Positions 1 through 37,031 of a DNA stretch of 37,031 nucleotides are shown one piece after another. The DNA is from Cytophagaceae bacterium (GTDB lineage Bacteria > Bacteroidota > Bacteroidia > Cytophagales > UBA9547), in assembly GCA_027488865.1 (NCBI GenBank), contig JAIYAU010000038.1, positions 1 to 37,031 of the forward strand, in the 5' to 3' direction. How positions within the stretch are numbered: the stretch's first letter is position 1; every line of letters starts with the position of its first letter. A program made the translations under genes and the position numbers. The notes under the pieces are model-generated. The model had not been told where the DNA came from. It worked only from the letters and a program-made list of their open reading frames with translations, and did no database searches.

Positions 1-12
1 AACAACTAAGTT

Positions 13-59
13 TTCGTGCTGGCTGCAAGTCAAACCATGAATTGCTAAGCACTCACGAA
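13..59 (+). other. Imperfect hairpin in repeat copy A (same in copy C at 2052-2098)
   Basis: TTCGTG (13-18) pairs with CACGAA (54-59), a 3x3 internal loop follows, then GCT/AGC, a two-base bulge, GCAA/TTGC and TCA/TGA around a five-base loop. The long, bulged stem resembles an integron attC site in outline, but I do not see the canonical paired attC core sites. It is therefore described only as a conserved hairpin. Confidence 0.6.
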
Positions 60-171
60 TTCCTTTAAAAATAAACGATTTGAGTAAAACACTGTTGAAA
101 GAAAGCTTTGGTGGCGGATTTGGAGGATGAATGATCTTATAAAGTTGTCGGGGCTTGGCTTTAGGTTTTAC

Positions 172-211
172 AAGCCGATGCAAGTATTGTTAATCGGCTT
201 TTTGCTTTTTT
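172..211 (+). terminator. Terminator-like hairpin in repeat copy A
   Basis: AAGCCGAT (172-179) pairs perfectly with ATCGGCTT (193-200) across a 13-nt loop and is followed by a T-rich run to 211. The same hairpin sits in copies B and C. It would insulate each downstream gene from transcription coming from the left. Confidence 0.65.
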
Positions 212-274
212 GTGGCTGTAAAAAACGGTTTTAGTTAGGCAAATTGCACAGCTTCCCTTACCCATAATTTATAG

Positions 275-282
275 TATATTTG
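275..282 (+). promoter_or_regulatory. Possible -7 promoter element for the zeta-toxin unit
   Basis: TATATTTG fits the Bacteroidota -7 consensus TAnnTTTG and lies 51 bases upstream of the GTG start at 333. No well-spaced -33 TTTG is visible, so this rests on the -7 motif and its position alone. Confidence 0.3.
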
Positions 283-332
283 GTCAAAAAAACATACTGA
301 AATCTTTACATTTTATATTAAATAGAAAATTT

Positions 333-893
333 GTGATATCGGGTTGTAATGGTGCTGGCAAGACAACTGCTTCATATACTGTACTTCCAGAGATTCTACA
401 ATGTAAGGAATTTGTAAATGCTGATGAAATTGCAAAAGGATTATCGCCTTTTCAACCAGATAAAGTTGCTATTCAAGCAGGTAGGATAATGTTAGATAGG
501 ATTTCAGATTTAATGCAAAAGCAGGTTGATTTTGCCTTTGAAACAACATTGTCTACTAAATCTTATGTTAGCTTCATTAATCGAGCTAAGTCATGCGGAT
601 ACTTTGTTACTTTGATATATTTTTGGCTTAATTCGCCTGAATTAGCATTGGAACGTGTTAAACTTCGAGTTCTTTCAGGAGGCCATGATATTCCGGCTGA
701 AGTAATTCTTCGGCGTTATAGTGCCGGAATAAAAAATCTTTTAGATCTTTATCAACCAATTGTTGATTATTGGATTATGTTTGATAATTCTGAACATCCA
801 GAGATTTTTGTTGCAGAGGGTAACGGAAGTGGCAATTCTATAATTTACAATCAAGAAATTTATAACAAAATAATTTCATATGGAAAAGGTTGA
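333..893 (+). CDS. Zeta-toxin family P-loop kinase
   Basis: The protein begins almost at a Walker A motif (SGCNGAGKTT, residues 3-12) and continues with NADEIAKGLSPF and FETTLST. This pattern is typical of zeta-toxin-like small ATP/GTP-binding proteins of about 190-200 residues. Characterised zeta toxins phosphorylate UDP-N-acetylglucosamine and block wall synthesis; many chromosomal relatives have no proven substrate. No ATG is available. GTG at 333 gives a protein lacking most of the first beta strand, whereas the reading frame stays open upstream and would encode KFV just before VISG, so a non-standard start such as CTG at 297 is possible. A 53-codon gene overlaps its 3' end. The unit lies between repeat copies A and B, which suggests acquisition as a cassette. 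The family call is solid; toxin activity is inferred. Confidence 0.85.
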   Translation: MISGCNGAGKTTASYTVLPEILQCKEFVNADEIAKGLSPFQPDKVAIQAGRIMLDRISDLMQKQVDFAFETTLSTKSYVSFINRAKSCGYFVTLIYFWLNSPELALERVKLRVLSGGHDIPAEVILRRYSAGIKNLLDLYQPIVDYWIMFDNSEHPEIFVAEGNGSGNSIIYNQEIYNKIISYGKG

Positions 894-1041
894 TACAAAT
901 GATTTGCGCGATAAAATCTTAATTGGTGTTAGTTTGGCTTACCAAAGATTGATTCTATCAAAACAACGTGAAAATGCGGAGATTGCCATATCACGTAACG
1001 GAAAGATTATAAAAGTAAAAGCATCTGAACTTAAATATTAA
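880..1041 (+). CDS. Small protein overlapping the zeta-toxin gene, possible antitoxin
   Basis: An ATG at 880 opens a 53-residue frame that overlaps the last 14 bases of the zeta-toxin-like gene and ends at TAA 1039-1041. The protein begins MEKVDTNDLRDKI, is charged and probably helical in its first half, and ends in a short basic stretch (NGKIIKVKASELKY). The overlap implies translational coupling, and overlapping small genes are usual in toxin-antitoxin pairs. I do not recognise the family. Known epsilon antitoxins lie upstream of zeta and are longer, so the antitoxin role is only a hypothesis. The frame closes just before repeat copy B. Confidence 0.6.
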   Translation: MEKVDTNDLRDKILIGVSLAYQRLILSKQRENAEIAISRNGKIIKVKASELKY

Positions 1042-1181
1042 TAATCTAATATACTCAAGTCATAAAATTTCCTACTGCCCAAAAGCCAACCCTTGAAAAC
1101 CCTATTGAATGAAAGCTTCGTTAGCGGATTTGGAGGATGAATTATCTTATGGAGATTTCGGGGCTTGGGTTTAGGTATTAC

Positions 1182-1221
1182 AAGCCGATGCAAGTCTTTT
1201 TCATCGGCTTTTTGCTTTTTT
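1182..1221 (+). terminator. Terminator-like hairpin in repeat copy B
   Basis: AAGCCGAT (1182-1189) pairs with ATCGGCTT (1203-1210), followed by a T-rich run to 1221. It lies about 140 bases after the 53-codon gene and could end the zeta-toxin transcript. Confidence 0.65.
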
Positions 1222-1322
1222 GTGGCTGAAAGCCAAGTACAGAGAACAACCAAATTTATTTGCACATTGGTTATTGGTAAATTCGTAAATTAGTATAGTT
1301 TTATGTGATTTATTAACATGAA

Positions 1323-1396
1323 GAGCCGTGTGAGGTGTGTATCTCAAGCATGGTTCCGTGAGAACGCCGGGGTGAAATTTTTCTGCGTTACTCGAT
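1323..1396 (+). ncRNA. Group II intron 3' remnant (domains V and VI), copy B
   Basis: A 34-nt element (1323-1356) begins GAGCCGTG and ends CATGGTTC. These ends pair (with G-U wobbles) into the basal helix of domain V and include the AGC triad, a two-base AG bulge and an upper stem TGAG/CTCA. It is followed by a domain VI-like hairpin: GAG/CTC, ACGC/GCGT, a terminal stem, and an unpaired A at 1390, seven bases from the AT end at 1396. The length, triad, bulge and branch-point position all agree with known group II introns. No reverse transcriptase and no 5' GUGYG end are present, so this is a truncated remnant rather than a functional intron. Confidence 0.8.
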
Positions 1397-1428
1397 TGGT
1401 GGCTATTTTAGACAACACACAAATTAAA

Positions 1429-2025
1429 ATGAAAGAATTAAAAAATATAATTATACTCCTAACGCTAATTTTAACACTATCATCTTGCCAAGAAAATCAA
1501 AAGAAGGCAGACTTAGAAAATGACAGTCAGACAAAAAATAACTCGACTGGATTGCAAAAGAAGTTATTAGTTGACTATAAGAGCGACACATACAAAATTT
1601 ATATTGGCGAGAGTTATAAGATAAGCGACAAAATAATTGATTGGCATTGGGCTGCATTGAATGACCCAGACGACAAAATTGACTCTACAGGAAAAGACGC
1701 ATTTTTGTTTTTAGGTGAACCACTTCTTAAATACAATGATGGCGAATATCTTCCTTCTTTGCATATTGAAACCGACAAAAACTTAATTAAGAAGTTTAGT
1801 TGTTCCATACTCTTTAATTTGGCAGATACAGAAAATGCTAAAATTCAATTTTTAAGACTGCTAAGCAAAAACATCAAACAAATAAAAAACGATAGCCTTA
1901 CAAAGACATTAATTGAAGATGGTAGCTACGTAAAGGAAAAACAAGATTTCATTGAAATTTTTAGGCTAACAAAAGGCAAAGAATTAGAATATGACAAATT
2001 TGAGTATACTGTTAAACAGAAATAA
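1429..2025 (+). CDS. Small lipoprotein of unknown function
   Basis: The ATG at 1429 gives a 198-residue protein with a clear lipoprotein signal: basic N-terminus, hydrophobic stretch and an LSSC lipobox with Cys20. It is thus probably anchored in the outer membrane or facing the periplasm. The frame is open back to 1318, but that extension translates the group II intron remnant and would bury the signal peptide, so 1429 is preferred. The mature part is hydrophilic, rich in Lys and Asp, and I do not recognise a domain. The gene forms a single-gene unit between repeat copies B and C, and the intron remnant may be part of its leader. Confidence 0.75.
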   Translation: MKELKNIIILLTLILTLSSCQENQKKADLENDSQTKNNSTGLQKKLLVDYKSDTYKIYIGESYKISDKIIDWHWAALNDPDDKIDSTGKDAFLFLGEPLLKYNDGEYLPSLHIETDKNLIKKFSCSILFNLADTENAKIQFLRLLSKNIKQIKNDSLTKTLIEDGSYVKEKQDFIEIFRLTKGKELEYDKFEYTVKQK

Positions 2026-2192
2026 AAAAAACGGCAGGTAACAACTAAGTTTTCGTGCTGGCTGCAAGTCAAACCATGAATTGCTAAGCACTCACGAATT
2101 CCTTTAAAAATAAACGATTTGAGTAAAACACTGTTGAACGAAAGCATCGGTAGCGGTTTTTGAGGATGTCGAGGGTTGTGTTTAGGTTTTAC

Positions 2193-2232
2193 AAGCCGAT
2201 GCAAGTATTGTTCATCGGCTTTTTGCTTTTTT
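2193..2232 (+). terminator. Terminator-like hairpin in repeat copy C
   Basis: AAGCCGAT (2193-2200) pairs with ATCGGCTT (2214-2221) and a T-rich run follows to 2232. It probably ends the lipoprotein transcript. Confidence 0.65.
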
Positions 2233-2333
2233 GTGGCTAAAAGCCAAGAACAGAGAACAACTCAATTTATTTGCACATTGGTTATTGGTAAATTCGTAAA
2301 TTAGTATAGTTTTATGTGGTTTATTAACATGAA

Positions 2334-2407
2334 GAGCCGTGTGATGTGAGAGTCTCAAGCACGGTTCTGTGAGAACGTAGGGGTGAAATTCCTCTGTGTG
2401 ACTCGAT
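2334..2407 (+). ncRNA. Group II intron 3' remnant (domains V and VI), copy C
   Basis: The 34-nt domain V (2334-2367) has paired ends GAGCCGTG and CACGGTTC, an AG bulge and a GAGA (GNRA-type) loop. Domain VI follows with GAG/CTC, ACGT/GTGT, AGGGG/CCTCT and a bulged A at 2401, seven bases from the AT end at 2407. Compared with copy B, the pairs C-G and G-C in ACGC/GCGT are replaced by wobble pairs in ACGT/GTGT, so pairing is conserved although bases differ. The ABM gene begins 45 bases downstream. The catalytic upstream domains and the maturase are absent. Confidence 0.82.
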
Positions 2408-2452
2408 TAGGCGTCAGCAAAAAAGAGACTGTTAAATAATAAAACGATAGCA

Positions 2453-2749
2453 ATGAACAAATATTTATTACAAGGCAAATTGACAGCAAAGGATGGACAA
2501 AGACAATCCCTTGCTGAAATCTTAGTCAAAGCTTCAAAACTTATGGCTACTGCAAAAGGTTGTCAATTGTATGCTGTCGCACTTGATGAAACAGATGCCA
2601 ATTCTGTTTACATTACAGAAATCTGGGATAGCAAGGAAGACCACGACAACTCACTAAAAGTTGAAGGGGTACGAGAACTAATTATGACAGCAATGCCTGT
2701 TCTTGAAGGTCAGCCGCAAAAAGGACAAGAACTTGAAATCATAAATTAA
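2453..2749 (+). CDS. Putative quinol monooxygenase, ABM (antibiotic biosynthesis monooxygenase) family
   Basis: This 98-residue protein has the size and pattern of the single-domain ABM fold: an N-terminal strand (YLLQGKLTAKDG), an alpha helix around SLAEILVKASKLM, then GCQLYAV and SVYITEIWDSKEDHDNS. The W-x-S-K-E-D-H motif is typical of YgiN-like cofactor-free monooxygenases. Such proteins form dimers and oxidise quinols or related aromatics in the cytosol; the substrate cannot be told here. The gene sits right after the intron remnant of repeat copy C and only four bases before the DUF1801 gene, so the two are probably cotranscribed. Confidence 0.85.
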   Translation: MNKYLLQGKLTAKDGQRQSLAEILVKASKLMATAKGCQLYAVALDETDANSVYITEIWDSKEDHDNSLKVEGVRELIMTAMPVLEGQPQKGQELEIIN

Positions 2750-2753
2750 TCCT

Positions 2754-3092
2754 ATGAACATTAACAAGAAAGTTTCGGATTACTTTAACAATGCAACAGA
2801 AGAACAAATTGCTGTCCTTAATGAATTACGAAAACTCATTCACGACACAGTTGACAATGTTTGTGAAGAAATAAAGTGGAATATGCCAGTATTTAATAAT
2901 GGTAAAGATTTTGCTTACCTAAGATTTTCAAAAAAGCATATAACCCTTGGTTTTTACAACATTGACAAAATTCAAGACCCTGACAATTTGTTAGAAGGCG
3001 AAGGGAATACATTGAAACATGTTAAAATTACCATACTAGAAGATAAGCAAAAGAAACAAATAGAAAAATGGCTTAAACAAATAACGGAATGA
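2754..3092 (+). CDS. DUF1801 family protein (YdhG-like)
   Basis: The 112-residue protein shows the DUF1801 pattern: VSDYFNNATEEQ, then LRKLIHDTV, the conserved EEIKWNMPVF, an FAYLRFSKKHITLGF strand pair, and a C-terminal helix around KQKKQIEKWL. The fold resembles frataxin-like proteins and a few members have been proposed as iron-binding chaperones, but the role is generally unknown. It is cytosolic with no signal peptide. The four-base gap from the ABM gene suggests an operon. A decayed gene fragment starts immediately downstream. Confidence 0.85.
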   Translation: MNINKKVSDYFNNATEEQIAVLNELRKLIHDTVDNVCEEIKWNMPVFNNGKDFAYLRFSKKHITLGFYNIDKIQDPDNLLEGEGNTLKHVKITILEDKQKKQIEKWLKQITE

Positions 3093-3093
3093 A

Positions 3094-3290
3094 ATGATTG
3101 CAATTACAAGGATAAAGGCAAATGATGACCTAAACAAAATTGTTTTAGAAATTCAAAAGACCAATTGGGTTGCGCCTCTGAAATTTCGCCAGAAGACTAT
3201 AGTGTGGAAGATTTGTAGGAGTACTTATTGAAAACCGAAAGTGTATTTGTTGTTGCCTATACTAAAAGAAACAAAATGAAATCAATTTAA
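3094..3290 (+). pseudogene. Decayed gene fragment, possibly an N-acetyltransferase N-terminus
   Basis: An ATG at 3094 starts MIAITRIKANDDLNKIVLEI and runs on to QKTNW, but the continuation that reads sensibly lies in another frame (ASEISPEDYSVEDL, stop, then EYLLKTESVFVVAY). One frameshift near 3175 and one in-frame TAG are therefore needed to join the halves. The pattern (helical start, then a strand ending VFVVAY) resembles the first part of a GNAT acetyltransferase, and the C-terminal acetyl-CoA-binding part is missing. The gene remnant status is clear; the family is a guess. Confidence 0.5.
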
Positions 3291-3301
3291 ACTTAATAAA
3301 T

Positions 3302-3673
3302 ATGAAATTAGGAGCATTTTCAATTAGTCTTACTGTAAAAGACATTCAAAAATCCAAAGAATTTTACGAAACTTTAGGATTTTTAATATTAGGTGGTGAT
3401 ATTAATCAAAAATGGTTGATATTGAAAAATGGAAACGCCATTATTGGTTTGTTTGAAGGTATGTTTGACAAGAACATTATTACATTTAATCCAGGATGGG
3501 ATGAAAGTTGTCAAAATTTGGAAACATTTGATGATGTAAGAGTAATTCAAGACCATTTAAAAGAATGTGGGATTCAATTAACTAATGAGGCTGATACAAC
3601 TTCAAAAGGTCCAGCCCATATTACATTGACTGACCCAGATGGCAATAACATTCTAATTGACCAACATAGGTGA
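3302..3673 (+). CDS. VOC (glyoxalase/bleomycin-resistance) family protein
   Basis: The 123-residue protein carries the paired beta-alpha-beta-beta-beta modules of the vicinal oxygen chelate superfamily: GAFSISLTVKDIQKSKEFY ETLGF at the N-terminus and HITLTDPDGNNILIDQ at the C-terminus. One module per half gives the usual single-chain length; these proteins generally act as dimers with a metal site between modules. Substrate cannot be assigned, since relatives include lactoylglutathione lyases, dioxygenases and antibiotic-binding proteins. It is cytosolic. It forms its own unit between the decayed fragment and the small membrane protein gene. Confidence 0.85.
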   Translation: MKLGAFSISLTVKDIQKSKEFYETLGFLILGGDINQKWLILKNGNAIIGLFEGMFDKNIITFNPGWDESCQNLETFDDVRVIQDHLKECGIQLTNEADTTSKGPAHITLTDPDGNNILIDQHR

Positions 3674-3714
3674 TATTTAAAGATTCTTCCATAACAGTTA
3701 TTAACTAGACAAAA

Positions 3715-4011
3715 ATGGAAAACAATGAAACACTAGGAGCGAGTTTTAAAAGAGAGCTTGAAGAAGCAACAACCAATACAATACTCGACCCTGCATACAG
3801 AAAGAAAAAACTTATTTTATGGACAGTTAGGACAATCATTTCGGTAATACTTTATACAATTTTTTGGAAATACAATTGGGTTAAATGGTCTTTATTCTTG
3901 ACAATCCCGTTGTCTTTATTCAGCATATTTACAATAATAGGCTCACCATTCTTGATTAAAAGAAAAATTAAACAGACAAAGAAAAAAATTGAAGAAATCG
4001 ATAATGATTAA
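3715..4011 (+). CDS. Small membrane protein with two predicted helices
   Basis: The 98-residue protein has a charged N-terminus, two hydrophobic segments at about residues 33-50 and 55-78, and a strongly basic C-terminal tail (LIKRKIKQTKKKIEEID). The tail would remain cytoplasmic, giving a hairpin in the inner membrane. I do not recognise a family. It is preceded by a 41-base gap from the VOC gene and belongs to the same cassette-like run. Function unknown. Confidence 0.65.
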   Translation: MENNETLGASFKRELEEATTNTILDPAYRKKKLILWTVRTIISVILYTIFWKYNWVKWSLFLTIPLSLFSIFTIIGSPFLIKRKIKQTKKKIEEIDND

Positions 4012-4139
4012 TTGTGAAAATCTGGCGTAATCGGACAACAGGAGAAACAACGCCCACTAACATAGCGCATACCAAGTGCAAAACAACATAAACTAAGAAC
4101 CTAAAAACTATCATTCATAAACGTAAATTTTCGTAATCA
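4012..4139 (+). other. Spacer, possible cassette boundary
   Basis: This 128-base spacer contains CAACGCCCACTAACATAGCG (4049-4068), which resembles a short sequence I associate with ends of single-gene units in Bacteroidota genomes. No related copy is seen elsewhere in this window, so the boundary role is an inference from memory. Confidence 0.25.
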
Positions 4140-4955
4140 TTGAAAATATCAGCTGACATACGACAACTTTACAAACCCATTCAACCGACCGTTAAACAAT
4201 CGGCCGAAAACGTAACCTATTCAGAATTTCTGCCTGACATGCGACTACAAAACTATATTTATTGCTATTGGCAACTCAAAACATCTACAGCACTTTCTGA
4301 ACCTTTTATTTATCGTGTGGTAGCTGACGGCTGTATTGACATCTTTTTTGAACTCAACAATCCCAAAGACAATTTTGTAATGGGGTTTTGTAAAAAGTTC
4401 ACTGAGTTTCCTCTTGATAACTCGTTTCATTACATAGGTGTTCGTTTCTTGCCGACAATGTTTCCGCAACTTTTCAGAATTAATGCCTCTGAGTTGAGCA
4501 ATCGTTTTGAACAATTAAGTAATGTAGTTCCCAAAGTTTCATCTTTCATTGCCGACAATTTTCATGATCAATTAACAACAGAACAAATACAAAAAACATT
4601 TGACAGATATTTTATTAATCTTATTGAAAACACAACTTTCGACAATGACAGCAGACTGTACAATGCTATTGAAAAGATACTTCAAGAGTTTGGGGTTGTA
4701 AATATTGAAAATGACTTAGATACAGGTATAAGTCAAAGGCAACTTCGCAGGATTTTTGAGTTTTATATTGGCGATACGCCTAAGACTTTTGCAAAAGTGG
4801 TTCGTTTTCAGAATATTCTTCGTGCTAAGCCTTCATCGCAAAGCTTACGACAAAACAAATTATTTTTTGATACAGGATATTACGACCAAGCCCATTTCAT
4901 TAAAGAATTCAAGAATTTTTATGGCGTAACACCAAGCAAAGCGTTTGGCAGATGA
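4140..4955 (+). CDS. AraC family transcriptional regulator
   Basis: The 271-residue protein has an N-terminal sensing region starting with FLPDMRLQNYIYCYWQL and RVVADGCIDIFFEL, a pattern of the DUF6597 domain found in AraC-type regulators. The C-terminal part holds a double helix-turn-helix: GISQRQLRRIFEFYIGDTP KTFAKVVRFQ and FDTGYYDQAHFIKEFKNFYG VTPSKAF. The start is a TTG, since an in-frame stop lies two codons upstream and the next ATG would cut into the conserved N-terminal region. It probably binds DNA as a regulator of a nearby gene, and the exported VOC protein 71 bases downstream is the natural candidate. The ligand is unknown. Confidence 0.88.
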   Translation: MKISADIRQLYKPIQPTVKQSAENVTYSEFLPDMRLQNYIYCYWQLKTSTALSEPFIYRVVADGCIDIFFELNNPKDNFVMGFCKKFTEFPLDNSFHYIGVRFLPTMFPQLFRINASELSNRFEQLSNVVPKVSSFIADNFHDQLTTEQIQKTFDRYFINLIENTTFDNDSRLYNAIEKILQEFGVVNIENDLDTGISQRQLRRIFEFYIGDTPKTFAKVVRFQNILRAKPSSQSLRQNKLFFDTGYYDQAHFIKEFKNFYGVTPSKAFGR

Positions 4956-5026
4956 TTATGTCCGTTTTATACAATGTTTGAGCTGTGATTTGATAGAATT
5001 TTGTAGCGTTAATCAAAACAAAAAAG

Positions 5027-5497
5027 ATGAAACGAATACTTACAATTCTAACAATGGCTTGCTTAACAGCAAATGCTTTTTCACAATCAAGTTCAACAGT
5101 TAAAAATCAAAACAAGATGAAATTAAACGCAGGAGTTATCACCACAAAATTGGCAGAAAGCAAAGCTTTTTATACCAAACATTTAGGTTTCGGGGTCACG
5201 TTTGAAAACGAATTTTACCTCTTATTACACACCCCTAACCACGAAGCGGAAATTAGTTTTTTGCTTCCCAACCATCCAAGTCAGCAACCTTTTTTTCACA
5301 AACCTTTTTTAGGACAAGGAATGTATCTGACAATTGAAGTAGATGATGTGGACAGCATCTACAACGACCTTAAAAAGAAAGGTGTTCCGATAAAAATTGA
5401 CATCCGAAACGAGCCTTGGGGCGACAGACATTTCGCCATTGAAGACCCAAATGGAATTGGTATTGATATTGTAAAATATTCACCACAAAGCAAATAG
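5027..5497 (+). CDS. Exported VOC/glyoxalase family protein
   Basis: The 156-residue protein begins with a classical signal peptide (MKRILTILTMACLTANAFSQ) followed by a linker and a VOC domain of about 120 residues (AGVITTKLAESKAFYTKHLG through HFAIEDPNGIGIDIVKY). Export to the periplasm is unusual for this family, most members of which are cytosolic. A second methionine at residue 31 (MKLNAGV) would give a cytosolic form without the signal peptide. The gene follows the AraC regulator and may be under its control. Substrate unknown. Confidence 0.82.
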   Translation: MKRILTILTMACLTANAFSQSSSTVKNQNKMKLNAGVITTKLAESKAFYTKHLGFGVTFENEFYLLLHTPNHEAEISFLLPNHPSQQPFFHKPFLGQGMYLTIEVDDVDSIYNDLKKKGVPIKIDIRNEPWGDRHFAIEDPNGIGIDIVKYSPQSK

Positions 5498-5499
5498 GT

Positions 5500-5752
5500 A
5501 TGAAACCCTAACTTTCAAACAATTAAGAGGTGCAAAAAATATTGAGCAACTATTGAGAAACGCTTAAATGAAATAGGCGTTTTCTCTTTTGCAGACCTTG
5601 TTCAAATGACTGGCCGTGCGGCTTGTGGAACGGTGCAAGCTGTAATTAACGCATGGTATTTACACTTTTTCGGGAGTGACAAACCTCCTCATAGTAATCA
5701 ATTCACCATTTTCAATTATACACTTACTAAAGACCTAATTGAAAAGAAGTAG
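5500..5752 (+). pseudogene. Decayed remnant resembling a TfoX C-terminal domain
   Basis: One frame reads LRGAKNIEQLLRNA before a stop; an adjacent frame (5552-5752) reads IEKRLNEIGVFSFADLVQMT and runs open to TAG at 5750 without a plausible start codon. Together these resemble the helical C-terminal domain of TfoX-like proteins (pattern RGAKNIG...IxxRLNEIGI...DL). The later part of the open frame does not fit that domain. A shift in frame and lack of a start mark it as a remnant. Confidence 0.4.
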
Positions 5753-5939
5753 AAACCTACACCATAGGATATAAAAAGAAAGTAGATAGGCCAATTTAGG
5801 AATAAGTACCAAACCCTATTAACAATTTACAATTATCAATTCACCATTCTCAATTCACCATTACTTTGTCAAAATAAAATTTTGTATAAATGGTATTTAT
5901 TGCGAACTTGTTTCTCTAAAACAATAAAATACGGTATAA
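5753..5939 (+). other. AT-rich spacer with short degenerate repeats
   Basis: The motif CAATTCACCATT recurs with small changes at about 5698, 5838 and 5851, the last two almost adjacent. No gene or clear promoter is visible. It marks the right edge of the accessory region before the Lrp/AsnC gene. Confidence 0.4.
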
Positions 5940-6407
5940 ATGATAAAACTGGATAACATTGATAGGAAGATTTTAGAAATATTACAACTTAATGGAAATA
6001 TTACCAACGCGCAGTTGGCCAAAGAGGTGGGGTTGTCACCTGCGCCTACCTTAGAGCGTGTTAAAAAACTCGAAAATACCGGTTTAATTAAAAGTTACCA
6101 TGCTGCGTTAGATAAGGAAAAGATTGGACTTGGGGTCAATATTTTTGTGTCCGTTACGCTATCTAGCCATAAAATGAACCAAATAATGGCTTTTGTAGAT
6201 AAAATTGATAAGATCGAGGAAGTGGTGGAGTGTCATCACATCACGGGTCAAGGTGATTTTTTGCTTAAGGTATTGGTAAAGGACATCCCTAGCTATCAAA
6301 AGCTAATATTGGACACGCTAAGTCAAATAGAAGAAATAGGCAGTATGCAGTCGATGGTTATACTTTCAACCTTTAAGGAATCTAAAGTAATACCTATTCC
6401 TCATTAA
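5940..6407 (+). CDS. Lrp/AsnC family transcriptional regulator
   Basis: The 155-residue protein has the standard two-part layout: an N-terminal winged helix-turn-helix (LDNIDRKILEILQLNGNITN, then LAKEVGLSPAPTLERVKKLE) and a C-terminal RAM ligand-binding domain from about residue 68, with the usual pattern near VVECHHITGQGDFLLKV. Members bind DNA as dimers or octamers and respond to amino acids or related small molecules. No amino-acid gene is adjacent, so its targets are unknown and may be distant. Length and start agree with the family. Confidence 0.92.
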   Translation: MIKLDNIDRKILEILQLNGNITNAQLAKEVGLSPAPTLERVKKLENTGLIKSYHAALDKEKIGLGVNIFVSVTLSSHKMNQIMAFVDKIDKIEEVVECHHITGQGDFLLKVLVKDIPSYQKLILDTLSQIEEIGSMQSMVILSTFKESKVIPIPH

Positions 6408-6464
6408 ATTAAAAAAATTAATTCTAATCTTAGCTCACTTACTGCTTCAAATACAACTAAGTAA

Positions 6465-9400
6465 ATGAAAATTTATCCTAGTCTTTGGATTGTATTTCAA
6501 TGTTTTACCTGCTTAGTATTTTCAACATCTACTGCCCAAGAAGCTGAAAAATGGACCAACTATACTGTAAATGAGGGGTTGTTGGACAATTATATCGAAT
6601 GTATACACGAAGATCAACTTGGTTTTTTGTGGATAGGAACTTGGAGCGGCATAAGTCGTTTTGACGGTAGGGAATTTTGTCATTACCGTAAAAATATTAA
6701 TGATAGCCTATCGCTGCCCGGCAATAGGATTTATTGTATTTATGAAGACAAGCTAGCACATTTATGGGTGGGTACTGACGAGGGGTTGGCTATTTACTAT
6801 CGTTCAGCAAACAAGTTTAAAAGAATACATACCGTACGCGGCCATGCGATTGTTTCTATCTCCGAAGACAACAAGGGTAATATTTGGGCAGCGGGAGACC
6901 AACATATTTACCAAGTAGATGCGAGGAACAACAAATTGATGTATTATAATACGCTTGTCGGTGCAGATAAAAAGAAGCCAATAGAAATCGGTGCGATTGC
7001 GGTAAGCAAACAAAACGTGTTATGGATAGGTACCTCCTCACAAGGGCTTTTTAAGTTAAAACTAGATAAAAACGAATTATCAAAATATCACGACCCTTCC
7101 AACATACTTGACCAATCACACATTAAGGTGCTTAAAGAAGATCAAGATGGGTCTATTTGGATTGCTACCCTCAACCAAGGTTTATTTAGGTTAGAGGCTG
7201 ATGCTAAAAATGAATTGAAAAATTATAAAACTGACCCCAAAAATAACCTTACCATTGCCGACAATCTGGTGCGTACTATCTACATGGATGGTGGTAAAAA
7301 TCTATGGTTTCTGAACACCAATGGATTTACAAACAAGTTATTTAAGGATCATTTTGAGCGCATAGAAATTAAAAGTGAGTTGATACAATCTAATGACAAG
7401 TTGACTACTCGATGCATGTTAATAGATAGAAATGGCAATGAATGGATAGGCACACATGGCAATGGATTACTTAATAGAAATCGCCAAAAAGAAAAATTTC
7501 ACAATTTTGCGGGTTTAGCCATCAATAAAACGAGTAATAAAATCGCCTCATTTATGGAGCTAGATTCTAACCGAATATTAGTTGGCACCGATGGTGGTGG
7601 ATTATATACTTTTAATCGCAAAGACTATGTATACAAACCTGTTTTGATAAATAAAGCCTATGCTCATGCCATTGTTCTTTGTATACAAGCCACTAATACC
7701 AATATTTTCTTAGCACTATGGAGAAATGGTCTTTTAGCGCTTGACAAAAACACCTTACAAGTGAATAATACACAAACATCAAAGTTGGTATCCAACAAAA
7801 ATGCAGGGAATCTTGATTTAAAATGGATTATAAACAAAGACTCGTTGTTGTGGCTGGCATCTAGTGGCGAAGGAGTATTTACTTACAACATCCATAACGG
7901 GCTATTGACCTCCTTACAAGACATGGTGCCTAATAATTATGATTTACCTAAATGGTGTAATCATATCATGAAAGATCGGAAAAACAGAACTTGGATTTCT
8001 ACCGATAAAGGGCTTTTTCTGCTTAAAAACAACCAACTTATAAAGTTCAAATCAACTGAAAATAGTCTAAACGCTATTAATTCCAACTTGATCACTTGTA
8101 CTTATGAAGATAGTAAAGGCAGCATTTGGGTTTTAACAGACGAAGGTTTACAACAATTTATTGAAAATGGCCTTGGTTTTTCCAATGTCACCCAACCACC
8201 TTTGCAAGGCCAGCAATTAAAAGCTATCGTAGAAGATCGAGGGGGAAATCTTTGGATATCTTCTAACAATGGACTTGTTTGTTATAACACACTTCATAAC
8301 ACCACCAAGCTGTATACCACGGGGAATGGCTTACCAGGAAATTTCTTCTGTTCGAATGCAGCATTACAAACACGTGATGGGTATTTGCTTTTTGGTGGAC
8401 TTAATGGGTTCACTTATTTTCATCCTGATAGCCTCAACACAAACCACAAGGTAGATAAATCGATATTTACTGATGTACAATTAAATTTCGTTTCTCAAAC
8501 GGGTAGTTTGATACAAGGACAAAATCAATCAAAAGTTTCCAATACCATGACTTTGCCTTATTCTAATCAAATCCTCACCTTTAAGTTTACCTCCATCGAT
8601 CTTTGCAATGTGCAAAATATACGTTACGCATATCAGCTTACCAACCAAGACACTAACTGGGTAGAAATCGGTAGCCAGAACTATATATCATTCACCAATT
8701 TAGCACCAGGCAAATATGAATTAAAGGTCTTAGCTAAAAATCTTGATGGTACTACCTCCAGCCCAAGCGAAAGTTATTTTATTGAAATTTTACCACCATG
8801 GTACCTAAGTACATGGGCGTATTTGTTTTATGGCGTTATATTCTTAATGATTTTATACATCATTTATTATGTACTTACGCTAAGATTGCGCACTAAAAAT
8901 AAGTTGATTTTGCAACGTTTTGAACATAGCAAAAAGCTTGAACTATATAAATCAAAAATAGATTTTTTTACTTCAGTTTCACACGACATCCGCACCCCGC
9001 TAACCTTAATAATGGCACCGTTGGAATTATTAAGAACCATGATACTTGATAACAAAGAAGCCATAAAAATGCTGAATGTGATGGATAAAAATGCACAAAG
9101 TTTGTTAACCCTCACCAATGAACTTCTCGCCTTTAAAAATTTAGAATCTGGTGAGCGCAAGTTACATTTAGAGCAAATTGACTTGAGTGAATTGGTGCAA
9201 ACAGCAGTAGCATGTTTTGTAACTGAGGCTCAAATAAAAAATATAGCCCTCCAAGTTTCAATAGAGCCATGTGGCGCGATGTTAGATAAACATTTAATAA
9301 ACAAAGTGCTGAATAATCTTTTAGTGAATGCATTTAAATTTACTCCAGCTCATGGGAGCATACAGGTTAATTTACAGCGTCTGAATAATGAAATTTCTAT

Positions 9401-9614
9401 TTCCATTTTTAATAGTGGCTCTGCTATTTCAAAAGAGGTGCAATCAAAAATTTTCGATCCATTTTACACCACCAATAATGAAGCTGGGTTTGGTCTTGGT
9501 TTGGCCATTGTCAAAGAGATTGTTACCCTTCATAAAGGAAAAATAAAAATTATCAACCAAGATAATGGAGTAACGTTTACCCTCCTATTACCCAAAAAAA
9601 TGTTAACTAAATAA
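6465..9614 (+). CDS. Sensor histidine kinase with Reg_prop/Y_Y_Y periplasmic domains
   Basis: The 1049-residue protein starts with a signal peptide and a long run of two-component regulator propeller repeats (for example GFLWIGTWSGISRFDG and HLWVGTDEGLAIYY), covering about residues 30-690. A Y_Y_Y domain (about 697-775), one membrane helix (about 780-806), an H-box with SHDIRTPL (His840), an N-box (NKVLNNLLVNAFKFTP) and a G-box (GFGLGLAIVK) follow. This is the sensor half of hybrid two-component systems that in Bacteroidota usually sense polysaccharide fragments in the periplasm. It ends right after the ATPase domain; the receiver and AraC domains are encoded by the next gene, 23 bases downstream, so signal transfer should be intermolecular. 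The likely target is the alginate-lyase gene convergent to this pair, by position only. Confidence 0.93.
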   Translation: MKIYPSLWIVFQCFTCLVFSTSTAQEAEKWTNYTVNEGLLDNYIECIHEDQLGFLWIGTWSGISRFDGREFCHYRKNINDSLSLPGNRIYCIYEDKLAHLWVGTDEGLAIYYRSANKFKRIHTVRGHAIVSISEDNKGNIWAAGDQHIYQVDARNNKLMYYNTLVGADKKKPIEIGAIAVSKQNVLWIGTSSQGLFKLKLDKNELSKYHDPSNILDQSHIKVLKEDQDGSIWIATLNQGLFRLEADAKNELKNYKTDPKNNLTIADNLVRTIYMDGGKNLWFLNTNGFTNKLFKDHFERIEIKSELIQSNDKLTTRCMLIDRNGNEWIGTHGNGLLNRNRQKEKFHNFAGLAINKTSNKIASFMELDSNRILVGTDGGGLYTFNRKDYVYKPVLINKAYAHAIVLCIQATNTNIFLALWRNGLLALDKNTLQVNNTQTSKLVSNKNAGNLDLKWIINKDSLLWLASSGEGVFTYNIHNGLLTSLQDMVPNNYDLPKWCNHIMKDRKNRTWISTDKGLFLLKNNQLIKFKSTENSLNAINSNLITCTYEDSKGSIWVLTDEGLQQFIENGLGFSNVTQPPLQGQQLKAIVEDRGGNLWISSNNGLVCYNTLHNTTKLYTTGNGLPGNFFCSNAALQTRDGYLLFGGLNGFTYFHPDSLNTNHKVDKSIFTDVQLNFVSQTGSLIQGQNQSKVSNTMTLPYSNQILTFKFTSIDLCNVQNIRYAYQLTNQDTNWVEIGSQNYISFTNLAPGKYELKVLAKNLDGTTSSPSESYFIEILPPWYLSTWAYLFYGVIFLMILYIIYYVLTLRLRTKNKLILQRFEHSKKLELYKSKIDFFTSVSHDIRTPLTLIMAPLELLRTMILDNKEAIKMLNVMDKNAQSLLTLTNELLAFKNLESGERKLHLEQIDLSELVQTAVACFVTEAQIKNIALQVSIEPCGAMLDKHLINKVLNNLLVNAFKFTPAHGSIQVNLQRLNNEISISIFNSGSAISKEVQSKIFDPFYTTNNEAGFGLGLAIVKEIVTLHKGKIKIINQDNGVTFTLLLPKKMLTK

Positions 9615-9637
9615 ACGCCCCTTTCTAGGTCGAGCAT

Positions 9638-10405
9638 ATGAATGAGGAAAAAGAATTTTCGATTTTAATAATTGAGGATAACATTGACATGTTAGACCTC
9701 ATTAACTCTTTTTTACAACCCACTTATGAAACATATTTAGCACAAAATGGAAAAATTGGTTTAGAAATAGCCAAGGAAGAAATACCTGATATAATACTAA
9801 CCGACGTGGCCATGCCAGAGATAGATGGTTTGGGATTTTGTAAGCAGCTAAGAAATACTTTTGAAACGGCTCACATTCCTGTGATAATGATTACTGCCAA
9901 GGCCATGGAAGAAGATCAATTAAGGGGTTATGAAAGCGGTGCAACTGATTATATTCTTAAACCTTTTAATGTTGCCATCTTGCAACTAAAAATAAAGAAT
10001 ATATTAGATGGTGTAAAACGATTAAGGAATCGGTTTTCAATTGAGCACAATAATGTGGAAGAGGTTACAACTAATTCTTTTGATACAGAGCTCATGAAAA
10101 AAGTTGTTAATTTTATTGAAAAGAACTATCAAGAATCAAACTTAAGTATTGATGAAATGGCGCATGAGTTAGGCTTGAGCAAATCTACCTTGTATCGAAA
10201 ACTTAAGGCCATTACTGGCAACTCCGCCATGGACCTACTCCAAATATATAGACTTCAAAAAGCGCACAGCCTGTTGTTGAAGTCAGATTTAAACGTTTCA
10301 GAAATTGCGTACGCCGTTGGTTATACCGACCCAGGTTATTTTGGCACAAGATTTAAAGAATATTACCAAGTGGCACCCTCATCTTTAACAAAAAAGGGAT
10401 TGTGA
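9638..10405 (+). CDS. Response regulator, receiver plus AraC-type DNA-binding domain
   Basis: Residues 8-125 form a receiver domain with acidic pair Glu13/Asp14, phosphoacceptor Asp56 (ILTDVAMP), Thr86 and Lys108 (ILKPF). Residues 150-252 form an AraC double helix-turn-helix (LSIDEMAHELGLSKSTLYRK and LNVSEIAYAVGYTDPGYFG). In fused hybrid two-component proteins exactly these two domains follow the kinase. Here they are a separate 255-residue protein beginning 23 bases after the kinase stop, with its own ATG, so the pair is almost certainly cotranscribed. His840 of the kinase is the expected phosphate donor. Confidence 0.94.
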   Translation: MNEEKEFSILIIEDNIDMLDLINSFLQPTYETYLAQNGKIGLEIAKEEIPDIILTDVAMPEIDGLGFCKQLRNTFETAHIPVIMITAKAMEEDQLRGYESGATDYILKPFNVAILQLKIKNILDGVKRLRNRFSIEHNNVEEVTTNSFDTELMKKVVNFIEKNYQESNLSIDEMAHELGLSKSTLYRKLKAITGNSAMDLLQIYRLQKAHSLLLKSDLNVSEIAYAVGYTDPGYFGTRFKEYYQVAPSSLTKKGL

Positions 10406-10463
10406 AAAATAGAAAAGGGTTTATTGGGTGATCAATTTTTTGCTTAAATGATATAATAAAAAA

Positions 10464-10495
10464 ATCACCCTTTGTGCCATAAGCACAAGGGTGAT
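10464..10495 (-). terminator. Hairpin terminator for the alginate-lyase gene
   Basis: ATCACCCTT and GTGC (with one bulged T) pair with GCAC and AAGGGTGAT around a CATAA loop. On the minus strand the stem is followed by seven T residues, so it fits a terminator about 140 bases after the minus-strand lyase gene. Confidence 0.65.
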
Positions 10496-10576
10496 AACAA
10501 CTCAAATAAAATTGAATTTACACCTATTCAAATTTGCTGCAACTAGAAATTGGTTCGTTTAATTGCTACTTTTTTT

Positions 10577-10613
10577 AATACCTGCCAGGGTGTATCATTT
10601 CCTGACAGGTATT
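10577..10613. other. Second strong hairpin between convergent genes
   Basis: AATACCTG pairs with CAGGTATT, then one C/A mismatch, then CAGG/CCTG around an 11-base loop. It starts 22 bases past the lyase stop on the minus strand. Neither strand has a clear T-run immediately after, so an mRNA 3'-end stabiliser is as likely as a terminator. Confidence 0.5.
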
Positions 10614-10634
10614 TTGTAAGTGGGTAATTAGGGT

Positions 10635-12860
10635 TTAGTTATTCCTTAGTATTTTGAAAGTTTTAGTGTCACCCAACAAATTGCTTACTCTTACTAAATA
10701 AAAACCAGTGGGATAATCAATACCAAAAGTTTTGTGATCTGCTACATTGAATTTTTCTATTTCTTTACCTAGTTGATCTATAACAGTAACGACAACATCC
10801 TCACTCACGTCGATATTAAAGATAGAATTGGATGGATTTGGATATAGAATAATATCAGCTAAACTATTGTTAGTTAAATCTTTATTTAAATTTCCATTAT
10901 TAACATTAAGTGGTGAAATTAAATCTTCCAGTACTGCGGTGCCGAACAAGGAAGGGTTTTGCCAGGCATCGTCAGTGGTGGCATTCCAACTTAATTTACC
11001 GTCTCTTTGTCCTCCATTATCATCGTCATTGGCATGAAGGTCAAACCCAACCAGCTGGCCAACTGTTGGAGTGCCTTGTAAGGTGGACCATGGAATTCTT
11101 GCCTCAAAAACATATCCACCAGTTTTAGCCACCATCGAATAACTGATGTTGGTAGTTGATCGACCTGCCGGGGTAGTAGTAATAGCTGCGCCATCGTTCC
11201 ATCCGAAAGTATAGAGGAAATCATTAGCACCGTAAGTGGCTGCTTTGTTATTATTAATATCAAGGTGAAGCTCTAGTGCATCGTCAAAATAAATTTCTGG
11301 GCTATCGTTCACTTTAAGTTCATCATTGATATCTGCCAAAATATAGAGATACGTGTTGTCCCATAAGGCTTTAAATGTACCTGATAAATCCGCCGCATTG
11401 GTCACTGTACCTAATACCAAATTTGTTAATGATTGACTGTTTCCATTTGATTGCCATACATCATCAATGGTGCCATCTACAGTAGGAGTTGTTATAGTTT
11501 TTGGTATTTTAAATAATTTCATAATTCCTACGGTAATACTCGCTTTGGGACCTTCACATCCATTTAATGTTTGAGAAACATAGTAGGTAGAAGTGCCTGC
11601 TGTAGTAGTTGCTGGTGTAGGAGCAGTTGAAGAAGCCGTACCACTTATAGTGCTATACCATTTAAGATCAGTACCTGTTGCTGTCAGCTGGTTGGCCACA
11701 TCTCCTATGGCATAATTAACAGGACTTGTTACCACAGGTGCAGGAGTTGTACATGAGTTGGTCACGTAGCCGTCTAAGTTATGCGTTAATGTTTCAAAAA
11801 AGATGTTCCAGTCAGATTGCCCATTGGCACGTACCCTTGTTGTAATGAGTGAATTGGTATACGGCAAGCTAAGTCCCTTTCTATTGTGATAATGGTTATA
11901 ACCAACTTCCCAAGTGGCAAATAAACTTGCTGTGGTAGCATTATTAGCACAAGTTCCTTGCATTTGTCCAGTAAGTATTTGGTTGGCCATCAATTCCAAA
12001 GTGGCAACGTATCTTTGTTCGTTTTCAGTGTATAAGTCTACTCCTTGGTTCCAAGCTACCTCTGTAGCATGAAGTGCCGAGGCCATGGCATATTGTGCAT
12101 GGTGGCCGTTATCCCTGCACGTTTCTTGTGTGAGACCATTTACCCAAGCAGTAGGGTTAAACCAGTTTGCGTTGTCAGTACGTGTTCCATCGGTGGTAAC
12201 GTAAAAGTAATTTAAATTACGCGCCCTTAGTCGCTGTATACCTAGGTTAAATTCTGTTTCGTCTTCACAAAAAACTGCGATATTCATCATCGCATCTATT
12301 TGGGTAAGATCCACATTGCCGTTCCAGGTGCTCATGGTGTTTAATACAGGATAAAAAGCCGTTTTAAACATATTTTGTACCCTTGCCATATCCGCAGGAG
12401 CCCATCCACTATAACCCCGCATAATTTCTGCTGCTGGCCCTAACAACGCACCTATCCAGCCCCCTTGTAGTTGATTTTGCCCAACGAGTGGGGTGTATCC
12501 TGTAAAAGTATTTCCCCAAACATTAAGCACATCAATAGCATTTTGTGCATAGGTCGCGTTACCCGTGTAGTACCATGCCAAGGCATTTGCATAAGCCTTT
12601 CTGGCATCTGCCTTTTGTCCATTTTCGTCGGTTGGTGCCGTAGTTCTGTTGTTGGCAGTGGCGATGGTTACCATTTGATTAAAAATTCCACGCCATGGTT
12701 GCTCGTTGGCGGTGATTTTTGCTTTTACAAAATCAAGTTCTGCTTGGTTGTGTGTTCCACCTGGATGTACAAACGTTCGTTGACCAAAGCTTGCAAAGGT
12801 TATAGAAATACCCATAACCAACAGGCATTTATTGAAGTAGTTTTTGAGAGACTTTAACAT
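10635..12860 (-). CDS. Secreted alginate-lyase-family polysaccharide lyase with CBM9-like and T9SS sorting domains
   Basis: The 741-residue protein has a signal peptide (ending SFGQ), then an alpha-helical alginate-lyase-type domain at about residues 45-340, with NALAWYYTGN, LTQIDAMMNIAVFCED and the histidine motif RDNGHHAQYAM. An Ig-like segment (about 370-450) leads to a CBM9-like module (IPKTITTPTVDGTIDDVW onward, about 455-650). The end (from about 667) is a type A T9SS sorting domain: ILYPNPSNSIFNIDV, then a final GFYLVRVSN and basic tail. It should cleave a uronic-acid polysaccharide at the cell surface or outside; alginate itself is not proven. It is convergent with the sensor/regulator pair, and no SusC/SusD genes lie nearby. 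Confidence 0.88.
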   Translation of the reverse strand: MLKSLKNYFNKCLLVMGISITFASFGQRTFVHPGGTHNQAELDFVKAKITANEQPWRGIFNQMVTIATANNRTTAPTDENGQKADARKAYANALAWYYTGNATYAQNAIDVLNVWGNTFTGYTPLVGQNQLQGGWIGALLGPAAEIMRGYSGWAPADMARVQNMFKTAFYPVLNTMSTWNGNVDLTQIDAMMNIAVFCEDETEFNLGIQRLRARNLNYFYVTTDGTRTDNANWFNPTAWVNGLTQETCRDNGHHAQYAMASALHATEVAWNQGVDLYTENEQRYVATLELMANQILTGQMQGTCANNATTASLFATWEVGYNHYHNRKGLSLPYTNSLITTRVRANGQSDWNIFFETLTHNLDGYVTNSCTTPAPVVTSPVNYAIGDVANQLTATGTDLKWYSTISGTASSTAPTPATTTAGTSTYYVSQTLNGCEGPKASITVGIMKLFKIPKTITTPTVDGTIDDVWQSNGNSQSLTNLVLGTVTNAADLSGTFKALWDNTYLYILADINDELKVNDSPEIYFDDALELHLDINNNKAATYGANDFLYTFGWNDGAAITTTPAGRSTTNISYSMVAKTGGYVFEARIPWSTLQGTPTVGQLVGFDLHANDDDNGGQRDGKLSWNATTDDAWQNPSLFGTAVLEDLISPLNVNNGNLNKDLTNNSLADIILYPNPSNSIFNIDVSEDVVVTVIDQLGKEIEKFNVADHKTFGIDYPTGFYLVRVSNLLGDTKTFKILRNN

Positions 12861-13327
12861 AATTATTTATTCTAGATTGATGAAGATCTTGAATGCTATT
12901 ACTTTAAACAAGAGCGTTTAAAATTCACAAACATTTATGATATCAAAGTTACTAGATGCATAATTGATGTAGTTTTGATATTAATTCATTTTATCTAGGT
13001 TTTAATTCAATACCAAAAATAGAGCAGAAATAATAAGGCATAGGTAAGAATAGAGGATGTATTTGTACCAAATCAGGTTATAATTGAGTTAAACCAGAGA
13101 GTACCAACAAAAATGTTTAAACGGCAATTTTCTACTCAACTCCAATAGGACAATAGTAGTCTAGCTGTTATCTTTGAAAGCTTGATCATTTAAATTATGT
13201 AGATAAGGATTTTGTCGTCTACCTAAAGTATCTGGTTAATGGTAGGATATTTTTGGCAATATAAAATTTATAGTAAGTACAATTTTATTTAAAATCATCC
13301 TTTTTTGGGTTTAAGAAATTATAAAAA
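12861..13327. other. Divergent intergenic region with an 8-bp inverted repeat
   Basis: This 467-base region separates the minus-strand lyase gene from the plus-strand anmK and must hold both promoters. ATATCAAA (12940-12947) and TTTGATAT (12974-12981) form an inverted repeat with a 26-base spacer, about 80-120 bases upstream of the lyase start. That position would suit an operator, for example for the REC-AraC regulator. No other gene, RNA or strong promoter is visible. Confidence 0.4.
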
Positions 13328-14389
13328 ATGAAAATAATTGGTGTAATGTCCGGCACTTCCCTTGATGGAGTCGATTTAGCCTATTGCGAATTTTTTCAGC
13401 AAAACGACCAATGGCAATACGTGATTCATCAGGCATATACCTACACCTACTCTAAGGATTGGGAAACACGACTTAAAAACTTGTCAAAAGGATCAGCTTA
13501 TGAGTTTGAAAAGACCAACCACGAGTACGGAAGATTATTGGGTAGTTTTATTAATGAATTCGTTGAAAGCAATAAAATTCAGCCAAATTATATTGCTAGT
13601 CATGGTCATACGATTTTTCATCAGCCTCAGTTAGGATTTACCAGTCAAATTGGCTCAGGTGCGGATATTTACGCTATTACCAATATTCCGGTTATATGCG
13701 ATTTTCGGTCTGTAGATGTAGCCTTGGGTGGCCAAGGAGCGCCATTAGTGCCACTCGGAGATCAGTTGCTTTTTGGTGAATATCAATTTTGCTTAAATAT
13801 GGGCGGTATTGCCAATGTAACCATAAATGCGAAATCAAAAATTGAAGCCTTTGATATAGCTGCGGCTAATATTGTACTGAATAATTTAGCTAATCAAATT
13901 GGTTATGCCTATGACGATGATGGCTTATTGTCGAAAGCTGGCCATTTTAATACAAATTTATTTGATGAGCTCAATTTAGTTGAATATTATGCTTTAACCC
14001 CGCCAAAGTCTCTCGGAAGAGAATGGGTGGATGCTGTCGTGTTTCCAATACTACACAATTTTGATATTCCAATTGAGGACAAATTGCATACCTATGTTAT
14101 GCATTTATGTATGCAAATATCAAAGGCAATAATGCCAAGCATTACGGACGGCTCAAAAATGCTTGTAACAGGTGGAGGTGCCCATAATTCCTTTTTGATT
14201 TCTAAACTTAAAGATTGTACCACTGTGGAGGTAGTAGTTCCAGATAAAGAAACAGTTGACTTTAAAGAGGCACTTATATTTGCATTTTTAGGAATGTTAC
14301 GTATTAATGGCCAATTTAATAGCCTTGCTTCAGTAACAGGTGCATCAAATAATGCGATAGGTGGTGCTGTGTATGGAATAATGCCCTAG
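13328..14389 (+). CDS. anmK: Anhydro-N-acetylmuramic acid kinase
   Basis: The 353-residue protein has the AnmK signature throughout: the ATP-binding start IGVMSGTSLDGVDLAYCEF, then SHGHTIFHQP, ICDFRSVDVALGGQGAPLVP, the NMGGIANVT loop, GGGAHN and a C-terminal FKEALIFAFLG. AnmK phosphorylates and opens 1,6-anhydroMurNAc to MurNAc-6-phosphate in the cytosol, which recycles cell-wall fragments. Length fits the family. No other recycling genes are adjacent. The stop codon lies inside a hairpin. Confidence 0.96.
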   Translation: MKIIGVMSGTSLDGVDLAYCEFFQQNDQWQYVIHQAYTYTYSKDWETRLKNLSKGSAYEFEKTNHEYGRLLGSFINEFVESNKIQPNYIASHGHTIFHQPQLGFTSQIGSGADIYAITNIPVICDFRSVDVALGGQGAPLVPLGDQLLFGEYQFCLNMGGIANVTINAKSKIEAFDIAAANIVLNNLANQIGYAYDDDGLLSKAGHFNTNLFDELNLVEYYALTPPKSLGREWVDAVVFPILHNFDIPIEDKLHTYVMHLCMQISKAIMPSITDGSKMLVTGGGAHNSFLISKLKDCTTVEVVVPDKETVDFKEALIFAFLGMLRINGQFNSLASVTGASNNAIGGAVYGIMP

Positions 14390-14410
14390 ATATATTTTAT
14401 CTAAGGCATT
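14380..14410 (+). terminator. Hairpin overlapping the anmK stop codon
   Basis: AATGCC and TAGAT (the TAG is the stop codon) pair with ATCTA and GGCATT, with one mismatch, around a 7-base loop. A moderately T-rich stretch follows on the plus strand. It lies between convergent genes and may serve both. Confidence 0.5.
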
Positions 14411-14417
14411 ATTAAAA

Positions 14418-15701
14418 TTAGTTTTTAGGATCATAAAGATTGTCGTTGGGAAAGTTAGTTAATGGCACAACAAAACTACCCGCTGGAGAATCATCAACTA
14501 CTTTAATATCTATGGCTACTCCATTTTTTTGGGAGACTCCTTTTACAAAATGTTGCGGATAATCTGCAATTTTAAGTTCTAAGCCATCTTTACAGTTAGT
14601 GGTTTTAATTAAGATCTGCTTGTCTAAACCATTTTTTTTGCCATTAACATCGGCTGGTGCATTGATATTATCTTTTATAAACCACCTCAATACTGATTTT
14701 GCAGAGTCGATTTTAGCATTAGGATAAGACTTACTAGGTACATAGTTTATTTTTACTTTTATTACCTTACCATCAGAAGAAAAAGAAGGAAAAGCCATAG
14801 GCTTATCAGGTCGCTTACCAATTGGGAAATTTTTCTTTAAGGTTGCAAGTATTGTTGCATTTTGACTATCTGTGAACTGTCCACCTATTTTAACAACATA
14901 AGCAAAAAAGTCATGAGTCATTGGGTGTGAGCTTGTTCCAATTCCAATAGTTCTAAAAAATGATTTGGAATCAAGAGTCGTTTCACCAAATTTTTGATTG
15001 TCACCTTTGTGGTTTGTAATGTAAATAGTGACTTTGCCAGCTTTATAAACAAACCTATAAATTACCGTGTACATGGTGTCGTAAGGGGCACTAAAATCGT
15101 AATCTTTGGAATTTGGCAAAAAATCATTATTATTAAATCTCAACTTAATTTGCTCAGATGGATTTGCAGAGGCTATTATTTTTAAAGTAGGTGCTCCAAC
15201 GCCAGACATCAATGCCTCATACGTGGTGGACAAATAAGGTCTACACACATAATAAAACTCTCCTACTGCTGGTTTATCTGGACATCCTGATTCACAATCT
15301 TTTGCAGAAAAGGAATACGATAAATCTACTCCATTATAAATATGCACAAATCCACCATCTTCTGAATAAAATTTAGGATATCCTCCTTCCGATTGAGAAG
15401 GCACTTGGTTACCCAAAAAAGAAGATATAGTTGTGCTCCCCATAAATGGCACGAATCCTTTTGACGTCTTTATTGTGGCTGTAGGATCTCCATTTTTAGT
15501 GGCTGGTGTAGTTGCAGCTGCATCTATATAGGCATTTCTGGCAAATACTGCATTATCGGCATATTTTATTACCGAATCTAAACTTTCATAAACAGGTTGC
15601 TCTGGATTTTCATTTTTAGCAGTGTCTTTATCTTTTGGTTTGCAAGAAAAAACTACAAAAAACAGAAAAGCAAAAATCGATAAGTAGGATAAAGTTTTCA
15701 T
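14418..15701 (-). CDS. Lipoprotein of unknown function
   Basis: The 427-residue protein begins with a lipoprotein signal peptide ending at FSC (Cys20), followed by a charged, Pro-rich linker. The central part (about 90-290) is strand-rich with FVPFMGSTTISSFLG, FYYVCRPY and KAGKVTIYITN, which in outline recalls a concanavalin/LamG-like sandwich. The last 130 residues form a second strand-rich region. I do not recognise a defined family. A cysteine pair (KDCESGCPD) may form a disulfide. Its 3' end faces anmK with a 28-base gap. A role at the cell surface is inferred from the signal only. Confidence 0.72.
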   Translation of the reverse strand: MKTLSYLSIFAFLFFVVFSCKPKDKDTAKNENPEQPVYESLDSVIKYADNAVFARNAYIDAAATTPATKNGDPTATIKTSKGFVPFMGSTTISSFLGNQVPSQSEGGYPKFYSEDGGFVHIYNGVDLSYSFSAKDCESGCPDKPAVGEFYYVCRPYLSTTYEALMSGVGAPTLKIIASANPSEQIKLRFNNNDFLPNSKDYDFSAPYDTMYTVIYRFVYKAGKVTIYITNHKGDNQKFGETTLDSKSFFRTIGIGTSSHPMTHDFFAYVVKIGGQFTDSQNATILATLKKNFPIGKRPDKPMAFPSFSSDGKVIKVKINYVPSKSYPNAKIDSAKSVLRWFIKDNINAPADVNGKKNGLDKQILIKTTNCKDGLELKIADYPQHFVKGVSQKNGVAIDIKVVDDSPAGSFVVPLTNFPNDNLYDPKN

Positions 15702-15891
15702 ATCATATAAGTTTTAGTGTAGGTAAATGTAAAATAAATTAGATTAACAACCATGAGAAACCTACAAAAATATATTGACTAAAATTAACTAACATTATTC
15801 CTTGGCAACCATATGAAATTTAAATTGAGTAAAACAAAAATGAAGGTTTATTGTAGGTACTTAGGTAAAAAAAACGAGTGTCACAACTGGG

Positions 15892-17886
15892 TTAATGTTC
15901 GTCTGGTCTTATTATTTGAAATTCAACCCTGCGATTTACTTTTTTATCTTCCATGGTTAACTCTTCCTTAATAGGTTTAGAACTGCCATAGCCTATTGCA
16001 GTAATTCTTTCTTTTTCCACAAGATCATTAAGTGTTAGATAGTTTTTTATGGCATCTGCTCTACGTTGTGAGAGATCCAGATTGGCTTTAGGATCACCAT
16101 CGGTATCTGTATGTCCAGAAATGGTCAATTTTACTTCAGGATTATCAATGAGGTAGTTAAATAGTTTATCTAAATCACCGTGCATTTCCTCTAAAATATC
16201 AGCTTTGCCATTCTCAAAATTGAGTGAAGCAAATTGTAGCCGTTTAAATTTAATGCTTGGAGTTCTAATTTTGAGTGATGTATCGCCATTCAAATGAATT
16301 TTTTGCTCAACCCTAAAAAAATCCTCACCTTGAATAATGAGTAAATAATCAGCATGGTCGATCAAGTCAAAATTAAAACTTCCATCTGGCCTTAATTCCT
16401 TAGGAGCCACTTCGAGGCCGTTAGTAATGTCAATTACGGATACTATACCATGAAATGGCTTACCTGTAGCAGAATCTGTAAGAGAACCTTTTAATTCAGT
16501 TATAGCATTTGGCTGGGCCTCCATGGGCAACGGAAACGAAAAAAGATCTAAATTTTTCACATCGTTTTCTTCTGATCTGGCATAATAAAGATTTTTGGCG
16601 TCCGCATCTATGGTAAAATAATATTCGCTGCCTTTACCATTTACCAAAGGGCCTGTGCTTCTTGGTTCTTGCCACATGCCGCTTATATTTCTACTTTTAT
16701 AAATATCAAAATTACCAAATTTAAGCATGTGACCAGTTGAACTAAAATACAAAACGTTGTAATTTGGGTGAATAAATGGGCTTGCCTCGTTTTCCCTTGT
16801 ATTGATAATTGGTCCTAAATTTTGTGCAGGAAACCACCTGCCAGTAAGTGGATCCTTGATCGTATAATATATATCAGCTAATCCAAAACCCCCAATTCTG
16901 TCAGATGCAAAATATAATGTATCTTCAGAATGTGATAAGGCGGGTTGTGAATCCCATGATTTACTATTGACAAACACACCCAAATTAGCTGGCTTACTCC
17001 ATATTCCTTGGTCATCCATGCTTGTTATGTATAAGTCACAATTACCATATCCATCAGGAGAGTCGCAGCGAGAAAAATACAAAGTTCGCCCATCTCTTGT
17101 GATGCACGCCGAACCTTCATTATATATGGAGTTAATGGCCTTAAATGGTTCTGCATCGTTCCAAAGTCCATCTTCCATTTTAGAAAAATATATATCCTCA
17201 TTAGATATCTGAGAAACGGCAGATTTTGGAATACCTCTTTTTGAGGTAAAAAAAATAGTATTTTCGTCCACCGACATGGTAGGGGCGTAATCTTCCTTTT
17301 TAGAATTTATTTCGGAGCCCATATTGATAAAAACACCGTGAGGCGGCCTCAAGGTATCTATGGAGCGTCGATATTCTACAAGTTCATAATAATAGTTCAA
17401 GGGAACATATCGATCTTCAATGTTTTCTGACAATGTGTCATAGTGTCGACGCACCTTTCCACCATCAATGGTGTGTCTATGATGTTTTAAAACCAATTTG
17501 TATAAAAATACCGCTTCTTCTACTTGTTGATCTTTTTCGTAGAGCTGTGCAAGTTTCCATATTAACTCTGTGTCCTTGTAAAAATTTTGGATACCAAACT
17601 TAGTGATGTAGTTGGTAAGTGCCATTTTAAGGTTATCAAAATCGCCTTGGGCTTCTAATTTTTTGATTTGACCTAGTAAAACAGGGTCTTGGTAATAGTT
17701 TATCCGATTTATGTTGTTAAAAATAAATTGGAATTCTGGATCGTCGTTTTTGTCCAAAAAAGTGCTGGTATCAATGGAAATTTGATCTGCAACTTTGTAA
17801 TTATCTTTTTTCTTTTTTTGACCAAAACAAAAAAGGCTAATAAAAAAGGAAAATAATATTACAAAAAGTAGCCTTTTAATGAACAT
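15892..17886 (-). CDS. PorE-like OmpA family protein (TPR, PD40 propeller, CRD, OmpA)
   Basis: The 664-residue protein has a signal peptide (to FCFGQ), a helical TPR-like part (about 50-150), PD40/WD40-like propeller blades (about 195-445, such as NTIFFTSKRG, TLYFSRCDS, TLYFASDRIGGFGLADIYY), a carboxypeptidase-regulatory-like domain (about 465-535) and an OmpA domain (about 550-660: TISGHTDTDGDPKANLDLSQ and RRADAIKNYL). This order is that of PorE, a T9SS protein thought to bind peptidoglycan in the periplasm. Bacteroidota carry several such paralogues, so PorE function is likely but not proven. The lipobox expected for PorE is poor here. It lies divergently from lon and porQ. Confidence 0.82.
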   Translation of the reverse strand: MFIKRLLFVILFSFFISLFCFGQKKKKDNYKVADQISIDTSTFLDKNDDPEFQFIFNNINRINYYQDPVLLGQIKKLEAQGDFDNLKMALTNYITKFGIQNFYKDTELIWKLAQLYEKDQQVEEAVFLYKLVLKHHRHTIDGGKVRRHYDTLSENIEDRYVPLNYYYELVEYRRSIDTLRPPHGVFINMGSEINSKKEDYAPTMSVDENTIFFTSKRGIPKSAVSQISNEDIYFSKMEDGLWNDAEPFKAINSIYNEGSACITRDGRTLYFSRCDSPDGYGNCDLYITSMDDQGIWSKPANLGVFVNSKSWDSQPALSHSEDTLYFASDRIGGFGLADIYYTIKDPLTGRWFPAQNLGPIINTRENEASPFIHPNYNVLYFSSTGHMLKFGNFDIYKSRNISGMWQEPRSTGPLVNGKGSEYYFTIDADAKNLYYARSEENDVKNLDLFSFPLPMEAQPNAITELKGSLTDSATGKPFHGIVSVIDITNGLEVAPKELRPDGSFNFDLIDHADYLLIIQGEDFFRVEQKIHLNGDTSLKIRTPSIKFKRLQFASLNFENGKADILEEMHGDLDKLFNYLIDNPEVKLTISGHTDTDGDPKANLDLSQRRADAIKNYLTLNDLVEKERITAIGYGSSKPIKEELTMEDKKVNRRVEFQIIRPDEH

Positions 17887-18099
17887 ATATGGGTATAAGC
17901 TGATAAATTAAATGCTTAAACAAAAACAAAAATACAATATTTGCCTCATTAATAGAATTATATAGGCAATTATTTAAAGAGTAAAAACATTAAAATGCCA
18001 TTTGTCACGTTAAATCCTTAATTTTGATGCTGGCATGACTATTGAACTGTCGCAATACCAACCATACGCAATTTGGCGTGTGAATGCCTGCTAAATTTT

Positions 18100-20580
18100 A
18101 TGCATAAAGAATTAGATTTAAATTTAATGAAATTATCTCAGTTTGTTGAAGATGAAACTGGTGAACTTATTCCGTTTTTACCAAATGAGGAAAACAGTTC
18201 TAAGGATTCTTACCCAGAGATTATTCCTATTTTACCTGTAAGAAATACAGTGCTTTTTCCTGGAGTGGTTTTGCCTATTACTGTGGGAAGGCAAAAATCT
18301 ATAAAATTGGTAAAAAAGGCGTATAAAGGAGATAGAACTCTTGGGGTAATAGCTCAAGAAAATGCTACCAATGAGGAACCAGGTGTTAATGATATTTATA
18401 AAGTAGGAACTGTTGCCAAAATACTAAAGATGCTTGTGCTGCCTGATGGTAATACAACCATAATTATACAAGGCCAATCAAGGTTTGAAATAAAAGAAAT
18501 TGTTCAACAAGATCCATACATAACTGCCAAGATAGAAATTTTGCCTGAAAATTTCCCTTCAAAACTAAATAGGGAAGACAAAGCATTGATACAAAATCTT
18601 AAAGATGCGGCCACAAGAATTTTAAAACTTAACCCTGAGATACCTCGTGAGGCACAAATGGCTCTAGATAATATTGAGAGCCCAGCTTTTTTAACTCACT
18701 TTTTATCTTCTAATATTAATGCTGAAGTAGTTGATAAACAAACGTTATTAGAAACCAACGATGGCCTTAAAAGAGCCACCAATTTATTAGAGCATTTGTT
18801 AAGGGAAATTCAATTATTAGAGCTTAAAAATGAAATCAATAACAAGGTTCATCACGACCTAGATCAACAACAACGCGATTACTTCCTTCGCCAGCAAATG
18901 AAGGTATTGCAAGATGAGCTTGGATATGACACCCCTGAAAAGGAAGTTCAAGAATTAAGGCTGAAAGCCGAGAAGAAAAAATTACCTGCACATGCCATCA
19001 AACACCTCAATAAAGAACTTGACAAATTATTGAGAATCAATCCGCAAGCTGCTGAATACCCAGTAACCATCAACTATTGTGAGTTCATAATAGACCTACC
19101 TTGGTCTGAAACTACCAAAGATAATTTTGATCTAAAAAGAGCCAAGAAGATTTTAGACGATGAACACTCTGGGCTAGAGAAGGTTAAAGAAAGACTAATA
19201 GAATATTTGGCAGTATTAAAATTAAAAAAAGACATGCGGGCGCCTATTTTGTGCCTTTATGGCCCTCCGGGTGTAGGCAAAACCTCGTTGGGGAAATCAG
19301 TGGCCAAAGCACTTAATAGAAAATATGTAAGGTTGTCTTTAGGTGGTGTGCGCGATGAGGCTGAAATCCGTGGCCACAGGAAAACTTATGTAGGAGCCAT
19401 GCCAGGAAGAATTATTCAAAGCCTAAAAAAGGCTGGTTCTAATAATCCTGTTTTTATCCTTGACGAAATAGATAAGGTTGGTGCTGACTACCGAGGCGAT
19501 CCTTCCTCGGCTTTGTTAGAAGTGCTCGATCCTGAGCAGAATACTACATTTTCCGATAATTATTTGGAGCTTGATTTTGATTTATCAAAGGTCCTATTTA
19601 TTGCAACTGCCAATTCATTAGACACCATACATCCTGCTCTTCGAGATAGAATGGAAGTGATAGAAATTAATGGCTATTCTCTTGAAGAGAAGGTAGATAT
19701 TACCAAAAAACATATTTTACCTAAACAAAGGCGTGACCATGGACTCAAAGCTAAAGATTTTAACTTGGCAGACGATGCCATTGTGAAGGTTATAGAAGGA
19801 TATACGCGCGAGTCTGGGGTGCGTAATCTTGATAGGGAAGTAGGAGCTGTGGCTCGGAAAATAGCAAAAAAAATAGCCTTAAATGAAGAATACAAAAGGC
19901 TATTGCACAATGAGGATGTGGTTAGACTGCTAGGAACCGAATATTTTGAAAAGGAGACTTATCAAAAAAACGACATGGCAGGTGTGGTGATTGGTCTGGC
20001 TTGGACTCCTGTAGGTGGTGATATTTTATACATAGAGTCAAGCTTGAACAAGGGGAAAGGTAGGCTAATTATTTCTGGACAACTCGGTGATGTGATGAAA
20101 GAATCGGCCACTGCAGCTTTGTCGTATTTAAAAGCCCATGCCAGTGATTTTGAAATCGATTATCGTATTTTCGATAATTATGATTTGCATATACACGTAC
20201 CCGCTGGTGCAGTGCCTAAAGATGGGCCATCTGCAGGCATAACCATGGCGACTTCTTTGGCATCAATTTTTACGCAAAGAAAAATAAAGGAAAATCTTGC
20301 GATGACAGGCGAAATAACCTTAAGAGGCAAGGTACTACCAGTTGGTGGGATAAAAGAAAAAATATTGGCTGCCAAAAGAGCTGGGATAAAGGAGATTATT
20401 ATGTGTAGTAAAAACAAAAAGGACGTAGAAGAGATTAATGCCTCCTATATAACTGAACTACAATTTCATTATGTAGACAAAATTGAAGAGGTTTTTGCAG
20501 TAGCCATATTGCCTGAAAAAGTATCAATGCCATTAATATTTGAAATTCCGGATAATAAAACGGAATTAATTAACGTTTAA
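18100..20580 (+). CDS. lon: Endopeptidase La (Lon protease)
   Basis: The protein has the N-terminal LON substrate domain (IPILPVRNTVLFPGVVLPIT), an AAA+ module with Walker A (GPPGVGKTS) and Walker B (VFILDEIDK), and the protease domain with Ser711 in KDGPSAG and Lys754 in GGIKEK, counted from this start. It degrades misfolded and regulatory proteins in the cytosol with ATP. The frame is open to a TTG at 18073, but the ATG at 18100 fits the usual N-terminal length; ATG 18127 is an alternative. porQ follows 31 bases downstream and may share the transcript. A possible -7 element TAATTTTG lies at 18019-18026, but no well-placed -33 box is seen. Confidence 0.95.
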   Translation: MHKELDLNLMKLSQFVEDETGELIPFLPNEENSSKDSYPEIIPILPVRNTVLFPGVVLPITVGRQKSIKLVKKAYKGDRTLGVIAQENATNEEPGVNDIYKVGTVAKILKMLVLPDGNTTIIIQGQSRFEIKEIVQQDPYITAKIEILPENFPSKLNREDKALIQNLKDAATRILKLNPEIPREAQMALDNIESPAFLTHFLSSNINAEVVDKQTLLETNDGLKRATNLLEHLLREIQLLELKNEINNKVHHDLDQQQRDYFLRQQMKVLQDELGYDTPEKEVQELRLKAEKKKLPAHAIKHLNKELDKLLRINPQAAEYPVTINYCEFIIDLPWSETTKDNFDLKRAKKILDDEHSGLEKVKERLIEYLAVLKLKKDMRAPILCLYGPPGVGKTSLGKSVAKALNRKYVRLSLGGVRDEAEIRGHRKTYVGAMPGRIIQSLKKAGSNNPVFILDEIDKVGADYRGDPSSALLEVLDPEQNTTFSDNYLELDFDLSKVLFIATANSLDTIHPALRDRMEVIEINGYSLEEKVDITKKHILPKQRRDHGLKAKDFNLADDAIVKVIEGYTRESGVRNLDREVGAVARKIAKKIALNEEYKRLLHNEDVVRLLGTEYFEKETYQKNDMAGVVIGLAWTPVGGDILYIESSLNKGKGRLIISGQLGDVMKESATAALSYLKAHASDFEIDYRIFDNYDLHIHVPAGAVPKDGPSAGITMATSLASIFTQRKIKENLAMTGEITLRGKVLPVGGIKEKILAAKRAGIKEIIMCSKNKKDVEEINASYITELQFHYVDKIEEVFAVAILPEKVSMPLIFEIPDNKTELINV

Positions 20581-20611
20581 GGCAGGTATTTAGTTAATTT
20601 GCTTTGTCAAC

Positions 20612-21667
20612 ATGAATAAGCCCTTGGTTGTTTTTCTTATTCTACTTTTGCCCGTTTTAGGCTTGTGTCAAATTGGGGGTAAGTCCTCATATCAATTTTT
20701 GACTTTGCCAACCAATGCACGTATAGCGGGTGTAGGTGGCGAGAATGTTTCGTTTAGAGATGGAGATGTTAATTCACTAATTTTTAACCCAGCTTCTTTA
20801 AATAAACAAATGCACAACCACTTATCAGTAAACTATTTTAGATATTTTGCTGATATTCAGGCTAGTAATATTGCGTATTCTAGAACTAGTCCGGTGTTGG
20901 GTACTTATGGATTGGCGCTTCAGTTTGTAGACTTTGGGCAGTTTTCTTATTTTGATGCGGCAGGCAATTATCAAGGCAATTTCAGTTGTAGAGAATTTGC
21001 AATCGGTTATAGCCAAGGTCAGCAGATTGGTAATTTTGCCATTGGAGGTACTGTTAAAATGGCTGGATCTTATTTTGAAAATTATAGTTCCTATGCATTG
21101 CTTGGCGATATGGGAGGACAATTTAAACATCCTACTAGAGATTTCACTATAGGCTTATTATTTAAAAACTTAGGAATCCCTCTTAAAAATTATCAATCAC
21201 AAAGTAATACAAGGCTACCCACTGATATTCAGTTAGGTGCAAGTATTAAACCTGAGCACATGCCTTTGAGGATTTCCCTCACTATTCATAAGTTGTACAG
21301 ATATGACATAGCATATTACGACCCTAATTCCAAGATCAATGTGGATGCAACAGGTGCTTCTACTAATAAAAAACCTAACGTAATTGATCAATTGGCAAGG
21401 CACGTTGTGATAGGTGCTGAAGGAATTTTGAGTGAAAATGTGCAATTAAGATTTGGTTATAATTTTTTAAGAAGAAGTGAATTAAAATCTGAATCTGGTA
21501 ATTCTGGCTGGTCGGGACTAAGCTTGGGAGCTATGGTAAATATTAAAAGGATAAAGTTGGCCTATACTCAAGTTTTTTATCATGCTGCTGGCAGTAGGGG
21601 AATTTTAACTCTTGAGAGTAATCTAAGTGAATGGCAAAGTTCAAAGCCAATTAAGCTGTTGGAATAA
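20612..21667 (+). CDS. porQ: Type IX secretion system protein PorQ
   Basis: The 351-residue protein has a signal peptide (ending GLCQ) and then the PorQ pattern: GGKSSYQFLTLPTNARIAGV, FNPASLNKQMHNHLSVNYF, and alternating hydrophobic strands to the C-terminus as in an outer-membrane barrel. PorQ belongs to the T9SS attachment complex with PorU, PorV and PorZ, which cleaves sorting signals and attaches cargo at the surface. The gene lies 31 bases after lon and 25 bases before the YihY gene, suggesting one transcription unit. Several probable cargo proteins with sorting domains are encoded in this window. Confidence 0.88.
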   Translation: MNKPLVVFLILLLPVLGLCQIGGKSSYQFLTLPTNARIAGVGGENVSFRDGDVNSLIFNPASLNKQMHNHLSVNYFRYFADIQASNIAYSRTSPVLGTYGLALQFVDFGQFSYFDAAGNYQGNFSCREFAIGYSQGQQIGNFAIGGTVKMAGSYFENYSSYALLGDMGGQFKHPTRDFTIGLLFKNLGIPLKNYQSQSNTRLPTDIQLGASIKPEHMPLRISLTIHKLYRYDIAYYDPNSKINVDATGASTNKKPNVIDQLARHVVIGAEGILSENVQLRFGYNFLRRSELKSESGNSGWSGLSLGAMVNIKRIKLAYTQVFYHAAGSRGILTLESNLSEWQSSKPIKLLE

Positions 21668-21692
21668 AGTTTATTTTTTAATTTTTTAAGTC

Positions 21693-22664
21693 ATGAAAAA
21701 TAGAATTTCAAAGCTCCAAAACATGGTTTTGGACTCAAGTTTTATTAAGCAAATTACCCATCTTCTAAAAAACTTAAAAGTAAGTAGGTACAAAGTAAGC
21801 TTGTTTGAAGTGTTGCGAATATTTTTTAATCAAATAAAGAAAGACGATTTACAAACAAAAGCAAATGCCATGGCCTACAACTTTATTTTGTCGGTTTTCC
21901 CAGGTATTATTTTTATTTTTACCCTTATTCCATACATACCAATTGCCCATCTTGACGTTGAAATAATGGAGTTTTTGAGCAATACTATGCCCAAAAGTCT
22001 GTTTGACCAAGCTTCTGAAACCATCTTAGATATAGTAAGCAAACAAAGAGGAGGTTTACTTTCTTTAGGATTTTTGTTGTCTTTGTATGCGGCTATGAAT
22101 GGTAGCTTAGCCATGATGGGAGCCTTTAACAACTGTTATAAAACCGTGGATAAACGTGGGTTTTTAAAAACAAGGTTAATTGCATTAGCCATTACTTTTA
22201 TGTTAATATTCGTTTTATTAATAGCCATTGTTATAATTACTATTGGAGAGCTGGTGCTCGGATATTTAGAAAAAAACACACAAATTTTTGACAATTACAT
22301 TTGGTATTTATTGCTCATTTTAAGGTACTTAATGGTAATAATCGCATTTTTCTTTTCAATCTCATTTATATATTATTATGCACCAGCTCTGCATAAGCGG
22401 TTTGGTTTTTTGTCCTTTGGATCAGTAGTTGCCACCATTCTTATTATCCTAGTTTCTTTAGGCTTCTCTGTTTATCTTAATAATTTTGCTACTTATAATA
22501 AAGTATATGGTTCAATTGGTACACTCATTGCACTTATGCTTTGGTTCTACCTTATCTCTTACATACTTTTGATAGGATTTGAACTCAACGCATGTGTAGA
22601 CACGGTTAGAATTTTAGAAGAAAGAAAACTAAAGATGGCTCAAAACAATTATGAAAACGGATAG
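21693..22664 (+). CDS. YihY/BrkB family inner membrane protein
   Basis: The 323-residue protein has the YihY/BrkB layout: a cytosolic N-terminus of about 55 residues, then KANAMAYNFILSVFPGIIFI FTLIPYIP, and about six membrane helices, with the conserved SIGTLIALMLWFYLISYILL and IGFELNA near the end. Members were once annotated as ribonuclease BN, which has been withdrawn; their actual role in the membrane is not settled. It follows porQ closely and overlaps the VanZ-family gene by 14 bases. Confidence 0.9.
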   Translation: MKNRISKLQNMVLDSSFIKQITHLLKNLKVSRYKVSLFEVLRIFFNQIKKDDLQTKANAMAYNFILSVFPGIIFIFTLIPYIPIAHLDVEIMEFLSNTMPKSLFDQASETILDIVSKQRGGLLSLGFLLSLYAAMNGSLAMMGAFNNCYKTVDKRGFLKTRLIALAITFMLIFVLLIAIVIITIGELVLGYLEKNTQIFDNYIWYLLLILRYLMVIIAFFFSISFIYYYAPALHKRFGFLSFGSVVATILIILVSLGFSVYLNNFATYNKVYGSIGTLIALMLWFYLISYILLIGFELNACVDTVRILEERKLKMAQNNYENG

Positions 22665-23085
22665 AAATTTTTGGATAAGTCTAGCCTTGCCATTAGGCTG
22701 GTATCTTTTACTACTGGTGCTTAACAACTACTCCATCTCTAGTGGCAAAACCACACAAATTGCCCTAGATTCGGTACAAATGGGTGGTTATAATACTGAA
22801 ATCAGAAAGTTTGCACACGTACTTTATTATGGTTTTGAGGGAATATTAGTTTATCTTTTTATTCAAAAATTGGCAAAACCTTTTTACAAAGTTCTTATTT
22901 GCAGTTTACTTACTATTGGTCTTTTAGGATTCATAGACGAAACAATTCAGTATTTCCTCCCTGATAGACATGCAAGAGGCACCGACATCCTGCTTGATGT
23001 ATTAGGTGCTTTGTTGTTTATTACCTTTTATGAATTTATTTTTATTAAGTACTTTCTTCATAAGGTATTGTCCAAAACCAAGTGA
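22651..23085 (+). CDS. VanZ family membrane protein
   Basis: The 144-residue protein has four predicted helices and the VanZ-like motifs KFAHVLYYGFEGILVY and GFIDETIQYFLPDRHARGTD with a following LLDVLGALL. VanZ gives low-level teicoplanin resistance in enterococci, but most family members, including short ones in Bacteroidota, have unknown roles in the envelope. Its start overlaps the end of the YihY gene by 14 bases, so translation is coupled. A strong terminator hairpin lies just downstream. Confidence 0.88.
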   Translation: MKTDRNFWISLALPLGWYLLLLVLNNYSISSGKTTQIALDSVQMGGYNTEIRKFAHVLYYGFEGILVYLFIQKLAKPFYKVLICSLLTIGLLGFIDETIQYFLPDRHARGTDILLDVLGALLFITFYEFIFIKYFLHKVLSKTK

Positions 23086-23121
23086 TTATTATTTGGACTA
23101 TTAATTAACTTGACTTGAAGT

Positions 23122-23195
23122 AACCCAAATTACTCATTAGAATAGGGATTTATTGTATGTAAACATATACCTGAATGAATAATTTGGGTTTTTAA
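23122..23195 (+). terminator. Long-stem terminator after the lon-porQ-yihY-vanZ run
   Basis: AACCCAAATTA and TCATT pair with AATGA and TAATTTGGGTT with one C/A mismatch (17 positions), followed by a short T/A-rich run. The 35-base loop carries its own small hairpin, TATGT/ACATA. It lies between convergent genes. Confidence 0.6.
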
Positions 23196-23206
23196 AAATC
23201 ATCTAT

Positions 23207-23659
23207 TTATACCCCAAACTGCGTCAAGTGGTGTTCTAAATGCTTAGAAAACATGGTATTCCATTCTGTGGTAGTTAGTTTGCCAAATGCATTTGACTCC
23301 TTACCTTCAAAATATGCTCCACCTAATTGTTGAGTCTTTATGATATATTCAATTAAACGTTTCTTCTCCAATTCAAAATCCTTTTCTGTTTTTATAATAA
23401 AAGCTGGAGCACTTTGTGAATTATGTTTATAAGGCGTTTTGCCAACCACTGTATCCTTTAAAAAAGCTTTTAACAATAGTTTTACAAGAAAATTCGGTTT
23501 TGCATGTTTATTTTCATAAACCATTTCATAGGCAACACTACAATGTGCTAACATTTGTGCAGCATTCATTTTGCCCCAAGAGGGTTGCGTTGTATCACTC
23601 AAATGATTAATACGTGATATCATTTGGTGCATTTCAGTTTCGTTAAATAGATTTTTCAT
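23207..23659 (-). CDS. DUF1569 family protein (DinB-like fold)
   Basis: The 150-residue protein shows the DUF1569 pattern: a helix around MISRINHLSDTTQPSWGKMN, then AAQMLAHCSVAYEMV, and a C-terminal TEWNTMFSKHLEHHLTQFGV. The spaced histidines (AHC and KHLEHHL) match the metal-binding positions of the DinB/YfiT-like four-helix fold. Function is unknown; relatives include thiol-dependent metalloenzymes. It lies 13 bases after the OmpA lipoprotein gene on the same strand, so the two are probably cotranscribed. Confidence 0.87.
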   Translation of the reverse strand: MKNLFNETEMHQMISRINHLSDTTQPSWGKMNAAQMLAHCSVAYEMVYENKHAKPNFLVKLLLKAFLKDTVVGKTPYKHNSQSAPAFIIKTEKDFELEKKRLIEYIIKTQQLGGAYFEGKESNAFGKLTTTEWNTMFSKHLEHHLTQFGV

Positions 23660-23672
23660 TTGTTAAATAGGG

Positions 23673-24653
23673 TTAATTATTGTCCAAAATTTTAAAAAGT
23701 TCGTCAAGTTTAGGTGTTAAAATAATTTCTGTTCTTCTATTTTTTTGTCTTGCTTCCGCCGTTTTTGCCTCAGATATTGGCGAAAACTCTCCCTTCCCTG
23801 ATGGAGTAATTTTTTGTGCTTGCACACCTTCATTGGTTAAAATACGAGTAATAGCAGTAGCCCTTAAAACACTTAAATCCCAGTTATCCACCATACCATT
23901 GGTGCCTTTTACAATGGGCACATCATCTGTATGTCCTTCCACCATTACATTTATTTCTTTTTGCTCTTTTAATACACCACTTAATTTTTTTAATGCCTCC
24001 ACTCCCTTTTCATCTACTTTGGTGCTCCCAGATTTAAATAAAAGTTGCTCTGCAAGTGATACATAAACTTTCCCGTTTTTTACAGTAATAGTAAGGTCTT
24101 TATCTTTAAAGCTAAGTAAAGCATTACTCACCTTGGTTTTAAGTTCTTTTACTGCTTTGTCTTTATTAGCCAAAACTTCTTCCAATTCTTGAACACGTAT
24201 TTCTCGTGCTTTTAAATCTTGGCTAAGTTTATTTACTCTGTTTTCAAGGGTTATAAGTTCATGTTCCTTTTTGGTAATATAATTGTTTAATTTACCAGCC
24301 TCAGCAGTACTGATATCCAACAATTCTTTATAATCCTTTTTTAATTTCTCATGATTTTGTGCTTCCTCAGAATAGATTTTATTCATTTTGTCTAGCAATG
24401 ATTTTTGTTTTGTGGAATCATTCCTGAGCTTACTTGTATAATTCTGGCTTTCAGAAAGCGAATTGAACAAACTATCAACCATTTTTTTTGCTTTGATAAG
24501 GCTGTCGTTACACGCTTCACGTTCTAACTCGGCTTTAACCTTTTTTGTAGTCATATCATCCAATTTCTTTTTAGAAACCAAACAAGAGGTTAAAATACCT
24601 GTTAACAAGAAGACTACAATCTTACCAGAAATTGCTAAATGGAGTTTATTCAT
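23673..24653 (-). CDS. OmpA family lipoprotein with coiled coil
   Basis: The start at 24653 gives a 326-residue protein with a lipoprotein signal (LTSC, Cys24). An upstream in-frame ATG would add 17 residues before the signal and is rejected. Residues 30-200 are a long, highly charged helical region with heptad-like spacing, probably a coiled coil. An OmpA peptidoglycan-binding domain follows (about 215-318), with INVMVEGHTDDVPI, NWDLSVLRATAITRIL and RQKNRRTEIIL. It should tether the outer membrane to the cell wall. The DUF1569 gene follows closely. Confidence 0.92.
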   Translation of the reverse strand: MNKLHLAISGKIVVFLLTGILTSCLVSKKKLDDMTTKKVKAELEREACNDSLIKAKKMVDSLFNSLSESQNYTSKLRNDSTKQKSLLDKMNKIYSEEAQNHEKLKKDYKELLDISTAEAGKLNNYITKKEHELITLENRVNKLSQDLKAREIRVQELEEVLANKDKAVKELKTKVSNALLSFKDKDLTITVKNGKVYVSLAEQLLFKSGSTKVDEKGVEALKKLSGVLKEQKEINVMVEGHTDDVPIVKGTNGMVDNWDLSVLRATAITRILTNEGVQAQKITPSGKGEFSPISEAKTAEARQKNRRTEIILTPKLDELFKILDNN

Positions 24654-24943
24654 GAAATAATATTGAAAAAAATTAAAATTTCTTATCACAAATATAACTG
24701 ACATATCTAAATTACGTAAGCCAAATATGACATTTGCAAAAATTAATGGTTTTCAGCTTATTGACCATTGGATTTCAATATCTAAGCTAATTGAAATTTG
24801 TGTTATTACCAATGATTGACCAGTTAAATATATTATCATTTGAACTTAGTTTATAGGTTAAGAAATGACACGAAAAAATTATTTAGTTTATTATCAATAG
24901 AATAATTAGGGATTAGGGAGGAATATCAAACTTTTTACATATT

Positions 24944-25822
24944 ATGAAAGAAAAACTCATGTTATCTGTAAATGCACTTTCGGGAAAGGTTATTATCATA
25001 ACCGGTGGTGGTACTGGGTTAGGCCGTTCCATGGCAGAAGCCTGTTTGCATTTAGGTGCACAAGTAATAATTGCGAGCAGAAAAATTGAAGTTTTAGAGA
25101 AAACGGCTCAAGAATTAAGTACCAGCACAGGAGGGCAAGTACTGCCAATTGCCTGTGACGTTCGTAACTATGAGGAAATAGAGCAACTTTTAGCAGCTTC
25201 CATTGCCAACTTTGGTAAAGTAGACGCATTATTAAATAATGCTGCTGGAAATTTTATTAGCCCAACGGAACGGCTCACTCATAAAGGATTTGATGTAGTA
25301 GTTGATATCGTTTTAAAAGGCACCTATAACTGTACTTTGGCACTTGGTAAATATTGGATTGAAAACAAAATACAAGGTAACATTTTAAGTATTGTTACTA
25401 CTTATGCGAGCACAGGTTCTGGCTATGTAGTACCTTCTGCTTGTGCCAAAGCGGGTGTTATTGCACTTACCAGAAGCTTGGCTGTAGAATGGGCCAAATA
25501 TGGCATTAGAACAAATGCTATAGCCCCAGGGCCATTTCCAACAGAAGGAGCTTGGAGTAGACTTTTCCCGGGAGAAGTGGCCAAAATGTTTGATCCTAAG
25601 TATAAAATACCACTTAAAAGATTCGGAGAACACTACGAACTAGCTAATTTAGCAACCTATCTTATTTCCGATTTTTCTGCTTACATGACTGGCGAAATAG
25701 TAACTATAGATGGCGGAGAATGGCTAAAAGGTGCTGGCGAATTTAATATGTTAGACATCATCAAACCAGAACAATGGGATGAACTAGAAAAGATTGTTAG
25801 AAGTTCTAGGAAATCTTCCTGA
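24944..25822 (+). CDS. SDR oxidoreductase, 2,4-dienoyl-CoA-reductase-like
   Basis: The 292-residue protein is a classical-length short-chain dehydrogenase with a Rossmann motif TGGGTGLG (residues 20-27), NNAAGNF, and a C-terminal MTGEIVTIDGGEWL. The usual Tyr of YxxxK is replaced: the sequence reads SACAK with Ser165 and Lys169, and Tyr154 lies eleven residues earlier. That is the arrangement of 2,4-dienoyl-CoA reductases (human DECR1 Tyr199, Ser210, Lys214), which use NADPH to reduce polyunsaturated acyl-CoA during beta-oxidation. The start could also be ATG 24959. It stands alone with its own terminator. Confidence 0.85.
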   Translation: MKEKLMLSVNALSGKVIIITGGGTGLGRSMAEACLHLGAQVIIASRKIEVLEKTAQELSTSTGGQVLPIACDVRNYEEIEQLLAASIANFGKVDALLNNAAGNFISPTERLTHKGFDVVVDIVLKGTYNCTLALGKYWIENKIQGNILSIVTTYASTGSGYVVPSACAKAGVIALTRSLAVEWAKYGIRTNAIAPGPFPTEGAWSRLFPGEVAKMFDPKYKIPLKRFGEHYELANLATYLISDFSAYMTGEIVTIDGGEWLKGAGEFNMLDIIKPEQWDELEKIVRSSRKSS

Positions 25823-25896
25823 GATTGAATCTATTTTATACAAGAAAAAAATATTTACCTCAAACAGAATCATCAAACATATTGCAGGTAATAACC

Positions 25897-25937
25897 AAAA
25901 AAGCGACTGTTCGTTGCCACAGGAACAGTCCTTTTTT
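25897..25937 (+). terminator. Terminator after the SDR gene
   Basis: AAAAAAG, a bulged C, and GACTGTTC pair with GAACAGTC and CTTTTTT around a 10-base loop. This is a classic intrinsic terminator, able to work on both strands, about 75 bases after the stop codon. Confidence 0.85.
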
Positions 25938-26109
25938 GATTTTTAAAACAGATTGTTGTTCAAAATGGACTGCAATCACGCAGATCAAAAAATGTTGAGG
26001 GGTATTAGGCCATTTGACCAAGTGCTGAATACTGATTTACAACATCTTACATTATTATTATCGGTTTTCTCTATGCCCTTATAGAAACAATCAATTTCTT
26101 TCCTTTTGA

Positions 26110-28458
<2,349 letters not shown>

Positions 28459-28499
28459 TAAACTAGCGTAATGATTATTTCAAATGTTAAGTTTGATAA

Positions 28500-28538
28500 T
28501 TACTCAACCTTAATTGCTTAAAATTTAAGGTTGAGTAA
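28500..28538 (+). other. 14-bp perfect stem downstream of katG
   Basis: TTACTCAACCTTAA (28500-28513) pairs perfectly with TTAAGGTTGAGTAA (28525-28538) around an 11-base loop. No T-run follows, so it may stabilise the katG mRNA end rather than terminate. Confidence 0.55.
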
Positions 28539-28563
28539 ACAATAAGATAAAGTAATTTCTGTT

Positions 28564-28596
28564 AAAAGGCATGTCTTCAGTGATATGCCTTTTTTA
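28564..28596 (+). terminator. Intrinsic terminator after katG
   Basis: AAAAGGCAT (28564-28572) pairs with ATGCCTTTT (28585-28593) and the T-run continues to about 28595. It lies about 105 bases after the katG stop codon, behind the first hairpin. Confidence 0.8.
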
Positions 28597-29030
28597 CTTA
28601 ACCACTAAGTGAATTTGATAAATTAACACTTCATTACTTCTGTGTTTTATTTTCCTGCAATTTCTAGTCGGCTTTTACAGTTGTTGTATAAAATTATGAA
28701 TTGGGGGTAGAACACCCAAATATTGAACAATTAGTGAAAGTAGTTACATTCTTTTTAACCTGAAATATTAAATTTAATGCAGTTTATCACCTACCTCAAT
28801 GAAACCCCAACAATCTAGTAAAGAAAAATTGATTTAAAATCTATATTAATTGAATCATTAATAGAAATCAATTTTTAAATATGCAATTACCTTTGACTAC
28901 ATAAAAGTATTAATCTCAACTATGTGTCAATTACTTATTATAAAAATAGTATCACTCCTATTTTTATAACTTTTCAAAGAAATAAATACATTTGATATTT
29001 TAATTTAACTTACTTCAAAACAAAAACCTT
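28597..29030 (+). other. AT-rich leader region of the sugar dehydrogenase gene
   Basis: This stretch is very AT-rich. The only motif I can support is TACATTTG at 28987-28994, a good -7 box 36 bases before the ATG at 29031. No coding frame, RNA or repeat is evident. Confidence 0.4.
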
Positions 29031-31562
29031 ATGAATGCAATCAACTTTAGAAAATCACTTATTTGCTTGGCATTATTAATAGGAGTTATTAATTACCAAT
29101 CTCAAGCACAAACCAATCCAGAAGTGACGGTAGACCAAATTTTAATCAATAACATTGGTAGTCCTTGGTCCTTAACGTTTTTAAATAATGATGAAATTCT
29201 TTTTACAGAACGAAGTGGTAATATAAGACGACACAATATGTTGACCAACACCACCGTAGCTATTACTGGTGGGCCAACTGTTGCGCAAGTGGGCCAAGGT
29301 GGTTTGCTAGATATCGTGCTTCATCCTAATTTTAGAACAAATAATTTAGTGTACCTATCTTACGCCGTAGCAGTTACGGGCGGGCAAACACTTGCCATCG
29401 GGCGAGGTACTTTGGTAGGAAATGCCTTACAAAATTTTACCCAAATATTTTCAGCGCTTCCAATAGTTAATTCTGGTCAGCATTTTGGCTCCAGGATCGC
29501 GTTTGATAGAAATAATTTTCTTTATTTCTCAGTGGGTGATAGAGGTACGCCATCCAACGCACAAGACAGAAACAATCATGCAGGTAAGGTAATGCGCTTA
29601 AATGATGACGGTACAGTACCTGCCGACAATCCATTTGTGGGCGTAGCAAACACAAGACCAGAAATTTTTTCTTTTGGCCACAGAAACATTCAAGGCATGG
29701 CGATGAACCCAGCCAATGGACTTATATATGCACACGAGCATGGCCCTAGAGGAGGAGATGAACTTAATGTAATTAAAAGAGGCGCAAATTATGGCTGGCC
29801 TTTGGTAACTTTTGGCATTGACTATAATGGAACGATCATTTCTGAAGACACTGCAAGACCTGGCCTTGAACCACCCTTGACTTATTGGGTACCTTCTATT
29901 GCCCCTAGTGGAATGGTATTTGTGCAAAATAACCAAGCCCCAAATGAAGCAGATATATTAATTGGAGCCTTGGCGGGCACTCATTTACATTGGCTAAAAA
30001 TGAGTAATGACCAGGTAGTTGTAGCTTCAAGAAACGCAGGGGGTTATGCCCGTTTTAGAGATGTAAGACAAGCCCCAGATGGCAGGTTGTATGCCCTTAC
30101 GGAAACTCCCAACAGATTAATAAGATTAAGAACAAACGTCACACTTCCGCCAATTGGTATCAGTTGCCGCGTGCCTAACTTAGGCAATGATATCTCCATT
30201 TGTGGTAGTACTGGCAATGTTACGCTCAATGCTGGACTTACAGCAACCAATAGGACATTTAGCTGGGAGCGAAATGGATTGCCAGTAACTGGCAACTTAC
30301 CAACCCTAGCCATTAACACAGGAGGAACCTACACCGTATTTGTCGATTCTGCAGGCTGCAAAAGACAAGAAGAAATTGTGGTTTCCACTGTGTTATCTTC
30401 TCCTAATCTTGGTATGGATGCTGACTTGTGTAATCCCGCTACTTTAACACTTGATGCTGGCGTAAGCGGAACAGGAATTTCATATCTATGGAGACGCAAC
30501 TCCGTAAGCTTAGCAACTACTACACAAACCATTAATATTTCACAAGCAGGTACTTATAGTGTAACCTTGAATGCAAGCAATTGTGCTCCTAGGTCCGACA
30601 CTGTTGTCATTACCTCATCTCTTCCATCAGTAGTTGGTGATACCCTCTGTCTTCCTGGCACAGCCCAATTAAGTGCCATAGGAACAGGCCCTTTTAATTG
30701 GTATAGCCAATTATTGGGTGGAACTTCTTTGGCTACCTCCTCTACTTATTCGCCAGAAATTACTGCTACCGCTACCTTTTATGTTCAAGCTACTCCGGGC
30801 ACCAATTATACCTATGGCCCAAGCAACAGAGGAACCAACCCATGGGATTTAGGTGGAAATGACTTTGCCACAAATGATAAGGGATTGGTAATAGCTGCAC
30901 TTGCTAATACTATACTTGAAAAACTTGATGTAGACCCTCAAAGCGGAGCACAAACGGTTACAATTAATGTGACAGATCTTTCAAATAACACTGTCGTGCG
31001 AACTGTTACTCAAGCCATAAGTTCGTCTTTTAGTACCATTAATATAGGAGCAAGCCTTACTAGTGGAAAATCTTATAGAATAGATGCTGTGGGTACGACA
31101 GGTCAACTTTATTTTAGAAATCAAGGAGGTGTTTTATGGCCACAAACAGTGGCTGATGTAGCAACTATTCGCGCGAATGATGGGGTCACTTGGGCTAACT
31201 CTTGGAGTTTGTTTTATAACCTAGTTGTTTCTACAGGAAAAGCATGTAGTAGAATTCCGGTGGTTGCGGCAATTACATCATGCCAACCTTTGGCAATTGA
31301 ATCTGTAGGTACAGAAGAGGGCTCAGATTCAGAATTAAATATTTATCCTAATCCATTTGAAAATAGTTTCAAAATCAATTTGGGAGACACTAAAAACGAG
31401 ATTAACAGAATTGATATACTTAAAACAGATGGTCAATTACTCCAATCTTTCACCCATAATTTACCAACCGAAATTGGACAAGGCTTGGCAAATGGAACCT
31501 ACTTTGTTAAAATTATTAAAAACAACAAGGTTTACGTAAGACAAATCGTGAAAATTAAATAA
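29031..31562 (+). CDS. Secreted PQQ-type sugar dehydrogenase (GSDH fold) with Ig-like and T9SS sorting domains
   Basis: After a signal peptide (ending QSQAQ), residues 30-375 form a six-bladed propeller of the soluble glucose/aldose dehydrogenase family: GSPWSLTFLNND, GQHFGSRIAFD with the likely catalytic His, YFSVGDRG, FSFGHRNIQG and HEHGPRGGDELN. Two Ig-like modules follow (about 378-530, each beginning NLG), then a third strand-rich region, and a T9SS type A sorting domain (LNIYPNPFENSFKI to the end). Family members oxidise the C1 of aldoses with PQQ and calcium. The extra domains indicate display or release at the cell surface by T9SS. Sugar specificity is unknown. The terminator hairpin overlaps its stop codon. 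Confidence 0.9.
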   Translation: MNAINFRKSLICLALLIGVINYQSQAQTNPEVTVDQILINNIGSPWSLTFLNNDEILFTERSGNIRRHNMLTNTTVAITGGPTVAQVGQGGLLDIVLHPNFRTNNLVYLSYAVAVTGGQTLAIGRGTLVGNALQNFTQIFSALPIVNSGQHFGSRIAFDRNNFLYFSVGDRGTPSNAQDRNNHAGKVMRLNDDGTVPADNPFVGVANTRPEIFSFGHRNIQGMAMNPANGLIYAHEHGPRGGDELNVIKRGANYGWPLVTFGIDYNGTIISEDTARPGLEPPLTYWVPSIAPSGMVFVQNNQAPNEADILIGALAGTHLHWLKMSNDQVVVASRNAGGYARFRDVRQAPDGRLYALTETPNRLIRLRTNVTLPPIGISCRVPNLGNDISICGSTGNVTLNAGLTATNRTFSWERNGLPVTGNLPTLAINTGGTYTVFVDSAGCKRQEEIVVSTVLSSPNLGMDADLCNPATLTLDAGVSGTGISYLWRRNSVSLATTTQTINISQAGTYSVTLNASNCAPRSDTVVITSSLPSVVGDTLCLPGTAQLSAIGTGPFNWYSQLLGGTSLATSSTYSPEITATATFYVQATPGTNYTYGPSNRGTNPWDLGGNDFATNDKGLVIAALANTILEKLDVDPQSGAQTVTINVTDLSNNTVVRTVTQAISSSFSTINIGASLTSGKSYRIDAVGTTGQLYFRNQGGVLWPQTVADVATIRANDGVTWANSWSLFYNLVVSTGKACSRIPVVAAITSCQPLAIESVGTEEGSDSELNIYPNPFENSFKINLGDTKNEINRIDILKTDGQLLQSFTHNLPTEIGQGLANGTYFVKIIKNNKVYVRQIVKIK

Positions 31563-31609
31563 ATTTCCTATCCTTATTATTGACTTGTAATAAGGATAGG
31601 AAATTTATT
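31558..31609 (+). terminator. 22-bp perfect hairpin overlapping the stop codon
   Basis: The stem 31558-31579 pairs without mismatch with 31588-31609 around the loop TTGACTTG. It includes the TAA stop codon of the sugar dehydrogenase gene. The following sequence is T/A-rich (TATTCTATTTAAT at the 3' side begins inside the stem). Confidence 0.8.
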
Positions 31610-31744
31610 CTATTTAATGCAATAAGGGATTTAACACTCAAAATCAATTTGTCGTCATTTTTCCATAACTATCAACTTAGAATTGCACTATTTAGATAAA
31701 ATGAGATAATTGTAAAATGAAATTTTACTCTTGAGTTAAGGATT

Positions 31745-31913
31745 GGCCATGAATAAAATGCTTTAAGAATTTCAAGGAGTGGAGCGATTAAGAAATGTTA
31801 GTTGTTTGAGTGCGAGGAACGAATCGCGAGTTTCAAACATTTCCGGCGTAACGTAATGAAATTTAGCATTTTATTCATAGCCTTTACTTTTTGTGTTAAA
31901 ACAAAAAGTAAAG
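31745..31913. repeat. Nested palindromic element, about 170 bp
   Basis: ATGAATAAAATGCT (31749-31762) pairs with AGCATTTTATTCAT (31865-31878) as an outer stem, extended by GGC/GCC. Inside it, GAAAT and GTTTGA pair with TCAAAC and ATTTC, and GCGA pairs with TCGC at the tip. A second hairpin follows, CTTTACTTTTTG (31882-31893) with CAAAAAGTAAAG (31902-31913). It is non-coding and GC-richer at its core than the surroundings. I recall similar elements dispersed in other Bacteroidota genomes, but only one copy is in this window. It lies in the 443-base space between convergent genes; a further short inverted repeat TTTCAATTG/CAATTGAAA is at 31935-31971. Confidence 0.7.
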
Positions 31914-32005
31914 AAATCTAATTGACCTATATAGTTTCAATTGAATATTTATATTATTCAAACAATTGAAATTTTTCTAATGCATAAAATGGGATAAATA
32001 GTCTA

Positions 32006-32710
32006 CTAGTCATCATCCCTTCTACCTAAGAAGATCATTACATAATAGGCCAAGTTAGCTAAAGCACCCAATGCAGAAACTACATAAGTTAATGCAGCCC
32101 ATTTTAAAGCATCTTTGGACAAAGCATATTCGCTAGAATTTACAATTCTTTTGTTTGAAATCCATTCTAAAGCTCTACGGCTTGCATCAAACTCTACAGG
32201 TAATGTCACTAGGGAAAACAAAGTTATAACACCATTTAGTGCTATTAAAATTAGCAAAAGGGTGTCTCCAGCCCCTCCTTTAGAATAGAATAGGTATCCA
32301 GCACCAAACAGCAACGCCATGTTTATGTATTGTAATACAGTAGAACTTACGTTTACTACTGGCACCATGGCTGATCTAAATTCTAACATACTGTAAGCGG
32401 TAGCATGCTGCACTGCGTGACCACACTCATGAGAGGATACAGCTGCCGCAGCCGCATTTCGTCCGTGATACACTGCAGAACTTAAATTTACCGTTTTATC
32501 TGCTGGGTTATAATGGTCGGTAAGTTGACCTTCTACACAAATAACTCTCACATCTCTAATTCCACTGTCACGTAACATTTGCTCCGCTATTTCTCTGCCC
32601 GATAAGTTGGACTGTAAAGGGGTAAGCGAATATTCCTCAAACTTCTTTTTTAACCTCCAGCTTACAAACATACCAATAAGCATAAAAGCAATACCAATAA
32701 TGAATATCAT
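32006..32710 (-). CDS. YugP-like membrane zinc metallopeptidase
   Basis: The 234-residue protein has an N-terminal membrane helix (1-18), a zinc-binding HECGH motif (His94, Glu95, His98), NPADKTVNLSSAVYHGRN before it, two or three membrane helices (about 115-170) and a further EFDASRRA with a candidate third ligand, then a C-terminal helix. This is the Zn_peptidase_2 (YugP) family pattern, and length agrees. The active site faces the cytosol or the membrane surface; substrates are unknown. The gene stands alone, convergent to the sugar dehydrogenase gene. Confidence 0.93.
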   Translation of the reverse strand: MIFIIGIAFMLIGMFVSWRLKKKFEEYSLTPLQSNLSGREIAEQMLRDSGIRDVRVICVEGQLTDHYNPADKTVNLSSAVYHGRNAAAAAVSSHECGHAVQHATAYSMLEFRSAMVPVVNVSSTVLQYINMALLFGAGYLFYSKGGAGDTLLLILIALNGVITLFSLVTLPVEFDASRRALEWISNKRIVNSSEYALSKDALKWAALTYVVSALGALANLAYYVMIFLGRRDDD

Positions 32711-32915
32711 AGCTCTTTCTAATTTAATTATTTATTATTCATCAAATTTACAATAAATGCACCAAACTTTCAATACATGACATATTGGCATAATGAAGGA
32801 AAAGACTGTATACTTTCCTAATCATTGTATTTTAATTTATCATTTTACTAATATTTTTTTATATTTTTTTAAATTTTATCGTTACTTATTTTAACCTGTA
32901 GTTTATTAACCTTAT

Positions 32916-35288
32916 GTGAACACAAAGGATATGTGGTTAAAGTTATTTTGGTTTTTTGTTATGATTCTGTCTTGCGGTACACTGTGCGGTCAGATATGTC
33001 CTGAGCCATCAGGTACAGCTAATTTAATTACCAATGGTAACTTTAGTTTAGGGGCTAATGGTTCTTTCACAAGTGGATTTGCTTTTGCATCTGGTGCCAC
33101 AAGTCCTGGTACTTGGGGTATAAGTACAGATCCGGTTTTGAAGGACAATGATTTTGCTACTTTAAAAGATCATACCACTGGAACTGGAAATATGATGATA
33201 ATTGATGTGGATGGCACAATTGGAAGAGCTGCATATCAAACCAGTATTAATGGTATTGTGAGTAATACCACTTATTTTTTTTCTGCATGGTTCGTGAATA
33301 TCAACAGAAATTTTACCAATACCCCGCAACTAAGATTTTCCGTTAATGGTGTTCAAATAGGTAATGTAGTCACCGTTAGCAATACTTCTAGAAATTGGCA
33401 ACAATTTTTTATTGCGTGGAATTCAGGTTCATTTAATGGAAACGGGCTGGTCTTAAGGATAGACAATATGAGGAATACAGCAACTGGAAACGATCTGGCA
33501 TTGGATGATATTGTTTTTACTACTAATTGTAGTGCCATTGAAAATCGTACTTTATATGGCAAGGCCTCTTTATTACCAGATACATTAAATGTTTGCGAAA
33601 CAAATTTGCCTTTTACTCTAAATCCTCAAATAAATGCTTTGAGTCATACTTATACATGGAGATCTACCTTAGGGTTGTTGGCTTCTACAAACCAATACAC
33701 CGTTTCATCTATCCCAAACATTGATAAAATTTATCTTTGTTACGATTCTATTGGAGATCAAATAACATGTCCAAAAATTGATTCTGTAATTCTACTTAAA
33801 AAGATAAATGTTGAGCTAGGACCTGATTTAAAACTTTGTGAACCGGTTTCAACCACTTTAGATGCTCAGGTGAGTGCATCTGGTGTAACTATCCAGTGGG
33901 CAAGAAATGGAAGCACAATTTCCGGATCAAATAGCCTTCTTCCCATTAGCCAAACTGGCAGTTATCAAGTTACAGTAACCAAGATGGGCTGCCCAACAGC
34001 CCAAGACCAAGTCAATATTTCTACGTATTCGCCTGCATTAACAAACACTGGTTACTATTGTGCAACTGGAGATTTGGCTCAATTTACGGTAAGTAGGGCA
34101 AATAGAATTAATGGATTGCAAAAGATACGATGGTATAATCAGGCAAATGGAGGCACAGCACTAAGTGCATCAATTATTAACGATAGCACGATACAAGTCG
34201 GTAGTGGCTCCTATAAATCAGTAACGGGATGTGCAAGAACCTTATGGGCTGAGGATGAGAATGCATTTCAAACCATTTTGAATCAACCGCTTACTTCTGC
34301 AAGTTCCACCAATAGTGTAGACGCAAGAACAAGAATTTTGATAAGAGGAAGCCGAGTTACTATTGATAGCATCTTTTTTTATTCTGACAACAATACAAAT
34401 AGCGCTGGTACCTCTCCATATCAAATTTCGATTTTTTCAAATACAAATCTGGTGACACCGTTGTACGTTTCACCAATTTATAATTTTAATAATACCAGCA
34501 CACCATCTTTAAGAAAAGTGGCAATTGGCCATATCCTTTCTGGTTCAACCACAGGTATCTCTTATTGGATCATGATTACAGGTGAAATAGCTAATTATAC
34601 AAATGATCCTGTTTATCCATATGTTAACTCAGGTACTAATACGGTGATTTCCACGCAAGAATATTTCAGGGCTGGTTCATCACGACCATCGGAGATAGGA
34701 TTTATACAATCCATAAAAGCGACAGCAGGTAACCTGAATCCATGTAATCGAACCTTGGTATGTGCGGATGTTTTAAATTGTGCCCTTTCCATAGACATTA
34801 TAGATTTTTATGTAGAAACAAACAGTGAAGGTAAGTTGATGGCATTTTGGCAGTTCGCAAATCCAAATGATGTTTTAGAGATTTACCTGCTTTATGGAAC
34901 ATTGGGGGAAGAACCTCAATTTGTAAAATTATCAAAAAATAACAATTGGACTACCTTAGATCTAAACCTTATAAATGGGTCAATAAAACCCTATATTCAA
35001 CTCAAAGTTATTGATTTAGAGGGAAACATCTCCCTTTCCAAGCCTCAATATATTCAAAAAAGCATTGATATCTCTATCTATCCTAATCCAAGTCATTCCT
35101 GTTTTAGAGTTGCCACCAAAGAGGCATTACTTAGATACATAATCACCTCCATTGATGGTAAAATACTTGAAATAGGCGAAACGACCGACGAGAATGCTGA
35201 AATAGGAGCGAGCTTGCTTCCAGGATTTTATGTAGTAACATTCTCAACGATCAATTCCCTTCAACAATTTAAAATTCACAAACTATAA
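32916..35288 (+). CDS. Large secreted protein with Ig-like and T9SS sorting domains
   Basis: The 790-residue protein starts with a signal peptide (ending TLCGQ). Residues about 30-200 form a jelly-roll, galactose-binding-like domain (ITNGNFSLGANGSF to NDLALDDIVFTT). Ig-like modules follow (for example LGPDLKLCEPVSTTLDAQVS through GSYQVTVTK), then a strand-rich region of about 200 residues, and a T9SS type A sorting domain (ISIYPNPSHSCFRVA to the C-terminus). No catalytic motif is seen, so it may bind a polysaccharide or the surface. The start is GTG at 32916 or ATG at 32931. The pectate lyase begins 17 bases downstream, suggesting joint expression. Confidence 0.85.
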   Translation: MNTKDMWLKLFWFFVMILSCGTLCGQICPEPSGTANLITNGNFSLGANGSFTSGFAFASGATSPGTWGISTDPVLKDNDFATLKDHTTGTGNMMIIDVDGTIGRAAYQTSINGIVSNTTYFFSAWFVNINRNFTNTPQLRFSVNGVQIGNVVTVSNTSRNWQQFFIAWNSGSFNGNGLVLRIDNMRNTATGNDLALDDIVFTTNCSAIENRTLYGKASLLPDTLNVCETNLPFTLNPQINALSHTYTWRSTLGLLASTNQYTVSSIPNIDKIYLCYDSIGDQITCPKIDSVILLKKINVELGPDLKLCEPVSTTLDAQVSASGVTIQWARNGSTISGSNSLLPISQTGSYQVTVTKMGCPTAQDQVNISTYSPALTNTGYYCATGDLAQFTVSRANRINGLQKIRWYNQANGGTALSASIINDSTIQVGSGSYKSVTGCARTLWAEDENAFQTILNQPLTSASSTNSVDARTRILIRGSRVTIDSIFFYSDNNTNSAGTSPYQISIFSNTNLVTPLYVSPIYNFNNTSTPSLRKVAIGHILSGSTTGISYWIMITGEIANYTNDPVYPYVNSGTNTVISTQEYFRAGSSRPSEIGFIQSIKATAGNLNPCNRTLVCADVLNCALSIDIIDFYVETNSEGKLMAFWQFANPNDVLEIYLLYGTLGEEPQFVKLSKNNNWTTLDLNLINGSIKPYIQLKVIDLEGNISLSKPQYIQKSIDISIYPNPSHSCFRVATKEALLRYIITSIDGKILEIGETTDENAEIGASLLPGFYVVTFSTINSLQQFKIHKL

Positions 35289-35305
35289 ATCAAACTTTAA
35301 ATAAA

Positions 35306-37031
35306 ATGAAATATTTACTCTCACCACTGCCGTTAGTATTATTATCCTTTCTATTAGTAAAAAGCATTCAAGCACAATTTCTATGCCAACCAGTTGGTTG
35401 GGCCACCGAATATGGCACAGTAAATGGAGGCGGTAATGTAACACCTGAAATCGTGACAAGCTATAACGATTTAAGAACCAAGGCAACAAATTCTACTTCT
35501 AAAGTAATACATATTCAAGGCACGATTACCTTTCCTGCCAATGGAAGAATAAATATAAGTAGTGTTATTGGAAAAACCATCTTTGGATTGCCAGGTTCAA
35601 AGTTAGTTTCAACAGATCAAACAGCCTCAGGATCAGGAATATTTTATGTAAAGGATTCAAGGAATGTCATTTTTAGAAATATCACATTTGAAGGACCTGG
35701 AGCCTATGATGTAGATGGTAACGATCACATGACACTTGACAATTGCCAAGGTATTTGGGTTGATCATTGCGATTTTCAAGATGGAGTTGACGGCAACTTT
35801 GATATTAAAAATGCCTCAGATTTTATCACAGCAACCTATTGTAAATTTGGTTATGTGAAACCTCCACGTGCGGGTGGTCCAGGTGGTGCTGATGACCATA
35901 GATTTACAAGTTTATTTGGTTCTTCTGATAATGCTACAGGAGATAGAGGAAAGTTAAGAGTTACTATGCAATATTGTTGGTGGGCACAAGGTTGTCGCGA
36001 AAGAATGCCGAGGGTTAGGTTTGGAAAAATACATATGGTTAACAACCTTTTTAATAGTACCGTTGCTAATCATTGCATTAGAGCAGGATTTGAGGCAGAT
36101 ATATTAGTTGAGAGTAATGTTTTTGAAAATGTCGCAAGGCCAATAGATTTGTTTAATAATGACTTTACAGCTGTTACTGCTAGAAACAATATTTTTACCA
36201 ATACATCTGGAAATACTGTAGGTAGTCGCACCTCATTTACTCCTCCATATCTATTAACAATTATGCCAGCAGCGCAGATAAAATCATGGGTTTCTACTCA
36301 TGCTGGAGCTACATTAACTAGTACGAGTTGTGGAACAACTACGAATCAAAACCCTACTGTTTCAATTACCGCACCGAGTAACGCAGCTAGAATTTGCATA
36401 GGAAGCACGTTAACTATTAATGCAACCGCAATGGATAATGATGGAACAATTAGCAAGGTGGATTTTTACAATGGATCAAGCTTGATAGGAACAGATAATT
36501 CTGAGCCGTTTTCAATAGGATTTACACCTTCGAGTTTATCAAATTTATCATTAACTGCCGTTGCCACAGATAATGGGGGTGCTACAGGTTCTTCTGCTGC
36601 TGTAACAGTAACTGTAAATCCATTGCCTACAGCCACCATCTCCACCACCACCCCAACCACCTTTTGCCAAGGCGGAAGTGTAGTGTTAACAGCAAGTGCA
36701 GGCACTTCATACATTTGGAGAAATGGAAATACCATTTTAGCCACAACCACCCAAACGCACACTGCCAATGCAGCTGGTACATACACAGTAGAAGTTACCA
36801 ATGCAAATGGTTGTAAAGCAACATCAGCTGCTACCACAGTAAATGTAAATCCATTGCCAACTGCAACCATCTCTACCACCACCCCAACCACCTTTTGCCA
36901 AGGCGGAAGTGTAGTATTAACAGCAAGTGCAGGAACTTCATATATTTGGAGAAATGGAAATACAACATTAAGCACTACTGCTCAAACGCACACTGCCAAT
37001 GCAGCTGGTACATACACAGTAGAAGTTACGA
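35306..37031 (+). CDS. Pectate lyase (PL1 family), C-terminus beyond the window
   Basis: The frame from ATG 35306 stays open for 575 codons to the window edge. After a signal peptide (ending SIQAQ) comes a right-handed beta-helix of the PL1 type: VIHIQGTITFP, NVIFRNITFEGP, GIWVDHCDFQDGVDG, and the catalytic RxPxxR motif as RMPRVR followed by FGKIHMVNNLF. It should cleave polygalacturonate by calcium-dependent beta-elimination outside the cell. An Ig-like domain (about 350-438) with VDFYNGSSLIGTD is followed by at least two 77-residue Ig-like repeats from residue 439. A T9SS sorting domain is expected past the edge. It lies 17 bases after another T9SS cargo gene. Confidence 0.9.
   Translation, partial: MKYLLSPLPLVLLSFLLVKSIQAQFLCQPVGWATEYGTVNGGGNVTPEIVTSYNDLRTKATNSTSKVIHIQGTITFPANGRINISSVIGKTIFGLPGSKLVSTDQTASGSGIFYVKDSRNVIFRNITFEGPGAYDVDGNDHMTLDNCQGIWVDHCDFQDGVDGNFDIKNASDFITATYCKFGYVKPPRAGGPGGADDHRFTSLFGSSDNATGDRGKLRVTMQYCWWAQGCRERMPRVRFGKIHMVNNLFNSTVANHCIRAGFEADILVESNVFENVARPIDLFNNDFTAVTARNNIFTNTSGNTVGSRTSFTPPYLLTIMPAAQIKSWVSTHAGATLTSTSCGTTTNQNPTVSITAPSNAARICIGSTLTINATAMDNDGTISKVDFYNGSSLIGTDNSEPFSIGFTPSSLSNLSLTAVATDNGGATGSSAAVTVTVNPLPTATISTTTPTTFCQGGSVVLTASAGTSYIWRNGNTILATTTQTHTANAAGTYTVEVTNANGCKATSAATTVNVNPLPTATISTTTPTTFCQGGSVVLTASAGTSYIWRNGNTTLSTTAQTHTANAAGTYTVEVT
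36620..37031 (+). repeat. Near-identical 231-bp tandem repeats inside the pectate lyase gene
   Basis: Unit 1 spans 36620-36850 and unit 2 starts at 36851 and is cut by the window edge. They differ at roughly 15 of the 180 comparable bases. Each encodes a 77-residue Ig-like module (TFCQGG, GTSYIWRNGNT, AGTYTVEVT). The closeness at DNA level suggests recent duplication, so copy number may vary. Confidence 0.88.

Follow-up and report, generated by a model that had tools for sequence, protein, structure and literature searches.

A conserved folded core found between the ends of unlike transposase families in Bacteroidota

Background

What defines a MITE is its pair of ends, and the sequence between them is usually filler. 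The locus described here raises the question of what kind of element carries a long, nested palindrome in the spacer between two convergent genes of a Cytophagaceae bacterium. It lies in a 37,031-nucleotide stretch of contig JAIYAU010000038.1 (GenBank assembly GCA_027488865.1), to which we refer in full as the window. A sequence-only reading of this DNA placed the palindrome at 31745-31913, thought it too long and too ordered for a simple terminator, and offered a dispersed, non-autonomous repeat of the REP or MITE kind, or a structured RNA, as candidate identities. Here we report that this stretch belongs to a conserved folded module that in Bacteroidota lies between ends from unlike families of transposase, and that can also stand bare.

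A folded element between convergent genes

The pairing that had been described is borne out: a perfect 14-bp outer stem (31749-31762 with 31865-31878, read from the window letters) encloses inner pairings, lies inside a 25-nt pair (31738-31762 with 31865-31889, 84% complementary) and is followed by a separate hairpin at 31882-31913, whose 16-nt arms are 94% complementary. The segment 31735-31923 has a minimum free energy of -56 kcal/mol on the forward and -50.1 kcal/mol on the reverse strand, with fold z scores of -6.02 and -7.56; on neither strand did any of 200 shuffles fold as well, and the tail-hairpin pattern occurs once within the window against 0 expected. The spacer is indeed convergent, between an ORF at 29031-31562 on the forward strand and one at 32006-32710 on the reverse strand. 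The nearest relatives of the latter are labelled Runella, Lacihabitans and Flammeovirgaceae, and all 80 relatives kept from named genomes carry Bacteroidota names.

Hairpins placed between convergent genes would suit a bidirectional transcription terminator serving both of them. An intrinsic terminator scan of 31480-32060 found only the hairpin at 31560-31607, with no site in 31745-31913, and copies of the element are dispersed; we regard this reading as scarcely credible, and the view that the stretch is not a simple terminator stands. The terminator-like hairpin shares its 3' side with the left end of the element (Table 1).

Elsewhere in the window, 1321-1396 and 2332-2407 match group II introns (RF00029, 43.1 and 58.1 bits) within repeats spaced about 1 kb at the contig start, and two 221-nt direct repeats, 87% alike, occupy 36578-37029 at the contig end.

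Table 1. Parts of the window copy and the hairpin beside it (positions in the window)
Feature	Position	Strand	Basis
Terminator-like hairpin after upstream gene, outside the element	31552-31615 (hairpin 31560-31607)	+	Terminator scan; inverted repeat
Left terminal inverted repeat, decayed (ATTTATTCTATTTAATGCAATA)	31603-31624	+	Pairs with 31978-31999 (22 nt, 82% complementary); compared with left ends of other copies
Left arm	31625-31744	+	So far own genome only; no ORF of 80 aa or more
Core, nested stem: GGCC...GCC and inner stems	31745-31881	+	Pairing, fold z, counterpart in other genera
Core, tail hairpin	31882-31913	+	Inverted-repeat pairing; R1 match at 31861-31913, 39.3 bits
Right arm	31914-31977	+	So far own genome only
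Right terminal inverted repeat (ATCCCATTTTATGCATTA on the reverse strand, 31978-31995)	31978-31999	-	0 mismatches to the 18-base pattern

The repeated unit in its own genome

The repeated unit is longer than the stretch first noted: it spans about 31603-31999 and has terminal inverted repeats (TIRs), and 31745-31913 is its core. Queried with 31738-31913, the own genome shows seven strong places, the query itself among them, and a full copy, C23, used as query gave 21 matches at 19 places, the window included and many of them partial; the element is therefore not single-copy, and its pairing is conserved in relatives. The query itself aside, these matches are 71-91% identical to the C23 copy (71% for window positions 31612-31916), and the similarity between own copies runs past 31745-31913 to a AAYCCATTTTATGCATTA-type inverted repeat at both ends. 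Some copies are internal deletions, such as the 126-bp unit at C61:13668-13793. TIR-like sites with up to 3 mismatches number 46 forward and 43 reverse in this genome, against 26 and 20 for a backward control pattern.

Pairing of the TIR-like sites by eye at IS spacing revealed no transposase framed by two TIRs in the own draft genome, and none was seen in eight TIR loci in which ORFs were named by eye, without a family search (L043, L044, L046, L053, L055, L056, L058 and L061). Candidate nuclease ORFs at L043 (G000:C14:171619-174636), which we take to resemble an Rpn-type PD-(D/E)XK nuclease gene, have a TIR-like site at their end.

The window copy is about 11 nt shorter before the tail hairpin than its sister copies, and has thereby lost a complementarity between loop and upstream sequence that is described below. 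Its flanks, read by eye, hold no recognisable target duplication. Because of these two features we consider the copy to be probably old and immobile; it looks dead.

Ends around the core in related genomes

The family target duplications are 8 bp for IS1595 and TA for IS630. In genome G131, ten of the at least 40 copies were examined; they carry TIRs of the form TAGGRTTACCC... with TAGGRTTACCCATTTA-type ends, and the nine that were measured are 369-383 bp long. Target duplications of 8 bp are exact at nine of these loci and agree at 7 of 8 bases at the tenth, compared with 4/90 pairs at 7/8 or better in a cross-locus control, the right-end patterns having been fitted to the copies examined. 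One transposase-bearing partner was examined in this genome, a 997-bp element with ends as in the core copies and an 8-bp duplication, TAAAGTTT. A 227-aa ORF in it matches DDE_Tnp_IS1595 (PF12762, 2.7e-12) and gives a sub-threshold match to the IS1595 zinc ribbon. Further downstream, a 74-aa ORF resembles the last part of PF12762, again below cut-off; each of the two ORFs holds part of PF12762, so the transposase frame is interrupted. A scan with R1, a covariance model of the right arm and tail that sees the tail side only, found no core tail in the 997-bp element.

Other ends surround the core elsewhere. Copies in G120 and G143 with both ends found are 386-432 bp long and end in (TA)CAYTGTAAACTAA. 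In G120 a CAYTGTAAACTAA-type TIR also flanks two 1175-bp elements with one DDE_3 ORF each (PF13358; 9e-24 and 4.5e-23), and the one that was scanned has an HTH ORF upstream of it; these elements are of the IS630 type. At 20 loci of G120 and G143, TA adjoins the left TIR of the MITE copies in 10/13 and the right TIR in 8/14, each denominator being the copies where that TIR was found. A 5-bp target duplication in these two genomes (CTTAC, CTTAA) was replaced by TA, given the IS630-type partner. G164 has yet other ends, CTGASTATCCGC, with a repeat of about 9 bp in L339 (read by eye). In G357, the ends of nine out of ten fetched copies were examined, and these copies have no arms: unlike flanks stand directly at both core ends, dissimilar sequence starting ahead of GGCC and past the tail hairpin, and no direct repeat of more than 5 bases is shared near the ends.

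An automatic scan of 62 loci for TIRs with target duplications recovered known ends in just three, L206, L269 and L271. Apart from these, a score of at least 17 was reached solely by L213 (17, its shuffles reaching 15), so few lineages have a known type of vehicle. L307 and L309, considered as MITEs with a swapped interior, were rejected as such, since both retain the core tail; they are MITEs with another IS inside (DDE_Tnp_1; DDE_Tnp_ISL3).

Judged by these relatives, the assignment of the outer layer to the MITEs is probably right. The proposal of a dispersed non-autonomous repeat of this kind is supported by the 19 places and TIRs in the own genome together with the 8-bp duplications and the like-ended transposase element of G131.

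A rather unlikely alternative is one old MITE family whose ends drifted along with the transposase, the core being an interior that never changed vehicle. It would account for ACCCATTT, which own-genome and G131 ends have in common, and for the layout, alike in the own genome, G131 and G143, of a left arm of about 100-150 bp, core, and right arm of about 80-90 bp. It fits poorly with ends of the IS1595 type (8 bp) in G131 and of the IS630 type (TA) in G120, and with the bare cores of G357. MITE interiors normally drift faster than ends; here the core is kept and the ends vary, the reverse of the usual drift.

Distribution across Bacteroidota

At the level of the family, 5/10 genomes match, the own genome included, and the other four share the inner part only. 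What relatives have in common is an architecture of about 165-220 bp with two hairpin modules: GGCCT..., nested stems, ...CAGCC, TTGAN, a T-rich linker and the tail hairpin, in differing letters. With R1 at E<=1e-3, matches occur in 52/148 genomes and 34/80 genera of the order, and at E<=1e-4 in 76/296 sampled Bacteroidota genomes and 40/140 genera, in two overlapping samples that both count the own genome. In R1 matches L207 and L209 the nested stem is not evident.

Copy number varies widely, from no core match to at least 144 per genome within one order: there are at least 144 core copies in G143, 141 in G120, 58 in G164, 40 in G131, 35 in G312 and 18 in G357. Same-direction tandem arrays, spaced about 290-470 bp, occur in some genomes. 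Among 80 named Bacteroidota loci sampled around another gene (513 kb), R1 at E<=0.01 gave one match, and plasmid sequences gave one weak match, in Persicobacter, with 27% of the query covered. Core tails were also seen on contigs labelled as viral, namely L374 (IMGVR_UViG_2881247448_000001, with four tails), L373 and L375. At least 35 are present in G072, a genome of 1.0 Mb from family f21 that, from its size, possibly belongs to an endosymbiont. Among the matches listed in literature on REP/RAYT, MITEs and intergenic repeats of Bacteroidetes, we found no published description of the core repeat.

Conservation of the fold

The fold covaries across relatives, with its clearest signal in the tail and a weaker one in the outer stem. 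When a single core per genome was folded on one strand for 56 genomes, with 25 shuffles for each and the window copy left out, the median fold z was -3.5, with 34 at or below -3 and 12 above -2. In an arm-swap test, a genome's own right arm paired with the upstream region at a mean of -19.2 kcal/mol and the arms of other genomes at -13.5. The own outer arm was the best of 56 partners in 14/56 genomes, was among the top three in 30 and beat its own shuffles at z < -3 in 22/56; as AT-rich arms also cross-pair, this test supports the outer stem moderately.

In the tail, the 6-nt hairpin loop N-TCAAG is complementary to CTTGA-N directly upstream. The variable loop pair is matched in 51/54 genomes, as T-A in 34, C-G in 11 and A-T in 6, and unmatched in 3. 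Across 34 distinct rows covering the tail stem and the loop/upstream pairs, 98.9% of cells are paired and the covariation score is 0.346, versus 0.095 (sd 0.014) in shuffles (0/500) and at most 0.079 in slid versions, to be read with the provision that strings were chosen for a paired stem, with extra weight on CAAG or TAAG loops: the 100% pairing of the tail stem carries no meaning, since it was selected for, and loop-pairing covariation rests on one column, the variable loop pair, which alone is free of that choice. Five pairs changed on both sides (equalled by 42/500 shuffles), and there are 15 further pair types (equalled by 12/500). The outcome that the sequence-only reading had named as a refutation, a lone copy whose pairing relatives do not conserve, did not arise.

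As the loop leaves no nucleotide unpaired, there seems to be too little room for a simple pseudoknot; the pairing may form between copies or belong to an alternative fold, and an inverted repeat in DNA that a protein recognises would fit the covariation as well. In G164 (L330-L342) a second, inverted tail-like hairpin has the loop CCGGCA and, alongside, the matching changed complement TGCC (by eye), as though the pairing had moved to a new loop sequence.

Covarying pairs are also what one would expect if the core were a structured RNA or a 3'-UTR element that serves the cell and that mobile elements merely spread, and the flanking genes lend this idea some substance. At 111 loci the neighbours, in core orientation, are ++ in 44, +- in 31, -- in 22 and -+ in 14, the left one thus pointing into the core in 75/111; counted by genome, the left gene is mostly directed toward the core in 34/52 and away in 18/52. 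Loci of one genome are not independent. Three orthologous sites were recovered among the fetched loci. At L201/L202 the core is identical at 166/167 positions (173/175 with wider bounds), versus 92-96% for the flanks and lower values for the arms, and this one site of the three suggests constraint on the core at a fixed position. At L205/L256 (G143 and G120) the left arm is identical too (190/190), which fits gene conversion or recent transfer, with 102/110 in the right arm and 91 and 95% in the flanks; the cores differ in an apical hairpin, which one species carries in the opposite orientation between short inverted repeats belonging to the hairpin, and are otherwise the same up to the tail hairpin. 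At L174/L175 core (85%) and flanks (79-82%) differ alike.

Against a cellular RNA stand the tandem arrays, copy numbers that range so widely among genomes of one order, and the L205/L256 site, where more than the core is preserved. Equal covariation would be yielded by DNA-level selection for mobility. Nor is there an Rfam family to which the core belongs: Rfam 15 gave no match in the element at the gathering threshold, and relaxed thresholds gave only sub-gathering matches to unrelated families in the element and in 12 relatives' loci. A role of this kind may exist, and we consider it improbable.

REP-associated transposases

The hairpins, the intergenic position and the absence of a visible target duplication at bare copies are reminiscent of REP-type elements moved by a REP-associated tyrosine transposase, which the sequence-only reading had named as a gene to look for. 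The own genome has ten Y1_Tnp matches, and at one of them (L030, G000:C40:198264-201530) the Y1 transposase gene starts directly after 46 bp of the right end of the element; this gene has an in-frame stop and its own, different palindromes (TTCGGAATT...AATTCCGAA). Among 40 Y1_Tnp loci, made up of the ten own ones and 30 of the 75 matches from 20 other genomes, 0/40 had a core tail within about 1.5 kb (E < 0.01), so that no linked gene emerged. Y1_Tnp genes are nearly as common in genomes without the core (8/10) as in those with it (10/10). REP elements are given as 20-40 bp in one account (PMC3733652), and the core, with its greater length and two hairpin modules, is no single palindrome of that size. 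The REP half of the earlier proposal is accordingly regarded as highly improbable.

A proposed two-layer mobile element

The explanation that we favour, and hold to be rather likely, is that the copy in the window is old and probably immobile, and represents a non-autonomous mobile element of two layers, made of vehicle ends and a conserved core. The outer layer would comprise the TIRs and arms, roughly 80-150 bp per side, and would in relatives be the ends of a separate DDE-transposase element, whose transposase would cut these ends and join them in trans. The inner layer would be the core, the nested stem plus tail hairpin common to many Bacteroidota, flanked by ends of the IS1595 type, the IS630 type or at least one other type, and left bare in one genome. 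IS1595- and IS630-type transposases would move the elements, the core would pass from one vehicle to another, and its fold would be kept because it is copied or recognised as a single strand, as hairpin DNA or RNA, by some factor. No factor moving the core alone was found in this analysis.

Going further, and only tentatively, the core may be an independent non-autonomous genetic parasite widespread in Bacteroidota, one that takes a single-stranded folded form, jumps between transposon vehicles, uses the loop and CTTGA-N as a recognition code and depends on a widely conserved driving factor. For such a parasite of MITEs, the complementarity of N-TCAAG and CTTGA-N could operate between a pair of copies, or serve as a switch while copying takes place.

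In Bacteroidota the core interior is kept across the phylum while ends and transposases differ. If the proposed reading is true, the inside of a transposon can itself be a mobile module under selection, and a Bacteroidota repeat that is common and has no Rfam 15 match gains a model and a testable mechanism.

Comparison with known systems

Ends of the IS200/IS605 type form single-strand hairpins that base-pair with a nearby short motif through a guide at their foot. The core hairpin is likewise complementary to a nearby motif, but via its loop, and no Y1 gene is linked to it. With REP elements, or BIMEs, and their RAYTs it shares many intergenic palindromic copies and tandem arrays; it differs in its length of 165-220 bp and in lying inside TIR elements, and no RAYT association was found.

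A MITE from the same phylum, that of Cardinium, is derived from IS982 and is reported to occur in that strain only (PMC9769881). It resembles the present elements in being a MITE and is set apart from them, by that description only, through its parent IS982.

The closest likeness is to MITEs of IS1595 and IS630, which are similarly short and non-coding, with TIRs as in a transposase element of the same genome and, as seen here in relatives, duplications of 8 bp or TA. What distinguishes the elements reported here is that the folded interior, not the ends, is conserved across vehicles with different ends.
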